From positions 1 to 64,000 of IMG/VR virus record IMGVR_UViG_3300045999_008257: a stretch of 64,000 nt of DNA. One strand, 5' to 3'. The notes under the pieces are model-generated. The model made no database searches, was not told where the DNA came from, and was given only the letters and a program-made list of their open reading frames with translations. The position numbers were made by a program, and so were the translations under genes. Of the stretch, positions 1-64,000 are shown piece after piece (position 1 is the first letter of the stretch; every line of letters starts with the position of its first letter). The DNA comes from a virus.

Positions 1-98
1 GCGAGGTGTTTGGCCTTGCGTGGGAGTATGGGCATGCAGGTGGACACGAGAATGTCTATAATTACTTTGCGGAATTGGTTGAACTTATTAAAGATTGA
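1..98 (+). CDS. C-terminal end of an unrecognised protein (truncated by window edge)
   Basis: An open frame enters from the left edge and ends with TGA at 96-98. Only 31 residues are visible, containing HAGGHENVYNYFAELVELI, an amphipathic stretch that looks like the end of a normal soluble protein. The next gene starts 2 bases after the stop, as expected in a tight rightward operon. No family can be named from so short a piece. Confidence 0.5.
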   Translation, partial: EVFGLAWEYGHAGGHENVYNYFAELVELIKD

Positions 99-100
99 TC

Positions 101-397
101 ATGCCATTCTTTGCTCCAAATCACGCTATCATTGAAGCCATTGAATATGACGGCACACCGCAATGCGCGAGCGAAATTGCTAAATGGGCCAAGCCTCAAA
201 TTGTTAGGCCGGGGATCTCAGTTAGCTTTGCCGATAGCAAGCTTTTTGTGCTTTATTTTGATCGCGACCAGTCAATGACTGACGCGCGAGAGATTAGCAA
301 GGGTGATTATATTGCTATTGAACATGGAAGGCCCATTGTGATGTCTGGCGAAGAATTCAAATCCGAATACGAGCTTGTTCCTTTGCTGGATGATTGA
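101..397 (+). CDS. Small phage protein of unknown function (98 aa)
   Basis: The protein starts MPFFAPNHAIIEAIEYDGT; I chose ATG 101 over an in-frame TTG at 95. The C-terminal half contains KGDYIAIEHGRPIVMSGEEF followed by a tyrosine. This matches the layout of a widespread class of about 100-residue phage proteins that pair an N-terminal AI.Y.G segment with a C-terminal GDYI...M...F...Y segment. The class has no established function that I know of. It lies directly ahead of the terminase gene, so it is probably part of the packaging/head transcription unit. Confidence 0.6.
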   Translation: MPFFAPNHAIIEAIEYDGTPQCASEIAKWAKPQIVRPGISVSFADSKLFVLYFDRDQSMTDAREISKGDYIAIEHGRPIVMSGEEFKSEYELVPLLDD

Positions 398-431
398 CTA
401 AGAATCATAGCAATTAGACCGCGATTAGTGC

Positions 432-437
432 TACAAT
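432..437 (+). promoter_or_regulatory. Possible -10 element (TACAAT) ahead of the large terminase gene
   Basis: GCTACAAT occurs in the gap before the terminase gene, 21 bases upstream of its ATG. The same GCTACAAT is seen before the gene at 31657. No convincing -35 is visible here, so this is a weak call. Confidence 0.35.
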
Positions 438-458
438 TAAGGCGTGTCTTAGGTCTTT

Positions 459-2111
459 ATGCGTTCGTTTCCACGCATAGACATGCTGTCAGTTGCCGCA
501 AGGGATGCTTATGATGGCTTCTCCTTGCTTGATGTGCTCGAAACACAACATCGAATAGAGACAGCAAGATCCGCCGAAGTTGAGCCTTATACCGAATCAT
601 TTAGGACGTATATTAAAACATCTTATCCAAGGTTTCCATTTACAAAGCACACAAATAGGCTGATTGATATTGCTCAGCGTGTTGCCGATGGTGATCTACC
701 TAGGCTTATGGTGGAACTCCCGCCTAGGCATTGGAAGTCTACGATATTTTCTAGATTTTTGCCTGGTTATTGCATTAGAAGGTTTCCTGACCGTAGCGCT
801 GGTATATGTTGTCATACGCAAGATCTTGCGACAGGCTTTAGCGAGAATGCAAGGGATTATTTTGTAGAATCTGGAGGGATCCTGCGGGCTTCACTGCGAG
901 GCAAGGAAGAATGGGGGCCTGATGATGGGATCGGAAGCTGCTGGACCGCTGGTGTGGGCAAGGGCACGGGCAAACCGGGTCATTTTTTGTTTGTGGATGA
1001 TCCGATTAAATCAAGGGAGCAAGCAGAATCAGCAGCATATCGTAGGCAGATTCACTCGTGGTGGGATTCGGTGCTGAGCACACGAGAGGAGCCTGGTAGC
1101 TCAATGGTGATTGTTCATACTAGATGGCATGAATATGATCTAATTGGCTACTTGCTGGAGAAGAATTTAGAACTTGAAAAGGAAGGTCTTGAAACCGAAT
1201 GTGAACGCTGGCATGTTATATCGCTACCTATTGAAGCATTACCCGCGAATGATATTAAGCCATTGCCTTCTAGCGTAACGAGAGAGATTGATTCAAGAAA
1301 TGTTGGAGAACCACTGGATCCCGATAGATTTGGTCAAAAGTTTATCAAAAGGAAGCGTGCAAACACTCCTCCGAGAGACTGGGAGGCAATCTATCAGCAG
1401 AGGCCAAGCGCTGGCGCGGGTACCGTATTCTTCAAAGATCGCCTCGCCTTCTATAGCTGTGATCACTGGAGAGGATTAGAAGGTGACCCAATCCTGCCAC
1501 AACAATTCATCCGCAAGATTCTATCGGTAGATTGCACATTTGATGATACAGCAGGTAGCGATATGGTCGCCATGGGATTATATGGGCAGACTGAGCACGG
1601 CCTATGGAAGTTAGATCTTGTCAACGAAAGATTAGACTTTCCAAAGACCTTAAATATGATCAAAACACTTTACAAAAAGCATTATTTTAATGAGTTGTTG
1701 ATTGAGAAAAAAGCTAATGGCGCTGGCATCATTAAGATGCTTGAATCTGAGCAGTCCCATGGCTTCCGGGTGGTTGCTGCTGGCGTCGGAGAGATGGGCT
1801 CGAAAGAGGGCCGGGCCAATGCTGCCAGTGTAGAAGTAAATAGCGGCCGCGTGCTGTTGCCAAGGTCAGCTCCGTGGACAAATGAGTGCATAGATCAGCT
1901 CACTAAATTCCCATCTGGTGTGCATGATGATATTGTGGATGAAGTAAGCCAGGTTGTGATTTATGTCACTGGAAGTGGGCCATTGAAGTTTGAAACCGTA
2001 AGTTGGGGATATGGCGTAGCAATGATACCAGGAAGTGGCGGAAATGGCCATGGAATAGGATATAATCAAGCTGCCATGATTGGCGCTCAAAATGGAGTTT
2101 ACAGCCGATGA
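459..2111 (+). CDS. terL: Terminase large subunit (DNA packaging ATPase/nuclease)
   Basis: This is the motor that translocates and cuts phage DNA at the portal. The N-terminal ATPase domain has a Walker A-like PPRHWKST at residues 88-95 (tryptophan where many relatives have glycine) and a Walker B FLFVDDP at about 176-182, followed by HTRWHEYDL at 220-228. The C-terminal nuclease domain shows acidic SVDCTFDDTAGSD, then LIEKKANGAG, and a final HDDIVDE at about 489-495, the usual spacing of RNase H-like terminase nucleases. The length of 550 residues is normal. ATG 459 is used; ATG 483 is an alternative. The stop overlaps the next gene's ATG by four bases, so the sigma factor gene is translationally coupled. 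The small subunit is probably the gene at 58074. Confidence 0.93.
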   Translation: MRSFPRIDMLSVAARDAYDGFSLLDVLETQHRIETARSAEVEPYTESFRTYIKTSYPRFPFTKHTNRLIDIAQRVADGDLPRLMVELPPRHWKSTIFSRFLPGYCIRRFPDRSAGICCHTQDLATGFSENARDYFVESGGILRASLRGKEEWGPDDGIGSCWTAGVGKGTGKPGHFLFVDDPIKSREQAESAAYRRQIHSWWDSVLSTREEPGSSMVIVHTRWHEYDLIGYLLEKNLELEKEGLETECERWHVISLPIEALPANDIKPLPSSVTREIDSRNVGEPLDPDRFGQKFIKRKRANTPPRDWEAIYQQRPSAGAGTVFFKDRLAFYSCDHWRGLEGDPILPQQFIRKILSVDCTFDDTAGSDMVAMGLYGQTEHGLWKLDLVNERLDFPKTLNMIKTLYKKHYFNELLIEKKANGAGIIKMLESEQSHGFRVVAAGVGEMGSKEGRANAASVEVNSGRVLLPRSAPWTNECIDQLTKFPSGVHDDIVDEVSQVVIYVTGSGPLKFETVSWGYGVAMIPGSGGNGHGIGYNQAAMIGAQNGVYSR

Positions 2112-2998
2112 ATCGCCAGTCAACGCAAACACCTAAGGCTGTTGGTGCTCGAAGCACTAAAGTTCGAGCGGTTAATCATGAAAAGACCGAAGTCAAGACC
2201 AAGATTGGATCGCCAACAGAATATAGCGAACAGCTTGCGATAGACAATATCAAGCTAGCACAGAAACATGCTCATGTGATGTCAATACGAACAAAGATGC
2301 CCTATGAAGACTTATATCAAGTTGCGTTGATTGGCCTGATTAAGGCTTGTCGTAAATATGACCCATCCAAGGTTAATCCTGACAATGGCAAGCCATATAA
2401 GCTAAGCACAATTGCCGTGCCATTTATTGATGGTGCGATGTATCAATACCTAAGGGATCGTGGCCATAGCACAGGCGTCAAGTTTCCTGACCGATGGAGG
2501 GATAAGGCTAGTATTGTCCGTAAGATGTCTGCGAATGGATCTTGTGTTGAAGATATTGCAACCGCAACTAACTTACGAGCTGATGAAGTAAACGAAATCC
2601 TAACAGCACAAAGCGCGCCAGTTGCGCTAGATCCAGAAATCAAGCTGTATTCAAATAGCATTGATGATAGCGAATATGAAGACTTTTATGAGCTGATACA
2701 AGCGCTAGCAATCGTAGATCGAGCACATGCCGCAATATCAACAATTGATCAAGGATTGCTGGAAGCAGCATGGAATCATCAGCGCCGTAGGCAGATTGCA
2801 ACCGGGCCATTTTTTCAATTTATGCAACGCGCTAAGAAGGTGTTGTCTGGTGTTTCAATTGTAATTGAAAAGCAAATTGATTTGTCTATTGAAGTCAAAA
2901 CAGAAGAAAACCTGGCGCCCATGTCATCAGGCAGGCGCAGGGTATCAGATCCGAAAGAAATAATAGATACTGTAATGAGCCAGCTAGACCTATTTTAA
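2108..2998 (+). CDS. Phage-encoded sigma-70 family factor, regions 2 and 3 only
   Basis: Residues about 45-118 form a sigma region 2: YEDLYQVALIGLIKACRKYD, then LSTIAVPFIDGAMYQYLRDRG, the core-RNA-polymerase and -10 binding part. Residues about 131-165 resemble region 3 (IVRKMS...VEDIATATNLRADEVNEIL, a helix-turn-helix). The remaining 130 residues show no recognisable region 4, the part that normally reads the -35. The closest known type by eye is the SigB/SigF/SigG group. The gene overlaps terL by ATGA. Inference: it redirects host RNA polymerase to phage late promoters, and the CGGGAAAACTA elements in this window are its likely targets. It could also be a structural-region protein that merely borrowed the fold, but the region 2 match is strong. 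Confidence 0.85.
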   Translation: MNRQSTQTPKAVGARSTKVRAVNHEKTEVKTKIGSPTEYSEQLAIDNIKLAQKHAHVMSIRTKMPYEDLYQVALIGLIKACRKYDPSKVNPDNGKPYKLSTIAVPFIDGAMYQYLRDRGHSTGVKFPDRWRDKASIVRKMSANGSCVEDIATATNLRADEVNEILTAQSAPVALDPEIKLYSNSIDDSEYEDFYELIQALAIVDRAHAAISTIDQGLLEAAWNHQRRRQIATGPFFQFMQRAKKVLSGVSIVIEKQIDLSIEVKTEENLAPMSSGRRRVSDPKEIIDTVMSQLDLF

Positions 2999-3005
2999 CT
3001 TTTAA

Positions 3006-3016
3006 CGGGAAAACTA
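3006..3016 (+). promoter_or_regulatory. Late motif CGGGAAAACTA before the portal gene
   Basis: Perfect copy of the repeated late motif, 7 bases after the sigma gene stop and 24 bases before the portal GTG. It fits the published SigF-type -10 (GGNNANAHTR). No -35 is apparent. Role as promoter is inferred. Confidence 0.65.
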
Positions 3017-3040
3017 GCCTAGCATATATGGTAGATAACG

Positions 3041-4582
3041 GTGCAGCAAAGACTTTCACATCCTACGAACAATGGTAAGCTGCCATCATTCCGCCATCCT
3101 AGGCTAGAAGAAGTCATAGATGATTTGGATCTTGTTTATGATTGTTGGGAGCAACTGCGCACAAAGGATCAGCAAAAACGCTATCTAATTAGGGAGCAAG
3201 CTGAGCCGCTTGTGGCCTATCGTGGCAGGCTAGAACGTGCATCATATCCGTCATACTTTAGGGACGGAATTGATGCCTTTGCTGGTGAATTAAGTCGATT
3301 TGAGTTGCGTAATCCACCGAAAACTTTGCTTGCTAGTCAAAATGATATTGATGGTAAAGGCACAAGCCTAAAAGCCTGGTTTATGGCTGCTGATGCGTTG
3401 CTGATGCGTGATAATGGTTGCCTGCTGATGGTGGATAAGGAAAAAAGCACAAACAGAACAAGAGGAGATGATATTGCAAATGGCAATAGGCCATTCTTTT
3501 CCTATGCTGAGCGCCGTAATATGTTGAACTGGCGTACAGCAAAAGATAATGGCAGGGAGGTTATATCTGCTGTAACAATTCTTGAATGGCACGAAGAAGT
3601 GGATGGTGAATATGGGGTTAAGTTAGTGCCGCATTATCGCGTTATGCAAGGTGGTGATTGGAAGTTGCTAAAGATTGTAGGCGAATCAAGTGATCGCGGT
3701 GGATTGCGCAATAAGGCAACACAAACAGTAGAAGAGGTAGACCGAGGAGAATTCATTGGCTATCAAAAACAAAAGCTAAAGTATCCTCCTGTAAAATGGT
3801 ATAACAACCCAAGGGATGGCATAGGTGAAGGTGCGCCGATGTTGCTTTCGACTGCTAAATTAACACTAGATTGGTATAGAAGTTATAGCGACTTGAAAGA
3901 GTTATTGCATAAGTGTGCGATGCCTATTCCGGTGCTGAAAGATTCTAATCGGCAGATGATACCAGGGCCAGATGGTACTCCAATGCCAGCGCCTATTGTG
4001 CTGGGTCCAAATCAAATCATGCAGATTTTTGATAAAGATGGTAGCTTTTCTTTCGCCGAGCCAAGCGGTAGCAGCTTGGATAAGCACATGCAAGTGCTAA
4101 AAGAATTAGAAGCAAATATCGACCGTAGCTTACTTAATTTTGTGCTCAGTGGTAGTAGTAATCGAACCGCAACAGAAGTTGAACTGCAAAGCGCAAGCAT
4201 TCAAGCAAACCTAACAAGCCTATCAGAATCCAAAGAATCTGCAATGCAATCATTGTATGAGCTATGGGTAAAGTTTACGGGTGAACAAATGCCTAATGAT
4301 GCCGGTCTTGATATGAAGGCATCCATCACAGAGAAAGAGGTTGATAATGATACGCTAACTATGTGTAGTGGATTATACGATAAGGGTCTGATGATGCGCG
4401 AAACGTTCCTTGCGCTGGCGCAGCGCCGTGGGCTGCTTAGGCCTAAAGTGGACGCGAAGAAAGAGGCTGCACTGCTTGCAGTTGAAGATGAAAAAAATAA
4501 CGCACTGCTGAATCCTCCTGCTCCATCGCCCAATGATCTGGCGGGTGATAATGTAGACGCGCAGGGGCTGCCTATTCAATAG
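3041..4582 (+). CDS. Portal protein (DUF4055-like)
   Basis: Forms the dodecameric ring at the head vertex through which DNA is packaged. The 513-residue product begins at GTG 3041. The region NNPRDGIGEGAPMLLSTAKL, followed by an aromatic-rich helix (TLDWYRSYSDL) and the segment NRTATEVELQSASIQANLTS near residue 380, is typical of DUF4055-type portals. There the last segment forms the long stem/wing helix. The C-terminus is a proline/alanine-rich tail. Position after the terminase supports the call. GTG is preferred because the ATG at 3028 is out of frame. Confidence 0.82.
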   Translation: MQQRLSHPTNNGKLPSFRHPRLEEVIDDLDLVYDCWEQLRTKDQQKRYLIREQAEPLVAYRGRLERASYPSYFRDGIDAFAGELSRFELRNPPKTLLASQNDIDGKGTSLKAWFMAADALLMRDNGCLLMVDKEKSTNRTRGDDIANGNRPFFSYAERRNMLNWRTAKDNGREVISAVTILEWHEEVDGEYGVKLVPHYRVMQGGDWKLLKIVGESSDRGGLRNKATQTVEEVDRGEFIGYQKQKLKYPPVKWYNNPRDGIGEGAPMLLSTAKLTLDWYRSYSDLKELLHKCAMPIPVLKDSNRQMIPGPDGTPMPAPIVLGPNQIMQIFDKDGSFSFAEPSGSSLDKHMQVLKELEANIDRSLLNFVLSGSSNRTATEVELQSASIQANLTSLSESKESAMQSLYELWVKFTGEQMPNDAGLDMKASITEKEVDNDTLTMCSGLYDKGLMMRETFLALAQRRGLLRPKVDAKKEAALLAVEDEKNNALLNPPAPSPNDLAGDNVDAQGLPIQ

Positions 4583-4585
4583 GCG

Positions 4586-4596
4586 CGGGAAAAATA
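4586..4596 (+). promoter_or_regulatory. Late motif CGGGAAAAATA
   Basis: Lies 3 bases after the portal stop and 24 bases before the ATG at 4621, the same spacing as before the portal gene. Same motif family; promoter role inferred. Confidence 0.6.
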
Positions 4597-4620
4597 TAAT
4601 GATTCTAAGTTAAGACTGTA

Positions 4621-5991
4621 ATGGCTCGCGGCGGCAGACCCGGCAAAAAACGGACCCAATACGTCCGCGACGCGCAGGGGCAGTTCGCCTCAACACCAGG
4701 CGGCGGCAAAAAGGCCACGCCTAGCGCCGTCAGGAAGGCCGCTAAGGCCGCTGCCTTGAAGGGCGGCACACTAGCAGCCAGAACCTCGCTGAAGAAGTCC
4801 AGAGCCAAGCTCAAGAGCATCGACAAGGCAGACCCAACCCTTCAAACTTCACTATCAAAACGTGCACAGAAAGGTGCCGTAACTCGTGGCAGCAAAAATC
4901 TAACCAAGACGATTAAGTCCAGCCGAACACGACTAATTGGTGCCAAGCCTAACGCAAATACAATCAAGAAAAAGCGGCCAGTTTCGATGGCTTACATCTT
5001 GAAAAATGTGACTCGTTCAATGTCGCCAGATGATGCGCAACGTGTGCTAGGGAAGAAGCCGCTTGCAAAACGGAAAATCAGTGCTCCATCTAAAGCAAAC
5101 ACAATCAAGAAAAAGCGCAGTCCTATACTTACCGCTAAACCATTACAAAAGCCAGCGGCTGAACGTCCGGGCTCAATGACTTCTATCTTGAAAAATACGC
5201 TACGCACATTAGCTCAAGCTGATGCGCAACGCATAAGAGAAATTGAATCAATTACAGGGCAAAAAATTAAGCCAATTAAGCAGCGTGCTGCCGCTATTGC
5301 TGCTGGAGATCGCGTCAGGAGCACGGCCAAGGGCGGCAAGGTTGCGGACACCCTGCGGGCGGGTCTTCGCGAGCTGGCGCAGAGCGATGCCAGGGCCATG
5401 CGAGAAATGTCAAAGATTGTGAAGGATGCGACGCCAAAGGTGGCTGGAGCCAAGCGGAAGGATAGGGTTAAAGGATCTGCAAAATCCAAGACGATGACCA
5501 TGGCGAAGATGCAATCAGGGCCACCAGGTAATCCGCTAGGCGGCAAAAGATCCGTTAAAAGACTTGCGAGCATGACAACCAAAGGTAAAACAATGAAGCC
5601 TCCCGTCACTCTAAAAGGATTAATTCGTGCCGGAGGTAATCGGTGGCAAAAAAATCAAATGGATAGAGTTTATTTTAATAATCTAGGGTCAAGATCTGGG
5701 TTGGATGTTGACTATTATAAATCAGGAAACATTTACTCTGCCGCTGTTCAAGGTAAAGGAATTAGTAATTCCAGGGCTCGCGAAGTCGTTGCTAGCTTAA
5801 GAGATGCCAAGTTGTTTTATGATCGACAAACGAGGTCGATGAACTTAAAAATGACAAGAAACCCTTCGGTAAGGTTACAGCAATTTAGGACGGCTGAAAA
5901 GCTCGCTAAACAAGATATGAAAAAAATAGAAAAATCAGCAAGAATGAAAACCAAGCGTCAACGCAAAACAAACAGCAAAAAGCCCGGCTAA
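4621..5991 (+). CDS. Basic late protein with shared N-terminal module, type A (456 aa)
   Basis: The N-terminal 100 or so residues (KKRTQYVRDAQGQFASTPGG, then AVRKAAKAAALKGGTLAA, then KRAQKGAVTRG) are shared with the products at 10297 and 11215. The middle is a long lysine/arginine-rich disordered region with internal repeats: two copies of NTIKKK and two of SM..ILKN followed by a DAQR motif. From about residue 335 a compact domain appears (GGNRWQKNQMDRVYFNNLG, then GLDVDYYKSGNIYSA, then ISNSRAREVV); I do not recognise it. The RD.xGQFAS motif is common near the N-terminus of phage head proteins. Very basic, so inferred to bind DNA, possibly inside the head. Own late motif upstream. Confidence 0.75.
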   Translation: MARGGRPGKKRTQYVRDAQGQFASTPGGGKKATPSAVRKAAKAAALKGGTLAARTSLKKSRAKLKSIDKADPTLQTSLSKRAQKGAVTRGSKNLTKTIKSSRTRLIGAKPNANTIKKKRPVSMAYILKNVTRSMSPDDAQRVLGKKPLAKRKISAPSKANTIKKKRSPILTAKPLQKPAAERPGSMTSILKNTLRTLAQADAQRIREIESITGQKIKPIKQRAAAIAAGDRVRSTAKGGKVADTLRAGLRELAQSDARAMREMSKIVKDATPKVAGAKRKDRVKGSAKSKTMTMAKMQSGPPGNPLGGKRSVKRLASMTTKGKTMKPPVTLKGLIRAGGNRWQKNQMDRVYFNNLGSRSGLDVDYYKSGNIYSAAVQGKGISNSRAREVVASLRDAKLFYDRQTRSMNLKMTRNPSVRLQQFRTAEKLAKQDMKKIEKSARMKTKRQRKTNSKKPG

Positions 5992-6026
5992 TCCGGGCCA
6001 TTGCTGTTGATTAAGTCTGGCGATAA

Positions 6027-6254
6027 TCAATCTACGTCAGTTAAGTCGATCCCTACGATTCTAAGGTTGTCGGGATTTGTGCCGATATTTTCCATCGCAT
6101 AGAGCGCGTGCAGGGCGGACCTGTAATCGGAGAACAGCAAATCGCCTGGATTAAATGCGCCCAGGTAATCGGTGGAACCTGAATTACGATCCAGCCACAC
6201 ACCATTGTGGCGGTACTGCAGCTCAAAGTGTTCCTCGGATTGAATGGTAGTCAT
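6027..6254 (-). CDS. Small hypothetical protein (75 aa)
   Basis: Leftward gene placed between two rightward head genes. The product starts MTTIQSEEHFELQYRHNGVW and is tyrosine-, aspartate- and leucine-rich. It looks like a compact soluble protein with good codon use. No family recognised. Its promoter would lie in the 6255-6366 gap, shared with the rightward MuF gene. Confidence 0.55.
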   Translation of the reverse strand: MTTIQSEEHFELQYRHNGVWLDRNSGSTDYLGAFNPGDLLFSDYRSALHALYAMENIGTNPDNLRIVGIDLTDVD

Positions 6255-6366
6255 TGGGTTTAATGCAGTGGATGGGTCTCCCCATGACCAAATAATACAC
6301 CATCATCCCATGGCCCCGGAAAAATGAAACAAGCTGTAACATAGGCAAATCAACCGCCGATAACCC

Positions 6367-7434
6367 ATGGCAACCATAGGCGACCAACAGCTAGCACTAT
6401 CTGACGATTATGCCGAAGCATTAGATATGCTAAGCAATCGTGCGGTTGATAATACCAGGGCGGCCTTAGTGCGATCACTTAAGCGTACCTTAAAAGATCT
6501 GCGCCGATACTATTCAGATTTCATTGATCCTGAGCTGAAAAAATATCAATCAGCCGATGGTAAGATGCGTCGACCAATGTCATATTCTATCGCCGATAGT
6601 AATGCCAAAATGGTTAAGCTTCTTCAGATTGCGCAAGAATACTTTCCAGAGCAAGAATTGAATCGTATCACAGCACAATACAAGAAAGATTTTGGCGAAG
6701 CCGTACAGCTTGGCGGTGATTTGGGTAAAGAATTGGCGCAATTAGTTGATCCTGGTGGCAAAGGGAATAGCATGTTTGTTGGCGCCAGTAAAGAAGCTGT
6801 GATCGGCGCCGCTAACACAGCATCAGCTTATATTAGGCGCGAAGTTGAAACCTTTCGTGATGATATTGCACGCATTGTGCAGGATGGTATTGGACGCGGG
6901 AAAAGCTCTAAAGCATTAGAGAAAGATATAAGAGTTGCACTATTGGGTGCAAAGGATCCAAATAATATCACACCTAAATTAGGCCTTCTTCGCCGGGCTG
7001 AATTGATTGCAAGATCTGAGCTTGCTAATGCTTATACTGGTGCGCAAAAAGCAGCCGCAGCGCGTAATGGGTATAAGTATGGGAGGTTTATTACAACAAG
7101 GAGTGAAAACACTTGCAAGTATTGCGCTGGCAGGCATGGTCATGTATACTTGTTAAGTGAAATGACAGGCACGCTTCATCCGCGTTGCCGATGCGGTATT
7201 TCACCAGTTTCTGATCTTGCAGTAGAAGAAACCGATCCAGATCTGCGCCGTGAATTACTAAGAGAGGATTTTTGGGAAGAGGATCGCAAAAAAGTATGGC
7301 AAAAATTTGCGGATACCAATAATTGGCCATTTGAAAAGGCTTCTAAAGTATTAGAAGATCATCTTAAAAAGCCATCTGCCAGTGAGAAACGGCTTTATCC
7401 TGATATTAAAGAAGCGCCTAGGCCGGTTGTTTGA
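6367..7434 (+). CDS. MuF-like (SPP1 gp7-like) minor head protein
   Basis: 355 residues. The C-terminal third contains the family signature: RRAELIARSELANAYTGAQK, then TTRSENTCKYCAGRHG and HPRCRCGISP. The cysteines and the HPRCRC motif are the conserved, probably zinc-binding, core of phage Mu F / SPP1 gp7 proteins. These sit on or near the portal and take part in head assembly or DNA delivery. The N-terminal part is helical. Its place after the portal agrees. The upstream gap holds CCGGAAAAATG, a poor version of the late motif, 40 bases before the ATG. Confidence 0.88.
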   Translation: MATIGDQQLALSDDYAEALDMLSNRAVDNTRAALVRSLKRTLKDLRRYYSDFIDPELKKYQSADGKMRRPMSYSIADSNAKMVKLLQIAQEYFPEQELNRITAQYKKDFGEAVQLGGDLGKELAQLVDPGGKGNSMFVGASKEAVIGAANTASAYIRREVETFRDDIARIVQDGIGRGKSSKALEKDIRVALLGAKDPNNITPKLGLLRRAELIARSELANAYTGAQKAAAARNGYKYGRFITTRSENTCKYCAGRHGHVYLLSEMTGTLHPRCRCGISPVSDLAVEETDPDLRRELLREDFWEEDRKKVWQKFADTNNWPFEKASKVLEDHLKKPSASEKRLYPDIKEAPRPVV

Positions 7435-7532
7435 TTGTTGCGGTTTGTTACGGTGGGACACTGATGAGCTGCTTGTGTTGTATGGTATGAATGCTAGAGC
7501 AATCCAGCGCTAGCATTGCGTTCCCTTAACTC

Positions 7533-7862
7533 ATGACTACTCAATTCAATCCAGAGTCTGTAGTAATCGAAGATACTCAATACATTCGAGCTGACCTTTG
7601 TCAGCAACGAGCAACGGGCAATCGCGCTGTTGTTGTTGTCGATCGCGGATGGATCTTTGCTGGTAACGTGCAGAGAACAGAAGCTGAGATTACATTGTCT
7701 CAAGTTGTGCATGTTTTCAAATGGTCAAGCATTGGATTTGACGGCATGATTGCAAATCCAAAATCTGACAACGTTGATTTGCGCAAAATGAAGAATGAAG
7801 TCAAGATACCGCTTGCATCCGTGATTTTTACCATTCCAGTTGATGACGACTGGGGGATTTGA
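7533..7862 (+). CDS. Small conserved phage-type protein (109 aa)
   Basis: Contains a central RAVVVVDRGWIFAGNVQR strand-turn followed by a tryptophan-containing segment and a C-terminal PLASVIFTIPVDDDWG. This order (VDRGW..AG, then a KWSSIGFDG-like region, then a short strand before DDWG) resembles the DUF6948-type small phage proteins of unknown role. Preceded by TTCCCTTAACTC with no Shine-Dalgarno. Assignment to that family is by eye only. Confidence 0.6.
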   Translation: MTTQFNPESVVIEDTQYIRADLCQQRATGNRAVVVVDRGWIFAGNVQRTEAEITLSQVVHVFKWSSIGFDGMIANPKSDNVDLRKMKNEVKIPLASVIFTIPVDDDWGI

Positions 7863-7875
7863 TTGACTTGTTTCG

Positions 7876-7897
7876 GGATGCACAATCTCGTGCATCC
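7876..7897 (+). other. Perfect hairpin in the leader of the Gly-Tyr repeat gene
   Basis: GGATGCAC and GTGCATCC form an 8-bp perfect stem with a 6-base loop, 28 bases before ATG 7926. No T-run follows, so it is not a standard terminator. It may stabilise or gate translation of the downstream repeat gene. Confidence 0.55.
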
Positions 7898-7925
7898 TAA
7901 ATTCCACCTATTAACAAGAGGTTTT

Positions 7926-8204
7926 ATGCCTGATTCTGTTTTGGCATTTCTGCCGGTTGGCAATGGCGATGGCGATGGCTATGGCGATGGCGATGGCTAT
8001 GGCGATGGCTATGGTTATGGCAATGGCTATGGTTATGGCTATGGCTATGGCGATGGTTATGGTTATGGTTATGGCGATGGCTATGGCGATAATTATGGTT
8101 ATGGCGATGGCTATGGCGATAATTATGGTTATGGTTATGGCGATGGCTATGGCTATGGCGATGGCGATGGTTATGAAACACCGTCCATTAGAATTAGAAA
8201 ATGA
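7926..8204 (+). CDS. Low-complexity Gly-Tyr/Asp repeat protein (92 aa)
   Basis: Starts MPDSVLAFLPVG and then consists of 36 dipeptide units: GY, GD, a few GN, and two NY. It ends ETPSIRIRK. The unit is a hexanucleotide, so protein and DNA repeats coincide exactly. I chose ATG 7926 over a TTG at 7863 because the hairpin at 7876-7897 lies between them. Alternating Gly-Tyr is typical of adhesive, silk-like or phase-separating segments; Gly-Asp alternation would bind cations. The function is unknown. The stop codon overlaps the next gene by four bases. Reading frames on both strands stay open through the repeat, so coding on this strand rests on context. Confidence 0.6.
   Translation: MPDSVLAFLPVGNGDGDGYGDGDGYGDGYGYGNGYGYGYGYGDGYGYGYGDGYGDNYGYGDGYGDNYGYGYGDGYGYGDGDGYETPSIRIRK
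7959..8174 (+). repeat. Hexanucleotide repeat, 36 units (GGCGAT / GGCTAT / GGTTAT)
   Basis: 216 bases of uninterrupted 6-base units, mostly GGCTAT, GGCGAT and GGTTAT, with two GGCAAT and two AATTAT. A 30-base block containing the GATAATTATGG junction is itself duplicated in tandem around 8083-8142. Unit count changes would keep the frame, so length could vary by slippage without destroying the gene. Confidence 0.9.
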
Positions 8205-8440
8205 AGGTCAAAGAATTGGTCAAATGGCTTGCATCCTTTGAAGATCAAGACGCTGAAGTGGAAGTGATAAGCCATTTATGCGGAAGCAGTTATTATGATC
8301 AAGGCGGCACTGCAACCACAGTGCCATTAGACGTAGAAAAGCACATAACCTATACCGACTTGCGCGGCAATCCATTTATAGATCAAAATACTCCGTATTA
8401 CAGGTCTCGAACGCTGCTGTTAGGCATGCTTAATGGTTAG
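8201..8440 (+). CDS. Small conserved phage-type protein (79 aa)
   Basis: Starts MKVKELVKWLASFEDQDAEV and includes SSYYDQGGTATTVPLD and a closing TLLLGMLNG. This pattern (KELI..L..f.DAEV.V, then YYDQGG, then LLLG) is common in small phage proteins of unknown function. It overlaps the repeat gene by ATGA, so it is translated from the same message. Confidence 0.65.
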   Translation: MKVKELVKWLASFEDQDAEVEVISHLCGSSYYDQGGTATTVPLDVEKHITYTDLRGNPFIDQNTPYYRSRTLLLGMLNG

Positions 8441-8457
8441 CTAAGCAATCAAAAATC

Positions 8458-8468
8458 AGGGAAAAATA
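8458..8468 (+). promoter_or_regulatory. Late motif AGGGAAAAATA
   Basis: One base differs from CGGGAAAAATA. It lies 21 bases before ATG 8490. Promoter role inferred. Confidence 0.55.
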
Positions 8469-8489
8469 ACAACAACCGCCCCCTACCAC

Positions 8490-8669
8490 ATGGCAAAATC
8501 CAAAAAACAAAAAGCCAGCGCCAAAAAGATCTCCTCCGTCATGCACGAATGGAAGACCGGCACACTTCATAGTGGCAAGGGCGGCCCTGTTGTAACCAGT
8601 CGTCAACAGGCCATTGCGATTGCATTATCACAAGGCCGAAAAGCGGCAAAGGGGAAGAAGAAAAAATAA
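8490..8669 (+). CDS. DUF6496-like small basic protein (59 aa)
   Basis: After a lysine-rich start the protein reads SSVMHEWKTGTLHSGKGGP, then TSRQQAIAIALSQGRKA, and ends in a lysine run. This closely follows the DUF6496 pattern (VMHEFK.G.L.SG....V..RKQAIAIALSEA) found in phages and bacteria, function unknown. Translated by hand from the sequence. It is flanked by two copies of the late motif, one directly abutting its stop codon, so it is probably its own small transcription unit. Confidence 0.8.
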   Translation: MAKSKKQKASAKKISSVMHEWKTGTLHSGKGGPVVTSRQQAIAIALSQGRKAAKGKKKK

Positions 8670-8680
8670 CGGGAAAACTG
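8670..8680 (+). promoter_or_regulatory. Late motif CGGGAAAACTG
   Basis: Begins immediately after the TAA of the DUF6496-like gene and lies 23 bases before ATG 8704. Promoter role inferred. Confidence 0.6.
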
Positions 8681-8703
8681 AGGAAGCCATCTTTCTCCCC
8701 CCC

Positions 8704-8874
8704 ATGATGTACGCCAAAAAGCCTGCAAAACCAAGCAAGAAAGGTGGCGGCAAACCCAAAGGCGGCGGCAAACCCAAAGGTGGCGGCAGCAAAAAGGCTC
8801 CTTCCAAGCCGAAGCCCAAAAAGCCCAGCGGTGGTAATATGTTCCCTGATTACAACAGCATTAAAGTTGCTTAA
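8704..8874 (+). CDS. Small Lys/Gly/Pro-rich basic protein (56 aa)
   Basis: Starts MMYAKKPAKPSKKGGGKPKG and has three GGGKPKG-type repeats before PKPKKPSGGNMFPDYNSI. A longer in-frame extension to 8614 runs back through the previous gene and the late motif, so ATG 8704 (or 8707) is preferred. It is highly basic and probably disordered; nucleic-acid binding or a virion-internal role is plausible but unproven. Confidence 0.6.
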   Translation: MMYAKKPAKPSKKGGGKPKGGGKPKGGGSKKAPSKPKPKKPSGGNMFPDYNSIKVA

Positions 8875-8877
8875 TCA

Positions 8878-9105
8878 ATGAACAGAACACCTACGCTAAG
8901 AATTATTCAAGCGATTGCTGTTTGTGTTGCTAGTCGCAATGCTGAAGGTGCAATGCAAGGTCTGCGCGTATTGCTAGACCTTGCAGATGAAGATGATGCG
9001 GAAAAGATGATTCGACTATTGTTGGGTCATCTATCTGCAGGTGATCGCTTTTGGCTCGGCACAATTAATGGCGAGCGCAAAAAACAGGATCTTGCAGTGA
9101 TCTAA
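8878..9105 (+). CDS. Small helical protein (75 aa)
   Basis: MNRTPTLRIIQAIAVCVASR followed by leucine-rich acidic helices (LRVLLDLADEDDAEKMIRLL). No family recognised. Three bases separate it from the previous stop, and it is followed after one base by the gene at 9107, so it is a middle gene of a head-region operon. Confidence 0.55.
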   Translation: MNRTPTLRIIQAIAVCVASRNAEGAMQGLRVLLDLADEDDAEKMIRLLLGHLSAGDRFWLGTINGERKKQDLAVI

Positions 9106-9106
9106 A

Positions 9107-9613
9107 ATGTTGGTTCAACTTCCTGATTTAGATAGTTCCTGGCGGCAAACTAGCACGATTAATGATCGTGAACTGATTAGGACATATCTAAATTATCCAG
9201 CATCAGAGGCTAGTCTTACGCTAATTATTCAGCAGATGAATAGCGTATCTTCCGTATCACCTGAAACGGTTGAGCGTATTCAAAGCTGGCTAGATGAGAT
9301 CATCGAACTAGAGGAAGTGCAGGCCGATGCGGTTGCTGATGGCACCGCACATCTTGGCAATGTAAAGGAATATGAAGGCGTGATTCCAGGCACCAGCCCA
9401 ACACGGGATCAGCAGCTCAGTCAGGCCGGCAAGCTGGCATGGGATACCAGCGTACTGAAGGCCCGCTATTCGTTTGACGGAAGCGCTCGAAGCACCGCTC
9501 AGGGCCAGCGTGATGAGCGGCGCGGGATGCTGGTATCACGCATCTCACAGGCTGTTGGCATCCCATATAACAGCCATGGCGGATATGGTGGCGCGACACT
9601 GATCAGGGGATGA
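9107..9613 (+). CDS. Probable head-region protein, unknown (168 aa)
   Basis: An acidic helical N-terminus (LTLIIQQMNSVSSVSPETVE, IQSWLDEIIELEE) is followed by a glycine/serine-rich C-terminus ending NSHGGYGGATLIRG. Position between the portal/MuF group and the connectors suggests a head-completion or connector role, but no motif proves it. Its 3' end overlaps the convergent leftward gene at 9603 by 11 bases. Confidence 0.55.
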   Translation: MLVQLPDLDSSWRQTSTINDRELIRTYLNYPASEASLTLIIQQMNSVSSVSPETVERIQSWLDEIIELEEVQADAVADGTAHLGNVKEYEGVIPGTSPTRDQQLSQAGKLAWDTSVLKARYSFDGSARSTAQGQRDERRGMLVSRISQAVGIPYNSHGGYGGATLIRG

Positions 9614-9935
9614 TCTTTCCTCCTGCAGAAAGGATAGCGCTTTTGACATCATCTAAGGCGTCTTTTTTAACCTCAACAATGATTGTGGTGTATTGCCGTT
9701 TCTTGCGCCATAGCTTAATCTGTGCGCCAAGACTTCTAATGTAATTACCAACGCTATTTAACACAGACCCGCTAGATACAACTAGACTTGCATTAAGTGG
9801 TAAATTCTTGAATTCATCATCTTCATCGCTTATTTCAATGCCATTTAACTTAAATAATATGTCCTCCATATAATTTTCACCCCAGAACTGATCATCAGCA
9901 ATAAAAGCCTGCCATTCGCTCTTGGAGATTTTCAT
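9603..9935 (-). CDS. Hypothetical protein (110 aa)
   Basis: Product MKISKSEWQAFIADDQFWGE..., ending in a strand-helix-strand segment (TTIIVEVKKDALDDVKSAIL). Compact and acidic. It overlaps the upstream leftward gene's stop by four bases (start 9935, upstream gene ends 9932), so the two form a two-gene operon. Function unknown. Confidence 0.6.
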   Translation of the reverse strand: MKISKSEWQAFIADDQFWGENYMEDILFKLNGIEISDEDDEFKNLPLNASLVVSSGSVLNSVGNYIRSLGAQIKLWRKKRQYTTIIVEVKKDALDDVKSAILSAGGKIIP

Positions 9936-10303
9936 GATTCACTGGGAAGCAGAGAGATTGTAACACTATTGGAGGTGTTGGGCTTAACGCACATTTTTAA
10001 GCTGTCATACAAAGTTCCTTTGTGAACCACGCAATCAATTGATCTTACTTCAATAGATGCCGCTTTTTTGTCGATGGAGACTTCAAATGCAGTTTGATCA
10101 CCAACAACAAATCGCACAAATTTAACACCATCAAGAACTTTAACGTTTTGCGTTAAAGAATGACCGGTTTCAATGCGCATGGCCAGGGGGATTAGATCAG
10201 TGACAGATCCTATCGTAAGCCATCGCGGCCAACCCTCTGATGATTGCAACAAAATGAAACAATCGGGAAAGCTACAGTATGTAACCCAATCTTCCCATGC
10301 CAC
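9932..10303 (-). CDS. Hypothetical protein (123 aa)
   Basis: Starts MAWEDWVTYCSFPDCFILLQ and continues SEGWPRWLTIGSVTDLIP. It looks like a small beta-rich protein of a kind often seen in phage accessory genes. Its ATG at 10303 overlaps, on the opposite strand, the ATG at 10297 of the rightward gene. Its first codons are antisense to that gene's leader and late motif. A later start such as the Met in LAMRIETGHSL would avoid this, but the N-terminal aromatic-rich segment looks genuine. Confidence 0.6.
   Translation of the reverse strand: MAWEDWVTYCSFPDCFILLQSSEGWPRWLTIGSVTDLIPLAMRIETGHSLTQNVKVLDGVKFVRFVVGDQTAFEVSIDKKAASIEVRSIDCVVHKGTLYDSLKMCVKPNTSNSVTISLLPSES
10264..10274 (+). promoter_or_regulatory. 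Late motif CGGGAAAGCTA
   Basis: Variant with G at the seventh position, 22 bases before ATG 10297 and lying inside the opposite-strand gene. The identical variant occurs at 11182. Confidence 0.55.
10264..10296 (+). repeat. Duplicated 33-base leader, copy 1
   Basis: The 33 bases from the late motif to the start codon are identical to 11182-11214. Similarity continues into both coding regions, showing a duplication that included the promoter. Confidence 0.85.
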
Positions 10304-11181
10304 GCGGTCGCCGCCGTACTCAATACGTTAGGGACAACTCTGGTCGCTTCGCCTCGACTCCCGGAGGCGGCCCGTCCAAATCATCGCCAGCAGCCGTCAG
10401 GAAGGCCGCTAAGGCCGCTACGCTGAAGGGCGGCAGCCTGGCCGCTCGGACGAGTCTCAAGCGGTCCAAGGCTAAAATGGCAAGCATAGACAAGGCTGAT
10501 CAGAGTCTTAAGACTTCACTCTCCAAGCGAGCGCAAAAAGGAGCAGTAACTCGCAGTCAAAAAGCCGCTCGTGCCGCGATCAAATCCAGTCGCAAGCGTA
10601 TTGAACCAACAAGCGCAACGCTAAAGCGAAACAGGACGGTAAAAGGATTGCTTTTGGTTGGCATAAAAAGAAAAACTAAGTTGATCAAAGAGCTAACCGC
10701 TGCAAAAGAAAAGAGGCAACAAGAGAAAAAAACCGCCGCTAAAGTTAGCGCTGCAATCAAGAAAGGGCCTGTACCGTCAAAATCAAAATCAAAGACAGCG
10801 CCACCACCCCCTCCGCCGTCAACATCTAAGAAGTCAAATGATGGCGAACCTGTATTAGTCCAAAAAGAATCTAAAGCCCCTGGATACAAAATACCAAAAC
10901 CCCCTGCTGGATATAAAGCATCAGAATCGCCTAGCAAGACGCCATCCAAGGGACGGAGAATGGAGGCACGCATTTCTACTATTAGAACAAACCGATTAAG
11001 GAAAGATGGATCGCCAGATCGACAATGGAAAGCATATCAAACCGAAAAGCGAGCGGCAGAATTCTTGAGAGCTGCCGCTAGATTTGCCGAGCGAAAGGGT
11101 ATTAGCCTAGATCAGGCATTGCGAAGCGGCCCAAAAAATAGCACGGCAAAAAGCAGGAAAAAGAAAAGAAATAGGTCTTAA
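10297..11181 (+). CDS. Basic late protein with shared N-terminal module, type B (294 aa)
   Basis: Starts MPRGRRRTQYVRDNSGRFAS and carries the same roughly 100-residue lysine-rich module as the products at 4621 and 11215, including the central SIDKAD and KRAQKGAVTR segments. A proline-rich linker (KTAPPPPPPSTSKK) follows. The C-terminal part from about residue 220 is a basic helical stretch (TNRLRKDGSPDRQWKAYQTE, then EFLRAAARFAERKGISLDQA). No known domain recognised there. Strongly basic throughout, so nucleic-acid binding is likely. It is adjacent to and clearly a duplicate of the next gene over the N-terminal half. Confidence 0.75.
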   Translation: MPRGRRRTQYVRDNSGRFASTPGGGPSKSSPAAVRKAAKAATLKGGSLAARTSLKRSKAKMASIDKADQSLKTSLSKRAQKGAVTRSQKAARAAIKSSRKRIEPTSATLKRNRTVKGLLLVGIKRKTKLIKELTAAKEKRQQEKKTAAKVSAAIKKGPVPSKSKSKTAPPPPPPSTSKKSNDGEPVLVQKESKAPGYKIPKPPAGYKASESPSKTPSKGRRMEARISTIRTNRLRKDGSPDRQWKAYQTEKRAAEFLRAAARFAERKGISLDQALRSGPKNSTAKSRKKKRNRS

Positions 11182-11192
11182 CGGGAAAGCTA
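11182..11192 (+). promoter_or_regulatory. Late motif CGGGAAAGCTA (duplicate copy)
   Basis: Directly follows the TAA of the preceding gene and lies 22 bases before ATG 11215. Identical to the copy at 10264. Confidence 0.55.
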
Positions 11193-11214
11193 CAGTATGT
11201 AACCCAATCTTCCC
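11182..11214 (+). repeat. Duplicated 33-base leader, copy 2
   Basis: Identical to 10264-10296. Retention of a perfect leader while the coding parts diverge suggests either recent duplication or constraint on the leader. Confidence 0.85.
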
Positions 11215-12375
11215 ATGCCACGCGGTCGCCGCCGTACCCAATACGTTAGGGATGCTTCAGGGCAGTTTGCCTCGACTCCCGGCGGTGGCCCGTCCAAATC
11301 CTCACCATCGGCCGTCAGGAAGGCTGCTAAGGCCGCTGCCTTGAAGGGTGGCACGTTAGCCGCTAGAACCTCGCTGAAGAAGTCCAAGGCCAAGCTGGCA
11401 GCATCTCCCAGTCCCCAGCAGAAGGGCGCTGTAACCCGTGGACAAAAGGCAGCCCGCGCTGCGATCAAATCTAGCAAAACAAGGCTAAAGACTGGCTCAG
11501 AATCTAAACTTCGCAAGGGTCTGGCGACAACTCTTTTGACAATAGCGAAGAGCAAGCCCAAAGCGAAACCTGTTGAAGCAAAATCTACCACAAAAGCAAA
11601 ATCTACTGCTAAAGCAAAGCCCACTGCAAAAACAAAGAAGACCACGACTAAAGCGCAACCTACGCAGAAAAAAGTAGAAACAAAGCCTAAAACATCAAAG
11701 AAAGTAGAAGTAAAGCAAGCTGACAAAAAGCCGCTGGCCAGGAAGGAGAATTTTGCAGCACAACGCGCTAAGCGAATGGCAGAAAAAACAGGAGTGATTC
11801 CTGGCAGCAAGTTTGAAAGTGGTCAGGCTGTTAGAACAATGAGCCTGAAGGAAATGCGTAGTGCTGTGATTAAGTCTGTCAAAGGAGCGGGCAAGCTTTC
11901 AATGGCCGCAATTGCGGTTGGGGCCGGCACGGGAACAGGTATATCGAGGATAGAATCAGGCCGGATGCCTAAGACGCGCAGTGAGTGGGAAAGAGCCTAT
12001 CGTGCTTTGGTAAGGCTGCCCATGAGTGACAGGGGAAGAAAAGAGAAGCCTGGTGTTATCAACGGCATTGATATTCACAAAAACTTTAGGCCATGGGCTG
12101 TTTTTGGATTGAACCCCAAGACGGCAAGTAAGGCTGATGTAGAACAAGCCTACCGAAGGATAGCAAAAAAGGTGCATCCTGATGCTGGTGGTCGTCAAAA
12201 AGATTTTGAACGGATTAAGTCTATGCGTGACTCGATCGTTTCAATGAGAAACATAGGTGAACAGATGAAGATCGACGCCAAAAAAAGCAGCCCTAAAACT
12301 AGCTCAAAAGCCAAGAAAAAATCTCAATCTAGAACCAGGTCTTCTATACTAATGCTGCCGCCATCCAGATCGTAA
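11215..12375 (+). CDS. Basic late protein with shared N-terminal module and C-terminal J-domain (386 aa)
   Basis: The N-terminal module (MPRGRRRTQYVRDASGQFAS, then KSSPSAVRKAAKAAALKG) matches the products at 4621 and 10297. Next comes a lysine/threonine-rich low-complexity stretch with KSTAKAKPTAK-like repeats, about residues 115-180. Residues about 290-340 form a J-domain: PWAVFGLNPKTASKADVEQA, then YRRIAKKVHPDAGG with the HPD triad at 321-323. J-domains stimulate Hsp70 (DnaK), so this protein may recruit host DnaK. The 115-residue segment before it contains a glycine-rich helix and is unrecognised. A late protein with a J-domain on a DNA-binding-like tail is unusual. Confidence 0.8.
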   Translation: MPRGRRRTQYVRDASGQFASTPGGGPSKSSPSAVRKAAKAAALKGGTLAARTSLKKSKAKLAASPSPQQKGAVTRGQKAARAAIKSSKTRLKTGSESKLRKGLATTLLTIAKSKPKAKPVEAKSTTKAKSTAKAKPTAKTKKTTTKAQPTQKKVETKPKTSKKVEVKQADKKPLARKENFAAQRAKRMAEKTGVIPGSKFESGQAVRTMSLKEMRSAVIKSVKGAGKLSMAAIAVGAGTGTGISRIESGRMPKTRSEWERAYRALVRLPMSDRGRKEKPGVINGIDIHKNFRPWAVFGLNPKTASKADVEQAYRRIAKKVHPDAGGRQKDFERIKSMRDSIVSMRNIGEQMKIDAKKSSPKTSSKAKKKSQSRTRSSILMLPPSRS

Positions 12376-12377
12376 TC

Positions 12378-12848
12378 ATGGCAACACCCTTTGCTCAGTT
12401 CCCTGGAATGCGCATGGTTTGGCGGCGGCCAACGGATGCCCCCGCTGATCTGCGCGAAGGCATCAGGCCAACGTTTGATACGGTTGTACTGGAAGCCTAT
12501 GTTGACACCAGCGGGCCTAGCAGTGAGCAGCCCCTGGGCGGGCAGCATATTGGATCCGCTAGCGTGGAGGGCAATATCACGCGATGGGCCGTGCTGCCAT
12601 CGGGCGCAGATTGGCTGGATGCCGGATCATCGTGGTCATGGGATGATTCGGGGCTGAGGCCAGCAGGGTTGCCGAGGGGGGAGAAAATGGCGGCTTTTTT
12701 GGGTGCTGTCACAAGCCTTCCTGATCTAGGCGACGGTGAAGTTGGATGGTTGACTATTGCTACGATGTCTAGCGAAGGCGGAATTGATGGTATCGTAAGA
12801 CAATTTGCGGGTGATGAATTTACCGGCACATTTGCAGCAGGAAGATGA
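12378..12848 (+). CDS. Probable head-tail connector-region protein (156 aa)
   Basis: Product MATPFAQFPGMRMVWRRPTD..., rich in Gly, Ser and Trp (GSSWSWDDSGLRPAG), ending FAGDEFTGTFAAGR. It lies between the head proteins and a gp10-like connector and overlaps the next ATG by four bases. No specific family recognised; the connector/stopper role is inferred from gene order only. Confidence 0.5.
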   Translation: MATPFAQFPGMRMVWRRPTDAPADLREGIRPTFDTVVLEAYVDTSGPSSEQPLGGQHIGSASVEGNITRWAVLPSGADWLDAGSSWSWDDSGLRPAGLPRGEKMAAFLGAVTSLPDLGDGEVGWLTIATMSSEGGIDGIVRQFAGDEFTGTFAAGR

Positions 12849-13345
12849 AGGTAACGACAAGAGTTAAAGGCGTTAAACTAAACGCATCATTTACCGCAAA
12901 AACAAATCTTGCTGCTGAACGTGCGGCGGCATTTGTGTTTCCTGAAATCAATTCGGCATTCATGGCTGCAATGGGCGCTGAAGTGTGGCAATGGCCGCGC
13001 AAAACAAGGCGCAGCGGTAGTCGCACAAAAGAAGGCAAAAAAACGCCTGGCATTATTGTTGGCAGTCCGCGTAATATCGTGGATCTTGGTACGCTAAGAG
13101 CATCAGGTTATTATACAATATCTGGAACATTATGCACATTCAAGTGGCCTGTAGTTTATGCTACAGCAGTGCATAATGGCGCCAGAATTCACCCGTGGGG
13201 AAACAAAAAGTTGCCGCTGGTAACTCTACCTCCAAGACCTTGGACATCTGCTGTATTGGGCACAATTGCAGTGCCTGGCGTTGAGAAGTATCCTTATGGT
13301 AAGATGTTTAAGTTAGCGTTCATTTCTGCCTACCGTAAGCTATGA
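12845..13345 (+). CDS. Probable HK97 gp10-like head-tail connector (166 aa)
   Basis: Positively charged protein with PRNIVDLGTLRASGYYTIS, followed by VVYATAVHNGARIHPWGNKK and PPRPWTSAVLG. The order "DTGxLRxS ... YAxxVHxG ... PRPW" is the usual signature of gp10-type neck/tail-completion proteins. The start ATG overlaps the previous stop; the end overlaps the tail-chaperone start by ATGA. Good fit in both sequence and position. Confidence 0.7.
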   Translation: MKVTTRVKGVKLNASFTAKTNLAAERAAAFVFPEINSAFMAAMGAEVWQWPRKTRRSGSRTKEGKKTPGIIVGSPRNIVDLGTLRASGYYTISGTLCTFKWPVVYATAVHNGARIHPWGNKKLPLVTLPPRPWTSAVLGTIAVPGVEKYPYGKMFKLAFISAYRKL

Positions 13346-14112
13346 CAATCGACTTGATTCCCTGGGAGCAGGCTCCAAATGAAAAGCTAGAACCTGCAGA
13401 GATAAAGTGGAATGGAGGCATGTTTCTTGTGCCGCGATTAGGATATATGACACCAAATGAATTAACAAAAATCAGAGAGATTGATCCTGATAATGAAATA
13501 TATCGGATGACATTAGACGCCACCGCGACAATGCACAAGGCGATGGAGGTGAATGAATATCACAGCTTGCCGCTCAAGCATCAGCTTTTTTTGATGCTTA
13601 GTACAATTCATTTTGAACACAAAGGTGTTAGATCACTGGGTTTTGAAGCTAATCCATTAAGAGAAGAGATTGAAACGAATTACAGAGGAATTCTTGATAA
13701 TTATATCGCCTTAATTGGTGAACTAGAAAGGCGCATTATGGTGCGCAGTGCAACCGTAATGATGCAAAGAATTAGGCCTGAATGGACAGACGAGGCAACT
13801 GCTGAGTTTCCCGAAGCAATACTTCTTTCTTTGTATTCACTGCAACAACAAGAAGAATATACAGGTAGAAACGAAGATCCTGCAGAGCAGCGCCGAGCGA
13901 TTGAGGAAGACCTAAAAAAGTTGCAAGCGGCGGTGCAGTCAATTGTGGCCGCACGGACTGGGTTGAAGCCTACTGGGAATGCCGCAGATTATGGCCACAT
14001 GCTACAGAATTTGAGCGAAGTAGCTTTGGAAACCTCCCCGCCCCCTACGTCTCCGAAGCCCTTAAAAGAGGCTACAAAAACGAACGGGAAAGGCTTCACC
14101 GGGAAGAGCTGA
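13342..14112 (+). CDS. Tail assembly chaperone, short form (gpG-like, 256 aa)
   Basis: An acidic helical protein (GYMTPNELTKIREIDPDNEI...) in the position of lambda gpG: after the connectors and before the tail tube and tape measure. Codons 191-193 read CTA AAA AAG, forming the slippery heptamer A AAA AAG. The -1 frame is open from just before that point to 14594, so the gene probably makes two proteins, this 256-residue form and a longer -1 fusion. In lambda, gpG and gpGT keep the tape measure soluble during tail assembly. The residues after the slip in frame 0 (KLQAAVQSIVAARTGLK to NGKGFTGKS) are low-complexity. Confidence 0.75.
   Translation: MTIDLIPWEQAPNEKLEPAEIKWNGGMFLVPRLGYMTPNELTKIREIDPDNEIYRMTLDATATMHKAMEVNEYHSLPLKHQLFLMLSTIHFEHKGVRSLGFEANPLREEIETNYRGILDNYIALIGELERRIMVRSATVMMQRIRPEWTDEATAEFPEAILLSLYSLQQQEEYTGRNEDPAEQRRAIEEDLKKLQAAVQSIVAARTGLKPTGNAADYGHMLQNLSEVALETSPPPTSPKPLKEATKTNGKGFTGKS
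13914..13920 (+). other. Programmed -1 frameshift site A AAA AAG
   Basis: In frame with the chaperone gene this reads A AAA AAG, the same heptamer as E. coli dnaX. Six bases downstream GCGGC (13927-13931) can pair with GCCGC (13948-13952), a suitably spaced stimulatory stem-loop. The -1 frame has a TGA just upstream at about 13899-13901 and is then open to 14594. Confidence 0.8.
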
Positions 14113-14594
14113 CCACCGCTCAGCTTGCGCTAATTCACGCGGAATCTAATCGGAATAAAGAAGTAAGAAGTGAGCCATTTGATTTGAATGATTTTTGCTT
14201 CTTTAATGAAATAGAAGAAAAACCAAAACCACCTAGTGCAGCCGGCGCAGCCTTGCTAGCGCTATTGGATCAAGATTTGCTGCCGGCCTTTGCATTTAAT
14301 GGCCCATGGCTTGAAGATCTGGCACGCGAGGGTAAGGGCATTGATCCGCCGTCTAGGCTGTGCTGGGCCTCAGAAGATGCGATCTTGCTTGCGCCGTGGA
14401 GAGTCAGCCACGAAGAATGGGGAGGGATGTTGATAGCAATGCAAAGCGCTAATGATGCGGTGCGAACATTTTATGATGAGAAAGGCGCGTCTGTCACTTT
14501 AAGAATCCCCGAAAATGTTGTCCCTAAAAATGCGTTTAGCGCTGCTGACGGTAATGCCATTCTAATGATAGCAAGACGGGAAAACTTACAGTAG
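13920..14594 (+). CDS. -1 frame extension of the tail chaperone (gpT-like part of a 417-aa fusion)
   Basis: Read in the -1 frame from 13920, this gives about 224 residues starting VASGGAVNCGRTDWVEAYWE and continuing ERSSFGNLPAPYVSEALKRG. It then runs through REELTTAQLALIHAESNRNK and SEPFDLNDFCFFNEIEEKPK to the stop. No stop interrupts it, and it has no good independent start: TTG 14184 would drop the best-looking part. The REELTTAQLALIHAE helix and the SEPFDLNDFCFF segment look like genuine protein. It is expected to be made only as a fusion to the preceding gene. Confidence 0.72.
   Translation, partial: VASGGAVNCGRTDWVEAYWECRRLWPHATEFERSSFGNLPAPYVSEALKRGYKNERERLHREELTTAQLALIHAESNRNKEVRSEPFDLNDFCFFNEIEEKPKPPSAAGAALLALLDQDLLPAFAFNGPWLEDLAREGKGIDPPSRLCWASEDAILLAPWRVSHEEWGGMLIAMQSANDAVRTFYDEKGASVTLRIPENVVPKNAFSAADGNAILMIARRENLQ
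14577..14587 (+). promoter_or_regulatory. Late motif CGGGAAAACTT, inside the end of the preceding frame
   Basis: Ends 28 bases before ATG 14616 and overlaps the last codons of the chaperone extension (ARRENLQ). Promoter role inferred for the tail tube gene. Confidence 0.55.
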
Positions 14595-14615
14595 AAAACT
14601 TTCAATTGACAAATC

Positions 14616-15476
14616 ATGACCACATCAGTTGCTTACACTCCTATTGTGGACAGGCAGCATTATATTGTGCCCATGCGGATGTCTTCTATTGTGCTGGAAG
14701 ACGCTGCAACTGCCGCCGCAAACCAAGGAGCGCTGCTTAGCGACTGGATGGATGTTTCTAGTGTTATTTCTGGCGTCAAAGCAGTAACTTATTCTGGTAG
14801 TGGTAACACCTTTGAAGTCTTCATTGCCCCAGAAACTTTCACCATCACAAATGTTGCGCGAGCAACTGGTGTTGTTACGCTTACATTTTCAGCTAATCCC
14901 ACTGGAAAGATTGCCGTTGGTGATTTTGTGAAAGTTGCTGCCACAACTAACACATCTGTTAATGGCACAGTTGAAGTCAAGACTGTTACTTCTACTGGCA
15001 TTACCTATGATCTGGCTGGGTCTAACATTACTGCGGTTGCTGATACGGGATCCGTCACCAGCGGCGCCTATCCCCTTGATGGGAATAGCAAGCCCATCAT
15101 GCTGAATAACATCACTGGAGCACCATTTTCGACAAGCACAAATACAGAATCGGTCATCACTGATGATGCCGCTACGCTGGGCAATGCCGTCACAGTGGCG
15201 CTTACCGATAGTCGAACCGCCGCCGTTAAAGGCATGACGGTGCATCGCGGAGTGGATCACAAGATCATGCAATTGTTCGACGCCTTCGGCACGTCTGAAC
15301 AGCTCGCATTCAAATATCTGCGCGTCGGACCCGGTGGCACTAGTGAAAAGCTGTTGTGCTATGCTCAGCTTTCTTCAATCTCTGAGGATGGCGATAGCGG
15401 CACGCTGCAGAAATTTAACGCCACAATGACCGTGCTGGGCCGCACTTACAAGATCTTTGATAATACTGCGGCCTGA
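14616..15476 (+). CDS. Probable major tail tube protein (286 aa)
   Basis: A threonine/serine/valine-rich beta protein (FEVFIAPETFTITNVARATG, VVTLTFSANPTGKIAVGDF), with a C-terminal half resembling a tail-tube fold and ending FNATMTVLGRTYKIFDNTAA. It follows the chaperone pair, has its own late motif and is followed by a strong terminator, as expected for an abundant structural protein. An inserted Ig-like domain may occupy residues about 60-130. Function assigned from order and composition rather than a diagnostic motif. Confidence 0.6.
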   Translation: MTTSVAYTPIVDRQHYIVPMRMSSIVLEDAATAAANQGALLSDWMDVSSVISGVKAVTYSGSGNTFEVFIAPETFTITNVARATGVVTLTFSANPTGKIAVGDFVKVAATTNTSVNGTVEVKTVTSTGITYDLAGSNITAVADTGSVTSGAYPLDGNSKPIMLNNITGAPFSTSTNTESVITDDAATLGNAVTVALTDSRTAAVKGMTVHRGVDHKIMQLFDAFGTSEQLAFKYLRVGPGGTSEKLLCYAQLSSISEDGDSGTLQKFNATMTVLGRTYKIFDNTAA

Positions 15477-15497
15477 TAATTGCGGGCAAAAAAGCTA

Positions 15498-15525
15498 AGC
15501 CTTCGGCCAGTCCGAAGGCTTTTTT
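15498..15525 (+). terminator. Bidirectional rho-independent terminator
   Basis: AGCCTTCGG and CCGAAGGCT form a 9-bp stem with a 5-base loop, followed by six Ts. A-rich sequence on the other side makes it work leftward as well. It separates the rightward tail tube gene from the leftward clamp gene. Confidence 0.9.
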
Positions 15526-15533
15526 GTGTCTTG

Positions 15534-16661
15534 TTATTGCTTGACTTGAATCGGCATGATCAAATACGTGGACAAGTTATCATCACTATCTGAATCTGTA
15601 ATTACTGCTGGAGTTACAGGTGTATTGCAGCTTAATACAATTCGTTCGCATTTCAATGCTTTAACAGCATCTGTTAGATATTTCACGTTAAACGCTATTT
15701 CAAGCGGCTTACCTTCTAGATCCATGGCAAGCTGTTCGGACGCCTTTCCACCATCCGCGTCAGCTCGAATGGACATCATGCCCTGTTCATCGTTAAAGGC
15801 AATCCTGACGGCATTGCTACCGTTGGATGCCATGGCCGCAATAGTGCCGACTCGGCCCAGGGAAAGAGCAAAAGCTTTTCGATCAATTATCACTGATGTT
15901 GTAAAGCTTTTTGGAATCAACTGCTCAACATTGGGATATGCCCCAGCAAACGATCGCGTAGTAATAGTTGTTGTGCCAGACCTTATGATCAATTGATCAC
16001 GAGCCTTGGATGGCGTAATGCTAATCTCTTCATCAGAAAGCCCAGCTATCTCCTTCATTGGAGCGATTGGAATTGTTAGATCAAGATCAGCAAGTGCATT
16101 AATTTTGTCACCAGGCACGGCAAATGCTGCAACGCCAAGGCGATGGCCATCGGTGGCGGCGCAGCGAATTGTATTGCCAATTGTTTTAATGTTAACCCCC
16201 ATCAAGATCTGTTTTGCTTCATCAGTGCTGCAACAAAAAGATACACTACTGGTAATCTTGTTTAACTCTGCCGCTGGCAACAAAATTGAATCACCCTGAA
16301 TAACAAGAAAATTAGGAAAATCAATCGGATCTGACGCTGACAGCTCGTAATTCCCTGATAATGACGATATGGTAAACCTTTCTTCTTCTAGGGAGAGAGA
16401 TATAGGGCTATCAGATGGAAGTTTTGATACGATTTCATGCAAAAGCTTGTAATTCACAGCAGTAGATCCTGGCTTACTAACTTGCGCCAGAATCTTAGTC
16501 TTAATGCCAAGATTCAAGTCAAATCCTGTTAGAGTCAACGATCCTTCTTCTGCCTTAAGCAAAACATTGGTCAGGATCGGGTAGCTGGCTCGGCCGGGGA
16601 CGGCACGGCCGCAGCTGGTCAGCGCACGGGAGAACTCGGCCTGGGAAACGATCAATTCCAT
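15534..16661 (-). CDS. dnaN: DNA polymerase III beta subunit (sliding clamp)
   Basis: A full-length DnaN of 375 residues (E. coli 366). It starts MELIVSQAEFSRALTSCGRA, contains NVLLKAEEGSLTLTGFDLNL and the ATDGHRLGVA motif in domain 2, and ends STYLIMPIQVKQ, matching the family's YLIMPM-type C-terminus. The clamp encircles DNA and tethers polymerase and repair enzymes. Start ATG overlaps the stop of the preceding small membrane gene by ten bases. It is the last gene of a leftward operon that ends at the 15498 terminator. No phage polymerase is visible, so it may load host Pol III. Confidence 0.93.
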   Translation of the reverse strand: MELIVSQAEFSRALTSCGRAVPGRASYPILTNVLLKAEEGSLTLTGFDLNLGIKTKILAQVSKPGSTAVNYKLLHEIVSKLPSDSPISLSLEEERFTISSLSGNYELSASDPIDFPNFLVIQGDSILLPAAELNKITSSVSFCCSTDEAKQILMGVNIKTIGNTIRCAATDGHRLGVAAFAVPGDKINALADLDLTIPIAPMKEIAGLSDEEISITPSKARDQLIIRSGTTTITTRSFAGAYPNVEQLIPKSFTTSVIIDRKAFALSLGRVGTIAAMASNGSNAVRIAFNDEQGMMSIRADADGGKASEQLAMDLEGKPLEIAFNVKYLTDAVKALKCERIVLSCNTPVTPAVITDSDSDDNLSTYLIMPIQVKQ

Positions 16662-16843
16662 TGAGATGGGAGCGAATAGAAGTGGGGGTGGGGCTGATCA
16701 GGGCCAGCAATGAAGGCCCGGATCTGATCACCGTGGACATGAGCCACCCATGCCGAAACAGGCATGGTGACCATCAAAAAGCCTAGCATTATCTGCCAGT
16801 GAATTTTGGATTGTGTCTTTATGTAACGGCGTGAGCGCGTCAT
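16652..16843 (-). CDS. Small membrane protein (63 aa)
   Basis: Start ATG 16843 overlaps the previous stop by ATGA. MTRSRRYIKTQSKIHW is followed by one hydrophobic helix (QIMLGFLMVTMPVSAWVA), giving a basic inside and a histidine/proline-rich outside end. It could be a holin-like or other membrane accessory protein; being in an operon with a possible lysin makes a lysis role worth testing. Confidence 0.5.
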   Translation of the reverse strand: MTRSRRYIKTQSKIHWQIMLGFLMVTMPVSAWVAHVHGDQIRAFIAGPDQPHPHFYSLPSQWN

Positions 16844-17178
16844 GACGAAGCCAGCAGGCAAGCGTATAGGTAATTGATAGTATTTTCGCGTGCATTATTG
16901 GCAATTTGTTGACCGATAGCATTAAGCACTGTGAGCTTAATTAGACTAACAAAAGCCTTTGGAGTGCTCGCTATATTAATACCTGAAACCTGATGCAACG
17001 AAATATCGCTTAATTTAATAGTATTAACACGACTTGCAAGACCGCAAGCTCCTTCGATGCAAAATTTATGGCTAATACCTGGCAAATCTCTGACCTCAAT
17101 AAGCCAATCAATTTCCATGGATTTGTTTCTCCAGCATAAAGGGCCAATTACGCCATAGTCTGAAGTGATCTCAATCAT
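16840..17178 (-). CDS. Hypothetical protein (112 aa)
   Basis: Starts MIEITSDYGVIGPLCWRNKS; beta-rich first half with several cysteines, then a helix (TPKAFVSLIKLTVLNAIGQQ). ATG 17178 overlaps the preceding gene's TGA, so it is coupled. A longer upstream extension to 17229 would overlap further and is not favoured. No family recognised. Confidence 0.55.
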   Translation of the reverse strand: MIEITSDYGVIGPLCWRNKSMEIDWLIEVRDLPGISHKFCIEGACGLASRVNTIKLSDISLHQVSGINIASTPKAFVSLIKLTVLNAIGQQIANNARENTINYLYACLLASS

Positions 17179-17836
17179 GTGCGGTGCGGGGGTGTTGTTT
17201 GGTTTTGCCCGACCGAAAGCGCCGAGCACGCTTAAATGTTAGTCCAAGGCACGCTATGGTTTCTCCGGTTACGATAGAATGCTGGATTCTATCTCTAGAA
17301 ACGTTTAAGCATTTAGCCGCTATTAATGCGTTTTCCCATTCTTGGCCAGTCTCCACACATATTACAGTGTAAAGAGGCTTCTTCGGACAGGATAAGTGAT
17401 CTTTTATTGAATCAACAACATCCATATCTTCTATGACCGCATACAAATCATCACGCGAAACACCATGAAATAACTCTGGGCGCAAAAGTGCTAGTTGAGC
17501 TAGATTTTTTCTTTCAACATACCAATAGCAATACTTGATGGGCTTAAGAATAGCTTTTATGTCAGGTTTTCTTGCCAGTCGCTCAGTAAACCATTTGTTC
17601 CATTTAAGCATTTTTCCCGCGTCAGCCAATCTAATGATTGATGAATTTTCTACCATTATTGAAAGACCTAGTTTTTCACATTTATTTATGATTGAAAACC
17701 GCGTTCTTGTTGGCCACTTGCGCCGCCTTGCTGCTTGATTATATCGCGTTACGGCGGAACGAAACGGATACTCGCCAACAAGTGCCCGCAGATAGTCAAC
17801 CTCTTTCGCTGACCATTTGAATACTTTCTTTTCCAT
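17171..17836 (-). CDS. DNA-binding protein with N-terminal helix-turn-helix and NUMOD1-like C-terminus (221 aa)
   Basis: N-terminal FKWSAKEVDYLRALVGEYPF looks like a SANT/Myb-type helix; the following RYNQAARRRKWPTRTRFSII completes it. The C-terminal part reads TVICVETGQEWENALIAAKC, then LNVSRDRIQHSIVTGETIAC. This is the pattern of NUMOD1-type DNA-recognition segments found next to homing-endonuclease domains. No nuclease motif is seen. It may be a regulator or a nuclease-less relative. Four bases separate it from the peptidase gene. Confidence 0.6.
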   Translation of the reverse strand: MEKKVFKWSAKEVDYLRALVGEYPFRSAVTRYNQAARRRKWPTRTRFSIINKCEKLGLSIMVENSSIIRLADAGKMLKWNKWFTERLARKPDIKAILKPIKYCYWYVERKNLAQLALLRPELFHGVSRDDLYAVIEDMDVVDSIKDHLSCPKKPLYTVICVETGQEWENALIAAKCLNVSRDRIQHSIVTGETIACLGLTFKRARRFRSGKTKQHPRTAHD

Positions 17837-17839
17837 GGC

Positions 17840-18586
17840 TTAATTAAACACCCATGCCCAGCCACTGTTGGGGCCTTCAACAAGCCAACGTGGATTCATA
17901 TTTTTGTAGCTATAATGCAATCTCATGCCATGAATACCTCCAGCTTTAACAAAGCCGCCATTGACTAGATCTTGCTCACCATAGGGATCATGCACAATCC
18001 AACCCTTGGCATCATATCCGATGATTGTGATGTAATGACCGCCGCCGGTAGGGTTTGTCACGGGGCCATTGTGTAACATCCCAATAGCAATGGGCCGGCC
18101 ATTATCAATCTCTTTTTTCGCTAATTCCACTGAGCAGCTAGTGATAAAGCGATGCTTAACATCAAGCGAACCTAGAGCATACTTTACATTATTTTGATTT
18201 GTTACGTCTCCGTATTCTTTAACCAATGCAACAAAGTAATTATCGTCAACAATGCCAGGCTGGCAAGGCTTTTTAACCCTTAGATAATTGAGGCACATGG
18301 CAACTGATGTGGGCTGACATTCCCTCCAACCTTCAGGGCCATTATCGCCCTGGGCAAAATAATGAACTATCAACGGATTCGGAAAGCTTGGCGCTGGCGG
18401 GGCCGGGGGGACAGAGGGAGAAAAGGCCTTGGCCCATGGTGCATCTTCCCTAAGAATTTGATCCGCAGAAGCACCATCTTTGATTGCTTGATACAGCAAT
18501 CGAACGCCATCTTTCTGATGGCTTAGATTTGAATAGGCTTCAAAGCGATCTAAAAACCGCTCAAATGACATGTTCATAGGTTCCAC
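17840..18586 (-). CDS. C39-family-like cysteine peptidase, possible lysin (248 aa)
   Basis: The domain from about residue 75 has the catalytic cysteine in GWRECQPTSVAMCLNYLRV, the histidine in GGGHYITIIGYDAKGW and an aspartate in VHDPYGEQD. This is the Cys-His-Asp order of Peptidase_C39_2/papain-like enzymes. The N-terminus (MSFERFLDRFEAYSNLSHQK) is a short helical region followed by a Pro-rich linker (PSVPPAPPAPSFPNP). In phages such enzymes are often endolysins or virion peptidases; which peptide bond it cuts cannot be read here. The start overlaps the previous gene by 13 bases. Confidence 0.78.
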   Translation of the reverse strand: MEPMNMSFERFLDRFEAYSNLSHQKDGVRLLYQAIKDGASADQILREDAPWAKAFSPSVPPAPPAPSFPNPLIVHYFAQGDNGPEGWRECQPTSVAMCLNYLRVKKPCQPGIVDDNYFVALVKEYGDVTNQNNVKYALGSLDVKHRFITSCSVELAKKEIDNGRPIAIGMLHNGPVTNPTGGGHYITIIGYDAKGWIVHDPYGEQDLVNGGFVKAGGIHGMRLHYSYKNMNPRWLVEGPNSGWAWVFN

Positions 18587-18735
18587 AGTGAAACTGTCTC
18601 CCAGCCGAGAGAGTGAAGTCGTTCGAGTTCTGATTGCTCAGATCCTGGCGACACATCGTAGACTACAGGCAATCCTACCGCTAGAGGGGGCGGATTAACA
18701 GGTTCTTCACAAATCAGTCTAATTTGATCGTGCAT
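18574..18735 (-). CDS. Hypothetical protein (53 aa)
   Basis: Starts MHDQIRLICEEPVNPPPLAV and ends LERLHSLGWETVSLWNL. ATG 18735 is chosen because it overlaps the NblA-like gene only slightly; a longer form to 18816 would lie largely inside that gene. It is the middle member of a three-gene overlap chain leading into the peptidase. Function unknown. Confidence 0.5.
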   Translation of the reverse strand: MHDQIRLICEEPVNPPPLAVGLPVVYDVSPGSEQSELERLHSLGWETVSLWNL

Positions 18736-18905
18736 GGCGCCTTGGGGAGTGATTGTCTCATGGCCCACAGCGTAGCAGCCTTCTGGGCATACCATGCTTG
18801 CGCGAGCTGAGCGCATAGGCTCCGCAAGTTTTCAATGTTTGACTCTTCCTGAATAACGCGCAAGTGTCGTTCGAGTTCAAATTGTTGCGCCAATGACAAT
18901 TCCAT
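18714..18905 (-). CDS. Small helical protein with NblA-like N-terminus (63 aa)
   Basis: Reads MELSLAQQFELERHLRVIQE, then NIENLRSLCAQLAQAWYAQK and ATLWAMRQSL. The opening ELSLAQQFELER closely resembles the start of NblA phycobilisome-degradation proteins (ELTLEQQF.LR.F), and the length fits. The second half (LAQAWYAQKAATLWAMRQ) is not typical NblA and resembles another group of small cyanobacterial helical proteins. NblA genes are known in some freshwater cyanophages, where they would dismantle light-harvesting antennae. First gene of the leftward operon. Confidence 0.5.
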   Translation of the reverse strand: MELSLAQQFELERHLRVIQEESNIENLRSLCAQLAQAWYAQKAATLWAMRQSLPKAPCTIKLD

Positions 18906-18958
18906 TGAAAATCTTGCATTGCCTTGCCATATTACTCGAAATATCCTAAAATAAACCG

Positions 18959-18970
18959 ATCTGTAACAAT
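18959..18970 (-). promoter_or_regulatory. Middle-type motif ATTGTTACAGAT (reads leftward)
   Basis: On the minus strand ATTGTTACAGAT lies 53 bases upstream of the NblA-like start. Matches the core of the motif seen before the other leftward operons (for example 42731 and 46065). Promoter role inferred. Confidence 0.45.
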
Positions 18971-18985
18971 TTGAAAAATTAACAC

Positions 18986-19417
18986 ATGGCGCAACCTATC
19001 AGCTCGTATGAAATTTTCGATCTTCTTGCTGATGACGAGGAAATCACGGATCTAATCGGAGTGCATCGCCTCCGCGATGGATCCACCAGGCCAGCGCTGG
19101 CTCACCTATTCCCGAATGAAGCGATTGAGCCTACCACAACAGCCGAAGGTGTTGAAATAATTGTTTACAGGTCACCACAGGGCACGATGACGAGGGTAGC
19201 GGAAACAGGGCAAATACAAGTCATGCCAACTTTTCGCCTTTCCGTAACACAATGGGAGCCATCTTCTGGGGGATTTAATCAAGATGCTGTAATTAATAGG
19301 ATTCTTTACTTATTGCCTGGCGCTAACGCATCAGATGTAACTATAGAAGATCTTACATCAGGACTTCAGCAGCATACAATTACCTGGCTTTGCCATGCGG
19401 CGGCGCTCGAAGCATAA
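18986..19417 (+). CDS. Probable tail terminator/completion protein (143 aa)
   Basis: Starts MAQPISSYEIFDLLADDEEI, contains QVMPTFRLSVTQWEPSSGGF and a later ATL-like strand (LQQHTITWLCHAAALEA). The layout of about 140 residues with "RLSVTQW..... INRILYLLPG" is that of tail terminator proteins (lambda U type), and it precedes the tape measure gene. No decisive motif, so moderate confidence. Confidence 0.5.
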   Translation: MAQPISSYEIFDLLADDEEITDLIGVHRLRDGSTRPALAHLFPNEAIEPTTTAEGVEIIVYRSPQGTMTRVAETGQIQVMPTFRLSVTQWEPSSGGFNQDAVINRILYLLPGANASDVTIEDLTSGLQQHTITWLCHAAALEA

Positions 19418-19419
19418 AA

Positions 19420-19430
19420 CGGGAAAACTA
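19420..19430 (+). promoter_or_regulatory. Late motif CGGGAAAACTA before the tape measure gene
   Basis: Perfect copy, three bases after the TAA of the preceding gene and 19 bases before GTG 19450. Confidence 0.65.
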
Positions 19431-19449
19431 GGCATATTGTAGTCGTCGC

Positions 19450-22400
19450 GTGGCAGATCTTCAGGTTTCATTAGCGTTTCTTCTTGAAAATCAAGAGGAG
19501 GTTGCACGCGAGTTAGAGCGTGCTGGGGGTATTGCTGGTAAGGATTTTGGCGCTGGATTAAGTGAAGGCGCGAAGAAAGCCTTTCAAGATTTAATTGCTC
19601 AAGCTGATAAGGCAGCAAAAGATGCTGGTCTTAAGTTTAATAAAACAAAGTTACAGTTTGAAAGTGCATCTGGAGATATAATACCTAAGCAAACACTGGA
19701 TCGAATAGGGAAAACGGTTCAGGGATTTAATGAAGCCAGGAAATCTGTTGATCTATTTAGGTCCGCAATATCTCAAGCAACAAAGGAAGGCGCTCAAGGA
19801 TTTAGCCTCTTAGATTCGGCAATTACAGGCGCATCAATATCTTTGACAAGCAGGCTGTCTGACGCACTGCTTACGACACTAGGGTCCGTTCGTGGATTAG
19901 TAGGTGGCTTTCTTGAGTTAGACTCGGAAATTAGACTGGCTGCCGCCGCCGCTGGAGAGCAAGGAGGGTATCAAAAGCTCGGCGCTGTTATTGAGAAGGT
20001 TGGCATTGAAGCGGCGGGCACATCGAAACAGGTTGCTGAGCTTGCCACATCGCTTGTTCGAGCTGGTTTTAGCGTGGATGAAGTGGCCAAAGCACTGCCT
20101 GGCGTTGTTCGCGGTGCAGAGGCAACAGGAACAAGTTTCCAGCAATTTGGAGAGATCACTGGTAATACGCTGAGGGGCTTTGGGTTGGATGTTAAAGAAA
20201 CGGCTCGTGTTGTCGATGTATTGGTAAATGCAGCAAATAGCAGCAACGCAAGTATTGAAGGATTAGGTTACACTTTTCAATATGCTGCTCCCATCGCCAA
20301 AGCATTGGGGGTGAGCCTAGAGGATCTGGCGTCAGCATCGGGGCTAATGGCCAACGCTGGTATTCAGGGCTCCGTGGCTGGCACGGGGCTTAGAACCGCT
20401 CTGGAGAAGCTCCAGCAGGCCGCAGGAGGGGCGTCTCCTGAAGTGATGGGGCTAGCCTGGAATCAAACCAGACTGGTGAGCGCGATGCAAAAAATTGGTG
20501 CCACTGTAATTGATACTCAAGGGAAGCTACTGCCGCTTGAGCAAGTATTTTTACGCCTAAAAGAAGGCCTTGAAAAGCTAAGCCAAGCCGATCAAGTACA
20601 GTTATCTAATATTTTGTTTGGTGATGAAGCAGGCTCAAAAATGCTTGCCATCACCAACCAAAGCTCAGATGCAATTGTGAAGATGTTTGGCGATATGAAG
20701 AATAGCGCTGGCGCAACAGATGTAGCTAGAACCGCAATGAGCGGCGCAAAACTTGAGATCATGCAACTACAAGGAACTGTAGATGCGCTTGGCAATAAAT
20801 TAGGGGAAGTCACTGTAATTGGAATGAGGCCCCTTGTAGGGGCTGCTAATGCGCTTACGGGGGCCATTGCAGGAATGCCAGGCCCCGTCAAGACCACTGT
20901 AGCGGCCTTAATTGTGTTGGCTGGTGCATCAGCAGCCGCAACGGTTGCGTTAGCAGCGGTAAACGCTGTTGTATCTCAGACCGGAGGATGGACGCTGCTT
21001 GCATCTAATGCAAAAAAAGCAGCGATTAGCATAGCTTCAATCGGAGGAACTGCGGCAGTTGTTGCAGGTGCTGCCGCTGCCTTTGCTGTATTTACTGGTG
21101 CAATAAAAGAAACAGATGAGGCATCAAAAGCATTGCTTCAAACCATGGTGGCGCTGGCGGCAACTGTTGGAACATTTAGAACATTGTCTACATTTAAGGT
21201 TCCGCCAATCCTTAGCGCTATATTGAGCCTTGGCGCTGGCATTGCGGCCTATGCTGGAATTGGATCTCAAATCAAGGTAACAAACGACGACATAAAACAG
21301 TTAAGTGATGAAACAAAATCACTAGAAGAAGAGATCTCTGCACTACAAGCACAAGTAGAAGAAAATAAAGAATTGGGTATCAATACTGAATTAGCGGAAA
21401 AACGCATTGATAAGCTGTCCACTAAGCTGCAAGGTTTGAAGGGTCCGCTAGAGATTAAGCTGGATCTGCAAAAAGCAGAAAGCCAGGTAGAAACTTTAAG
21501 AAATAAGATCAAATCAAATTGGCAACTTGGGGGAGCACCAGCTTTTGGCGGTGCACCATCGAATGCAATAAAAGATCAGTCAATCCCGACGGTTTTTCCG
21601 CTAATTCTTCCTTCAATGCTGATGAAGGATTCTTCTGTTGTGCAAGGGCTGTCGTCAGTGGTGCCAGCTATTTATAGCACAAAGACCGGAAGCGCAGAAG
21701 AACCTCTTCAATTGGCTCAACTAGCAGCGGCAGAAAGACTCCGTGATATATATAAAGAGATTGATCGCGGTGCTGTTGATGACATCATAGGAGAAGCGGC
21801 AAAAAGAGATGCTAAAGAGATTGAAAAGCTAAATAATCAAGTTGATGCGCTAAAGTTAAAGGCAACCAAATTACCGTTAGGAGCAAAAACAGAACGAGCT
21901 GAAGTAGATAAAGAGCTTGGTAATTTACAGCAAAAAATTGAAGGATTCAAGGCAAGAATCAAAATATCAACCAATGCCGAAGAAATTATGCTTGCCCAAG
22001 CAACGGTTGAGCGGCAACTACAAAATAGCAATCTAAGTGCACAAGAGCGCGACAACCTGGAAAAAGCATTGTTGACATTAATCAATGAAAAGCTTAATCT
22101 GCAAAAGCAAGAAATCGCTAATGCAATTAAAATAAACAGCCTTACTGCTACTTCCAAAGATCAATCAGCAAAACAGATTGAGTATTACAAAAAGTTAGTC
22201 GAAGGGACACGTAATGCAACAAATGAACAGCTTGCTGCCGGAAAGATCACCAAATCACAAGCGGCAGAAAATATGCGCATTGTGCAGTTGCAACAGCTAG
22301 AAGCCGAGAGGTTAATCAAGCTACGTGATATAGCAAATCGCCAAGCAAAAGGGGAGGACGTAAGTTCACTGCGATCACAGCTAAATGATATAAATGAGAA

Positions 22401-23877
22401 GCGATTACCGCTTATAGAACAAGGCAAGCAAGCTGCGATTGAAAAAGAATTGTCTCTTATTCAGGTGCAAAAAGCTGAATACACAGCTATATTGACAGCT
22501 CGATTGGCAGAAAAAGATATTACAACACAGCAGTATGAAAACGAACTTCGCTATCTTGAGCGCGTTGCACTGGAGAAAGAAAAGGGCTCAAAACAGCGCC
22601 AGCTTGCGCTAGTCGATCCAAAGACACAAGAAGGATTGGATCTGCGATCACAAATCGCTAATCTAGATAAAGCAATCGCTGAGAATAGGCTTGCTACTGC
22701 TAAGGCGGTGAGCGATAAGATCGCCGCTGAAGTTGATTCGTACTCTAGCTTGCTTGATCTTTCTTCAAGGCGCCTTGACATAGAAAATCAAGGCAGGGAT
22801 CAGTCAAAGAATAACTATGAACTTGAAATGCAATTTGTTCAAGCAATCACAGAGCAAGTACGTGCTAGGCAGGATTTGATTAGGTCTGAATTTGATCTAC
22901 AATCCGCATCGCTAAATGCAAGTATTGCTGCGGCAGAATCTGAGCTGTCTTCATTGCAAGGCAGGATGGAGGGAGCGCGATCTGGCGGGGATCGAAGGCA
23001 GATAGGAGAAGCTGTTGAGCGACAAGAAATAAGGATAGCTAACTTAAAAAATGAAGCAGCGGCAAACGCGGTCAGAGCAAAAGAAGCCGAGCTGGCAGGA
23101 TTGCGTGATCAAGAATATCTTGAAGTGGCTTCACTTAATCTAAAGCAGCGCATGGCTTTAATTGATCAAGAATCAAGAGTTGCACAGTCAAGATTCTTAA
23201 ATTATCAAGCTGCTATTGAACTAAGAAAAACGCTTGCAAAAGCCAAGGATCCAAGCCTAACAGAACAAGAAAGAAAAAACATGGAAGACATGGCTAAACT
23301 GCAAGAAGATGCGCTAAACCTTAGTGCTAAAGATGTTGATTTTCAGTATGCCAAGCTGCAAGCAATCAAGGAAATCAACAAGATTGAGCGCGATACGCTT
23401 ACGATGAATCAACAAACAAGACGCAATAATACATACGCTGAACTGCTATCACTAGGCGGCGCTCGTTTTGCTGGTGGTGATGTTGTGCCAAGCAAAAAAT
23501 ATATCATTAACGAATTAGGGACAGAAGGATTCTTGTCTGAATCTGGTCAGTTTAGCTGGATTAATCAACCGGCCAATTCGCTATGGAAACCGCCTTCTAG
23601 AGGTGTCGTGATTCCCGCTAACATATCTGAATACTTGGCTGGTGTTGGCGCCATTCCCGGCGGGGCTAATGGTCGCACTGGGAATAGATCAATGAGGCTA
23701 GATCAAATCACCCATTCTATTGGCGCAACTGGCGGAGTTGTTGATAGTATTACGAGGCAATCCTTGGCAATGGGTAAATTACAAAAAAGCATTGATAAAC
23801 TTGCGGCCAAGGATTGGACCGTAAACGTTCCAGTTCCAAGTAATGCAAGATTGCTACGCACTATTGGAGGTTTCTGA
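19450..23877 (+). CDS. Tail tape measure protein (1475 aa)
   Basis: Determines tail length and is ejected ahead of the DNA. Residues about 270-330 carry the TP901/PhageMin_Tail core (LGYTFQYAAPIAKALGVSLE, then DLASASGLMANAGIQGSVAG and GTGLRTALEKL). Hydrophobic segments around 480-600 (VAALIVLAGASAAATVALAA and two more) are typical membrane-insertion regions. From about 600 to 1320 there is long coiled coil rich in Glu, Lys and Gln. GTG 19450 is used, as no ATG lies nearby. At the usual 0.15 nm per residue a tail of roughly 220 nm is expected. The stop overlaps the next start. Confidence 0.92.
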   Translation: MADLQVSLAFLLENQEEVARELERAGGIAGKDFGAGLSEGAKKAFQDLIAQADKAAKDAGLKFNKTKLQFESASGDIIPKQTLDRIGKTVQGFNEARKSVDLFRSAISQATKEGAQGFSLLDSAITGASISLTSRLSDALLTTLGSVRGLVGGFLELDSEIRLAAAAAGEQGGYQKLGAVIEKVGIEAAGTSKQVAELATSLVRAGFSVDEVAKALPGVVRGAEATGTSFQQFGEITGNTLRGFGLDVKETARVVDVLVNAANSSNASIEGLGYTFQYAAPIAKALGVSLEDLASASGLMANAGIQGSVAGTGLRTALEKLQQAAGGASPEVMGLAWNQTRLVSAMQKIGATVIDTQGKLLPLEQVFLRLKEGLEKLSQADQVQLSNILFGDEAGSKMLAITNQSSDAIVKMFGDMKNSAGATDVARTAMSGAKLEIMQLQGTVDALGNKLGEVTVIGMRPLVGAANALTGAIAGMPGPVKTTVAALIVLAGASAAATVALAAVNAVVSQTGGWTLLASNAKKAAISIASIGGTAAVVAGAAAAFAVFTGAIKETDEASKALLQTMVALAATVGTFRTLSTFKVPPILSAILSLGAGIAAYAGIGSQIKVTNDDIKQLSDETKSLEEEISALQAQVEENKELGINTELAEKRIDKLSTKLQGLKGPLEIKLDLQKAESQVETLRNKIKSNWQLGGAPAFGGAPSNAIKDQSIPTVFPLILPSMLMKDSSVVQGLSSVVPAIYSTKTGSAEEPLQLAQLAAAERLRDIYKEIDRGAVDDIIGEAAKRDAKEIEKLNNQVDALKLKATKLPLGAKTERAEVDKELGNLQQKIEGFKARIKISTNAEEIMLAQATVERQLQNSNLSAQERDNLEKALLTLINEKLNLQKQEIANAIKINSLTATSKDQSAKQIEYYKKLVEGTRNATNEQLAAGKITKSQAAENMRIVQLQQLEAERLIKLRDIANRQAKGEDVSSLRSQLNDINEKRLPLIEQGKQAAIEKELSLIQVQKAEYTAILTARLAEKDITTQQYENELRYLERVALEKEKGSKQRQLALVDPKTQEGLDLRSQIANLDKAIAENRLATAKAVSDKIAAEVDSYSSLLDLSSRRLDIENQGRDQSKNNYELEMQFVQAITEQVRARQDLIRSEFDLQSASLNASIAAAESELSSLQGRMEGARSGGDRRQIGEAVERQEIRIANLKNEAAANAVRAKEAELAGLRDQEYLEVASLNLKQRMALIDQESRVAQSRFLNYQAAIELRKTLAKAKDPSLTEQERKNMEDMAKLQEDALNLSAKDVDFQYAKLQAIKEINKIERDTLTMNQQTRRNNTYAELLSLGGARFAGGDVVPSKKYIINELGTEGFLSESGQFSWINQPANSLWKPPSRGVVIPANISEYLAGVGAIPGGANGRTGNRSMRLDQITHSIGATGGVVDSITRQSLAMGKLQKSIDKLAAKDWTVNVPVPSNARLLRTIGGF

Positions 23878-24614
23878 TGATTACGATCACTTATTCTGGT
23901 CTTACCGCGACCATTCCAGATAGGATAACAAGTCTTCCGTTTGGATTTAATGAATCCAATACAAGACGCGGGCGAACCGCTGAAACGCTATCAATAGATG
24001 GCTTTATGCTTAGGCAAGAAGCTTTACCATTGATAGATCTATTCAAAGCATGGAGAAATGCAAAGATTACGGAAGAAGATCCACAAAAAACAGGCGTTGT
24101 AGGCGCAACCGTTAGCGTGACCGGATCAGGATTAGGTTTTTCCTGGACAAATAAGGCGTGCTGGATTGACAGAGCACCTTCTGTTCAATATGCCGGGATT
24201 TTTGTTAAGGTCACCTTTGGACTTGTTGATGCCAATCAAGCGCTGCAAGTGCTGCTGGAGGAGCGTGATGACGCAGATGAAGATGGTATCAACCTTGGAA
24301 CGATTACGCTTGGCACGGCTGTTATCAATCTGCTTAGCTATCCAAATACCTATGAAGAATTCCCTTCAATTTCTCGTAATTCTGCTGGTATTCATGTGAT
24401 AACAGGAAAACTAGCTTTGCAAGAAGTCAAAGAGATTGAGGGATGGGTAAATGAAACAAACAAAAATAATCTTGAAACATGGCTAACTACAACGGTTCCC
24501 GTAACACCAGCTCCTAACACATGGTATCCAGCAAGCTATCAAAAGCCATCCGTAAAGACAAGGTTTGGAAATACTACTTATGATGTAAACTTGAAAATCA
24601 TTAGGATAGTCTGA
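23877..24614 (+). CDS. Distal tail protein-like (245 aa)
   Basis: MITITYSGLTATIPDRITSL, then GFMLRQEALPLIDLFKAWRN and LVDANQALQVLLEERDD. It follows the tape measure with a one-base start/stop overlap and precedes a large tail-tip gene, the usual place of a distal tail/hub-joining protein. Beta-rich composition fits; no signature motif found. Confidence 0.55.
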   Translation: MITITYSGLTATIPDRITSLPFGFNESNTRRGRTAETLSIDGFMLRQEALPLIDLFKAWRNAKITEEDPQKTGVVGATVSVTGSGLGFSWTNKACWIDRAPSVQYAGIFVKVTFGLVDANQALQVLLEERDDADEDGINLGTITLGTAVINLLSYPNTYEEFPSISRNSAGIHVITGKLALQEVKEIEGWVNETNKNNLETWLTTTVPVTPAPNTWYPASYQKPSVKTRFGNTTYDVNLKIIRIV

Positions 24615-27442
24615 TGCCGATTGATGCCAGGGCAAGGGCATGGTGCAGTCTAGGCCCCCTATCCACTGAGCCAGTAACGCTATCGGAAACGCATCTGCAG
24701 GGCTCAGGAGGGGGTGTTATCAAGGTCACGGGCACAGTTAATCTTGCCGGCATCGTGCGCCCAACACCAGGAGATGAGGTATATTTTGCGGCAAGCGATG
24801 GTCAAAACTGGATTTGTAGATTACCACGTAAATTGCGCGTCCTAAATAGCTTTGCTGATCCAATAAGAAACATCACTACCGTAGCCGTTGGGTGTAAGTT
24901 TGCATATCTTGAAAATCGCAAAATACCGCTTGTTTATCCTAATGTAATTGATGCCACGCCAGAAATGGAAGAGGAAGCAAGAAGGATTAGGACTCAAGTA
25001 ATATCAGCCGCCTTTGCTGCTCAACATATATTAGATAAACTTGAATTAACCGCCGCTTCTTCAATTCCATTTACAAATTATAGGATTACTGACTGGTGGG
25101 ATTTAAGCTCAGGATACGTGCAATCACTTGCAACAATAGCTGAAGCGGAATGTTACAGATGCAGGTTAAACGAAAATGAGCAAGTTGAATTTATATCTTT
25201 AAGGCAAGAAATATCAACTGCACCATTGCTTACGGAAAATCAAATCATAGATATAACACCACAAACCGTGGGTGAGTTACCGGCTGAACTTGTATACGCA
25301 AAATATCAAAGGACGAGACTCAAAACACCACAAAATCAATCGCCCGATGCGGATACAGTTAGAAAGCGAAATTGGGAATTAGATGAATCGTGGAATGTTG
25401 AGCAATATATACACACGGGGCCAGACGGTGTTGAAAAGGGATCATTTGTGTCTTCGCGCAAGAGTGAATCAGAATATGATGCATGGGATAGGCTTACTAG
25501 TCGAACAGAGACAACAATTGGGCTAACTGGAACGACTATTGCGACAACATCGTATAAGTACGAAGCAGCGCCGCCCAGCAAAAGCCCTAGCGGAGTTGTT
25601 TTAACTGATCCAAATCAAGACTATACGGTAGTTAAGGAAGAGTATTATACGCAAAAATCACCGCTAGCAGATATTGCTGGAGCGTGTGGATTTGAAGGTT
25701 CATTATCTGAACTTCGATCACTAGGAACATTTACAAGCTCAAGAAGAGTTACCGAATTTGAGCGTGACAAAACATCAGGCATTACAAAGACTATTACTAG
25801 AAATTTCGTTCCATTTTCTAGCACACCATTTGGATCTGATGCAATACAAAAAAGCGCGTTTGATTCTTCTGTTGAAGAGTTGCTAGTTATAGCAAGCGGA
25901 CTGACTGAATATGGTAGTGAAACCAATATCAGAACCGAGAGAGAATATGGCTTGAGGCGCAGACCGGGGCAACAGGATCGCAATCGTAGCGCAGATCAGC
26001 AGGGGCCACCCACGGTTGAATATACGGACTTTGTATGGGATACCGGATCCATAACGAGTCAAACACAGATAGAACTTTCCCCGCCCTATGTGTCGGATGA
26101 CAGGCTAGTTAGAACTACGGTAAACGGAGTGACACAATGGCAGCTTGTGCTATCAGATGCGGCCCAGAAAGCGCTTAGTTATGCTCGAACAGAAAATAGG
26201 CTGCTTCTTGGTAATAGAGCTGGCCCAGGCATTCAACTTCGACTGATTGATGCACCATCTGCGCCATTTGATTTATTTTATATACGAATGAATGGCTGCA
26301 CCGCTGCTTATCGGGTTAATGGCACAACGTGGACAATAGGTGATTCCGGCATTGTTGTGTCTATTGACGCTTTGTTCTGGGGAGCAATTGATGGCAATAT
26401 AAATAATGCTTGGTTTCCATTGCCGACTGGTGTTACATCTTTGCCAACACTGAATACAATTTCCACCAATGCCAATCCAAAGCCCGCTAATGCAATAGCG
26501 ATTCCTCAAGGCTTTAATCCATTTAATGTTAATCTAAGCGCGTTATTTGCGCTACTTCCTGTCAATCAACCTGCAGTACCAGCGGCAACGCTAAACCCAT
26601 CCACTATTGTTAAGCCTTACACAGAAACCTTACCTGTCTCATGCGGAGTTGGTGTTGGGTTGACGTATGAGGCGATGCTGCCCGATCTGCCTGCAACAAC
26701 TGTTACAGGTGGTGTTACCGTTGGTGCAATGTATGCCTTTAGACATGAATCCGCACGAATTACGGCTGGCGTTGAAGTTGGCGTAATGTTAGCGGGTGAA
26801 ACAGTATCAACGCTGCTATTTTTGCTTCAAATGACCGGGAGCAATGGAAGCACTGTGTTCACTGATTTAAGCGCAAATGAGATACCTGTAACTGCCTATG
26901 GCAACGCGCAAATCAATAGCAATGAGCTGTTATTAGACGGCAATGGTGATTATATTGTGGCAAATAGTTCTTTGCTGGCACTGCCGGGCGGAGAATCGGG
27001 AGCGTGGACAATTGAAGGGTTTGTTACTCCATTTACGGTCCCGTATGGCTGGGATGACTGGGTTAGTGTCTTATCGTTGTCTAGTGATGATATTGATTTT
27101 ATCTCTCTTAGCATGATAAATGCCGAGTGGACCGTAGGCGAATATGGCTTTACTAATCCAACTGGAATAACAGCATCTGCCAACACAAAGGTTCACTTTG
27201 CTTTTGTCTTTAGCAACTACACATTCAAAACATTCATCAATGGATCAATGTGTTCTTTTCTGCTAAACTACTTTGAAGAGTTTAATGGTGCAACAGCTAA
27301 CAAGCTGGCACTTGGGCGCGTTTTTGATGATGGTTCCGGCAGTTATGTTGATTTTAATGGTAAGATTGGACCGATAAGGATTACCAGTGAAGCGCTGTAC
27401 ACAGACAGCTTCACTCCACCAACATCATTCCCAAATCCTTAA
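24614..27442 (+). CDS. Tail tip/hub protein with C-terminal LamG-like domain (942 aa)
   Basis: The N-terminal 500 residues (VKVTGTVNLAGIVRPTPGDE-like beta strands, then EVEF-type repeats around 190-260) look like a baseplate-hub or tail-associated protein. The final 230 residues form a concanavalin/LamG-like domain: LFLLQMTGSNGSTVFTDLS, GDYIVANSSLLALPGGESGA, WTIEGFVTP and, at the end, ANKLALGRVFDDGSGSYVDF followed by GKIGPIRITSEALYT. LamG domains bind carbohydrates, so this protein probably touches the host surface. Starts at the last base of the previous gene. Confidence 0.72.
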   Translation: MPIDARARAWCSLGPLSTEPVTLSETHLQGSGGGVIKVTGTVNLAGIVRPTPGDEVYFAASDGQNWICRLPRKLRVLNSFADPIRNITTVAVGCKFAYLENRKIPLVYPNVIDATPEMEEEARRIRTQVISAAFAAQHILDKLELTAASSIPFTNYRITDWWDLSSGYVQSLATIAEAECYRCRLNENEQVEFISLRQEISTAPLLTENQIIDITPQTVGELPAELVYAKYQRTRLKTPQNQSPDADTVRKRNWELDESWNVEQYIHTGPDGVEKGSFVSSRKSESEYDAWDRLTSRTETTIGLTGTTIATTSYKYEAAPPSKSPSGVVLTDPNQDYTVVKEEYYTQKSPLADIAGACGFEGSLSELRSLGTFTSSRRVTEFERDKTSGITKTITRNFVPFSSTPFGSDAIQKSAFDSSVEELLVIASGLTEYGSETNIRTEREYGLRRRPGQQDRNRSADQQGPPTVEYTDFVWDTGSITSQTQIELSPPYVSDDRLVRTTVNGVTQWQLVLSDAAQKALSYARTENRLLLGNRAGPGIQLRLIDAPSAPFDLFYIRMNGCTAAYRVNGTTWTIGDSGIVVSIDALFWGAIDGNINNAWFPLPTGVTSLPTLNTISTNANPKPANAIAIPQGFNPFNVNLSALFALLPVNQPAVPAATLNPSTIVKPYTETLPVSCGVGVGLTYEAMLPDLPATTVTGGVTVGAMYAFRHESARITAGVEVGVMLAGETVSTLLFLLQMTGSNGSTVFTDLSANEIPVTAYGNAQINSNELLLDGNGDYIVANSSLLALPGGESGAWTIEGFVTPFTVPYGWDDWVSVLSLSSDDIDFISLSMINAEWTVGEYGFTNPTGITASANTKVHFAFVFSNYTFKTFINGSMCSFLLNYFEEFNGATANKLALGRVFDDGSGSYVDFNGKIGPIRITSEALYTDSFTPPTSFPNP

Positions 27443-27443
27443 A

Positions 27444-27454
27444 CGGGAAAATTA
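27444..27454 (+). promoter_or_regulatory. Late motif CGGGAAAATTA
   Basis: Just after the TAA of the tail-tip gene and 16 bases before ATG 27471. Still matches GGNNANAHTR. Confidence 0.6.
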
Positions 27455-27470
27455 ACTAAAAGAATCAATC

Positions 27471-27914
27471 ATGGCATCCATTGCTCAATGCAGCCAATCC
27501 GAGTTAGGCAGGGTTTACGAATTATCTTATCAAGGGAAACCAGCTAGGTTATGCCTGGCTTTTAATACGGCTTTAACGATTAATTCAACAACAGCGCAAT
27601 GGGATGCTGTTGAATTAGCATCAGCCAATGGATATGCAAGGCAATTGTTCACGCCAGCGGCTGGCAGTTATGATAGCGCTATAAATATGTTTAAGTCGCC
27701 TGATATTACACTGACATTCACAGCATCTGGCGCGGGTTTTTCCTATAATAGGGCTTACCTTGTGCTTGGTACTTTATCTGGGGGTGTTACAACATGGAAC
27801 ACCTACATCAGCTACCTAATTATTGAACCTGAAACAGTTGCGCTAGCACCTGGCGTTTCTAAGCCTTACGCAATAAACCTGTTGTCAAATGATATAACTG
27901 TCAGCCCATTATAA
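27471..27914 (+). CDS. Probable tail accessory protein (147 aa)
   Basis: MASIAQCSQSELGRVYELSY..., mostly beta strands with a Gly/Ser-rich middle and a C-terminal PGVSKPYAINLLSNDITVSP. It follows the LamG tail-tip gene and overlaps the next start by one base. No family recognised; a tail or fibre role is inferred from position. Confidence 0.5.
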   Translation: MASIAQCSQSELGRVYELSYQGKPARLCLAFNTALTINSTTAQWDAVELASANGYARQLFTPAAGSYDSAINMFKSPDITLTFTASGAGFSYNRAYLVLGTLSGGVTTWNTYISYLIIEPETVALAPGVSKPYAINLLSNDITVSPL

Positions 27915-28936
27915 TGACAACAAGAATTGGTATTGACTTGCCGCCTGACCTGCTTGAAGCTGCAAGGATCAGTCAAAGCATTAACAGAAACAGGCTTTTA
28001 GGTGGAGAGAGTAGAAATAAAACCAACACACAAATTCAGCAGCGCATTAGCGTGCTGGATGATGGATTAGTTGAGCCATGGAAAAGTGCGGTACCCGAAT
28101 ACAAACCTCCAGCGATAGCGCTATCTGGGGGAGCAAGTCAATTCTCGTTCTGTCTTTTTGTTGAAGAAGTAGAATCTATTGAGACTGTTTTTAATGGAAT
28201 CAGTCGCTTTTCTGTTTTTCCAAAAAGATTCCCAAGCATTTATCCTTCTGTGTTTTATAATTTATGGTACTCTAGCCCACCTGACCCAGATCAAGTAACA
28301 TATCAATATGATTTGCAGATTGATTACATTAAAAATGTAAATATCGCTCAATCACCAAAAGAAGCTTTTTTTTCTTTCGAGCTTGATTATACCGAGACTT
28401 CATACAGGGCTGGCAATTCATTGGAAATACCAGTTCATCCTTCGACCGGCGGAATACTTCCTTCGGATGAGCCACTTATTAGATCAGGCTTTACTTTATG
28501 GGTCATTATTGGACTACATTCAAACAAAGAAAAAAGTTGTTTTGCTTATGAAATGGTTGACTTCTTGGATGGAGATTACTTTCTAGGTGATGTTTACCCA
28601 AACATAGATCTTGGTGGAAACGATATTGATTCATGGATATTAGGAAACGATTTTGGTTTTACGGCAAACCCGTCTAATCTTCCGCCAAAACTGCAAGAGA
28701 TTGAATCAACAGGAAGGCGATATGCAAGACGTCGATTTCAAGATAATCCTAGAAGTTCTAATGAAATATCTAAATTTTTTGAGATTACATCATTTCAGGC
28801 GTTATTTACACTTTCCGCTGGCCTTTACAGACTTAATTCTGCGCAAGATAAATGGATACTTGAGCCAAGGCTTAATAATTTTTACAGAAAATACACTTAT
28901 TTTGTTACAACAAAAGACTATGGACCAATCGTCTGA
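27914..28936 (+). CDS. Tail-region protein of unknown function (340 aa)
   Basis: Starts MTTRIGIDLPPDLLEAARIS, then an aromatic-rich central part (IYPSVFYNLWYSSPPDPDQV, GNSLEIPVHPSTGGILPSDE). The composition is that of a beta-rich virion protein. The 3' end overlaps a small gene that starts at 28920. No known domain recognised. Confidence 0.55.
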   Translation: MTTRIGIDLPPDLLEAARISQSINRNRLLGGESRNKTNTQIQQRISVLDDGLVEPWKSAVPEYKPPAIALSGGASQFSFCLFVEEVESIETVFNGISRFSVFPKRFPSIYPSVFYNLWYSSPPDPDQVTYQYDLQIDYIKNVNIAQSPKEAFFSFELDYTETSYRAGNSLEIPVHPSTGGILPSDEPLIRSGFTLWVIIGLHSNKEKSCFAYEMVDFLDGDYFLGDVYPNIDLGGNDIDSWILGNDFGFTANPSNLPPKLQEIESTGRRYARRRFQDNPRSSNEISKFFEITSFQALFTLSAGLYRLNSAQDKWILEPRLNNFYRKYTYFVTTKDYGPIV

Positions 28937-29063
28937 TCAATCGCGCTCCGAGCAAGCGACCGAAATGTCTGCCTTGATTGCGCTTGCGAATCGAGCCAAG
29001 CTAAAAAAAAGAGAGGACGAAAACCGCATTATTGCCGAAGCAGTAAGACAAGCCAAGCTATAG
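28920..29063 (+). CDS. Small polar helical protein (47 aa)
   Basis: Starts MDQSSDQSRSEQATEMSALI and continues ALANRAKLKKREDENRII. Overlaps the preceding gene by 17 bases and ends 4 bases before the next late motif. Short but well placed and with a clean helical heptad pattern. Function unknown. Confidence 0.45.
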   Translation: MDQSSDQSRSEQATEMSALIALANRAKLKKREDENRIIAEAVRQAKL

Positions 29064-29067
29064 CAAT

Positions 29068-29078
29068 CGGGAAAAATA
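29068..29078 (+). promoter_or_regulatory. Late motif CGGGAAAAATA before the scaffold gene
   Basis: Four bases after the previous stop, 41 bases before ATG 29120; the longest simple leader in the series. Confidence 0.55.
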
Positions 29079-29119
29079 GATCTGCAACCTATACCGGCTG
29101 AGCGATTCACCGGTTTCCC

Positions 29120-29938
29120 ATGAAAAAATCTTGGTTCAACAAGCTCCCGTTTGCCGAGGATCTGCCTTTTGTCTCTGTTGACACGGATCAGGATGAACAA
29201 CCGAGTGGAGGAGGTGGTGGTGATCCTGATGACATCACCGATGCTACTGAAGACGACAGTGAGCTAGGCGAGGCTGGTACGGCGGCGCTCAGGAAAGAGC
29301 GACAGACGCGAAAGGAGCGCGAACGTGAATTAGCTCAACTCAAGGAACAGCTTAAAGCTGTTGCAGAAATCAATCCTGAATTATACAAACAAACGCAACA
29401 GCGTGCGGACGAGCTTCAACGAGCACTTACCGAAAAGGAGCGTGAAACCGCAGAGGCGACAAAACGGATTCGCGAAAAGGCCGATCTTGAGGTTCGCACT
29501 GCAAGGCAAGCCGCCGAAGCTGCCAAGAGAGAGCGCACTGACCTGCTGACTCGATCTAAGGCTCAGGAAATTTTCCGGCTCAATAAGGGCCTTGAGGAGG
29601 TTGATTCCGAGTTGGGTCTCACATCATTTGAGGCCTATTGGCGTGTGCATGGTCAACACCACTTCAGGTGGGATGACAAGATTAATGATCTTGTTGTCAT
29701 TGATCGCGATGGAGATCCGATCACGGAAGATGGCAAGCCCGTTGATCCGGTTAAGTGGCTCGACTCCGTAGCCGACAAGTCTCCTGTTGTCGCGCAGTAT
29801 TTCAAATCCAAGGCCGGAGAAGGTAGCGGCGGAATTCAGGGGGCACGCAATGTGCGCACTGTGACGACAAGGAGCGTGGAGGATTTGAAGAAAATCCGTC
29901 CGAGTGATTTGTTAGATATGCACTACAGCGGTCGGTAA
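29120..29938 (+). CDS. Scaffold protein (272 aa)
   Basis: An acidic, Gly-rich start (DQDEQPSGGGGGDPDDITDA) is followed by a long charged coiled coil (KERQTRKERERELAQLKEQL to AAKRERTDLL). A C-terminal segment follows (FEAYWRVHGQHHFRWDDKIN, then LKKIRPSDLLDMHYSGR). This is the classic layout of scaffolds that guide capsid assembly and then leave. It sits directly before the major capsid gene. No protease domain is seen in or near it. Confidence 0.78.
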   Translation: MKKSWFNKLPFAEDLPFVSVDTDQDEQPSGGGGGDPDDITDATEDDSELGEAGTAALRKERQTRKERERELAQLKEQLKAVAEINPELYKQTQQRADELQRALTEKERETAEATKRIREKADLEVRTARQAAEAAKRERTDLLTRSKAQEIFRLNKGLEEVDSELGLTSFEAYWRVHGQHHFRWDDKINDLVVIDRDGDPITEDGKPVDPVKWLDSVADKSPVVAQYFKSKAGEGSGGIQGARNVRTVTTRSVEDLKKIRPSDLLDMHYSGR

Positions 29939-29949
29939 TAACTATTGAC

Positions 29950-29960
29950 CGGGAAAACTG
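29950..29960 (+). promoter_or_regulatory. Late motif CGGGAAAACTG abutting a terminator
   Basis: Ends on the first base of the terminator stem at 29960. Transcription starting about 7 bases downstream would begin at the end of the stem's 5' arm, so the new RNA could not form the hairpin and would run into the capsid gene. Confidence 0.6.
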
Positions 29961-29999
29961 CGGATAGGTTAGGCGCGATGCCAAATCTATCCGCTTTTT
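29960..29999 (+). terminator. Rho-independent terminator between scaffold and capsid genes
   Basis: GCGGATAG (29960-29967) pairs with CTATCCGC (29987-29994), with an inner GGC/GCC hairpin in the loop, followed by TTTTT. It would stop read-through from the scaffold gene. Confidence 0.8.
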
Positions 30000-30046
30000 G
30001 ATGCGACATCAGAGAGCTTTTGTGATTGCAGTATTCAATGGCGCGA

Positions 30047-30079
30047 TGCCAGTGAAGATCGCAATTTTCGCAACTGGCA
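30047..30079 (+). other. Leader hairpin before the major capsid gene
   Basis: TGCCAGT (30047-30053) and ACTGGCA (30073-30079) form a 7-bp stem in the roughly 135-base leader between the late motif and ATG 30102. It may stabilise this abundant message. The rest of 30000-30101 holds nothing else I can support. Confidence 0.5.
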
Positions 30080-30101
30080 ACCCTCTCGCTACTTGTAACC
30101 A

Positions 30102-31058
30102 ATGTCTTCCACTACTCTTTGGTCTCATTTTGAGGCCCGCGCTGAACTTGGCGCTTCAAGGCTTGAACTTGCTGCATTGCAAATTCTGCGCAATGGTCCA
30201 TTGTCTGGTCTCATCCCATGGGTAGATATTCCTGGGATGACGTATAACTTTGCGCTGCAAGATGAGCTGCCCAAGGTTAAGGCTCGCCTCTTTGATGAGG
30301 CAAGCGAGCGTGGACAGGGCAACACTGTGACAGGTGCGCAAAATGTGCACGTTTACAGTCATGATACTCGCACTGACTCCTCGAAGCTGGCACTGCTGGG
30401 TCAAGACACGCATAACCGACAGGTTGCGGCTGCTGTTCGGTCGTTGCGACTGGCCATTGAAAGCGACTTCTTGAACGGCAATGAGGCCTTGAGTGGTGGT
30501 CGCGAAATGGATGGGATTCGGAAGCAAATTCCGAGTTCTCAGCAGCTCGTCAATGCTAGCGGTGGCGCTGGTCTTAAGCTCAGCAAGTTGGATGAATTGA
30601 TCGCCGAAGTAGACGGTCCCAATGATGAGAAGGTACTCATTCTTCCCAAAAAATTGAAGACCAAATTCGGCGCCGCAGTTCGCAACATTGGCGTAAGCGG
30701 TTTGTACATTCAGGGTATTGATCAGCTTGGTCGATCCGCTCAAATGTATGACGGTGTGCCGCTGATTGAGACTGATGTGCGGGATGACAACCTGCCGATT
30801 CAGCCCTTCACTGAGTCTAACAATACGACCACAATTTATTGTGTTCGGATGGGCGAAGGTTTCACTAGCGGCATTCAGGGACCTGTCTACAACGAAAGCG
30901 GCGAGCTTACCAGTGGACTGGTGATTTACGACCTTCCAGAGTCGTTTAATACCGCAACTCGCGCTACTCGCTTTACGTGGCACTGTGGCGCTGTTGTTGA
31001 GGATCCCAACTCGATTGCTTCCCTGTCTGGTATCACATTGGCGGATATTACCGCCTGA
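30102..31058 (+). CDS. Major capsid protein (HK97-type, 318 aa)
   Basis: Starts MSSTTLWSHFEARAELGASR. It contains IESDFLNGNEALSGGREMDG, then LDELIAEVDGPNDEKVLILP, SGLYIQGIDQLGRSAQMYDG and VPLIETDVRDDNLP. The sequence "helix with I.SDFLNG...G..FDGI, then VLIL..., G..V...DG..L..TD" is that of a HK97-fold capsid protein. It follows the scaffold and has a separate promoter-like motif and leader. I place ATG at 30102, after ACTTGTAACCA with no Shine-Dalgarno. Confidence 0.85.
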   Translation: MSSTTLWSHFEARAELGASRLELAALQILRNGPLSGLIPWVDIPGMTYNFALQDELPKVKARLFDEASERGQGNTVTGAQNVHVYSHDTRTDSSKLALLGQDTHNRQVAAAVRSLRLAIESDFLNGNEALSGGREMDGIRKQIPSSQQLVNASGGAGLKLSKLDELIAEVDGPNDEKVLILPKKLKTKFGAAVRNIGVSGLYIQGIDQLGRSAQMYDGVPLIETDVRDDNLPIQPFTESNNTTTIYCVRMGEGFTSGIQGPVYNESGELTSGLVIYDLPESFNTATRATRFTWHCGAVVEDPNSIASLSGITLADITA

Positions 31059-31093
31059 TTGTGATCGTCAAACTACCCTATCCGAGGTAACCA

Positions 31094-31588
31094 ATGTCTA
31101 GGCCTACTGGCATTTTTCTTCAACGGCCATACCTTCGCAGCCGTGAGAACATTCTGTTCGGTGCTGTTCGTGATGGTGAAGGTGTTGCAGCCGAAACTCG
31201 CACTGGCGCCGCGCGCTTGCTGCAAGACAAGCTCAATGGCCAGCCTAATGCGCTTATCGTGGCTGTCGGTGCGTTATCTAACGCATCTGGCGGATACTAC
31301 ATCGAGGTGGCGCATGTTCCGATCGGTGGAGTGCTCGCTGATGCCAATCCTTCTGGGTATGTGCGCATCGGAAGCATTTCATTTGCCGGAACAAATCCAT
31401 CTGAAGCAAGCTTCAACAAGGTTTCTCTGGAGGCTGCCGTGAAAGCCGCAGCGTCTCCTGCGCTAACCGTTGATCCTCGTGTTGTGGCCATCCGCCTTGT
31501 GGCCGGCACTGGCACAGGCGAGGGAGGCAATGGCCTTGCTGTTCCCGCTAACACTACTGGAGCCGTGATTCACTATCAACCCGTTTGA
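31094..31588 (+). CDS. Probable capsid decoration or minor capsid protein (164 aa)
   Basis: MSRPTGIFLQRPYLRSRENI, then beta-rich, Ala/Gly-rich sequence (ALIVAVGALSNASGGYYIEV, YVRIGSISFAGTNPSEASF) ending NTTGAVIHYQPV. Immediately downstream of the capsid gene and followed by a strong terminator, so it is probably made in similar amounts. Decoration role inferred. Confidence 0.55.
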   Translation: MSRPTGIFLQRPYLRSRENILFGAVRDGEGVAAETRTGAARLLQDKLNGQPNALIVAVGALSNASGGYYIEVAHVPIGGVLADANPSGYVRIGSISFAGTNPSEASFNKVSLEAAVKAAASPALTVDPRVVAIRLVAGTGTGEGGNGLAVPANTTGAVIHYQPV

Positions 31589-31612
31589 TATTGAACCGTC
31601 AATCGCTACAAT
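31585..31612 (+). promoter_or_regulatory. Sigma-70-like promoter TTGATA - 16 bases - TACAAT
   Basis: A good -35 (TTGATA, 31585-31590) and -10 (TACAAT, 31607-31612). The expected start, about 31619, falls at the end of the 5' arm of the terminator at 31613, so new transcripts would escape it. Confidence 0.55.
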
Positions 31613-31636
31613 GGGAGGAGAAATCCTCCCTTTTTT
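31613..31636 (+). terminator. Rho-independent terminator after the capsid operon
   Basis: GGGAGGA and TCCTCCC form a 7-bp stem with a GAAA tetraloop, followed by six Ts. Confidence 0.92.
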
Positions 31637-31656
31637 AGTATTTCTCACCGCCAATC

Positions 31657-31887
31657 ATGACTCAATCATTTGCGTTCAATCCTCACGCCAGCCAAGAAGC
31701 TAACCAAAATTTTGTTAGATTTTTGCACCAACAAAATGAGCAAAATGCGCCTCCTGAAGAGGAGAAAGAAGCAGAATCTAAGCCCGTGATCAATCTAAAG
31801 CCCAAACGCCAACGCGCTCGAAGCGACGAAGGTAAGTTTGCCGCTGATAATCCAGAAACACCACAAGATGAAGCATGGCAAGAATAA
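31657..31887 (+). CDS. Small hydrophilic protein (76 aa)
   Basis: MTQSFAFNPHASQEANQNFV, then a charged region and a C-terminal RARSDEGKFAADNPETPQDE. The "R.SDEGKFAADNPETP..EAW" ending is common in small phage head-region proteins of unknown role. It has its own sigma-70-like promoter nested with the upstream terminator. Confidence 0.6.
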   Translation: MTQSFAFNPHASQEANQNFVRFLHQQNEQNAPPEEEKEAESKPVINLKPKRQRARSDEGKFAADNPETPQDEAWQE

Positions 31888-31889
31888 TA

Positions 31890-31900
31890 CGGGAAAACTA
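31890..31900 (+). promoter_or_regulatory. Late motif CGGGAAAACTA
   Basis: Perfect copy, two bases after a TAA and 19 bases before ATG 31920. Confidence 0.65.
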
Positions 31901-31919
31901 GATCAACAAGTGTAACGCC

Positions 31920-32276
31920 ATGGCTTGGGTTACAACAACTTGGCAGATGGAGCAGGGCATAGATGCCTTGTTGCCGCTTCGGCTTTGGCAAGATGCTGCC
32001 AAGACTCAGCCATGGCCTTTTATTGATTGGGATATAAATGCAACCGTAAGTGATACAAGAGGGCGTAATGTGTGGCCGGTCACAATAAGAGCAACTCCAT
32101 CAAGTGGTGTGCTAGACTTAATCTTTCCTGAAGCTTTAGTTAATGCGCTTAAAACTAGCAGGACTTATCGTTTTGATTGCGGCGGTTGGCCACCCGGATC
32201 CACGGCCGCCGATGACCACACCATTGCAACAGGCCCGGTCGTCGTGGCCCTACGCACCAGCCGGAGGGACGCATGA
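31920..32276 (+). CDS. Fibre-region protein (118 aa)
   Basis: MAWVTTTWQMEQGIDALLPL, then DWDINATVSDTRGRNVWPVT and FPEALVNALKTSRTYRFDCG. This "L.L.W.D......DW......V.......W.......G...L.L....T..L......Y..D" layout is typical of small fibre-associated (BppU-like N-terminal) proteins. Overlaps the fibre gene by four bases (ATGA). Confidence 0.55.
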   Translation: MAWVTTTWQMEQGIDALLPLRLWQDAAKTQPWPFIDWDINATVSDTRGRNVWPVTIRATPSSGVLDLIFPEALVNALKTSRTYRFDCGGWPPGSTAADDHTIATGPVVVALRTSRRDA

Positions 32277-34303
32277 GCTGCCCGTCGGTGGTGAATGTTG
32301 CGATCCCAGGCCCGCCTGGGGTGGGGCTGCCGTCGGGAGTTGGGATGGCAGAATATGCGGTTGTAAAGGATGGCAATACGCCTTATCTGTATAAATTAGT
32401 CGAACTAGAACAAGTAGGCCTTCCTCAAGCGCTTGGCATTGCAGCATCGCCTACGTTTACTGGGCTAACGCTATCTGGCTTTGCCTCTGGTGCGGTTGGT
32501 ATTGTAACATCTGGCACCAACGGTCAACTTGCTAGAGTATCTATTGGCGCTGGATTATCTATTGCAAATGGTGCGCTAGTTGCATCTGGAAGCGCAGGCA
32601 CCAACCTGTCTTACGATCCGTCTACGAGGCTGCTTTTGAGTAGCACGGGTGATGATGTAACCTTACCGCTGGCAACAACTTTGGCGGCTGGATTGCAATC
32701 CAGCGCTGACAAGATCAAGCTTGATTCTATAACAGTAGATACAGCAACAAAAACTATTGAGCGCGTTAGAAATACAACCGGGGTTGAAATACCAAAAGGC
32801 GCCGTTGTTAGAATTCCATCGCCTGGCTCATCTGGAACCACGCTGCTAGTTGCGCTAGCCGATGCGTCAGACGAGTTAACAGCGGCCAACACCTATGGGC
32901 TTGCTCAGGATGCAATTCCCCATAATTCAGATGGTATCGTGCAAACGTCAGGCACGCTCAGTGGAGTTAACACTGATCACCTTGTAGAGGGTGAGCTTGT
33001 ATTTTTGTCTGAAGTTGCAGGACAAACAACTAGCATAAGACCAACACAGCCTGCGCATGGCGTTATTCTTGGATGGTGCATCAAAAAAGGACCGGGAACA
33101 AGCGGCATTCTTGCTATAAAGGTTGCTAATGGCCAGGAACTAGACGAACTTCATGATGTATTGATTACCGGCAATCCGCCTGCCGTAGGCGCTCCTAGGC
33201 CAGTGCTAGCGCGTCATTCAGACGGCTTATGGCGCAATACACTGATCACGCCTGCTGATATTGGCGCTGCTACAGTTGCCTCCACAGGATCATATAACGA
33301 TCTAACAAACAAGCCTGATTTAAGCATCAAAGCCGATCTAGTTGGCGGAGTCATTCCCACTGCTCAGATCCCTGCGATTGCAATCAGCGATTACCTGGGA
33401 GCCGTTAATAGTCAAGCCGCAATGCTGGCGCTAACCGGTCAGCGTGGCGACTGGTGTCTACGCACTGATACCGGCAATGTTGGTCAGTGGATTTTAAGTG
33501 GTGATAATGCCTCGATCATTGGGAATTGGGTTCAAATTCCTGTACCTATTGTACCTGTTCAAAGTGTAAATGGGCAGACTGGAATCATTGTTTTATCTGC
33601 GGCTGATGTTGGAGGCGTTTCCAGTACGGATGCACGCCTGTCGGATTCTAGGGAGTGGTCCGCAGAGACGGTGGGTCAGGCCGAAGCCGAGGCTCGAACG
33701 GCCACCACTCGCCGGGCTTGGACCGCTCAGCGAGTAGGCCAAGCCATCGCGGCATGGTGGACCGCTACCACCACCACTATTGGTCGGGCGGTGGCAACAG
33801 CGGCAACCCAAGCCGATGCTCGGAGCGCGATCGGCGCAGGGACCGGGAATTCCAATCTGGCGCTTGGCACCAGTGCACCACTAGACCTAGCAGCAACGGC
33901 GGCGTCTGGCTCGTCTGAATTCGCCGCGCCGATTGATCACCAGCACCGGAGAGACACTACAACATTCGCAATCCCTCTGTCTTACGGTACTGCACCAGCA
34001 GGCAACTCTAGTACAATTATTGATACGTTTACCATTCCATTTTCTTATGAAATCATCAGCGCAGGGCTGGCATGTGAAACCACTCCAGTTACAAATCCAA
34101 TCATAGTGAATATGACTCTTAATGGTACAACCATATTTAGTACAAAGCCGCAGATTAATGTTGGTAGCACAACAACCAGTAACACACCAGTTCTTTCTAT
34201 TACATCAGGAACATCAAGTAGTGTTTTGCGAGTATATATAGATCAAGCTGTTGGCGGTGGAACATTTTTGAAGTTATACTTTACTTTCAGGAGGACTTCT
34301 TAA
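32273..34303 (+). CDS. Tail fibre protein (676 aa)
   Basis: Short collagen-like start (VAIPGPPGVGLPSG), then repetitive beta sequence with ASPTFTGLTLSGFASGAVGI, and LKANGQELDELHDVLITGNP. Then come GSYNDLTNKPDL, VQSVNGQTGIIVLSAADVGG and GTSAPLDLAATAASGSSEFA. The "SYNDLTNKP" and "VNGQTG.V.LSA.DVG" blocks are hallmarks of phage fibres. Residues about 590-676 are likely the receptor-binding tip. Confidence 0.85.
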   Translation: MSCPSVVNVAIPGPPGVGLPSGVGMAEYAVVKDGNTPYLYKLVELEQVGLPQALGIAASPTFTGLTLSGFASGAVGIVTSGTNGQLARVSIGAGLSIANGALVASGSAGTNLSYDPSTRLLLSSTGDDVTLPLATTLAAGLQSSADKIKLDSITVDTATKTIERVRNTTGVEIPKGAVVRIPSPGSSGTTLLVALADASDELTAANTYGLAQDAIPHNSDGIVQTSGTLSGVNTDHLVEGELVFLSEVAGQTTSIRPTQPAHGVILGWCIKKGPGTSGILAIKVANGQELDELHDVLITGNPPAVGAPRPVLARHSDGLWRNTLITPADIGAATVASTGSYNDLTNKPDLSIKADLVGGVIPTAQIPAIAISDYLGAVNSQAAMLALTGQRGDWCLRTDTGNVGQWILSGDNASIIGNWVQIPVPIVPVQSVNGQTGIIVLSAADVGGVSSTDARLSDSREWSAETVGQAEAEARTATTRRAWTAQRVGQAIAAWWTATTTTIGRAVATAATQADARSAIGAGTGNSNLALGTSAPLDLAATAASGSSEFAAPIDHQHRRDTTTFAIPLSYGTAPAGNSSTIIDTFTIPFSYEIISAGLACETTPVTNPIIVNMTLNGTTIFSTKPQINVGSTTTSNTPVLSITSGTSSSVLRVYIDQAVGGGTFLKLYFTFRRTS

Positions 34304-34304
34304 G

Positions 34305-34820
34305 ATGAGTGAATTTATTGTCGCCAATAGCGAGACTGGCGAAGAAAAACCATGGCCACGTAAACATTGGGAGCCAATTGTTGACCTTCAAACTCCGCCG
34401 TGGTACGTGCTAGAGGTGATTCGCGAGCCAATGCCTGCGGTGGCAGATGGATGGGTTGCGGTGCCAATCAAAACACAAGATTTTGAGAATGGCAGGTTAG
34501 TCTATAGCTGGCAGATTGAGCAACTCCCGCCGCCGGGGCCGGATTATCAAGGGTTCTATGATGACCTGATTGCCAGCAGCGTGTATTCAGTCGTCATGTC
34601 AACGCCTGGCAAGACGGGCGACCAAGCCGCTGCAATGACGGCTTTTTTAGGTGCGCTAATGAAGAGCGAAATGGGCAGGGAAAATATACCAGCACTGCAA
34701 GCCGCTATATGGTTGCTTCTTGGTCAGATCACTCTCTCCGCCGAGGGTTTGGCAGAGCTTCAGGGCCTGATGGTTAAACACAGGCTGAGCGGCATTTACA
34801 CACTAGAACCGCCGCAATGA
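34305..34820 (+). CDS. Fibre-associated or chaperone-like protein (171 aa)
   Basis: MSEFIVANSETGEEKPWPRK, then tryptophan-rich N-terminus (WYVLEVIREPMPAVADGWVA) and a C-terminal helical domain (FYDDLIASSVYSVVMSTPGK, ALQAAIWLLLGQITLSAEGL). It lies two bases after the fibre gene. Fibre-assembly proteins often sit here, but no diagnostic motif is visible. Confidence 0.5.
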   Translation: MSEFIVANSETGEEKPWPRKHWEPIVDLQTPPWYVLEVIREPMPAVADGWVAVPIKTQDFENGRLVYSWQIEQLPPPGPDYQGFYDDLIASSVYSVVMSTPGKTGDQAAAMTAFLGALMKSEMGRENIPALQAAIWLLLGQITLSAEGLAELQGLMVKHRLSGIYTLEPPQ

Positions 34821-35650
34821 GTATAATTTACTTTGCGAGAAATCCGGCAAGTTTTGCGCCCTCACTTCTATTAGACTCATATCCAGGCGCGGCTTTTGCC
34901 TACTCTCTCCAGCAGCTCAGGACTGGAGTGACAAATGTAGTGGATGTGAGGAGATCCAGCGATAGCGCAGTTCTTGCGTTTACAGCGCAACAAATAGTAG
35001 ACGGGACCCTACTTTCCTGGGTAGGCGCTGGTAATAACGGCTTTGTCCCTCGAAAGTATGACCAGACGGGGAACGGTCGTCATGCGACTCAATCAGTGGC
35101 AGCCAACCAGCCGCAAATCGTTGCCAATGGGGCACTGATCACCACAAACGGAAAGCCGGCGCTTCGCTATAACGGTACAAGCCATCGAATGGACATACCG
35201 GCAACTCCTCTCTCGATGAATAACTTTTATGCCCATATTGTTTCAAAATCCGATTCAACCACAGCAACGCAATTTGGCCTTAGCCTTCCAGACAGTAATA
35301 GAATTTACCTGCCGCTTATTCTTAGTGGTTATTCAGTCGGGTATTCTGATTCTTCGACCAAGTTTGGCTTTAGTTCTACTCAAATCACAAACCAGTATTT
35401 AACACAAATTAACGCAGGCTCGACAATAACAAATGCATGGCGCAATAATTCCGCTTCTACTGCTACAGCTAGCAGCTCTGTTGTTGATCCTGGTGTAGAT
35501 TTTTCGCTTGGATCATATAAAAAAGCAGGGGGCAACCTGATCGGCTGGTGGAATGGAACAATACAAGAATGTGTTTTCTACACATCAGACCAATCCGCCA
35601 ACCGAGCCGGGATTGCTGCGGCCGTAAACGCGCTCCATGGAATCTATTGA
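34817..35650 (+). CDS. Tail protein with ArabFuran-like lectin/arabinofuranosidase domain (277 aa)
   Basis: AAFAYSLQQLRTGVTNVVDV, then FVPRKYDQTGNGRHATQS, QPQIVANGALITTNGKPALR and YNGTSHRMDIP. This is the pattern of the alpha-L-arabinofuranosidase B catalytic-like domain (AFSL..L......V.VRRSSD..., YDQSGNG..A.Q....PQIV..G.....GKP.L). It is frequent in phage tail tips and binds glycans. Catalytic activity is not implied. Overlaps the previous gene by ATGA. Confidence 0.75.
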   Translation: MSIIYFARNPASFAPSLLLDSYPGAAFAYSLQQLRTGVTNVVDVRRSSDSAVLAFTAQQIVDGTLLSWVGAGNNGFVPRKYDQTGNGRHATQSVAANQPQIVANGALITTNGKPALRYNGTSHRMDIPATPLSMNNFYAHIVSKSDSTTATQFGLSLPDSNRIYLPLILSGYSVGYSDSSTKFGFSSTQITNQYLTQINAGSTITNAWRNNSASTATASSSVVDPGVDFSLGSYKKAGGNLIGWWNGTIQECVFYTSDQSANRAGIAAAVNALHGIY

Positions 35651-35690
35651 GCACCCAAGCAAATATAGCACACCACCATTAAGTCAACCA

Positions 35691-35701
35691 CGGGAAAACT
35701 A
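35691..35701 (+). promoter_or_regulatory. Late motif CGGGAAAACTA before the membrane-protein pair
   Basis: Perfect copy, 19 bases before ATG 35721. Last rightward copy in the window. Confidence 0.65.
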
Positions 35702-35720
35702 AGGTAACACAGCCAGCGCT

Positions 35721-35984
35721 ATGGCACCCGCGCCACAACAAGACAATCAGCTATGGCGCTTCATGAATCAGCCGCTAACGGCTGGTATAATACTGTTTCT
35801 TTTGAGTGTAATTTGTGCTGGATTGTTTAGAATTTCTAACCAGTTAAATGAGCTAAGTGATGGCCAAAGATTAGGACTAATTGAAATCGGCGCACTAAAG
35901 CAAAGAGTTGATAGGCTAGAAGCTAATGATAGGAGGCAAGAAAATGATATTGTACTGCTTAAATATCAGATAAACACAAAATGA
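35721..35984 (+). CDS. Membrane-anchored coiled-coil protein (87 aa)
   Basis: One hydrophobic helix (PLTAGIILFLLSVICAGLF, residues about 18-36) followed by a coiled coil (IGALKQRVDRLEANDRRQEN). This architecture occurs in hemolysin XhlA-type and spanin-like proteins. With the next gene, a second small membrane protein, it may form a lysis pair at the end of the late operon. Overlaps the next ATG by four bases. Confidence 0.6.
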   Translation: MAPAPQQDNQLWRFMNQPLTAGIILFLLSVICAGLFRISNQLNELSDGQRLGLIEIGALKQRVDRLEANDRRQENDIVLLKYQINTK

Positions 35985-36172
35985 ATAAAACACAAATTCA
36001 ACTTTCCCTATGTGCTTGCGTATTGCTAAGCGCTGTAGGTGGATTTGGTAGTGTTTTTTGTGGCAACCAGCAATGTGTAGAGGCATGGAGGACTAGCGCG
36101 GCAGGTGCATTGTCCGCTGCTGGAACACTTGCGACCTACCTGGCTAATCCCCCTGGCGAAGGTGGTGACTAA
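35981..36172 (+). CDS. Small membrane protein, possible holin (63 aa)
   Basis: MNKTQIQLSLCACVLLSAVG, then a second hydrophobic stretch (TSAAGALSAAGTLATYLAN). Could be a two-segment holin. Its first segment with cysteine (LSLCACVLL) could also be a lipoprotein signal, but the lipobox is imperfect. Last gene of the late operon; its stop overlaps the convergent leftward gene by three bases. Confidence 0.5.
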   Translation: MNKTQIQLSLCACVLLSAVGGFGSVFCGNQQCVEAWRTSAAGALSAAGTLATYLANPPGEGGD

Positions 36173-36642
36173 GGGTGATTAATCACGACATAAGGGTGAT
36201 TAGTCACAATATAGGTTCTACCCTTAAAGTGCAACCTTTCAAGATATTTTTGACTTGTTAATCTTTTAAGATGATCAGACGCAGTGTCGCTAATTCTTTG
36301 ATTAAAGCTAAAGCCCAAAACATGTTTAAGATGATTTTTAACATCAATAAACCAAAATTCACTACCTACAGGAATTTGGTTTATATAATCACAAACATGA
36401 TCATACACTTTACGAGACGTGACACCAAGAGGTATAACACCTTGAATTGAATCAGCACTGGGCTTGGTTAATGGCTTAGATCGTTCTTGCGGAATAGAAG
36501 ATTTTATTGCTGCAGGCTTTTCTTGTTCAAGCGATTCGATCGCAAGCTCGATATATGGAATTGCTTCTGCACTTTTAGAGTCTTGAATGCGATCAAGTGC
36601 TTTTTGCAAAAGATCTGCAACAGAGTAATTCAGTGTAATCAT
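36169..36642 (-). CDS. Hypothetical protein with winged-helix-like C-terminus (157 aa)
   Basis: ATG 36642 gives MITLNYSVADLLQKALDRIQ, a helical repeat-like N-terminus. A linker follows, then VTSRKVYDHVCDYINQIPVG and SDTASDHLKRLTSQKYLERL, which reads as a winged helix. An upstream in-frame start at 36696 would add a cysteine-rich stretch and is less likely. Last gene of the recombination operon. Confidence 0.5.
   Translation of the reverse strand: MITLNYSVADLLQKALDRIQDSKSAEAIPYIELAIESLEQEKPAAIKSSIPQERSKPLTKPSADSIQGVIPLGVTSRKVYDHVCDYINQIPVGSEFWFIDVKNHLKHVLGFSFNQRISDTASDHLKRLTSQKYLERLHFKGRTYIVTNHPYVVINHP
36175..36207. repeat. Two near-identical palindromes 21 bp apart
   Basis: GTGATTAATCAC (36175-36186, perfect) and GTGATTAGTCAC (36196-36207, one mismatch), each preceded by AAGG. 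They lie at the convergent junction of the late and leftward operons and code for the end of the leftward gene (NHPYVVINHP). Operator-like. Confidence 0.6.
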
Positions 36643-36696
36643 GGGAGGTGATGAATGAAGAACAGAGCAATGCTTGCAGTGGCAAAAACTAAGCAA

Positions 36697-37761
36697 TCAT
36701 CGCTCTCCCTTGAGGCGTGCTTTCTGTTGATTGATCGCGCGCTTATACCAACTCGGCAATACTGCTGCCGATGGTGATACAGAATAACCAGGCCAGTAGT
36801 CAATCTGTAAAGACAAATGAACTTTGTTGATTGCAAGTCGATACAGCGACCTGCCATCACTTAATTGCTCATCAGTCATGTAATAACGACCAATAAATTC
36901 TGGTCCAATAGGATCCTTTTCGATAGCAACCCATTCAAATATGATTGGCAATATAATTAGCGAACCCTCAGCAAATCCCATAATTTTCTCTAGCGCAGCA
37001 CGGCAGTGATACAGTGCATCATGGTAGAATGCTGATTGCACGATGTAACCGTACTTGGCAATCGCTAGACCAAAATGTGACTCACCTTCCCCTGCGTCTT
37101 GCGCTGTTTTTATATCACCAATCCAAAGGTGATCATCAAAAATACGCAATGAATCTATTCTTGCCTTGATTCGCTGCTTTGTTTGTGTATCAATATAGGT
37201 AAAGGTGATCTCATTAAGCATTCTATATTTTTCGGTCTTTTCGTATCTGTACTTTAAGATCGGATGTTGCCATAAGGCATTAGCATAAGCAAATCCCCTT
37301 GAGTAGTTGGCCTCTGATACAATCTCAGCCGTGGGCGGCAGATTGATTTTCTCCCACTCAATCCACTGATCTTCGATTGCTTTATATTCTTTCCATGTTT
37401 CATGAGCTTTAGCGGGCTTGCCACCTTTTGTCAGTCGATCAGGTTCTATGAGCTGCTTTTCTGTTGGCCTTTTTGGTAGATCAGGAGCCAACACATAGCG
37501 TGAGGAAAACTCATCCCATTCGAGCACAAGCGCATGAGCGATATTGCCCTGGATGAAAGCGTCCCTTTCCTCCTGTTCTGGCCTATTGGGATCAATGCAC
37601 TTTTTCCAGGCATGTGCTTCTGTTGAGCCGATGACTTCCTTGCATAAACTTGCATTAATACCCGGAAGATCATCATAAGCCTCACGCGGAAGCTTGCAAA
37701 AAACTTGAGGAGAGCTTGTTAGTTCAATGCCCCATTTTTGCTGCCATTCAGCTTCATTCAT
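36697..37761 (-). CDS. PDDEXK exonuclease, RecE/DUF3799-like (354 aa)
   Basis: A phage recombination exonuclease. ATG 37761 gives MNEAEWQQKWGIELTSSPQ and then YDDLPGINASLCKEVIGSTE. Motifs in order: FIQGNIAHALVLEWDEFSSR, IKARIDSLRIFDDHLWIGDI with the catalytic D...D.K (GDIKTAQDAG), and LAIAKYGYIVQSAFYHDAL with the Q...Y of this family. Digests one DNA strand so that the annealing protein at 38301 can pair the other. Coupled to the 48-residue gene upstream by an eight-base overlap. A longer start at 37812 lies in another gene. Confidence 0.82.
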   Translation of the reverse strand: MNEAEWQQKWGIELTSSPQVFCKLPREAYDDLPGINASLCKEVIGSTEAHAWKKCIDPNRPEQEERDAFIQGNIAHALVLEWDEFSSRYVLAPDLPKRPTEKQLIEPDRLTKGGKPAKAHETWKEYKAIEDQWIEWEKINLPPTAEIVSEANYSRGFAYANALWQHPILKYRYEKTEKYRMLNEITFTYIDTQTKQRIKARIDSLRIFDDHLWIGDIKTAQDAGEGESHFGLAIAKYGYIVQSAFYHDALYHCRAALEKIMGFAEGSLIILPIIFEWVAIEKDPIGPEFIGRYYMTDEQLSDGRSLYRLAINKVHLSLQIDYWPGYSVSPSAAVLPSWYKRAINQQKARLKGER

Positions 37762-37900
37762 CAGCCATGCTCCTGAATTTGGTTGCAAGTGTTTCGAGCT
37801 TGCATACAACATCTTCTAATGATGTTGTTTCTTTTTTTTGCAGTTGAACAAGTTCATCAATCGCCTGTTCAATCGCATCGTTGATCTTGTCTCTTGGCAT
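37754..37900 (-). CDS. Small helical protein (48 aa)
   Basis: Starts MPRDKINDAIEQAIDELVQL; an acidic helix with a KKE segment, ending KFRSMADE. Not previously obvious because it overlaps both neighbours (by 32 bases upstream and 8 downstream). It contains a perfect 8-bp inverted repeat ACAACATC/GATGTTGT. Coupling at both ends supports real translation. Function unknown. Confidence 0.6.
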   Translation of the reverse strand: MPRDKINDAIEQAIDELVQLQKKETTSLEDVVCKLETLATKFRSMADE

Positions 37901-38084
37901 TTCTAGATAGCAAGGTTTGCAGGTAAATGATGCGCCTATCTTTTTGACGTATTAGGCCATGAAGTTTAGTTAGCTGTAGCCTATGTCTGCGATCATCAAG
38001 GGAAGGCCGGAAGAAATATCCGGCCACAAATCCAAATCCAAGCGCAGATGCTGACAATAGTGCTAACGCCAGCATTCTAGGCAT
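37869..38084 (-). CDS. Small membrane protein (71 aa)
   Basis: ATG 38084 gives MPRMLALALLSASALGFGFV with one hydrophobic segment, then a basic helix (RRHRLQLTKLHGLIRQKDRR). The start overlaps the previous stop. A longer upstream start at 38183 would run through the previous gene. Function unknown. Confidence 0.5.
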   Translation of the reverse strand: MPRMLALALLSASALGFGFVAGYFFRPSLDDRRHRLQLTKLHGLIRQKDRRIIYLQTLLSRNAKRQDQRCD

Positions 38085-38304
38085 TGGGGTCGTCAGGCTT
38101 GAAACTGCCGCAATTGATGTCAGTAAGTGCGCGTTGATAGCCATAGCAAGCTGCCAGATGGATTGCCTCATGCCAAGCGGCAAGGTTTTTGATGTTAGAA
38201 TTAGGTACTTCTGGATCCATCTTTAGCGCAGCTTGCGCCATGATAAATTCCAGCACTTCAGAAGGTACGTCTAATTCTTTCAGTGGAATAACGACTTCAA
38301 TCAT
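38077..38304 (-). CDS. Small hypothetical protein (75 aa)
   Basis: MIEVVIPLKELDVPSEVLEF, then LKMDPEVPNSNIKNLAAWHE, AIHLAACYGYQRAL. Acidic and helical. Overlaps the annealing-protein gene by four bases and the next membrane gene. Conserved-looking but unrecognised. Confidence 0.55.
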   Translation of the reverse strand: MIEVVIPLKELDVPSEVLEFIMAQAALKMDPEVPNSNIKNLAAWHEAIHLAACYGYQRALTDINCGSFKPDDPNA

Positions 38305-39395
38305 ACCAGCTCCTGCTGAACGTCATCATCAGCCTCAGAATCGGCCTGTAACTCGCTGATCTCTTCATCTGTGAGGATTTGAGGGCCATCGCCGCCAGAA
38401 GCACAACCCATGTTCCATCTCTCAACTGATGTTTCATTGCCTAAGCCGCCGATCACATCCCGGAAGTTGACGGCCGGGAGCGATTCTAGTCCGTCAATCT
38501 GAAAACAGGCGCAAACATCCACCTCAAAAGCCCTGGCGCCAACAGCCGACAGACGCCTTGACATGGCCGCATCTAATCGACTGCGCAGTTCCTGCGTCAG
38601 GATGGCGTCAGAATCGGGAGTGGCACTAGAGGATGGTTGCAGCGTCGCTGGGGCCGCCGTGGGTGTTGCCTCAAGCATTGACGGCGCCGTGCCGCCTAGT
38701 GGCTGTGCGGCGGGCTCTGAAGAGTCGCCATCCGGCATTGTTTTCCCTGACATTTGTTGATAGCAACGCGACAAAAACTTTCGTGTTGCCTTGCCAATCA
38801 ACTGATCAGCAGTGCTGTACTGATCAGATTTGACCGGAATAGTTGCCGCAAATGACACGGTTTTTTCTTGTATCCATGTAGCGGAACACTCTACAGTGAC
38901 ACCGCCAGCCGAAGACTTTGGAACTCCGATATTCAACTGAAAATCAGTGATTGGAGCTACTTTGATTAGTGCTTCAAGTCCCTCTTTAGTGCAATAGAAT
39001 CTGCCTGCGATTATATTAAATTGATTGCCGACCAACTGCAATCCGCGCAGCAATGCTTCAATAGCGGCTTCTTTTACGATCTCATACTCATAGGGAATGT
39101 TTGGCTTGTAGCTTCCGTCTCTATCTTTTTTCTTGATCTTTGGATCCCGGTCGGTTCTGAATCCGAGGGGCGAATCTTGTAGGGCAATAATTGCTGATCT
39201 GATTCCCGGATCATCAAAATATGTTCGCAGCGATTGAATTGCAACAGCAGACTTGAGAGCAGCCACAACACTTCCTGATGTAGCATCAGAATAAACTGCA
39301 GTGGCTTCAGTGGCGGCTGATTGCAAACCATTTAAGGCATTATCTGAAATAGACAACGCACCAGCTTTTGGCTTGGGAGCTAAAGAACTTGTCAT
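38301..39395 (-). CDS. Probable single-strand annealing protein (RecT-like, 364 aa)
   Basis: IKKKDRDGSYKPNIPYEYEI, then LRGLQLVGNQFNIIAGRFYC and TKEGLEALIKV, then ATWIQEKTVSFAATIPVKSD and QLIGKATRKFLSRCYQQMSG. The "L.GL...GN.FNIIAGR.Y.TK.G......." plus "KATRK.L.R.Y" pattern is that of phage single-strand annealing proteins of the RecT class. Gene order with the exonuclease downstream agrees. The C-terminal 140 residues are a low-complexity Ala/Pro/Ser segment and an acidic tail (EISELQADSEADDDV), a common single-strand-binding feature. Confidence 0.7.
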   Translation of the reverse strand: MTSSLAPKPKAGALSISDNALNGLQSAATEATAVYSDATSGSVVAALKSAVAIQSLRTYFDDPGIRSAIIALQDSPLGFRTDRDPKIKKKDRDGSYKPNIPYEYEIVKEAAIEALLRGLQLVGNQFNIIAGRFYCTKEGLEALIKVAPITDFQLNIGVPKSSAGGVTVECSATWIQEKTVSFAATIPVKSDQYSTADQLIGKATRKFLSRCYQQMSGKTMPDGDSSEPAAQPLGGTAPSMLEATPTAAPATLQPSSSATPDSDAILTQELRSRLDAAMSRRLSAVGARAFEVDVCACFQIDGLESLPAVNFRDVIGGLGNETSVERWNMGCASGGDGPQILTDEEISELQADSEADDDVQQELV

Positions 39396-39462
39396 GCAAA
39401 ATGAAGCAAACTGCCCTTTCGGGTGCTCTCATTTTACCGATACAGCAGCAATAAAGGGGCAG

Positions 39463-39482
39463 CATCTTAACAATGCTTAACC
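39463..39482 (-). promoter_or_regulatory. Middle-type motif, degenerate copy
   Basis: On the minus strand GGTTAAGCATTGTTAAGATG resembles ATTACAACAGATTGTTACAG; it lies about 70 bases upstream of the annealing-protein start, just past the terminator. Promoter role inferred. Confidence 0.35.
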
Positions 39483-39485
39483 AAT

Positions 39486-39506
39486 AAAAAAGGGGCCGAA
39501 GCCCCT
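39486..39506 (-). terminator. Rho-independent terminator after the AbrB-like gene
   Basis: On the minus strand AGGGGC - TTCG - GCCCCT followed by five to six Ts. A six-bp stem with a stable tetraloop. Confidence 0.88.
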
Positions 39507-39529
39507 CCGCCTGTTCTGACGGCAATCTA

Positions 39530-39973
39530 TCAGCCGTCGATCGGATCGGGAGCTTCGGTCTCCGAATCCTCATCGGTCGTGGGACAGGTGCCATCGGGGC
39601 AGCCTTCCGGGGCCTGGCCTTGAGCAAGAAGTGGCTTGAGAGTGAAGCCCTTTCGGGTCACGATGATCTCAAAGCTGTCGCCAGGATTAAAGCCAGCTTG
39701 GCGCGTATAAGCGCCGCCGACCATCAAGTTGCCATTAAATTGCACCTGAGTGCGGAATGTTAGCGATCGTCCGGGAGATTTTTTCTTCCCGCCGAGACTG
39801 ATACCCTTCGCCTCCAGCAAAGCCTCCAGAAAAGCATTCACCCTGGCTCGTTCAGTACCATCGCCTTTTGTGGTCACGTAGCCAGTCTGGCGAGCAATCT
39901 CAGCCTGGCCAAGGCCTTCATTTTCGAGCTTCTTCACTGCGGCCACCAGTTCAGATCCAGTCAATGCGCTCAT
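39530..39973 (-). CDS. Cyanobacterial AbrB-like transcription regulator (147 aa)
   Basis: ATG 39973 gives MSALTGSELVAAVKKLENEG, then RQTGYVTTKGDGTERARVNA and FLEALLEAKGISLGG. The C-terminal AbrB-type DNA-binding fold reads FRTQVQFNGNLMVGGAYTRQ, then GFNPGDSFEIIVTRKGFTLK. This two-part layout (LTG.ELL..VK.L..... GY....G......F..ALL.AKG..L, then swapped-hairpin AbrB) is that of the cyAbrB family, which is specific to cyanobacteria and their phages. In cyanobacteria it controls nitrogen and carbon genes. An in-frame extension to 40015 adds no conserved sequence. Confidence 0.83.
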   Translation of the reverse strand: MSALTGSELVAAVKKLENEGLGQAEIARQTGYVTTKGDGTERARVNAFLEALLEAKGISLGGKKKSPGRSLTFRTQVQFNGNLMVGGAYTRQAGFNPGDSFEIIVTRKGFTLKPLLAQGQAPEGCPDGTCPTTDEDSETEAPDPIDG

Positions 39974-40026
39974 GATAAAAAGTTGGGAGCGGACAATAGA
40001 ATTATAGCACCGCACAAGCCATAGCG

Positions 40027-40161
40027 CTATTGTTTAGGCTTGCTTATATCTGATAGGCCAGACTCGTCAGGATCTTCGGCTGCCATGGCTTCAATGCGCT
40101 CAATTTCTTGAATGATCGGAAGCATTTCTTCCACAAAACACCAAAGATCTAAGCTGATCAT
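40027..40161 (-). CDS. Small acidic protein (44 aa)
   Basis: MISLDLWCFVEEMLPIIQEI, then EAMAAEDPDESGLSDISKPK. The open frame extends upstream (LSWLSLLFAA), giving a possible membrane helix if a TTG start is used. Well placed between the methyltransferase and the AbrB-like gene. Confidence limited by length. Confidence 0.4.
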   Translation of the reverse strand: MISLDLWCFVEEMLPIIQEIERIEAMAAEDPDESGLSDISKPKQ

Positions 40162-40215
40162 CGCTGCAAAAAGCAAAGATAACCAGCTTAGAGCAAAAGG
40201 TTTTATGTTGTGGGG

Positions 40216-41640
40216 TTACTTGTTTTGATTTTTGCGTTTTTTCTGTGACTTGATTTGTTCTGGTAATACAAGACCTTTGATCTTGGCAATCCTTGCATTT
40301 AACCGTGCCCAATCTTCTAAATCTTTGAACTTAAAATGTCCAGTACCTTTTTTGAATAGCTTAAACTCAAAAAATCCCCAGTCATACAAGCCGCCTGGCG
40401 CAAGGCGATCAAATCCACATTCAGGTTTTTCCATTTCTTCATATTTTCGTCCGGTAATATAGCACAGCGCTTTGATCAAATCATCTACACTTCGACCCGC
40501 ATCGCTATGGCGACTAAAGCAAACCCCTGCGCCCATGATATGAGGCTTGGCTGCATCAGGTATGATAAATTTTTGACCAAATAAATACTGTTCATTGGTT
40601 GCCCATCCCTCTACTTGCCAGCGATTATCTTTTATGTGTTTTGTTAAATTATCAAATACTGCTTCAATAGCTCGATCAATTCGCTGATCAGTGGTCCCTG
40701 CAATAATCTGTAGCATTCTAAATAAATTTCTTTCCGTAAACGGCACTTGTTCCTGTTGTTCAACAAATTTGTTTATATCACCCTGCAGTTGACTGGTAGC
40801 CTTTTCACGAGGCAGCATCTCAGCAATCACAGACTTCCAGAAGTCTTTTTGTAATTCCTTTCGGAATCGTGATCGCGAAGGCGCACATCCATCAAGAGTG
40901 ATTTGAATTCCTAGCTCACCCTTGTAAATACCGCCTATTTGAGCCTGTAGTCGCACACCAGCTTCTAATTGTTGATCATAAATTTTGCAAGCCTCAACAT
41001 ATCTATTAACTAGATCCCTTGATCGACGATAAGGGATAATCCCTTCTCCTTGCGCTTCTATTTCATCAGGCCCCAGAAAAAAACCTTCAAATTCATCACC
41101 GCCAGAAGATCGCCGCCCAGGTTTTATTAAACGAACCATGCCAATCTCGCAACGAGTTGTGCGCTCGGCATTTTCAAATACTGGCCCTAAATTTAAGCGA
41201 CTTCCATAATCATTGATTAGTACGCGCAGCTCTCGACAAGCGCGAAAATTATGACGACTTTCGTCAATCGTCGACCAGTTACATAGGCTTACTATCTCAC
41301 AGCCGAGCGGCGCAATCTTCCAAGCGTGAAGAATATGATGCTCATCTGCGCTAAACGGCGGATTCATCGCGATCACATCCGCATGGCTGATCTGCTCTGC
41401 CTGAACCTGTAGCCAATCGCCGCCAATCAACTGGCAGCCAGGGATTGCCGCGAGGATGACCCTTAGCTGTGGCTCAACTTCAGCCGCGAGCACGTCTGTA
41501 GCGCCGCGATCCATGGCTTCTTTCACTAGGTTGCCGCTACCTGCACTGGGCTCCACTACCGTGCGACCACGCAGATCCAGCGGATCTAGCATGGTGGCCG
41601 CTACTTCGGATGGCGTGGGGTAGAAGTCGGGGTTAAACAT
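40216..41640 (-). CDS. Adenine-type DNA methyltransferase with DUF4942-like C-terminus (474 aa)
   Basis: N-terminal methyltransferase: DFYPTPSEVAATMLDPL, SAM-binding VVEPSAGSGNLVKEAMD and the catalytic VIAMNPPFSADEH (NPPF, typical of N6-adenine enzymes). From about residue 215 a second region (YKGELGIQITLDGCAPSRSR, then IEAVFDNLTKHIKDNRWQVE and WGFFEFKLFKKGTGHFKF) matches DUF4942-type phage proteins in overall layout. May modify phage DNA against host restriction. It methylates at an unknown site; the frequent GATC in this window is not proof of specificity. Confidence 0.82.
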   Translation of the reverse strand: MFNPDFYPTPSEVAATMLDPLDLRGRTVVEPSAGSGNLVKEAMDRGATDVLAAEVEPQLRVILAAIPGCQLIGGDWLQVQAEQISHADVIAMNPPFSADEHHILHAWKIAPLGCEIVSLCNWSTIDESRHNFRACRELRVLINDYGSRLNLGPVFENAERTTRCEIGMVRLIKPGRRSSGGDEFEGFFLGPDEIEAQGEGIIPYRRSRDLVNRYVEACKIYDQQLEAGVRLQAQIGGIYKGELGIQITLDGCAPSRSRFRKELQKDFWKSVIAEMLPREKATSQLQGDINKFVEQQEQVPFTERNLFRMLQIIAGTTDQRIDRAIEAVFDNLTKHIKDNRWQVEGWATNEQYLFGQKFIIPDAAKPHIMGAGVCFSRHSDAGRSVDDLIKALCYITGRKYEEMEKPECGFDRLAPGGLYDWGFFEFKLFKKGTGHFKFKDLEDWARLNARIAKIKGLVLPEQIKSQKKRKNQNK

Positions 41641-41667
41641 CGCTGGTCAAAAGCATCAAGACTAGAA

Positions 41668-42156
41668 TTAATTAGCTTTCTTTATTCTAACACTTTGACC
41701 CACAAGTAGCCATCTACAATTAGCGACCCAAGTATGTTCTATATCAGTATTAAGCAGAAAAACATCTCCTTCTTGAACGATGATATGTCTTCCTTGTGCA
41801 AGTAGGACGCAACTGTTAACTTCGTCGCCAGACTGAAAATTCTTTGATAGGTCTCTCGTTGAAACAAGTGCATTTACAGTCCACCCAAGCCCGGTATCTT
41901 CATGCGGAGTAACCGATCCTGCCCCGCAAAGATAAAAAGGGTTTGAGTAGCCGCCAACGCGATCTCTGAGCTTAGGCGTACACTCATTTAGTTCGCAGAT
42001 TGTTCGCAGCTCAGTCAAGATTGGATCTTCGCGTGATATTGGCTCAGGCCATGCATAACCCAATCCGTATCGCGTGCTTTCTCTTAGCATTTTCCTGTGA
42101 TAGCTCGTTTCATCTATGCTAATACTGCCTAGAATCTGTGGATTGCGTTTAGCCAT
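41668..42156 (-). CDS. 2OG-Fe(II) oxygenase-like or cupin-type protein (162 aa)
   Basis: Central TPHEDTGLGWTVNALVSTRD followed by HIIVQEGDVFLLNTDIEHTW. The H.D ... H arrangement (HED near residue 84 and EHTW near 145) on a double-stranded beta-helix is that of 2-oxoglutarate/Fe(II) oxygenases. A second-shell arginine (VGQSVRIKK) is near the end. No substrate can be read. Adjacent to the methyltransferase gene, so DNA base modification is one possibility. Confidence 0.6.
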   Translation of the reverse strand: MAKRNPQILGSISIDETSYHRKMLRESTRYGLGYAWPEPISREDPILTELRTICELNECTPKLRDRVGGYSNPFYLCGAGSVTPHEDTGLGWTVNALVSTRDLSKNFQSGDEVNSCVLLAQGRHIIVQEGDVFLLNTDIEHTWVANCRWLLVGQSVRIKKAN

Positions 42157-42182
42157 TGGTAGTCACCAGGGATGATGTTGAA

Positions 42183-42205
42183 GGGGCCGCCGCAGGAGCG
42201 GCCCC
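42183..42205 (-). terminator. Strong hairpin, probable terminator of the Pro-Ala gene
   Basis: GGGGCCGC and GCGGCCCC form an 8-bp stem with a 7-base loop. Only a short TTC follows on the minus strand, so termination may be partial. Confidence 0.5.
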
Positions 42206-42212
42206 ACTGAAA

Positions 42213-42605
42213 TCAGGCGGCCACTACCTTCAGCGAAGTCCGCTTAGGCGCCCGCTTGGCTGGGCGGGAACGCTTCGGATCTGGCGTAGCAGGAGGAGCG
42301 GGAGGAGCGGCTACGGCGGCCTTTTTGGTGTAGGTGCGTGGTTTGCGGACTGGGGCGATCGTGATGGGCTCAGAAGTGACGGTGGGTGCTGGTGCTGGTG
42401 CTGGTGCTGGTGCAACCCCCAGAACTGCAACCCACCAGGCGGCGAGCTGATCATTTCTGGTGTCGATCGCAATGCACAGCTCACCGCCCAGCCAGTAGAC
42501 CAGTTCGGCGGTGGTGATCGCGAGAGCAATCAGGGGTGTGATGACGCGGGCTGCGATTTCCAGATTGCGGCCAATGTTGGCGGAGGAAAAATCAGATGGT
42601 TTCAT
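42213..42605 (-). CDS. Membrane protein with Ala-Pro linker and basic tail (130 aa)
   Basis: ATG 42605 gives MKPSDFSSANIGRNLEIAAR, then one or two hydrophobic segments (VITPLIALAITTAELVYWLG, LAAWWVAVLGV). An APAPAPAP linker (DNA: tandem GGTGCT) and a lysine/arginine-rich tail (RPAKRAPKRTSLKVVAA) follow. A TTG at 42698 in the same frame would extend it. The basic tail could reach nucleic acid or the membrane surface. No family recognised. Confidence 0.5.
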   Translation of the reverse strand: MKPSDFSSANIGRNLEIAARVITPLIALAITTAELVYWLGGELCIAIDTRNDQLAAWWVAVLGVAPAPAPAPAPTVTSEPITIAPVRKPRTYTKKAAVAAPPAPPATPDPKRSRPAKRAPKRTSLKVVAA

Positions 42606-42730
42606 GGCGGAAAAGGGTGTGGTTTGAGTGGATGGTGGCCGGGGCCATCTCAGGGCCTCGCCGGCTGCTGAGGCTGTCTCTGTCGCCTCATGTGCCAATC
42701 ATAGGGTGCGTTGCCGCCAGGGGGCGGATC

Positions 42731-42750
42731 TGTAACAATCTGTTGTAATT
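42731..42750 (-). promoter_or_regulatory. Middle-type motif AATTACAACAGATTGTTACA
   Basis: Reads leftward ahead of the gene at 42213. Nearly identical to the copy at 46065 over 19 bases (one mismatch). Contains TGTT/AACA half-sites separated by 3 bases. Promoter or operator role inferred. Confidence 0.55.
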
Positions 42751-42763
42751 GACCTGAGGCATG

Positions 42764-42787
42764 AAAAAGCCCCGAACCTGCGGGGCT
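42764..42787 (-). terminator. Rho-independent terminator
   Basis: On the minus strand AGCCCCG - loop CAGGTT - CGGGGCT followed by TTTT. Ends the operon from 43659 to 42806, directly before the next promoter-like motif. Confidence 0.85.
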
Positions 42788-42805
42788 GTCGTCAACGAGC
42801 TGTCG

Positions 42806-43072
42806 CTATTTGGCGCGGCGATGATCAAGCGCGTGCATTTCCCACCGCTCGGCATACTCATAAACTCGCTGGAGCATCTGCAGTGCTTCAGTGCGCTCAT
42901 CGCGAGCCTGTTGCCATGCGTCGGGATCCTGAGGATAAAAATCCCGTGCATTACAGGTTGCTGCAACTAAAGCATCAGAGGCTTGGCTAACGGCCTTGCG
43001 CACTGCGCGATACTCAGTATATAGGCTATCTGCGCCGGTTCCGTTTAGGTGGATTGTTGGAAGGGTGGTCAT
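42806..43072 (-). CDS. Small helical protein (88 aa)
   Basis: MTTLPTIHLNGTGADSLYTE, then VRKAVSQASDALVAATCNAR and DPDAWQQARDERTEALQML. Helical and charged, of a kind common in cyanophage accessory operons. Function unknown. Confidence 0.6.
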   Translation of the reverse strand: MTTLPTIHLNGTGADSLYTEYRAVRKAVSQASDALVAATCNARDFYPQDPDAWQQARDERTEALQMLQRVYEYAERWEMHALDHRRAK

Positions 43073-43107
43073 GGCTTGTAAGTGAGAAGGTTTGAGCGAA
43101 AGGTGGG

Positions 43108-43284
43108 TCAGAATAAGTCAACCAAAAGAGGCCAATTGGGCATGGAAGGATCATAAGCCGCTTCAAGAGCCGGCTTAAGTCGATCCGTTGTGACGTGAAA
43201 CGCGCCACCAGGGGTGGGCCAGTCGTGATAGTTCCACCCAACGGAAGTTTGATCAAGAATCTCTTGGACGGTAGGGGTGGTCAT
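43108..43284 (-). CDS. Small hypothetical protein (58 aa)
   Basis: ATG 43284 gives MTTPTVQEILDQTSVGWNYH, then HDWPTPGGAFHVTTDRLKPA. The N-terminal MTTPTVQE start shared in style with neighbouring small genes supports this ATG over the further upstream one at 43323. Function unknown. Confidence 0.5.
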   Translation of the reverse strand: MTTPTVQEILDQTSVGWNYHDWPTPGGAFHVTTDRLKPALEAAYDPSMPNWPLLVDLF

Positions 43285-43335
43285 GGGTTGCACAGTAGAA
43301 GAGATAGACCAAGGAGAATTCAAGGGTGAAGCTTG

Positions 43336-43659
43336 TTATGGTTGAGCTGTAGCCAAAAAAGGAGCCAGAAAATCCTTGATGTAATCAACCGATTCCCCCT
43401 TTGAGAGGAACTGGCTGTTAAAGCTCCAATGATATTGCATTAGGCCCTCAAAGGGCTTGCAATCATCTTCGCGATGAATTACTACAATCAAAGTTTCAAA
43501 TTCTCTTTGACACTGAAAAATTGTGTCACCAGCTTTTAGCCAATTGTAGTTGTATGCAGAAAAGCCTGGATGCCATTGAAATCGTCCAAGGCTCCATCCA
43601 GCCGATTCGAGAAGATTTTGAACTTTCTCGATTCTACTTGAAGTGAAGGCGTCGGTCAT
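43336..43659 (-). CDS. Hypothetical protein (107 aa)
   Basis: ATG 43659 gives MTDAFTSSRIEKVQNLLESA, then GRFQWHPGFSAYNYNWLKAG and TLIVVIHREDDCKPFEGL. Looks like a small alpha/beta protein. A longer start at 43722 is possible. Function unknown. Confidence 0.55.
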   Translation of the reverse strand: MTDAFTSSRIEKVQNLLESAGWSLGRFQWHPGFSAYNYNWLKAGDTIFQCQREFETLIVVIHREDDCKPFEGLMQYHWSFNSQFLSKGESVDYIKDFLAPFLATAQP

Positions 43660-43800
43660 AATAAAAGCGCGATTGAGTGCCGGTCGGATCTCTCCTCCCG
43701 ATGCACTGATCATAAGACGCAAGGCCAGTGCACGGGATCAATCTGTCGCAATTCGTCACAAAGCCCACTCAATGCGCTAAACTGCTCAGGCCGATACCAA

Positions 43801-44121
43801 ATGGCCATGACTGACTCCCTGCCGTTCGATGCCACCGACACCCCTGATCTGACTGATGATCGCGTGTCTGATGTGATGGCGCAACTTGATGAATGTGAAT
43901 TTTCAGCGGATGAATATCACAAGCTTGCAGAAACAATTCTGATGTCTTTGGCTGTTAGCTATGAAGACTCCGTTTCTCAAGAAATGGAGCGCGAGGAAGT
44001 TATGTTTTTAACTTCAATGGCAACACGGTTTCAAGGCGCTTATGAATTGATTCATATTGGAGATGACGACGAAGACGACAATGATGGCGACAATGATGAT
44101 GATTTTGAAGATGAAGATTAA
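43801..44121 (+). CDS. Acidic protein with Asp/Glu tail (106 aa)
   Basis: MAMTDSLPFDATDTPDLTDD, a helical middle (DEYHKLAETILMSLAVSYED) and an extreme C-terminal tail of Asp/Glu/Asn (GDDDEDDNDGDNDDDFEDED). It is the only rightward gene inside the leftward cluster and has its own terminator. Such acidity can mimic DNA and inhibit DNA-binding host proteins, or act as a protein chaperone; neither is shown. Confidence 0.65.
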   Translation: MAMTDSLPFDATDTPDLTDDRVSDVMAQLDECEFSADEYHKLAETILMSLAVSYEDSVSQEMEREEVMFLTSMATRFQGAYELIHIGDDDEDDNDGDNDDDFEDED

Positions 44122-44147
44122 TTGTCGCTAGCCAATTCGCAAGACAA

Positions 44148-44171
44148 GGCTGATAATTGTCAGCCTTTTTT
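44148..44171 (+). terminator. Rho-independent terminator of the acidic protein gene
   Basis: GGCTGA - TAATTG - TCAGCC followed by six Ts; it overlaps the stop codon of the convergent gene. Confidence 0.85.
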
Positions 44172-44549
44172 GTGCTTGGGCATATATGAGTGAAGTTGGT
44201 TAATTAATGTCTTTAAGTCATCTTCTGAAAGCGTATCAACAGCATGACCAACTTGTTGCAGCCTGAATCTAGCAGCAACTCGCAATCGCCTCATTTGAAT
44301 AGCTTTTTCAATTTCTTGCTTTTCTTCTTTGGTTGGAATCCACGCAAAAACATGACTCCATGGATCACGACTGCTTCCTCTTAATTCACCATTTGACTTG
44401 TAAAATACATGCTTTTCTGTAGCAAACGTTGCCTTGGTTGCTTTCGTAACCTCAAGAAGCATGGTTGAAGTGTGATCAGTAACAGCAATGATGTCGCCGA
44501 TTTTTATGTCTTGAAAGTTTTGGTTTTTTGTTGATTGAAGTAAACTCAT
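44160..44549 (-). CDS. Hypothetical protein (129 aa)
   Basis: ATG 44549 gives MSLLQSTKNQNFQDIKIGDI, then IAVTDHTSTMLLEVTKATKA. A C-terminal helical part follows (MRRLRVAARFRLQQVGHAVD, TLSEDDLKTLINQLHSYMPK). SH3-like beta start with a basic helical end. No family recognised. Confidence 0.55.
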   Translation of the reverse strand: MSLLQSTKNQNFQDIKIGDIIAVTDHTSTMLLEVTKATKATFATEKHVFYKSNGELRGSSRDPWSHVFAWIPTKEEKQEIEKAIQMRRLRVAARFRLQQVGHAVDTLSEDDLKTLINQLHSYMPKHKKG

Positions 44550-44589
44550 GGCAATAGAAAGGGTTAAATCGTAAAAACCTAAAAGCCAA

Positions 44590-44847
44590 TCAAAGAAAGT
44601 CAGCCATGCAAACTTCGATTTCATTTTGCACACCATAAAATGCATTTCCTTTTGTAATCTGTTTATGCATTTCCCATTCATAAATATGCGCAGTCATGCC
44701 ATCCAAGGCTTGTCCATTTTCAGTAGATATTTTATCCATCGTCCACGGTGCTTCAAGCGCTTTTTCTTTGGCTTGATCTTCATTTTCTGCTTCAAGTTCC
44801 ACGGAAATTGAACCTGTGCATGGAATAAAAACAGTGAATCTTGGCAT
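44590..44847 (-). CDS. Small phage-type protein (85 aa)
   Basis: ATG 44847 gives MPRFTVFIPCTGSISVELEA, then ENEDQAKEKALEAPW and THIYEWEMHKQITKGNA-like sequence. The "F.V.IPV.G.....VEAE..E.A...AL" layout is common in small phage proteins. Start supported by position just after the promoter region; the longer form to 44958 adds a hydrophobic stretch. Confidence 0.6.
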   Translation of the reverse strand: MPRFTVFIPCTGSISVELEAENEDQAKEKALEAPWTMDKISTENGQALDGMTAHIYEWEMHKQITKGNAFYGVQNEIEVCMADFL

Positions 44848-44930
44848 GGTAATTAAAAGGGTTGAACTGATTGCCCTTTCTTGGATCATAGCGCAGAGCA
44901 AGATGACCAGCGCCGTGCTGATGTAAAACT

Positions 44931-44942
44931 TTACAATTGTAA
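44931..44942 (-). promoter_or_regulatory. Perfect palindrome TTACAATTGTAA before the 44847 gene
   Basis: 12-bp perfect palindrome about 85 bases upstream of ATG 44847; on the minus strand ATTACAATTGTAAAGTTTTA resembles the middle-type motif. Operator or promoter role inferred. Confidence 0.4.
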
Positions 44943-44955
44943 TTGCGTCAAAACA

Positions 44956-44982
44956 CAAAAAAAGCCCGGACTAGCCGGGCTT
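44956..44982 (-). terminator. Rho-independent terminator after the DUF932 gene
   Basis: AAGCCCGG and CCGGGCTT form an 8-bp stem with a 5-base loop; seven Ts follow on the minus strand. Confidence 0.92.
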
Positions 44983-45003
44983 GATTACAATTGCGTGAGC
45001 TGA

Positions 45004-45981
45004 TCAGTTCACCCCACACAACTGCAGAGCGCTGCTCCTAGCTCGTTCGACCACGCGGCTGCCCTGCCCCCAGGTGGCAGACTGAAACCGGGTGGACAGC
45101 TTGCCATCGCGCAAGCTGGTTTCAACTTCCGTCACAGCGTTATATCCGCCCCACACGGTATTCTGAACGCCATCAAAATGTGTCCCATATCCACCAGCAT
45201 ACGCATTACGCAGTTTTTCCCACTTGCGAGGACAATCTTCAATCGTGCTCCTGATACCTTCAGGAGTTGCAACAGATGGCAAGTTATAGAGATGGATAAG
45301 CCATGTTTTGTAACTTTCAAAATCCATTGGTGTTTCCGCCATGCGCTTATATTCTTCTACGTGATTACCAAATGTTTGACGAGCAACGTCGATATTGCGC
45401 ATGATTTCATCAATTTGTGCAATGCCAATTTTTGTATGATTAACTGAAAACTGCTTGCTAGTTCTGCGCCCGTCCGCTTGAGCAAAACCTAACGTATTTT
45501 GACAAACAACACGAATATCTGTAAACATTCCGCCAAATGATGTCATGCCATCATGGCCAAGATAACCAACAAAATTACGATGAATTTTATCACCTTCAAC
45601 AATGCTTGCGTCAGTACCAAGAATTTTGCCGGTAAAGGCAATCCTGGCGCCCTTCTTGAGCACAACCACCGTATCCATAATGATGTCATCACGAAGCATT
45701 TCAGCTAATTGACATAATGTTTCGTTTTGGATCAATTCATACTGCGGCGAAACAGTGCCTAAAACTTCATTATTGTCCATACGACAAACAGCAACACGTT
45801 GATCAATTTGCTGATAAACGTCTTCGTTCTTAACAAATAGCGGACGCTTTTCAACCTCAAACAATGCGCCAGCGCGAGTGAAGGCTTCGCGAGCTGGCAA
45901 AGTGCCTTCAATGACTTCGCCGAGACCGTGCCAGGCACGCTCGCCATTCATCATGATGCCGGAGTGGAAGTTGTGAGCCAT
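45004..45981 (-). CDS. DUF932 / TIGR03299 phage-plasmid protein (325 aa)
   Basis: Starts MAHNFHSGIMMNGERAWHGL and contains AFTRAGALFEVEKRPLFV, SPQYELIQNETLCQLAEML, VGYLGHDGMTSFGGMFTDIR and VVCQNTLGFA. This is the typical DUF932 pattern (AWHGLG..., VSP.Y...QN.E....), widespread in phages and plasmids. The function is unknown; some members have been linked to DNA recombination. Preceded by a middle-type motif with a long leader, followed by a strong terminator, so it is monocistronic. Confidence 0.88.
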   Translation of the reverse strand: MAHNFHSGIMMNGERAWHGLGEVIEGTLPAREAFTRAGALFEVEKRPLFVKNEDVYQQIDQRVAVCRMDNNEVLGTVSPQYELIQNETLCQLAEMLRDDIIMDTVVVLKKGARIAFTGKILGTDASIVEGDKIHRNFVGYLGHDGMTSFGGMFTDIRVVCQNTLGFAQADGRRTSKQFSVNHTKIGIAQIDEIMRNIDVARQTFGNHVEEYKRMAETPMDFESYKTWLIHLYNLPSVATPEGIRSTIEDCPRKWEKLRNAYAGGYGTHFDGVQNTVWGGYNAVTEVETSLRDGKLSTRFQSATWGQGSRVVERARSSALQLCGVN

Positions 45982-46064
45982 GGTCGTGGGGATAGGGTTT
46001 GCGTCGGGCTTTGTCCGCCTGACTCCCGTATCCTATGCGCAGGATGCGACGGGATGAGTGGCCC

Positions 46065-46084
46065 TGTAACACTCTGTTGTAATC
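46065..46084 (-). promoter_or_regulatory. Middle-type motif GATTACAACAGAGTGTTACA
   Basis: Reads leftward ahead of the DUF932 gene, about 85 bases upstream of its ATG. One mismatch to the copy at 42731 over 19 bases. Confidence 0.55.
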
Positions 46085-46086
46085 CC

Positions 46087-46260
46087 CTACCAGTCTCCGA
46101 TCTCATGACACAGAACCACGATGGTGCCGGGAGCTGCTCCTGCTAGATCTAGCGCTGAGGAGATGGCATGGGTTCGATCGCGGGCCATCGGTTCAACGGT
46201 TTCGCGCTGATCACCCATGGCCAGCAGCACATGCCATGGGCGGGGTGTGGGGTTAGTCAT
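46087..46260 (-). CDS. Small hypothetical protein (57 aa)
   Basis: ATG 46260 gives MTNPTPRPWHVLLAMGDQRE, then AISSALDLAGAAPGTIVVLC. Looks like a small alpha/beta protein of the kind "PRPW.VL......E.A..L......A.....PGT.V...E". Overlaps the previous stop (ATGACTAA). Confidence 0.55.
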   Translation of the reverse strand: MTNPTPRPWHVLLAMGDQRETVEPMARDRTHAISSALDLAGAAPGTIVVLCHEIGDW

Positions 46261-46666
46261 CTGCGACAACATCGTATAAGCGCGAAGCAGCACCGCTGTT
46301 CGCCCTGCCGTGGATCAAGATCTCTTTGATTTTGCTATAATCTTCGACCCTGGCCATGCGTGCGCGGCGCCCAGCATTTACAGCTAAAGTTGGAATTTTG
46401 TTGTTCAACTTAAAGCATGTGTAACCAGATCTAGACTTAAACACTGTTGCCATTTTTCGCTCAACTGCAATCATTAACGTGCGTCTCAAAATGCCTGGCT
46501 GAACCTCTATACCACAAGCATCTTTAACCCACCAAGAAAGCGTTTCACGGCTGCAACCACAACGCAAACAATTTTTGTGAGGATCCAAAGAATTTGTTAT
46601 GCAAATTAACGTCCAAAAATACTGAAAGCACAGCTCGTTGTAAACAGTAGAATCAGTTATTAGCAT
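46253..46666 (-). CDS. Hypothetical protein, possible regulator (137 aa)
   Basis: ATG 46666 gives MLITDSTVYNELCFQYFWTL, then a cysteine-containing segment NCLRCGCSRETLSWWVKDAC and MATVFKSRSGYTCFKLNNK. Winged-helix-like spacing is possible but not convincing. Overlaps both neighbours by small stretches, so it belongs to the coupled operon. Confidence 0.5.
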   Translation of the reverse strand: MLITDSTVYNELCFQYFWTLICITNSLDPHKNCLRCGCSRETLSWWVKDACGIEVQPGILRRTLMIAVERKMATVFKSRSGYTCFKLNNKIPTLAVNAGRRARMARVEDYSKIKEILIHGRANSGAASRLYDVVADD

Positions 46667-46838
46667 GTTCTTTCTCGTTCTCAAAACGATTCAAAGCCAC
46701 AAAAAGATACTCAGGTATTTCTTCCCATAAACAACCGTCGTAATTGTCAATGCCCCAGTAAAAACGACCGCCTTCTTGTTTTACCTCAAGGTTGCCATAG
46801 TAGTTGCCAATAGTCCCAACTTTTCTTATGTTAGCCAT
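46653..46838 (-). CDS. Small hypothetical protein (61 aa)
   Basis: ATG 46838 gives MANIRKVGTIGNYYGNLEVK, then YWGIDNYDGCLWEEIPEYLF. Phage-type small protein with the "IGNYYG.L.V......YW.I...D...W..I" layout. Overlaps the previous stop by a few bases. Confidence 0.6.
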   Translation of the reverse strand: MANIRKVGTIGNYYGNLEVKQEGGRFYWGIDNYDGCLWEEIPEYLFVALNRFENEKEHANN

Positions 46839-47157
46839 TGGCCCTTTCCTCTCTAAGCATGACATCAGCCGCGTCATACAGGGCTTGGCGAGAGTTGTTT
46901 AGCCCGTCGCGCTCAATCGCATCAGCTAGGGCCAGGAACTGCGTCCGAGTGTCGCGGCGCTGCGACTGTCGGTAATGATAGCCTACGTGGAAGTTACTAG
47001 AAAGCCTGTTTTCCTGAGGAAGAATCCTATCAACTGCCGATCGAATAGCGACAGCAGAAATCTGCGCGGCGATAGGTGCAAACGCAGGATGATCGCCATT
47101 GACAAACGCATCTAGCGCGTCTCTCGCAGCAGAATTTGGCGGGATGGGAGCGGTCAT
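46831..47157 (-). CDS. Hypothetical protein (108 aa)
   Basis: ATG 47157 gives MTAPIPPNSAARDALDAFVN, then AAQISAVAIRSAVDRILPQE and QFLALADAIERDGLNNSRQA. Helical. The longer frame to 47331 reads as low-quality sequence, so the inner ATG is preferred. Function unknown. Confidence 0.55.
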   Translation of the reverse strand: MTAPIPPNSAARDALDAFVNGDHPAFAPIAAQISAVAIRSAVDRILPQENRLSSNFHVGYHYRQSQRRDTRTQFLALADAIERDGLNNSRQALYDAADVMLREERANG

Positions 47158-47300
47158 GAGTGGAATGAGGTGATAAAAGCGGCGCAGCCGATACAAGCAA
47201 CTTACAAGCATGCTCGTATTTATACAAGCGTGCTCGTAAATACTCGTACGACTTTGAGGGAAGGTGTGAGCCGTCGGAATAGGCCAGGCGGATGGTGGTG

Positions 47301-47774
47301 TCAGGAATGAACGAATACTGGCCGCTCGCAATTTTCAACGGCCCAGCGCAGCCAATAGGCCAGCCATTCGCCACGACGCAAAACAGGATCATAGCGAGGA
47401 TCTAGCGGCGCATACTGAGCGACATGATCTGGATGTTTTGCCTTGTAAGCAGCAAGACGGCGCTCAACTTCTTCAACATGCTCAATAGTAATCGGCGCCG
47501 CTCTTGAGTATTCAGACATTAACGGATACCGCGTATTTCCGTTGATTTTTGTTTCATCTAATCCACCGTTTTTGCTGTCAAACATGATATGCAGCAAGCC
47601 AAGGCTTTCCATGCTTTCGTACCAAGCCCTATAAGATGGCCATCTTTGATTTTCGCAGTCAGTCGGTTCGCCATAAGCCGGAGCATCATCACGCCTGACA
47701 ATTTTGCAATCAATTTGTACATATTCTTCGTTGTAATCTATTAATGCTTCTCCGATTCGCAAGTCGTGTCCCAT
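47301..47774 (-). CDS. Hypothetical protein (157 aa)
   Basis: ATG 47774 gives MGHDLRIGEALIDYNEEYVQ, then WPSYRAWYESMESLGLLHIM and the C-terminal YDPVLRRGEWLAYWLRWAVE. Tryptophan-rich. The "DLRIG.A.IDY.......V.......DAPA" layout is seen in phage accessory proteins. No function known. Confidence 0.6.
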   Translation of the reverse strand: MGHDLRIGEALIDYNEEYVQIDCKIVRRDDAPAYGEPTDCENQRWPSYRAWYESMESLGLLHIMFDSKNGGLDETKINGNTRYPLMSEYSRAAPITIEHVEEVERRLAAYKAKHPDHVAQYAPLDPRYDPVLRRGEWLAYWLRWAVENCERPVFVHS

Positions 47775-47830
47775 GGGTGGAAGTGCGGTGGGGTGCGGTG
47801 GGGTGGTGTGATGTGGCGCCATCACAGATG

Positions 47831-48094
47831 TCACCAGTATTCATCTCGCTCTCTAAACCAGCGCTTAACATGACGTTGAATGCGACGGCACTTTTCCTGG
47901 CCTTTTCCTGCTACCAGGGGAGGATTGCAAGACTCAGGGCTAAACCTATGACACGAGCCAAGCGGAACCGGATGAATTGGCGGCCATTCAATCCATGGCC
48001 AAGCCATAGTTCTTGCAAAGAATTGGGCGGCAGATTGACAGGCAAAAAGATAATCGGCGTGTTCTGTTTCAACAACGTAAATAGGCTTGATCAT
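47831..48094 (-). CDS. Hypothetical protein (87 aa)
   Basis: ATG 48094 gives MIKPIYVVETEHADYLFACQ, then SAAQFFARTMAWPWIEWPPI and ends VKRWFRERDEYW. A compact aromatic-rich protein. No family recognised. Confidence 0.5.
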   Translation of the reverse strand: MIKPIYVVETEHADYLFACQSAAQFFARTMAWPWIEWPPIHPVPLGSCHRFSPESCNPPLVAGKGQEKCRRIQRHVKRWFRERDEYW

Positions 48095-48119
48095 TAGAGG
48101 ATGTGCGGTGGGGCGATGC

Positions 48120-48150
48120 AAGCCCGTCGGGATGAGTTCCTGACGGGCTT
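48120..48150 (-). terminator. Long hairpin, possible terminator
   Basis: AAGCCCGTC and GACGGGCTT form a 9-bp stem after the gene at 48161. Only TTG follows on the minus strand, so it may act as a processing signal rather than a full terminator. Confidence 0.5.
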
Positions 48151-48160
48151 ATGACACGAT

Positions 48161-48982
48161 TTAAGCGCTAATTGTCAGAACAGCAGGATTGATAACAGCA
48201 CCAGTTTTTGTCGCCTCTTCTCCCTGCTTGCCGTAGTCTTTATTGTGCCAGGCACGCAAATCATCGCCATTGATCCAACACTGAGACAGTATGCTTATGG
48301 CGGCGCCATACATGTAACCCGTAATGCCACTAGTATCGGCAAGATACGAACATTCTTTAGCAGCCTCAGCAAACAGTTTGCCATTGTTGATCTCAGACTC
48401 CATCATTCGCGCCCAAAGTGACGCAAAATCAATGATGCCCTTGCCGTATGGGTCGTTGCTGTTGACACTGACGAAGTGATACCATGTTGCCGAATCCTTA
48501 AGAGTCAGCATTTCAGGTGCCCGCTTAAGAATATCGGTTCTGATGGCGTCGATTCTTGCGGCTTCGGCCTTTGCCTTGGCTTGAGCCTCTGCGTATTCAG
48601 GTGAGGCTTCGTATTCTTTTCTTTTTTGTTCCCATTCTTTTTTTAGAACTTCTTCCGCTGCCCTGTAGTTTTCAATTGCCTGTTGAACCGTGTCGCCTGG
48701 CTGCACTACAAGAGACACTTCATTTAGCTTAGCCACCACTTGATGATTCAATTGCCGAGAAAGACCCACCATTGATGGGATAATTTCTTGCGTAATATGT
48801 CCACCAGCAATCGCGTTAATGATTAGCGGTTTACCATCTTCTAAGACTTTTTTAATGGAAGCAATCTCGCAGTAAATGTCTGGATATTCATAAAAAGAGC
48901 AAGAAGATCCATCGTGATTTGGGTTGCAGTTTTTATGAAAACTACAAAAAAAGTCAGCAAAAGCATCTGAAATCGCGGTCAT
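48161..48982 (-). CDS. Hypothetical protein with helical core (273 aa)
   Basis: ATG 48982 gives MTAISDAFADFFCSFHKNCN, then SSCSFYEYPDIYCEIASIKK, a coiled segment (EEVLKKEWEQKRKEYEASPE), and FVSVNSNDPYGKGIIDFASL, WARMMESEIN. The second half (WY.FVS.N.NDPYG..I..FA..WA..ME) looks globular. Several cysteines near the N-terminus. No family recognised. Preceded by a structured leader. Confidence 0.55.
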   Translation of the reverse strand: MTAISDAFADFFCSFHKNCNPNHDGSSCSFYEYPDIYCEIASIKKVLEDGKPLIINAIAGGHITQEIIPSMVGLSRQLNHQVVAKLNEVSLVVQPGDTVQQAIENYRAAEEVLKKEWEQKRKEYEASPEYAEAQAKAKAEAARIDAIRTDILKRAPEMLTLKDSATWYHFVSVNSNDPYGKGIIDFASLWARMMESEINNGKLFAEAAKECSYLADTSGITGYMYGAAISILSQCWINGDDLRAWHNKDYGKQGEEATKTGAVINPAVLTISA

Positions 48983-49031
48983 GGTGCGGGTGGCGAGTGA
49001 ATGTTGTGCCGAGAATGCCGACAATCTGGCA

Positions 49032-49078
49032 GGCTCTCGGCGAGCCAGGGCCTAGGCCCGGAGGAGGCGGTTGCCTCC
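49032..49078 (-). other. Structured leader: three consecutive hairpins
   Basis: On the minus strand before ATG 48982: GGCTC/GAGCC with a 5-base loop (49032-49046), GGGCCTAGGCCC palindrome (49048-49059) and GGAGGC-GGTT-GCCTCC (49063-49078). They lie in the roughly 165-base leader below the motif at 49141. Possible regulatory leader RNA. Confidence 0.5.
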
Positions 49079-49140
49079 CAATGCACACACCCTAATCCCT
49101 GCCATCGTGATCTGCGCTGATCCCGTCAAGCATTTCACAA

Positions 49141-49151
49141 TCTGTAACAAT
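49141..49151 (-). promoter_or_regulatory. Middle-type motif core ATTGTTACAGA
   Basis: Reads leftward ahead of the structured leader and the gene at 48982. Core shared with 42731, 46065 and 18959. Confidence 0.45.
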
Positions 49152-49206
49152 TGCCAGGCATGTTTCAAATTACAACAGCATAACCACAAGCGGCGCACAT
49201 GTGCCA

Positions 49207-49340
49207 TATAATGATTTTCGAGGGGGAGACACCTCGCACAACATAGTCCTCCGGTAACAGCTCACACGGCCGGATACCAATCGAGAGCAACATGGCCTGA
49301 ATAAGCCTCTATTGCCGGTTGAGCCGGCATTAAATTTTTG
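49207..49340 (+). ncRNA. Candidate small RNA with own promoter and terminator
   Basis: A TATAAT box at 49207-49212 is followed at the expected start by CGAGG, which pairs with CCTCG at 49232-49236. Further possible helices include TCCGG/CCGGA and GGCC/GGCC. The region ends with TGCCGG - TTGAG - CCGGCA and TTAAATTTTTG, a rho-independent terminator on the plus strand. It lies antisense in a gap between two leftward genes and contains no open frame. No -35 is clear, and I cannot name a known RNA family. Confidence 0.5.
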
Positions 49341-49811
49341 TTATGATTTTGAAGTAATTTGTGATGCCTCTCCACGCTTCGCCATGCGATCATAAAGAAT
49401 TACATTAACAGTTGCAGCTAGATTCATGCAATAATGCGTAGGAACATATATTATATCCCGACACCATTCAATGGTTTTGATTCCCAGTGTGCTATCTTCC
49501 GGGCCAAAAATATAAAACGCACGCTCAGGGTGAGTGTATTCAGGTAATGGTGTTGCGCCATTAATCAAATCCACTGCCACAGGCACAGCGCCATAAGGTA
49601 TAACATCACGCAGATCAGTGCACTCAATTAGTGGCGTATGGCGATGCTGTTTTTGTGTATCTACACAAGAAGGGCTAAACCTTTTGCCGGATATACATAT
49701 AAGCGATGCACCATAACAACCTGCGGCACGAAATACGCTGCCTACATTGACTGCTGTTTTAGGATGATGAAGACCAATCGCAGCATAACCACGATGAAGG
49801 TTTTTGATCAT
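49341..49811 (-). CDS. SpoU-family RNA 2'-O-methyltransferase (TrmL-like, 156 aa)
   Basis: LHHPKTAVNVGSVFRAAGCY (motif 1, N.G...R), then AFYIFGPEDSTLGIKTIE (motif 2) and YVPTHYCMNLAATVNVILYD (motif 3, the trefoil-knot SAM site). At 156 residues it is the minimal TrmL type that methylates the wobble base of some tRNAs. A phage copy could protect or adjust tRNA during infection. First gene of its leftward unit, divergent from thyX. Confidence 0.85.
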   Translation of the reverse strand: MIKNLHRGYAAIGLHHPKTAVNVGSVFRAAGCYGASLICISGKRFSPSCVDTQKQHRHTPLIECTDLRDVIPYGAVPVAVDLINGATPLPEYTHPERAFYIFGPEDSTLGIKTIEWCRDIIYVPTHYCMNLAATVNVILYDRMAKRGEASQITSKS

Positions 49812-49867
49812 TAAGTTGAAGCGTTAAAAATGCAATCTACAGTGATCAGCGCTTTGCCGGCAAAATC

Positions 49868-49911
49868 CGTAACACATCGTTACGATGCGCATTGCAGTGA
49901 TCTGTTACAAT
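49868..49911. promoter_or_regulatory. Divergent promoter/operator region between SpoU and thyX genes
   Basis: Contains a perfect inverted repeat CGTAAC - ACATC - GTTACG (49868-49884) and TGTTACAAT (49903-49911). On the plus strand ATTGCAGTGATCTGTTACAA matches the middle-type motif pointing at thyX; on the minus strand TGTTACGGAT points at the SpoU gene. Confidence 0.55.
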
Positions 49912-49959
49912 AGAACACGAGTCACAGCACCAGCCACCCAGAACCCTGCCTTCTCCCTT

Positions 49960-50685
49960 ATGGATCCACGTTTTCGCGTTGAAGTCATCGCTCAAACGCC
50001 TAATCCTCAGCAGTGCATGTATGCCGCAATGCACCAGGATTATAGTGAAGGTTTTGTGTATGATGAGCGTGATAAATGGCCGGATGAAACTAAAGCTGGG
50101 GAGATCTGTGTTAAGCGATTATTAAATGGAGATAAAGGCCATTTCGGAGTGCTAGAAGCCCCACAAATTACACTTAATTGCGGATGGTTTCCACACTCCG
50201 TAATACAGCAAGCTCGAACACATAGAATAAGTGTAAGTTTCGATTGTCAGTCGATGCGTTATACTGGAGATCGTATCTGCAGAGCTGCTAGTGGCGAATT
50301 ACATCTTGAAGATGTATTCTATTTGCGGCCATTGGGTCATTATACTGACCGCCAAGGCAAAAAATATGAATATACTGGTGATCAACGCGCGGAAGATCTT
50401 CGGCTTTGCAGGCTTGCCGCTGAACGTTACCGTGATCTTCTGTCGCAAGGCTTTTCTGAAGAGCACGCACGCGGAATCCTTCCCTTTGATTATAGGCAAC
50501 ATTTTGTGGTTAGCTTTAATGCACGATCATTTATGCACTTCCTTGATTTGCGTGCAAAATTAGATGCTCAGCTAGAAATTAGACAGCTTTGTGATCTGAT
50601 GTGGCCACATTTTAAGGTTTGGGTGCCGCAAATTGCGGAATGGTATGAAAAGGCGCGGTTGCACAAGGCACGGTTGGCGCCATAG
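49960..50685 (+). CDS. thyX: Flavin-dependent thymidylate synthase (241 aa)
   Basis: Makes dTMP from dUMP using methylene-tetrahydrofolate and FAD, for phage DNA synthesis. VIQQARTHRISVSFDCQSMR is the ThyX signature (R.HR plus S.....QS.RY), with GHFGVLEAPQITLNCGWFPH upstream and HARGILPFDYRQHFVVSFNA followed by FLDLRAKLDAQLEIRQL downstream. ATG 49960 (MDPRFRVEVIAQTPNPQQC) is preferred over 49885, which would lie within the promoter. Under its own middle-type promoter. Confidence 0.9.
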   Translation: MDPRFRVEVIAQTPNPQQCMYAAMHQDYSEGFVYDERDKWPDETKAGEICVKRLLNGDKGHFGVLEAPQITLNCGWFPHSVIQQARTHRISVSFDCQSMRYTGDRICRAASGELHLEDVFYLRPLGHYTDRQGKKYEYTGDQRAEDLRLCRLAAERYRDLLSQGFSEEHARGILPFDYRQHFVVSFNARSFMHFLDLRAKLDAQLEIRQLCDLMWPHFKVWVPQIAEWYEKARLHKARLAP

Positions 50686-50745
50686 AGATTGTTTCAATTT
50701 GCAACTGCTTAGGTGATGGCGTGCAAGGCAGGCTTATGATTGCGT

Positions 50746-50784
50746 GTGAAGGGCGGCACGGATTTATGGCTGCCTTCTTTTGAA
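50746..50784 (+). terminator. Imperfect hairpin after thyX
   Basis: GAAGGGCGGC can pair imperfectly with GCTGCCTTC, followed by TTTTG. A plausible weak terminator. The rest of 50686-50791 shows no gene. Confidence 0.4.
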
Positions 50785-50791
50785 AAGCATC

Positions 50792-50956
50792 ATGAATTCA
50801 CAAGCCTTAAAAAAGGGAATCATTTGCTGGGTTTCTACCGTAACCGGCAAGACTGGGCATGGCAAGCCACTACCTCTTGAGGATGCCAATCGCCTGGCTC
50901 GCCAAGCCAACGCAAAAGATCCCCTAATTATTCACACAGTCAAAGAAGTGCAATGA
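50792..50956 (+). CDS. Small protein (54 aa)
   Basis: MNSQALKKGIICWVSTVTGK, then PLPLEDANRLARQANAKDPL and IHTVKEVQ. Its stop overlaps the next gene by ATGA. Translated by hand. Function unknown; the coupling suggests a role with the zinc-ribbon protein downstream. Confidence 0.6.
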   Translation: MNSQALKKGIICWVSTVTGKTGHGKPLPLEDANRLARQANAKDPLIIHTVKEVQ

Positions 50957-51318
50957 CAACTCACAAATTTAGCATCAGAGACTGCGAAGATCTTGCAAAA
51001 TCCAAGGCCGGAATAGAGGGATGGAAAGCTTGTTGCTGGGAGCGTGCCGGAGACGACTCAATTGTTACGGGATCGGTTCCTGTCGGCACCTACAGGTCTG
51101 GCCCGCGCAAGGGTAGGCTCAAATTTGTTGGCCCCTTTACAAAAGTTGTCGTCACCAGATCGGAGCTTGAATCCGCCGCCATCGCCTATGAGGCGACTAC
51201 AGGCCTCTGCTGGGATTGCAAAGGATCCGGCCGAGTAGTGGTCGGCTGGAGCAAGGCCGAAGGATCGCGCTATCAAAGCTGTGACAGGTGCGGCGGTAGC
51301 GGGAAGGTGGCATCATGA
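50953..51318 (+). CDS. Protein with C-terminal Cys4 zinc-finger of DnaJ type (121 aa)
   Basis: N-terminal KFSIRDCEDLAKSKAGIEGW and the middle VGTYRSGPRKGRLKFVGPFT. The C-terminus has two CXXCXGXG motifs: CWDCKGSGRVVVG and CDRCGGSGKVAS, like the zinc-binding repeats of DnaJ. No J-domain is present. May bind nucleic acid or protein. Confidence 0.7.
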   Translation: MTTHKFSIRDCEDLAKSKAGIEGWKACCWERAGDDSIVTGSVPVGTYRSGPRKGRLKFVGPFTKVVVTRSELESAAIAYEATTGLCWDCKGSGRVVVGWSKAEGSRYQSCDRCGGSGKVAS

Positions 51319-51911
51319 CTCACACTATGCCACCAGAATTGCGTCGATTTGTTGATTTTCTTGCCGCCAACCCATCACCAGTTAATGTAGTTGAAGGCAA
51401 ATTTTATATGGTGCCTTGTGTAGCGCAGCCGAAGAATGCCATGCCAAATGATCATCCTGCTTATGTTCCGCTAATCGGAACTGTGCACGAAGATCGAGAC
51501 GTGGTTGGGTTTGATCCTTGGCATGTGCATGTAGACACTAGATTTATCACATATAAACGTCATTACTTAGCCTATCGTAACCTTGGTTATCCAGTTAGCC
51601 TAACCAATCATCCATGGTTGACCGAAAAATGGCCCGAAGAAGAGCTTAATCTATGGGCTTATTCAGAGCTATCGGTAAGACGCTTCAAGGCTCGCCGATC
51701 AGCACCGCCCTGGCTGCCACCAAATGCTGCTAGATGGCAACGCGATCTAGAAGACGCCTACGCAGACGCCAGCGCCGCGCGTGGCGTCTGCCCCCACCGT
51801 CAGCTCCCGCTGGCCGCTGGCCGCGGCGTGGGCAATGGTGTGCGCCAGTGCCCTGGCCATGGGCTGTGCTGGGATCATGATGGGCGCATGGTGCGCCAGG
51901 TGGCATCATGA
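51315..51911 (+). CDS. Protein with Rieske-type CXH...CXXH motif (198 aa)
   Basis: MTHTMPPELRRFVDFLAANP, then a domain with KFYMVPCVAQPKNAM and DRDVVGFDPWHVHVDTRFI. The end reads CPHRQLPLAAG then QCPGHGLCWDHDGRMV: a CXH followed after 17 residues by CXXH, the ligand pattern of a Rieske [2Fe-2S] cluster. The N-terminal domain is separate and unrecognised. Coupled to neighbours by ATGA at both ends. Confidence 0.65.
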   Translation: MTHTMPPELRRFVDFLAANPSPVNVVEGKFYMVPCVAQPKNAMPNDHPAYVPLIGTVHEDRDVVGFDPWHVHVDTRFITYKRHYLAYRNLGYPVSLTNHPWLTEKWPEEELNLWAYSELSVRRFKARRSAPPWLPPNAARWQRDLEDAYADASAARGVCPHRQLPLAAGRGVGNGVRQCPGHGLCWDHDGRMVRQVAS

Positions 51912-52264
51912 CAGAAAAAGAGATCAGACAAATAGTCCATCAAAAATACAATGGACACTGCGCTTATTGCGGGAAACAAATTAGCATTCGCGAAATGCAA
52001 AAAGATCACATCGTGCCGCGATACCACAAGCAAAAAAATAAAGAAGGCAAAGGATCTAATGAGATCAGCAACCTAAACCCTGCTTGCGCTCGTTGCAATA
52101 AGTGGAAAGGCACATGGAGCATAGAAGAATTTAGGGATGTTATACAAAAGTCTTTAGATAGATTAGATAGAGATACTCCCAATTTTAGATTGGCCAAAGA
52201 TTACGGTTTAGTAATCGTTACATCTACAAAAGTTAAATTTTATTTTGAATGGGACATCATATAA
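51908..52264 (+). CDS. HNH endonuclease (118 aa)
   Basis: HCAYCGKQISIREMQKDHIV then NEISNLNPACARCNKWKG: CXXC...DHIVP...N...L...C..CN..K, the classical HNH with two zinc-binding CXXC pairs and the DHIVPR core. Free-standing phage HNH enzymes nick DNA for packaging or act as homing enzymes. Overlaps the previous stop by ATGA and ends at a terminator. Confidence 0.88.
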   Translation: MTEKEIRQIVHQKYNGHCAYCGKQISIREMQKDHIVPRYHKQKNKEGKGSNEISNLNPACARCNKWKGTWSIEEFRDVIQKSLDRLDRDTPNFRLAKDYGLVIVTSTKVKFYFEWDII

Positions 52265-52267
52265 AAA

Positions 52268-52290
52268 GGGGCCTAACAGCCCCGATTTTT
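52268..52290 (+). terminator. Bidirectional terminator after the HNH gene
   Basis: GGGGC - CTAACA - GCCCC followed by GATTTTT, with AAAAA on the other side. Confidence 0.8.
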
Positions 52291-52303
52291 ATGTCAAAAA
52301 TTG

Positions 52304-52708
52304 TTACCACTCATCAAGGGTAGAGTTACCCTTGATATAATCATAAGTACCGCTTCCATGGGCAATAACAAACTCACCATCTATTTTATGACGAGCTAAA
52401 CCATTTGGCCCTTTTATTGCATGATTATTTTGATACCAGTCATCAGGTTTTTTCATGTGGTTCCATTTTCTATCTGTAATAATTTCAATCATGCGCTCAA
52501 CGGTGATTCGTTCTCCGTATTCATCTTCAATTGTATTGGCTGAATTATTAAAAAGCCTGTTCCAATCATCTAAATAAGAAATACCAAGACTTGGATACAC
52601 ACGCAAGCCAAAACACCAGCCACCAGAAGATCTTCCTATTTCTATCTTTTTTTCTGGCTTGCCGCAGTGCGGGCAAATGTTTTTGAGGAGATAGTAATCA
52701 GTGCTCAT
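52304..52708 (-). CDS. Phage-type protein with N-terminal zinc ribbon (134 aa)
   Basis: MSTDYYLLKNICPHCGKPEK has one CXXC, then GRSSGGWCFGLRVYPSLGIS and DDWNRLFNNSANTIEDEYGE. A common small phage protein ("Y.L...CPHCG......IG.SS.GW.F......."). Function unknown. Palindromic sites lie upstream. Confidence 0.7.
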   Translation of the reverse strand: MSTDYYLLKNICPHCGKPEKKIEIGRSSGGWCFGLRVYPSLGISYLDDWNRLFNNSANTIEDEYGERITVERMIEIITDRKWNHMKKPDDWYQNNHAIKGPNGLARHKIDGEFVIAHGSGTYDYIKGNSTLDEW

Positions 52709-52726
52709 TTTGAAGCGATGTTTTCA

Positions 52727-52738
52727 ATGATTAATCAT
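52727..52738. promoter_or_regulatory. Perfect palindrome ATGATTAATCAT
   Basis: 12-bp palindrome in the leader of the leftward gene at 52708. Shares the core TGATTAATCA with the palindrome at 36175. Confidence 0.45.
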
Positions 52739-52764
52739 AAAGTCTACTGGCCATCGTGGCTTGA

Positions 52765-52798
52765 CTTGTTACAAGGCTTAACATTTGCAAATGTTAAG
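52765..52798. promoter_or_regulatory. Two adjacent perfect palindromes, operator-like
   Basis: CTTGTTACAAG (11 bp, 52765-52775) is followed one base later by a 22-bp perfect palindrome at 52777-52798 whose half is CTTAACATTTG. They lie upstream of the leftward gene at 52708. Probable binding sites for a dimeric regulator. Confidence 0.55.
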
Positions 52799-52816
52799 GG
52801 CACCATAAAGGTGCCC
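52798..52816 (-). terminator. Hairpin, possible terminator of the 52875 operon
   Basis: GGGCACC and GGTGCCC form a 7-bp stem with a 5-base loop; on the minus strand TTAACATTT follows, a weak T-run. Confidence 0.45.
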
Positions 52817-52874
52817 AGGTAGCCCTACTTTCACGTCTAGCATGATTCCAGGCCTATCATATTCTAACAGATCA

Positions 52875-53138
52875 TTAATCAACTTGCCGCAATCGGGATT
52901 GCATTCTTAAAATAGCCAAATCGGTTTTTTCTCTTGCCAATTGCAGTCTTGAAATAGCTAAATCAGCATTGTTTGACTCAATTTGTAAAATTGCTTTTTG
53001 CGCCTCAGCCATATCTTCGTCAAATTTTTTCTTTCTCTCTTTAGCTTCTTTGTTAAACTTTATTTGTCTAATCACAAGAATAGGCGGCACTATGGCAAGA
53101 TATACGCAAGCAGCAATAAAGTCAGGCTGAATGTTCAT
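52875..53138 (-). CDS. Membrane-anchored coiled-coil protein (87 aa)
   Basis: ATG 53138 gives MNIQPDFIAACVYLAIVPPI with one membrane segment, then a coiled coil (KEAKERKKKFDEDMAEAQKA). The start overlaps the preceding small gene by 17 bases. A longer frame to 53210 adds a second hydrophobic stretch but would lie mostly inside that gene. Function unknown. Confidence 0.5.
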   Translation of the reverse strand: MNIQPDFIAACVYLAIVPPILVIRQIKFNKEAKERKKKFDEDMAEAQKAILQIESNNADLAISRLQLAREKTDLAILRMQSRLRQVD

Positions 53139-53301
53139 AATTATTAGAGCAATAAGAACGACTGCAGCCAAAGAGTGCGATTGCAAGGATAATAAGACGG
53201 CCAGGACCATGAGGAATATTATGAGGAGTTTCGTTTACCTTGCCTGGTGCAAGTGGGAGATCATGTTTTTTTTCTAAATCTTGAGACTGATCGCTTTGCA
53301 T
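53122..53301 (-). CDS. Small protein with one hydrophobic segment (59 aa)
   Basis: MQSDQSQDLEKKHDLPLAPG, then PHNIPHGPGRLIILAIALFG with a cysteine after the hydrophobic stretch. Read directly from the sequence. First gene of the unit, downstream of tandem 15-base repeats. Function unknown. Confidence 0.45.
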   Translation of the reverse strand: MQSDQSQDLEKKHDLPLAPGKVNETPHNIPHGPGRLIILAIALFGCSRSYCSNNYEHSA

Positions 53302-53324
53302 ATTGAAAACCCTTAACTCACGTT

Positions 53325-53354
53325 AGCAGATACTAATAAAGCAGATGCTAATAA
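53325..53354. repeat. Tandem 15-base repeats (AGCAGATACTAATAA / AGCAGATGCTAATAA)
   Basis: Two adjacent copies with one mismatch, in the gap between the ribbon-helix-helix gene and the leftward gene at 53301. Flanked by an 8-bp inverted repeat CTCACGTT (53317) / AACGTGAG (53386). Operator-like. Confidence 0.55.
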
Positions 53355-53373
53355 GTTAAAATTTCCATAATAA

Positions 53374-53589
53374 TTACAGGCCCACAACGTGAGACGTCGC
53401 GCCTTGAGCATCCTTAAACAAAACTTTTCCATTGTTTCTCTCTATATTTTTTGCCTCCTTGTATAACGCAACTGCGCGACGGAAAATCTCTGCACGAGTG
53501 AGGCCGGTCGAATCGCTGATGCTGTCAAGCTGATCAGCCAACTCTTTGGGCATGCGAATGTCAAAACGTTGCCGATCGAGAACGGACAT
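53374..53589 (-). CDS. Ribbon-helix-helix (CopG/Arc-type) regulator (71 aa)
   Basis: MSVLDRQRFDIRMPKELADQ, then DSISDSTGLTRAEIFRRAVA and LYKEAKNIE. The "F.IRMPKEL...LD.......SRAEIFR.A..L" pattern is a ribbon-helix-helix DNA-binding domain; the rest is a short tail. Dimeric repressor of nearby genes, probably acting at the tandem repeats beside it. Confidence 0.85.
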   Translation of the reverse strand: MSVLDRQRFDIRMPKELADQLDSISDSTGLTRAEIFRRAVALYKEAKNIERNNGKVLFKDAQGATSHVVGL

Positions 53590-53620
53590 GTTTTTCCTGT
53601 TGTAATAGGACGTAAATCAG

Positions 53621-53857
53621 TCACATCATAGCACAAAACAGATAATTAATCAGCTTGCCGCTCCCTCTTGCCGCAGCCGCGATTCCATCCGCGATGCGGC
53701 GCAGGAGAGATCCTTGTTCGTCAACTTCAGATCCGATAGCAATAAGGAGAGTTGTTTGTTCTGTGATTCTATCTTCTGTCTTAATTCTTTCTCGGTTGTT
53801 ACGGGCTTGTTCATAATTCAGGATTGAACTATCCACATTATAGCACAAATTAGCCAT
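53621..53857 (-). CDS. Small helical protein (78 aa)
   Basis: ATG 53857 gives MANLCYNVDSSILNYEQARN, then NRERIKTEDRITEQTTLLIA and LLRRIADGIAAAARGSG. Helical. Its ATG overlaps the stop of the rusA remnant, suggesting it was once translationally coupled to a full rusA. Function unknown. Confidence 0.55.
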   Translation of the reverse strand: MANLCYNVDSSILNYEQARNNRERIKTEDRITEQTTLLIAIGSEVDEQGSLLRRIADGIAAAARGSGKLINYLFCAMM

Positions 53858-53949
53858 CACTCTTCCAGTGCAATCAAAGTAATTAAAACCCCCGGCAACT
53901 CACTACCAACACAATAGCGCTTGCTCGTATTGCCATCCACAATAATGTC
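53857..53949 (-). pseudogene. Remnant of a second rusA gene (3' end only)
   Basis: The minus strand encodes DIIVDGNTSKRYCVGSELPG, then VLITLIALEE and a stop, matching the RusA C-terminus at 54024 (VVDGNTSKRYCVGDELPGVL). Almost all nucleotide differences in the matched stretch fall at third positions. There is a stop in frame just upstream. So it is the tail of a diverged functional homologue, left by recombination. Confidence 0.7.
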
Positions 53950-54023
53950 TTTTTGTTATTTCATGATAAGGAATTTTTAACCAAAAAATCCAACTATTAA
54001 AAGCTAGTACAAATCGCTTAAGA

Positions 54024-54476
54024 TTATACATCATTATTCAAATACCAAAAATTTAAGGTAATTAAAACGCCTGGTAATTCATCACCAACACAATAGCGTT
54101 TACTTGTATTACCATCTACAACATAACTATCATCTTTGTACAAGACACCTGTCAAGGCGTCACTTATTGCACGCAATAACTTATCCCTATCAGGACGTGT
54201 TGTCATGTATTTAGGCGCATTAAACTTAAGACCTTTTTTATTAAAATGTGACTTAGGTCTTTCAAATATAAATACAGCACTCATTGATACTGGACCTTCT
54301 ATTATTGGTGCATCAAGATCAATGGCAACACTTCTTACTAAATCACGCCATTCTTTGAGTTGCTTACATGTTTCAATCAATATAGCAGTACCATTTTTAT
54401 TTTTGCCAACATATTTCTTTGATCCTTGTGGCGCAGGATTCATCCCTCGCACTTCAAATGTGATTGCATTGGTCAC
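54024..54476 (-). CDS. RusA-family Holliday junction resolvase (150 aa)
   Basis: MTNAITFEVRGMNPAPQGSK, then KYVGKNKNGTAILIETCKQL and the signature TTRPDRDKLLRAISDALTGV with LYKDDSYVVDG. The conserved aspartates of RusA (D in RPD.DKL, and the DD before VV.) bind the metal that cuts four-way junctions. Length is normal. Six bases from the next gene. Confidence 0.9.
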   Translation of the reverse strand: MTNAITFEVRGMNPAPQGSKKYVGKNKNGTAILIETCKQLKEWRDLVRSVAIDLDAPIIEGPVSMSAVFIFERPKSHFNKKGLKFNAPKYMTTRPDRDKLLRAISDALTGVLYKDDSYVVDGNTSKRYCVGDELPGVLITLNFWYLNNDV

Positions 54477-54481
54477 TTTGT

Positions 54482-55096
54482 TTAGTGATCAGGATGTGCT
54501 ATTTTAGCATTACGCTTTCTATTTACACTAGCACAATACAAAGCATCCACCCAAGCCTGTAACACTTCATCGCCATTGTGCAGCTCAATCTTCACCTGTT
54601 CATCACTCACTTGAATCAAGCTGCAAACTTCAATCATTACTCCCCGATCAGCCAATGTGGCCACCGCTGAGCCCATCTCAGCCCATGGCGCAACAGCAGG
54701 AGCACCGCCTAAGCCGCTTGGCCATACCGAAACTAACCCCAGCCCCTTGCTACCTAAATTCGCTGCAATATCAACAGTTACAGCAGCTTCATGTTGCGGA
54801 ACTATTAAGTGAATCATTGCACCTAAAATCTCCATCTTTTCCCATAACTTATGATTGATTAAAATATCTATCATCGGCTTAACGGAATTAAACTTATCCG
54901 ATGGCTTCCAGTCTTTGTTTTTTGCATAACTAATAGCAGCCGCACGCAGTAGCTTATTGCGCCCAGAAAATGATGGCGGTAAATTATACGCTTCTGATAT
55001 GATATTCATCGCAGGCATCAAGATCTTTTCTCCTGCAATATATAAGCCTTCTTCAGGCACAGGCTTTACATCATCGCCCTTGATCCATTTCACCAT
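54482..55096 (-). CDS. Replication-region protein of unknown function (204 aa)
   Basis: MVKWIKGDDVKPVPEEGLYI, then PPSFSGRNKLLRAAAISYAK and KSGLGLVSVWPSGLG-like sequence, ending RKRNAKIAHPDH. Overlaps the upstream gene by seven bases. No known domain recognised. Placement next to RusA and the initiator-like protein suggests DNA metabolism. Confidence 0.55.
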   Translation of the reverse strand: MVKWIKGDDVKPVPEEGLYIAGEKILMPAMNIISEAYNLPPSFSGRNKLLRAAAISYAKNKDWKPSDKFNSVKPMIDILINHKLWEKMEILGAMIHLIVPQHEAAVTVDIAANLGSKGLGLVSVWPSGLGGAPAVAPWAEMGSAVATLADRGVMIEVCSLIQVSDEQVKIELHNGDEVLQAWVDALYCASVNRKRNAKIAHPDH

Positions 55097-55824
55097 GGCA
55101 CATCACCCCCTTCTGTTGTAGTGTCTTCAATAGATCCCAGCCTTTCTTTAATAGCTATTTCTAGCATTTCTTGTGCTAATTTTTTGTTGCGGGCGATCCA
55201 TTCATAAGCCAAGGTACCCTGATGTAATAATGGTTTTTTTCCCATTGATCCACGTAATACGCTTTCGTACATTATCTTGCCCAGTGGACCTTGCAATGGA
55301 AATTCAAGTAGTTGTTTTGTTGGTTCTATTGTTGAAATTAAAATCTTACATTTTTCATAGTATTTGCGCCGTTCTTCTATTGTCATACTGTTTACATTCC
55401 AGTAGGCACCAGCCGGTAGCCTGTATTCATCTGAAATGGGCATAAATTCCTCGCGCTGTGGTGATGGGTCGTGAAAAGTGTCTGGATCAGATATTCTCGT
55501 TCTCAGGTCACTTCTAAAGCCACGATTTAATACTGCTACATTATTTTGCAGTGGGTAAATATATCTAAATAGTTGCATGTGAAACGCCATGTCATCTGGT
55601 GGATTTGGATCTAGCAGCCGCTGCTTAATTGCATATTGCAAAATGAACGGATTCAACTCTACAACCACCTTATCTGATAATTGCACATACATCTTGGCTA
55701 AAGTCGTTGTAGATAACTGCCGCATCTTCGGCAACATTTCTAATGCGCAAGCAATCAACCCGGTGAAATCTTCTTCGCTGATCATGTCGGGAATTGTTGT
55801 AGGATTTGACCCATCAAACAGCAC
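55090..55824 (-). CDS. Replication-region protein of unknown function (244 aa)
   Basis: MLFDGSNPTTIPDMISEEDF, then LPKMRQLSTTTLAKMYVQLS and LQYAIKQRLLDPNPPDDMAF, ending KERLGSIEDTTTEGGDVPW. Helical, acidic. Overlaps the initiator-like gene by 11 bases. It could be a loader or helicase-interacting protein of the lambda P kind by position alone. Confidence 0.55.
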   Translation of the reverse strand: MLFDGSNPTTIPDMISEEDFTGLIACALEMLPKMRQLSTTTLAKMYVQLSDKVVVELNPFILQYAIKQRLLDPNPPDDMAFHMQLFRYIYPLQNNVAVLNRGFRSDLRTRISDPDTFHDPSPQREEFMPISDEYRLPAGAYWNVNSMTIEERRKYYEKCKILISTIEPTKQLLEFPLQGPLGKIMYESVLRGSMGKKPLLHQGTLAYEWIARNKKLAQEMLEIAIKERLGSIEDTTTEGGDVPW

Positions 55825-57001
55825 CTTGAGAAAGTGACGTGCAATCCATCATAGCAAAAAACTCAGCCTCCTCGCGTGCCTGACGTTTTTTAAGTTGTTT
55901 TACGATTTGTGAAGCTTCGTGTGCTTTCTCTAAGACATCTTGACGGCCATACCTTTGGCGTGGTTTAGATGATCCACCGCCCATCTTAATGAAGTTATTT
56001 AGAGTAATCGACATCCAGCCTTTGCCGTTAATTCTTGCTTTTATTCCAAGGTCACACTGCTCTGATACAGCATCTAAACCACCGTTTACAAAGTCATTGA
56101 TTTTTGTTAACTCTTGAATCAAAAGAGACCATGCTTGAGGTGTTTTTTTGCCTGCTTTGTGCTGCCAAAATGCTATAATTTTTTCAGAAACCGGGAGCAG
56201 CGCCGCCGGAACGTCATCGTTATTAGGGCAAAAAACGGCCGATTTTGCCTTTGAGGCCTGCTTTTTGACAGGGGCCTCTAGGGGGCCTTCTAGGGGCCTT
56301 GGCTGGCCCCAGGGTGATATGGGCTGCTGAGGCTGTTTTTGGACGCTCAGGGGCGATTCTGGAGGGGTCTGAGGAGCTTGTGGCTCCAGAAACGATGGAT
56401 CGCTGATCAAGAAGGTGTTCAAAACGAGGTTTTCCACAGGGTTTTCCACAGGTTGGGGAGAAGGGGCGGTTTTTGGCTGGTCGGGCGGTGTGTCGCTGAC
56501 CGAAGGTCGGCGGGATTTTGGCTCAACGGGGGAACAAAAGGGGGTTTTATCTAGGTTTCTTATCTTGTTCTTCTTAAGTTGTTCTTCTTTGTGGGCACGT
56601 GGTGCACTAGGGTAGGGCACGTGGTGCACTAGGGGTGGTGCATCTCCTGCACTAGGGTGGTGCATCTCCTGCACTAGGGCATCTCCTGCACTATCCGCCT
56701 CAACAGCCCAGTGCGCGTCCCAAATGGTCAGCGCGTATCTGTTTGCCGCCAGGCCCCCGGTTTCGCCGATGACGTGTTCTCGAACGAGCCAGCCCCTGGC
56801 TTCCATGGTGCGCAAAACGTTTACGACCGATCGACGGCTCATCCCTGTCTCCTCTGCCAGTAGATTAAGCGAGGGGTGAATGTTCGGAAAATGGCTCTGA
56901 AGTGCCCATAGCGTCGCAAGCTCAAACGGAGTGGTTCGCCCACGCAGCCAGTTCGGTAGCGCTGTGAAATTTGGCCGCTGGCCAATCAGCTCTGTTTTCA
57001 T
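55814..57001 (-). CDS. Winged-helix replication initiator-like protein (395 aa)
   Basis: N-terminal winged helix: FTALPNWLRGRTTPFELATL, HPSLNLLAEETGMSRRSVVN and VLRTMEARGWLVREH. The middle is a long Pro/Gln/Ser-rich linker; its DNA carries iteron-like repeats at 56594-56694. The C-terminus is helical (IIAFWQHKAGKKTPQAWSLL, EAEFFAMMDCTSL). The arrangement, a DNA-binding N-terminus with repeats inside the gene, recalls lambda O. It is the first gene of the leftward replication operon, behind a middle-type motif. Confidence 0.72.
   Translation of the reverse strand: MKTELIGQRPNFTALPNWLRGRTTPFELATLWALQSHFPNIHPSLNLLAEETGMSRRSVVNVLRTMEARGWLVREHVIGETGGLAANRYALTIWDAHWAVEADSAGDALVQEMHHPSAGDAPPLVHHVPYPSAPRAHKEEQLKKNKIRNLDKTPFCSPVEPKSRRPSVSDTPPDQPKTAPSPQPVENPVENLVLNTFLISDPSFLEPQAPQTPPESPLSVQKQPQQPISPWGQPRPLEGPLEAPVKKQASKAKSAVFCPNNDDVPAALLPVSEKIIAFWQHKAGKKTPQAWSLLIQELTKINDFVNGGLDAVSEQCDLGIKARINGKGWMSITLNNFIKMGGGSSKPRQRYGRQDVLEKAHEASQIVKQLKKRQAREEAEFFAMMDCTSLSQGAV
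56594..56694. repeat. Iteron-like tandem repeats, five copies of TGCACTAG/T
   Basis: Five TGCACTAG (last one TGCACTAT) units start at 56603, 56625, 56648, 56670 and 56687, spaced 22, 23, 22 and 17 bases. Units 1-2 share GGGCACGTGGTGCACTAGG; units 3-5 share ATCTCCTGCACTA. The spacing of two helical turns is typical of replication origin iterons. Confidence 0.75.
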
Positions 57002-57070
57002 GCTAGAATTACCTCAGTGTTTTGATCGACAGCTCCTTTCAGTCGGCAAAACTGAATCGGGAGCATCCGA

Positions 57071-57097
57071 GCCTACGGCGCAAACCGTAGGCTTTTT
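57071..57097 (+). terminator. Hairpin with T-run upstream of the replication operon
   Basis: GCCTACGG - CGCAAA - CCGTAGGC followed by TTTTT on the plus strand. It lies in the leader of the leftward operon, so it could be a plus-strand terminator of an antisense RNA from about 57010, or part of a leader structure. Confidence 0.55.
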
Positions 57098-57121
57098 CAT
57101 CTTAGCAGCCTTTTGAGATCT

Positions 57122-57141
57122 GCGTAACGATTCGTAACGAG
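57122..57141 (-). promoter_or_regulatory. Middle-type motif with direct CGTAACGA repeats
   Basis: GCGTAACGATTCGTAACGAG: two CGTAACGA direct repeats, 10 bases apart. On the minus strand CGTTACGAATCGTTACGCAG precedes the initiator operon by about 120 bases. Confidence 0.5.
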
Positions 57142-57267
57142 TTGCGCAAGGCCTGGGGTTGGGTGCTATGGTTTTGGTTGAGTTGATCCTTTTTATGTCA
57201 GAGCGATCTCAAATTCTTGCCAGAATTTTTGTGCTGCGGGCAAAGGCTCAGTGTGATAAATAATTCA

Positions 57268-57591
57268 ATGAACAATCAATCTGTATTTTTCTTTGACGTT
57301 TATCGAGCTATTCTTGTTCTTGCGATGAAATCTCGTTCATCCACTTGCAAAAGCGATTATGCTAGAATAGCGGATTGGTCAAGAAAGGTTCAAAAGGCAA
57401 TTGATGACCATGAATCAAGCCCCGGTTTTTTTGTTACAAGAGATGTCTATCGTAGTATTATCACCATTCTGATGTGTGATAATCCTTCTCGGTTGCTTCC
57501 TAATACGCGAAAAATAGTGGAAGACTGGGCTAACAGTTCAGCTCAGGTTTTTGGTTGTGTCGATTGGGTTGATGCGTACCACAAGCTGTGA
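57268..57591 (+). CDS. Hypothetical protein (107 aa)
   Basis: ATG 57268 gives MNNQSVFFFDVYRAILVLAM, then SDYARIADWSRKVQKAIDDH and IITILMCDNPSRLLP. The longer frame to 57217 adds no clear sequence. A small soluble helical protein; function unknown. Divergent from the replication operon. Confidence 0.5.
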   Translation: MNNQSVFFFDVYRAILVLAMKSRSSTCKSDYARIADWSRKVQKAIDDHESSPGFFVTRDVYRSIITILMCDNPSRLLPNTRKIVEDWANSSAQVFGCVDWVDAYHKL

Positions 57592-57596
57592 TCATT

Positions 57597-57704
57597 ATGG
57601 AAAGTTTTGTAAACCTAGTTCCTGCTACATCGCATGATGTCCTATGGTGGCTGTTGTTCCTGTTGGCTTCGATTCTTTCACTGAGTGCTACTTGTGATGA
57701 CTAA
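57597..57704 (+). CDS. Tiny membrane protein (35 aa)
   Basis: MESFVNLVPATSHDVLWWLL, then FLLASILSLSATCDD. One membrane helix. Its stop overlaps the next ATG (ATGACTAA). Read directly from the sequence; function unknown. Confidence 0.45.
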   Translation: MESFVNLVPATSHDVLWWLLFLLASILSLSATCDD

Positions 57705-57813
57705 CGAATTTTCCGCCATCTTCGCCTTTCTCCTGTTTCTTGCGGGATGGATGTCAATTGTATGCACCGCTGCTTTTGTGCTTATGAAAATAACTGAAGA
57801 TCCCAGGGAATAA
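57697..57813 (+). CDS. Tiny membrane protein (38 aa)
   Basis: MTNEFSAIFAFLLFLAGWMS, then IVCTAAFVLMKITEDPRE: a single membrane helix with acidic ends. Overlaps the preceding peptide gene and lies 12 bases before the tRNA. Function unknown. Confidence 0.45.
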   Translation: MTNEFSAIFAFLLFLAGWMSIVCTAAFVLMKITEDPRE

Positions 57814-57825
57814 CAGCTACAAAAA

Positions 57826-57898
57826 GGCGGCCTAGCAATCTGGAGAATGCAGTGGCCTCATAAGCCGCCGAAGGTGGGTTCGATTCCCACGGTCGCCA
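57826..57898 (+). tRNA. tRNA-Met(CAT), or lysidine-type tRNA-Ile
   Basis: Full cloverleaf: acceptor GGCGGCC/GGTCGCC (one G-U), D-arm with GG loop, anticodon stem GTGGC/GCCGC around CTCATAA (anticodon CAT at 57859-57861), and a T-arm GTGGG-TTCGATT-CCCAC. 73 bases including discriminator A; no CCA encoded. Whether it is an elongator Met or an Ile tRNA needing lysidine cannot be told from the sequence alone. It is followed by a tandem repeat. Confidence 0.9.
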
Positions 57899-57904
57899 TT
57901 ACAA

Positions 57905-57926
57905 CTCATGACAAGCTCATGACAAG
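57905..57926 (+). repeat. Tandem 11-base repeat (CTCATGACAAG x2)
   Basis: Two perfect adjacent copies just downstream of the tRNA. The region 57927-58073 contains no gene and a GAAATTTAATTTC palindrome at about 58055. Confidence 0.7.
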
Positions 57927-58073
57927 TGCAAAACCCTTGCACCACAACGGATCTCAAGGATTTTCAAGCCTGATCTGATGACGATTTTCAGCCCTTGCGA
58001 TGCTGCTTTGATGCCAGGTCGCTTGCGAGTTGTTGCATTTTATGCCAAGATCATAGAAATTTAATTTCATGAC

Positions 58074-58793
58074 ATGGCAAAAAGTAATGTTTGGGATATA
58101 AATTGCGGCCATAGTTCACGAAATAAAGAAAGCAAAGAAGCTTATCGGCGCTTTAGGATTTACCTTGAAATGGGTCCATCGCGTAACGTAAACAAGCTGT
58201 CTTCGATATTGAAAATACCAAGACAAAATCTTTATGTTCAAGCAAAAACATATAGCTGGGCCGATAGAGTCGAAGCTTATGATACTTATATTGCAAAAGC
58301 GAATCAAATAGATAGCATGAATAAAATGGTGGATGGCCTATCGCCATTGCCTGAAGTTAATGTTTTGACGCCAGATCCTGAAGTAATAAACCCTGACGTG
58401 ATTGACTATAATGCAATGACGGCAAAACCAGATAGGCATACGCAAGAAATTAGCTTATATCAAAGACAATTTAAGGGCATCGGTCAAAGTTTAGCAAATG
58501 AAGCGCTTGCTACATTAGAACTTGCTAAAGACTGTCGGGAGGTAATTCAGCAAGATGCAGAGCGATATAAAAAAGCAGTAGAAGATGGTGCACATGACAA
58601 AGCATTAAGCATTGCAAAGCGTATGTCTGAAAAGATTAAGCAATACACTATGCTTGGTGGTTTAGCTGTAAACTATGGCAACAGCAGTCGTACACTCTGG
58701 GGCGATGCGATCGGGATCAATACCGTGCTACAGTATTTCTATACTATGCAACAAAATGTTAAGAGTGACGCGAAGGGTGGAAAGCGTGGGTAA
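58074..58793 (+). CDS. Terminase small subunit-like DNA-recognition protein (239 aa)
   Basis: N-terminal KESKEAYRRFRIYLEMGPSR, then VNKLSSILKIPRQNLYVQAK and TYSWADRVEAYDTYI: a helix-turn-helix of the type found in small terminases ("P.AY..F..YL.LG..R....V...L......I...S..Y.W..R...YD"). The helical rest (LYQRQFKGIGQSLANEALAT) would form the oligomer core. It recognises the packaging start. Separated from terL only by the window ends if the genome is circularly permuted. Confidence 0.72.
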   Translation: MAKSNVWDINCGHSSRNKESKEAYRRFRIYLEMGPSRNVNKLSSILKIPRQNLYVQAKTYSWADRVEAYDTYIAKANQIDSMNKMVDGLSPLPEVNVLTPDPEVINPDVIDYNAMTAKPDRHTQEISLYQRQFKGIGQSLANEALATLELAKDCREVIQQDAERYKKAVEDGAHDKALSIAKRMSEKIKQYTMLGGLAVNYGNSSRTLWGDAIGINTVLQYFYTMQQNVKSDAKGGKRG

Positions 58794-58819
58794 GATACGG
58801 GGGTTCCTTTAGTTGAGGT

Positions 58820-59020
58820 TTGATTTTGGACGGTTCGATTCTTGATCGGTTGCGTGATACAATTGTCTTTAAATATCACAAAGTCCTAGGCCATTTTGTT
58901 GTGTTTAATAGTGAAGAGTATCTTGGTATTGATCTTTCAATTGATCAAATGACGCAACTTAGCCAGGAAATCGCTGATCTAGCGCAAAAAGCAAAGCAAG
59001 AGGAGGAAGGTAATGACTGA
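58820..59020 (+). CDS. Small protein, paralogue A (66 aa)
   Basis: TTG 58820 start: MILDGSILDRLRDTIVFKYH, then HFVVFNSEEYLGIDLSIDQM and TQLSQEIADLAQKA. Shares its layout with the next gene (SIL.RL..., F.V...., L....L..E....A), so probably a duplicated pair. Overlaps the next by eight bases. Function unknown. Confidence 0.5.
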   Translation: MILDGSILDRLRDTIVFKYHKVLGHFVVFNSEEYLGIDLSIDQMTQLSQEIADLAQKAKQEEEGND

Positions 59021-59291
59021 TTCAATTCTCAAACGATTAGGAGGCATTTTCTCCGTGTGGGTTAATGCCGCAGGCACATTTACCGTGCAAGCCAAGCATT
59101 ACGGTTATAAAAGTGCGCTAGAACCCTTGACGGCAACAGAATTGCGTCAACTCGGCGACGAATTGATTGCAATGGCAGACGAAATGGAACCAGAATCAGA
59201 ACAGGAAGATATTGATCCATCTGAAGCAGAAATGCACGATTGGAACAATCATCCTGCGCTCACCGCAGAGCAAAGAGGAGGCGTGAAATGA
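59013..59291 (+). CDS. Small protein, paralogue B (92 aa)
   Basis: MTDSILKRLGGIFSVWVNAA, then TATELRQLGDELIAMADEME and an acidic tail with HDWNNHPALTAEQ. See the preceding paralogue. Overlaps the following tiny membrane gene by four bases. Confidence 0.55.
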   Translation: MTDSILKRLGGIFSVWVNAAGTFTVQAKHYGYKSALEPLTATELRQLGDELIAMADEMEPESEQEDIDPSEAEMHDWNNHPALTAEQRGGVK

Positions 59292-59389
59292 ACATTGCGT
59301 TTTATGTTGCAATCGCTGTAGTTTTGCTTCCTATGATGACGGTTGCGCTTGTTGCTGCTGTTTGTGGGGTGAAAGGTTTCAAATCATGA
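59288..59389 (+). CDS. Tiny membrane protein (33 aa)
   Basis: MNIAFYVAIAVVLLPMMTVA, then LVAAVCGVKGFKS: one membrane helix with a basic end. ATGA overlaps on both sides. Function unknown. Confidence 0.5.
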   Translation: MNIAFYVAIAVVLLPMMTVALVAAVCGVKGFKS

Positions 59390-59664
59390 GCGAACAAATC
59401 AAGCCATTGTTTCACCTTGCAAAACACAAAGATGGCAATCATCGCGGATTACTTAGGTTGAGATGGTTTATTAAATATGGCGATTCAATGACTGATTTTG
59501 GGTTTTCGACCAAATCAGAGGCGTTAGAATGGGTTCGTAGGCATTGGCTGCTTAATGCTGTTGATTGGCAGGTTGGATATGTATTTAGACTAAAAGGTGA
59601 TACTAAGGATATTTCAATTGTCAGCAAGGATGGATATTCGCCAAAGGCCTTTTCTTGTGTTTAA
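59386..59664 (+). CDS. Small hypothetical protein (92 aa)
   Basis: ATG 59386 gives MSEQIKPLFHLAKHKDGNHR, then FIKYGDSMTDFGFSTKSEAL and EWVRRHWLLNAVDWQVGYVF. Reads as a compact alpha/beta domain. The upstream in-frame start at 59362 lies inside the previous gene. Function unknown. Confidence 0.55.
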   Translation: MSEQIKPLFHLAKHKDGNHRGLLRLRWFIKYGDSMTDFGFSTKSEALEWVRRHWLLNAVDWQVGYVFRLKGDTKDISIVSKDGYSPKAFSCV

Positions 59665-59736
59665 TGTTTCAAATTGTTAAAACAGCTAGCCATCTGATTG
59701 TGTTAGTCTTATCGTAAGGAAGTCCACCTAAAGACC

Positions 59737-59991
59737 ATGAATTTTCAACCTCCAGCGCTTAAGCCGCGCCCGGTCCATCCTTCCTCTAGGCCTCAACCAG
59801 TGAAGCCTCGGCCATTAGATCGCCCCAAGGCGCAAACCGCCATGATTACAACAGAATATGCAAATCGCTTGCTTGCATTGTTTGCGCTATTGTTTGTTGT
59901 CTCTTTGGGATCTTGCACCATTGCGCCTATCCTTGGGGCATTAGAAGGTGCTAGGATTCCCGCTCCAGCTAAAACCGCGATGGTGGCGTGA
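59737..59991 (+). CDS. Proline-rich membrane protein (84 aa)
   Basis: MNFQPPALKPRPVHPSSRPQ, then one membrane helix (RLLALFALLFVVSLGSCTIA). It has a better Shine-Dalgarno (GGAAG) than its neighbours, 17 bases upstream. Its cysteine just after the helix could be part of a lipobox-like motif. Function unknown. Confidence 0.5.
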   Translation: MNFQPPALKPRPVHPSSRPQPVKPRPLDRPKAQTAMITTEYANRLLALFALLFVVSLGSCTIAPILGALEGARIPAPAKTAMVA

Positions 59992-60371
59992 TGAACTTCA
60001 TTCAGTGCGCGGAATTACTAGAGTCTGAAGGCTTTGGTAATGCAGCTAAGTTTTTGCGTAATTTCAACAGTAATTCTGTGGACAATGACACAGATCTGAT
60101 GAGTTTACTGACTGACCCTAACATCAGTCAAGGTGCAAAAATTGGCGTCTTGGCTGACATGGTTGTGCCGAATGAACCAGAGCCAAATTTGAACAAAGGT
60201 TATTCTGAAGTGCAGAATAACTTGCAAGAAATTGCGATGGTGCAATGGATGGCGAGGAAGTCAATAAGGAAAGAGATGATTGGGATTGCGGCTAGTTTGC
60301 AAGAAGTTGCGACAACGCAATGGATAAATGAATGGGCAAACAATGTAAAAACAGTTGATAATGAGGCTTGA
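59991..60371 (+). CDS. Hypothetical protein (126 aa)
   Basis: ATG 59991 gives MNFIQCAELLESEGFGNAAK, then FLRNFNSNSVDNDTDLMSLL and MARKSIRKEMIGIAASLQEV. The "A..LE..GF..AA..LR" opening resembles that of the gene at 61222 ("AEDFVNWLRCNGYVKIANKL"). Contains two MVQWM/TTQWI-like repeats. Function unknown. Confidence 0.5.
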   Translation: MNFIQCAELLESEGFGNAAKFLRNFNSNSVDNDTDLMSLLTDPNISQGAKIGVLADMVVPNEPEPNLNKGYSEVQNNLQEIAMVQWMARKSIRKEMIGIAASLQEVATTQWINEWANNVKTVDNEA

Positions 60372-60376
60372 TTGTG

Positions 60377-60660
60377 ATGAAAATTCTGCGCGGCGGATCG
60401 TGGTTTAACCTACCCCTCAACTGCCGCTCGGCCATTCGGAGCCGCAGCCACCCGGTCAGCCTAAGCCGCTTTTGTGGTTTCCGCGTGGTCTGTCTCTCGT
60501 CACCTTCACCTTCAATCTTTCAAATGGTCATGAAACTATTGCGCGGCGGCTCTTGGGCCGACCTTCCTCGGAACTGCCGCTCGGCCTGCCGCATCGGGGA
60601 CCACCCGGACAACCGCAGCATCTATTGCGGTTTCCGCGTCACTCAGCCACCAGGTGCATC
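60377..60660 (+). repeat. Two tandem variable-repeat-like segments in the FGE-like gene
   Basis: Copy 1 at about 60383-60510 and copy 2 at about 60536-60650. Constant parts such as TGCCGCTCGGCC and GGTTTCCGCGT are shared; variable codons are mostly NNC or NNT with the first two bases changed (AGC, ATC, CGC, GAC, GTC, AAC). GC-richer than the flanks. Confidence 0.6.
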
Positions 60661-61225
60661 CTCGTTTGAAATTACAATGGTTCCCATTTTAGCAGGTGAA
60701 TTCATGATGGGAACATCAAGCGACCTACATAGCCGGAACGAAGAAGGACCGCAACATTTAGTGAATATAAACAGCTTTTCAATGAGCCTAGCGCCTATTA
60801 CTCAAGCGCAGTGGCGGGCAGTGGCATCATTGCCAAAAGTTGAAATAAATCTAAAGCTAGATCCATCTCATTTCAAAGGTGATGATCTGCCTGTTGAGAG
60901 CGTAAACTGGTATGAGGCAATGGAGTTTTGTCGGAGGTTAAGCGCTGCAACGGGAGAAAAATATACACTACCAACAGAAGCGCAGTGGGAATATGCTTGC
61001 CGTGCTGGTACTACAACGCCATATAACACAGGGGATGAAATCACAAAAGAACAAGCGAACTATGGCAGCAGTAAAACCACACCAGTGCTCAAGTATCCTC
61101 CTAATGCCTGGGGATTGCATGATATGCACGGTAATGTTTGGGAATGGTGCTTAGATGATTGGCACTCTAATTATGAAGGTGCTCCAAATGATGGTAGCGC
61201 TTGGCTTGATGGAGATGCAAAATGA
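60377..61225 (+). CDS. Formylglycine-enzyme-like protein with duplicated, permuted C-terminal segment (282 aa)
   Basis: Residues about 100-282 are an FGE-sulfatase (SUMF1-like) domain: FEITMVPILAGEFMMGTSSD, FSMSLAPITQAQWRAVASLP, ESVNWYEAMEFCRRLSAATG, LPTEAQWEYACRAGTTTPYN and DMHGNVWEWCLDDWHSNYEG. It stops after GSAWLDGDAK, exactly where the family's final RGGSW...GFRV segment should come. That segment instead occurs twice at the N-terminus: ILRGGSWFNLPLNCRSAIRS to GFRVVC (residues 4-42) and LLRGGSWADLPRNCRSACRI to GFRVT (55-90). The two copies differ mainly at positions that vary in retroelement-diversified proteins. TTG 60368 is an alternative start. Probably a binding rather than catalytic protein. 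Confidence 0.75.
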   Translation: MKILRGGSWFNLPLNCRSAIRSRSHPVSLSRFCGFRVVCLSSPSPSIFQMVMKLLRGGSWADLPRNCRSACRIGDHPDNRSIYCGFRVTQPPGASSFEITMVPILAGEFMMGTSSDLHSRNEEGPQHLVNINSFSMSLAPITQAQWRAVASLPKVEINLKLDPSHFKGDDLPVESVNWYEAMEFCRRLSAATGEKYTLPTEAQWEYACRAGTTTPYNTGDEITKEQANYGSSKTTPVLKYPPNAWGLHDMHGNVWEWCLDDWHSNYEGAPNDGSAWLDGDAK

Positions 61226-61509
61226 GACTACAAACTGCTGAAGATTTCGTAAATTGGCTGCGATGCAATGGCTATGTTAAGATTGCAAATAAACTTCAAA
61301 AAGATTTAGACGCTAATGCTGATATGGTGATAGACAACAAAGAACCTGTGCTGCATTGCTTGTTAAATGAAGATACAGAAGTGCAATTGCCGCAAGTTTG
61401 TGTGTTTGACGATCCTGATGGTGTTGTAAATGACTGCGCATTTGCTAGAAATCTTTGTGCACAAGGTAGACTTAAAACAGCATGTGAATACTATAAAAAA
61501 GAGATATGA
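61222..61509 (+). CDS. Hypothetical protein (95 aa)
   Basis: MRLQTAEDFVNWLRCNGYVK, then LHCLLNEDTEVQLPQVCVFD and CAFARNLCAQGRLKTACEYY. Several cysteines. Overlaps the FGE-like gene by ATGA, so it is made from the same message. Function unknown. Confidence 0.5.
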   Translation: MRLQTAEDFVNWLRCNGYVKIANKLQKDLDANADMVIDNKEPVLHCLLNEDTEVQLPQVCVFDDPDGVVNDCAFARNLCAQGRLKTACEYYKKEI

Positions 61510-61808
61510 CTAAACAAGTAGATCAAGCATTCTGGAATCCACCAAGGCAGTTAGATGGCGAGCGCTGGCAAGATTATACAGCTCGCTTGTGGAGGTTCCG
61601 AAGGCAATATGTAGAACCAATAAAAGGTGAGCATGATATAGATTATCTCATTCGATGGAAGTGGTTTTATGTTGAGCAGCTACAAATAAGGAATGAGCAA
61701 TTAAGAGAAAAAAACCAGGCGAAAAAAGAAAAACTTATCAAAGCAAAAAGAAAAACCAAAATACAATTAAGACTTAAACCACCTGTACACACTAATGCAC
61801 AATCATGA
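61506..61808 (+). CDS. Basic helical protein (100 aa)
   Basis: MTKQVDQAFWNPPRQLDGER, then a basic coiled end (NEQLREKNQAKKEKLIKAKR). ATGA overlaps on both sides. May bind nucleic acid. Function unknown. Confidence 0.5.
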   Translation: MTKQVDQAFWNPPRQLDGERWQDYTARLWRFRRQYVEPIKGEHDIDYLIRWKWFYVEQLQIRNEQLREKNQAKKEKLIKAKRKTKIQLRLKPPVHTNAQS

Positions 61809-62140
61809 CCGATTCACAAAACCAGCAAGATAAGCTTGCAGAATTAGAAAGAGATCTCATGTTTGAACGTGCTCAAATTAAAGAAAAGCTCAATAAAATC
61901 AACAAAGAAGGAGAAGCATTTTTAAGGGAAATTGATAAAATGCAAAAAGAGTTAATATCATATGAAGAAGCCTTAACGTTTGCTGACAGGATGGCATATT
62001 GCGCCATTAATTTAGTCGGAAGGAGCACTGTGAATGGAATAATTCAACCAGTGAGATCAAGCGCCGAATATCAGTTGCGACTGGCTGCTGAAGCATATAA
62101 TGATTACATTATTCAAATGCACGGAACCACAAAACAATGA
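61805..62140 (+). CDS. Coiled-coil protein (111 aa)
   Basis: MTDSQNQQDKLAELERDLMF, then RAQIKEKLNKINKEGEAFLR and SAEYQLRLAAEAYNDYIIQM. An almost continuous helix. ATGA overlaps with neighbours. Not like the accessory protein Avd of diversity-generating retroelements as far as I can see. Function unknown. Confidence 0.5.
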   Translation: MTDSQNQQDKLAELERDLMFERAQIKEKLNKINKEGEAFLREIDKMQKELISYEEALTFADRMAYCAINLVGRSTVNGIIQPVRSSAEYQLRLAAEAYNDYIIQMHGTTKQ

Positions 62141-62808
62141 AAGGTTTTTTTATCACCCTAGAAGGCATTGACGGATGTGGCAAAACCACACAACTCAAGG
62201 CCCTGGCTGAATGGCTGCCCACAAGCGGCCTGATGCCCCCTGGTGCCGAGTTGATCACCACGCGAGAGCCAGGCGGCACGGAGTTAGGGATGTTATTGCG
62301 AGGGCTTTTGTTGAGCCCACTGAAGGGTCAGGAGCCGAGCCGTAGGGCTGAGCTATTGTTGTACATGGCCGATCGCGCTCAGCATGTGGAAAGAGTGATC
62401 ATGCCAGCACTAGGGGCTGGTCATTGGGTGTTATGCGATCGTTTTAGCGCGTCAACAATTGCGTATCAGGGTTATGGAAGGGGGTGGCCGTTGAGTGATA
62501 TTGAAAGGTTGAATCATTTTGCAACTACGGGTCTTGGGCCTGACCTAACCCTGTTGATAGATATTTCAGTAGATGAAGCACTAAAGCGTACAAAAAATAA
62601 GCAGCCGGATCGAATTGAAGCGGAAGGAAGAGAGTTTCTGAAAAAAGTACATCATGGGTTTTGTAGCATGACAAATCAAAATCAGTATGGACAGCAACGT
62701 TTTAAACGTGGAAGTGTGATTAGAATTGACGGATCAAAAGATGTGGGATTAGTGACACAAAGATGCAGGAATGTGATTAGCGTTTGTGTTGAGGCGTTAG
62801 AATCATGA
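62137..62808 (+). CDS. tmk: Thymidylate kinase (223 aa)
   Basis: Converts dTMP to dTDP. P-loop LEGIDGCGKTTQLKAL, the REPGGTELGMLLRGLLLSP motif, ADRAQHVERVIMPAL and VLCDRFSASTIAYQGYGRGW (the DRY/DRF-type base-binding motif), with the lid around LIDISVDEALKRTKNKQPDR. Complements thyX: together they supply dTTP for phage DNA. ATGA overlaps upstream and downstream. Confidence 0.92.
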   Translation: MKGFFITLEGIDGCGKTTQLKALAEWLPTSGLMPPGAELITTREPGGTELGMLLRGLLLSPLKGQEPSRRAELLLYMADRAQHVERVIMPALGAGHWVLCDRFSASTIAYQGYGRGWPLSDIERLNHFATTGLGPDLTLLIDISVDEALKRTKNKQPDRIEAEGREFLKKVHHGFCSMTNQNQYGQQRFKRGSVIRIDGSKDVGLVTQRCRNVISVCVEALES

Positions 62809-62841
62809 GCATGTGGAATTTATCTCTAAAAGGAAGCACCA

Positions 62842-62946
62842 TTGATATACTTCAAAAAGCCCGCATGGATCAAAGATGAAGAAATGTGGAGGTGTATCGT
62901 GGGATCTGTTAGGATTGAGCTTCCTTTTGGGACTGAGATTCAATGA
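62842..62946 (+). CDS. Short protein, possibly frameshifted (34 aa or 48 aa)
   Basis: From a TTG at 62842 the frame reads LIYFKKPAWIKDEEMWRCIV, then GSVRIELPFGTEIQ. It ends in an ATGA overlap with the next gene. Another frame opens from ATG 62805 (MSMWNLSLK) and stops at 62879. Removing one A from the four-A run at 62828-62831 would join them into a continuous 48-residue protein. Confidence 0.4.
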   Translation: MIYFKKPAWIKDEEMWRCIVGSVRIELPFGTEIQ

Positions 62947-63200
62947 ATGACTCTGATCAAAATGCTAAAACTAAAGATCCCACATGGTTTCTGCTGTATG
63001 AAGGCACCAGTGAAGATGGGCGTGGGCCTGGCAAGTATATTGGGCGAACCACTGACAAAACTGTTGCGTTTAATCATTGCAAAACGCAAGAAGAAAATCC
63101 TTACGCAACTGGTGGCGTAGTTGCAATTACTGATACAAAACAGATCTCAATGAGCGTTAAATACCGTTCTGTTTTTAGCACGGATTGGGAAGAATTGTGA
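62943..63200 (+). CDS. Small hypothetical protein (85 aa)
   Basis: MNDSDQNAKTKDPTWFLLYE, then YIGRTTDKTVAFNHCKTQEE and GGVVAITDTKQISM. Compact beta-rich. Overlaps the previous gene. Function unknown. Confidence 0.55.
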   Translation: MNDSDQNAKTKDPTWFLLYEGTSEDGRGPGKYIGRTTDKTVAFNHCKTQEENPYATGGVVAITDTKQISMSVKYRSVFSTDWEEL

Positions 63201-63242
63201 TTTTACATTTAACCGTTGCTATTTTCTTCTGGAGTTAAATTC

Positions 63243-64000
63243 AATGAGTATTTCTGAAGATGTTGCTTTTCATGATTTAATGGAAAGCAAGCGCAAAGCT
63301 AGCCTTACTTCACAGAATCTTATTGATTTTCAACCCTCGCAATCTCCCATGAAAGAACAGTCTAATCCATCCTGCTGGGATGCGCTTCAAAGCTTCCGTG
63401 ATCTAAATGTAAATACGCCGCTCGTTGATTGTTTGCTTGATTTACGCAAGCAGATTACAGAAAAAGATAAGCCTGTGAAGTGCGATGAGTCATCAAGATC
63501 TATCAAAATCATTGACCGATTGTTTGGCCTTGGTGAATTGCTTAATGTCGCTTGCACTGATAAGTTAATCAATGAAATTGTTGATTCTTTTGAGAAAGAA
63601 GATCTTCTGTTGAGGTTGGAATATTTTGTTGCAACGATTGAAGATGTGATAAAAGGTTCCCAGGAAATCAAAAACAAATTACAGAGCAGGCAGGTTGTGA
63701 TTAAAGATCATGACTCTGCCAATGATAGGCTGGTTAGAATGCTCGAATGGCCAGCAGAGAACACAATTATTATTGATGGCGTGACTTATTATAGTGCTAA
63801 GCACTATAAGCCCGTGAGCGGTGAGATGGTGATTGGGTTTACAAAGCCGTTTACTTCTTATGAAGCTAACGATGACTGGCGTAATAATGGATTGCCTTCT
63901 TACTGGCGCCCGATGCCTGAAATTACTTGGTATTCATCGGATAAATCCTGCTGGCTTGTTCCTTGCGGGTCAAGTCATCGTGAAGAAAATATAAAAGCGT
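63243..64000 (+). CDS. Unrecognised protein, 3' end outside window (at least 252 aa)
   Basis: Open from ATG 63243 to the right edge: MSISEDVAFHDLMESKRKAS, then LLDLRKQITEKDKPVKCDES and VIGFTKPFTSYEANDDWRNN. Ends within SSHREENIKA. A mostly helical first half and an aromatic-rich second half (LPSYWRPMPEITWYSSDKSC). The reverse-strand frame at 63387-63677 is its shadow. No family recognised. Confidence 0.6.

What the first reader, a model, noticed from the sequence alone, without database searches (positions are those of the whole stretch)
60377..61225. FGE-like protein with its variable C-terminal segment moved to the front and duplicated
The main domain ends where the RGGSW...CRSA.R...GFRV segment should follow, yet two such segments stand at the N-terminus. 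The junction sequences (GDAK and MK.LRGGSW) fit a circular permutation, as would arise from a tandem duplication followed by deletion. In diversity-generating retroelements this same segment is the variable repeat. Here most variable codons are NNC/NNT with changes in the first two bases, and constant blocks are conserved. No reverse transcriptase is in the window.
Basis: partly seen in the sequence, partly recalled or inferred. Interest (0 to 1): 0.85.

Follow-up and report, generated by a model that had tools for sequence, protein, structure and literature searches.

The report
Phage protein with front-loaded hypervariable repeats
A cyanobacterial phage gene carries two copies of a hypermutable protein segment at its front end instead of the usual single copy at its back end, and comparison with near-identical phages and with host bacteria suggests that the phage lets its host's mutation-generating retroelement keep rewriting these segments.

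Summary
ORF 60377-61225 is variable repeat, variable repeat, FGE core, and the core lacks its C-terminal repeat. A profile of 48 canonical relatives maps onto it in permuted order (199-239, 199-239, 1-195). The same order recurs in L001 (2 repeats), L003 (3) and L002 (4), and in L004 (1 fused plus about 13 stand-alone micro-ORFs). The repeats are genuine targets of a diversity-generating retroelement (DGR). Cyanobiaceae genomes carry the matching reverse transcriptase (RT) and AAC-rich templates. In near-identical phages L002/L003, 28 of 29 differences in two repeats fall on template adenines, while the core differs at 6 of 562 sites. Window versus L001, repeat 2: 15/25 adenine sites against 6/77 others. 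No RT was found in the window's record or 45 related viral records. The window's terminase is nearest to Synechococcus siphophages, so diversification in trans by the host's DGR is the best reading. It is not proven: the window's own template was not found, and recombination with host copies could mimic the pattern. By-product: related phage genes reach an out-of-frame repeat through apparent programmed -1 frameshift sites (18/18, versus 0/85 in-frame repeats). New variant of a known kind.

The parts
60377..61225 (+). Permuted FGE-fold protein: VR1 - VR2 - FGE core; overlaps the gene downstream (ATGA). The frame is open from TTG 60368.
60386..60487 (+). VR1 (LRGGSWFNLPLNCRSAIRSRSHPVSLSRFCGFRV), directly after the start codon
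   Evidence: versus L001: about 20/26 A sites and 22/76 other sites differ
60488..60538 (+). 51-nt linker between VR1 and VR2; contains an in-frame ATG before VR2. The repeat unit is 153 nt.
60539..60640 (+). VR2 (LRGGSWADLPRNCRSACRIGDHPDNRSIYCGFRV), adjoining the core
   Evidence: versus L001: 15/25 A sites and 6/77 other sites differ, p 2.5e-7
60677..61219 (+). FGE/C-type-lectin core (profile positions 1-195), ending at DGSAWLDGDAK without a C-terminal VR
59988..60371 (+). Preceding small ORF of unknown function, overlapping the start region; conserved next to the gene in L001
61222..61509 (+). Following small ORF. A similar sequence (LQRDLDACAD / LQKDLDANAD, compared by eye) is fused behind two VR modules in viral contig L086.

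Best explanation
This is a phage-encoded target protein of a host diversity-generating retroelement, with its variable repeat duplicated and placed in front of a truncated FGE/C-type-lectin core. Shown: the permuted two-repeat order, its recurrence in related phages with 1-4 fused copies, the adenine-restricted divergence between near-identical phages, and matching RT and template in Cyanobiaceae. Inferred: during infection the host's RT copies its own template with random changes at adenines, and the cDNA overwrites one or more phage repeats, so no phage RT is needed. Inferred: VR2 completes the lectin fold from the N-terminal side and VR1 is an additional or spare hypervariable module. The gene lies among replication and metabolism genes and small ORFs rather than tail genes, so an intracellular binder, for example one aimed at host factors or defences, is more likely than a tail fibre; that last step is a guess.
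For: Order VR-VR-core in window and L001, VR x3-core in L003, VR x4-core in L002. L002 vs L003: upstream plus VR1 0/365 differences and core 6/562, but VR3 13/13 and VR4 15/16 differences at template adenines, with none at third codon positions. Window vs L001 VR2: 15/25 A sites vs 6/77 others, where the flank differs by 7.5%. Host DGRs: Cyanobium Cruz CV13-4-11 has an RT (PF00078 1.9e-16), then a TR with 11 Asn codons, and two FGE-VR targets. Viral VR L025 matches a host template at 77/77 non-A sites and differs at 11/25 A sites; homology falls away outside the repeat. No RVT_1 in the window record or 45 related viral records, up to 277 kb. Relatives of the Cyanobium RT in 2.9 million viral contigs: one, 45% identical. 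AAC templates in viral contigs: only a TR-like copy without an RT match. Window terminase is nearest to Synechococcus/Prochlorococcus siphophages S-CBS2, S-CRES, PSS2. Core fold: PvdO Z 17.1, TvpA Z 15.4.
Against: The window's own repeats differ from the nearest sampled template at 9 (VR2) and 16 (VR1) non-A sites, so their template is unsampled or the repeats have aged. VR1 also differs from L001 at 22-23 non-A sites, which needs template switching or recombination. Homology of VR2 to templates stops at GGTTTCCGCGTC, so the downstream initiation element is not recognisable, and no distinctive stem-loop was found. Host prediction rests on a 36%-identical terminase. Records are fragments. The model leaves VR2 at pLDDT 53-77.
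Confidence: 0.63

Rival explanations
1. The phage repeats change by homologous recombination with already diversified host (or other phage) repeats, not by retrohoming into phage DNA. Donors written from one template differ only at adenines, so the product looks the same.
For: The window encodes an exonuclease VIII-like protein, and related phages encode RecT- or Sak4-like annealing proteins. Module gain, loss and exchange is seen: one 153-nt unit more in L002 than L003, a swapped FGE-fused module in L264/L286, two identical modules in L005. VR1 of window and L001 differ at many non-A sites.
Against: No phage repeat was found to be a copy of a host repeat. In L002/L003 VR3 the first variable codons are shared and only the 3' part differs, as expected for conversion entering from the 3' end (inference).
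Confidence: 0.22
2. The phage carries its own RT and template in a part of the genome that is missing from the record.
For: Records are classed linear and may be fragments.
Against: No RVT_1 in 45 related records, including ones of 172-277 kb; only one distant relative of the RT among viral contigs.
Confidence: 0.06
3. A relic: the repeats were diversified once, before capture, and now drift as ordinary sequence.
For: The window VRs carry third-position changes and 9-16 non-A mismatches to known templates. The L004 array has lost the NNC pattern.
Against: Window/L001 VR2 differs far more at A sites than at other sites, and the other sites match the flanking rate; L002/L003 differ almost only at A sites in an otherwise nearly identical gene.
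Confidence: 0.08
4. Assembly artefact or chance resemblance.
For: Repetitive DNA can misassemble; no specific evidence was found for it.
Against: Same order in independent contigs; profile iE 1e-12 to 4e-13 for each repeat.
Confidence: 0.01

Closest known systems
Diversity-generating retroelements of cyanobacteria and their remote variable proteins (PMC7517822)
   Same: AAC-codon template, A-directed variation, C-type-lectin targets, some targets distant from the RT
   Different: Here the target is in a phage without an RT and the repeat is N-terminal and multi-copy. That survey found DGRs absent from Synechococcus and Prochlorococcus, whereas Cyanobiaceae genomes here carry them.
Thiohalocapsa PB-PSB1 DGRs (PMC10907252)
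   Same: Diversification in trans inferred for some loci; target proteins with three tandem C-type-lectin domains
   Different: There whole domains are repeated in a bacterial genome; here only the short variable segment is repeated, in front of a single truncated core, in a phage
Treponema denticola TvpA (PDB 2Y3C)
   Same: FGE-type C-type-lectin fold of a DGR variable protein (Z 15.4, rmsd 2.9, 177 residues)
   Different: Variable segment single and C-terminal (own knowledge)
Bordetella phage BPP-1 Mtd
   Same: Phage DGR target with a C-type-lectin fold (own knowledge)
   Different: BPP-1 has its own RT and TR, a C-terminal VR, and a tail-fibre target
General DGR target architecture in the global survey (PMC8144416)
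   Same: C-type-lectin folds around VRs
   Different: The survey describes C-terminal VRs as near-universal, attributed to the need for downstream cis elements; here VRs are followed by coding sequence
dnaX-type -1 programmed frameshifting (related loci only; own knowledge)
   Same: SD-like GGAGG, slippery heptamer in phase, downstream hairpin
   Different: Here it would select between alternative hypervariable C-termini

Membership tests
DGR variable protein (target) | Variation confined to positions that are adenine in a template repeat | tested here: met
   L002/L003 13/13 and 15/16; window/L001 VR2 15/25 vs 6/77, p 2.5e-7; viral L025 77/77 non-A sites identical to a host TR
DGR variable protein (target) | A cognate template repeat exists | tested here: inconclusive
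   Templates of the same family found in Cyanobiaceae; the exact template for the window repeats was not found (9 and 16 non-A mismatches)
DGR variable protein (target) | RT encoded in the same element | tested here: not met
   No RVT_1 in the record nor in 45 related records; an RT of the matching clade is present in host genomes. So it is not a complete DGR, at most a remote target of one.
DGR variable protein (target) | VR at the C-terminus of the target (usual, not strictly defining) | tested here: not met
   Both VRs are N-terminal; compare PMC8144416
DGR variable protein (target) | C-type-lectin/FGE fold | tested here: met
   Core: Pfam 6e-53, PvdO Z 17.1, TvpA Z 15.4
DGR variable protein (target) | VR packed into the fold at the canonical place | tested here: inconclusive
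   VR2+core model pTM 0.83, VR2 pLDDT 53-77; the aligner covers residues 40-231 only
DGR variable protein (target) | IMH and stem-loop downstream of the VR | tested here: inconclusive
   No downstream hairpin stood out in phage or host repeats; one window stretch folds better than shuffles (z -2.8), using the start of the next repeat
DGR variable protein (target) | Accessory protein Avd in the diversifying element | not tested
   A small ORF precedes the RT in L079 (sequence), not checked against a family
FGE-sulfatase domain (PF03781) | Profile match above cut-off | tested here: met
   180.6 bits vs cut-off 23.3, but the best stretch reaches only profile position 209 of 255
Formylglycine-generating enzyme (activity) | Catalytic copper-binding cysteines | not tested
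   Not examined

The most novel reading that the evidence does not exclude
Cyanophages without an RT borrow the host's diversity-generating retroelement and expand the variable repeat into arrays that supply one truncated lectin scaffold with many hypervariable modules. The modules are deployed in three ways: in-frame N-terminal fusions (window, L001-L003), stand-alone translationally coupled micro-proteins (L004, L264/L286), and C-terminal tandem repeats chosen by programmed -1 ribosomal frameshifting (L005, L009, L011 and others).
Probability: 0.45. Interest if true: 0.93.

Novelty: new variant of a known kind. Interest (0 to 1): 0.84.

Why it matters
DGR variable repeats are described as nearly always single and C-terminal, with the RT in the same element. 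Here they are multiple, N-terminal and in phages without an RT, and in some phages they are still being rewritten. If the host's RT does this, a phage would be using a bacterial hypermutation system for its own gene, which can be tested with one host strain and one phage. The related loci suggest translational choice between hypervariable modules, which would be a new way to display diversity from one gene.

Tried and rejected
RT in the window or related viral records: none. Template in viral contigs: pattern scans gave nothing, or only the TR-like copy L086 and a VR in L087. Plasmid collection: no match. A template matching the window's VR2 type was sought in 400 Cyanobiaceae genomes; none of the templates found was of that type. 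The first structure prediction of the full ORF failed on the repeats because few rows covered them; a second with VR rows did better but did not settle where VR2 packs. DNA stem-loops downstream of VRs were not distinctive. A profile scan for more arrays from an alignment of modules was not possible; a DNA pattern scan replaced it. Assembly artefact rejected by recurrence. Plain positive selection rejected because non-A and third positions do not share the excess.

Full report
WHAT IS THERE. The window is a fragment of a tailed phage (record of 64,224 bases): terminase, portal, minor head, tape-measure and tail proteins. Its large terminase is closest to the Synechococcus/Prochlorococcus siphophages S-CBS2, S-CRES1-3 and PSS2, about 36% identical. 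ORF 60377-61225 holds an FGE-sulfatase core at residues 100-278 (E 6e-53), preceded by two copies of the segment that normally ends such proteins. A profile built from 48 canonical proteins of viral and host loci hits the window protein as C-terminal segment, C-terminal segment, core, with domain E-values of 4e-13, 1e-12 and 6e-85. The repeat unit is 153 nt.

IT RECURS. L001 (82% identical, an 80-kb contig) has the same two-repeat order; L003 has three repeats and L002 four in front of a core that ends at about the same point, DGSAW plus a few residues. L004 (87.8-kb contig) has one fused repeat and, just upstream, about 13 separate ORFs of mostly 44-66 aa that each consist of one repeat module (one holds two). 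Most start at an ATG overlapping the end of the previous ORF, several behind a Shine-Dalgarno-like GGAGG. L264 and L286 (88 and 87 kb) carry modules upstream, the last fused to a truncated core, and more downstream. Between them the fused module and its upstream neighbours differ, although the rest is about 96% identical. Canonical relatives such as L025 and L027 match the profile from 1 to 238-240 in one piece.

THE REPEATS ARE DGR VARIABLE REPEATS. Among 59 viral repeats of equal length, variable codons mostly end in C while framework codons are fixed. Pattern scanning found the template in genomes: Cyanobium sp. Cruz CV13-4-11 encodes an RT (PF00078 1.9e-16), and a template with 11 Asn codons begins some 25 nt after the RT's stop, with FGE-VR target genes on both sides. 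Further Cyanobiaceae genomes carry the same RT clade and related templates; most host repeats next to a template match it with 0-1 non-A mismatches. Strong RT matches occurred in only a handful of 300 genomes of the family, so the system is patchy. A 2020 survey reported DGRs absent from Synechococcus and Prochlorococcus (PMC7517822).

DIVERSIFICATION IN THE PHAGES. L002 and L003 are a natural experiment: 0/365 differences upstream including VR1, 6/562 in the core, but VR3 differs at 13 sites, all template adenines, and VR4 at 16 sites, 15 of them template adenines, none at third codon positions. Window against L001: VR2 differs at 15/25 adenine sites and 6/77 others (p 2.5e-7), where the surroundings differ by 7.5%; VR1 differs at adenine sites and also at 22-23 others, so it has probably been rewritten from a different template or exchanged. 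Viral repeat L025 equals a host template at every non-adenine site and differs at 11 of 25 adenines, and the similarity stops outside the repeat. L025's contig carries phage-type helicases and a minor tail protein.

WHERE IS THE RT? None in the window record, none in 45 related viral records up to 277 kb, one 45%-identical relative of the Cyanobium RT among 2.9 million viral contigs, and no AAC template in viral contigs except a TR-like module in L086, whose record has no RT match. The simplest reading is that the host's DGR works in trans on phage DNA. Trans activity within one bacterial genome has been inferred before (PMC10907252). I found no paper in the library describing a host RT acting on phage repeats, but most subscription papers are not held. 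Recombination with host repeats remains a serious rival. The polarity in L002/L003 VR3, where the 5' variable codons are shared and the 3' ones changed, fits cDNA conversion but is one case.

FOLD AND FUNCTION. The core matches PvdO (Z 17.1, rmsd 3.0, 188 residues) and Treponema variable protein TvpA (Z 15.4, rmsd 2.9, 177 residues). A model of VR2 plus core has pTM 0.83, but VR2 itself is mostly at pLDDT 53-77, so its packing is unsettled. A permuted fold is plausible but rests on inference. Neighbours are small ORFs, a thymidylate kinase and a replication-initiation-like gene rather than tail genes, and in L002-L005 helicases, primases or annealing proteins lie nearby. I therefore favour an intracellular binding role, which is a guess.

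WHY UNUSUAL. The global DGR survey calls C-terminal VRs near-universal and explains this by cis elements downstream of the VR (PMC8144416). Here the VRs are N-terminal, repeated and followed by coding sequence. Tandem whole lectin domains are known (PMC10907252); tandem bare variable segments with one core are a different layout.

SIDE RESULT. In related viral FGE genes with C-terminal repeats, the first repeat (in L005 five repeats) lies in the -1 frame. All 18 such repeats have an in-phase slippery heptamer just upstream (GGGAAAG 12, GGGGGAG 5, AAAAAAG 1), 12 with GGAGG about 10 nt before it; 0 of 85 in-frame repeats have one (Fisher p 2e-20; the loci are related, so they are not fully independent). 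The 0 frame usually stays open to a second repeat that is in frame. The repeat's own constant blocks can form a downstream hairpin. This looks like programmed frameshifting that selects the hypervariable C-terminus; L005 would be a ladder of five sites. It is sequence evidence only, outside the window; the one paper in the library holding both terms is a general phage-annotation review.

Noticed in passing
L005:10765-11621, L006:2969, L009:10570, L011:9998 and 11097, L012:9664, L016:10564, L017:8216, L019:1023, L020:10636, L021:10594, L022:10633, L032:10549, L049:10639: Every -1-frame VR behind an FGE core (18/18) is preceded by an in-phase slippery heptamer, 12 of them with an SD-like GGAGG about 10 nt upstream; 0/85 in-frame VRs have one. 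Suggests programmed -1 frameshifting choosing between hypervariable C-termini.
   Followed up: partly
L004:8297-10426: About 13 consecutive, mostly stop/start-overlapping micro-ORFs, each essentially one VR module, before a VR-FGE gene; third positions no longer show the NNC bias.
   Followed up: partly
L264 and L286: Arrays of about nine VR modules around a truncated FGE core; the module fused to the core differs between the two while the core and downstream modules are nearly identical.
   Followed up: partly
L086:270-884: Viral ORF with a template-like module (10 Asn codons), a VR, and a fused sequence resembling the window gene at 61222-61509; no FGE core in the ORF and no RT match in the record.
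   Followed up: partly
L079:3-1490: Host DGR target gene with a phage-lysozyme domain in front of FGE-VR.
   Followed up: no
L005:10936-11181: Two adjacent VR modules with identical repeats (apart from the first codon), implying a recent tandem duplication.
   Followed up: no
10264-11400: Two similar stretches 918 nt apart (219 nt, 83% identical), with a third related copy near 4726.
   Followed up: no
7928-8199: Tandem repeat with 12- and 18-nt steps inside an ORF.
   Followed up: no
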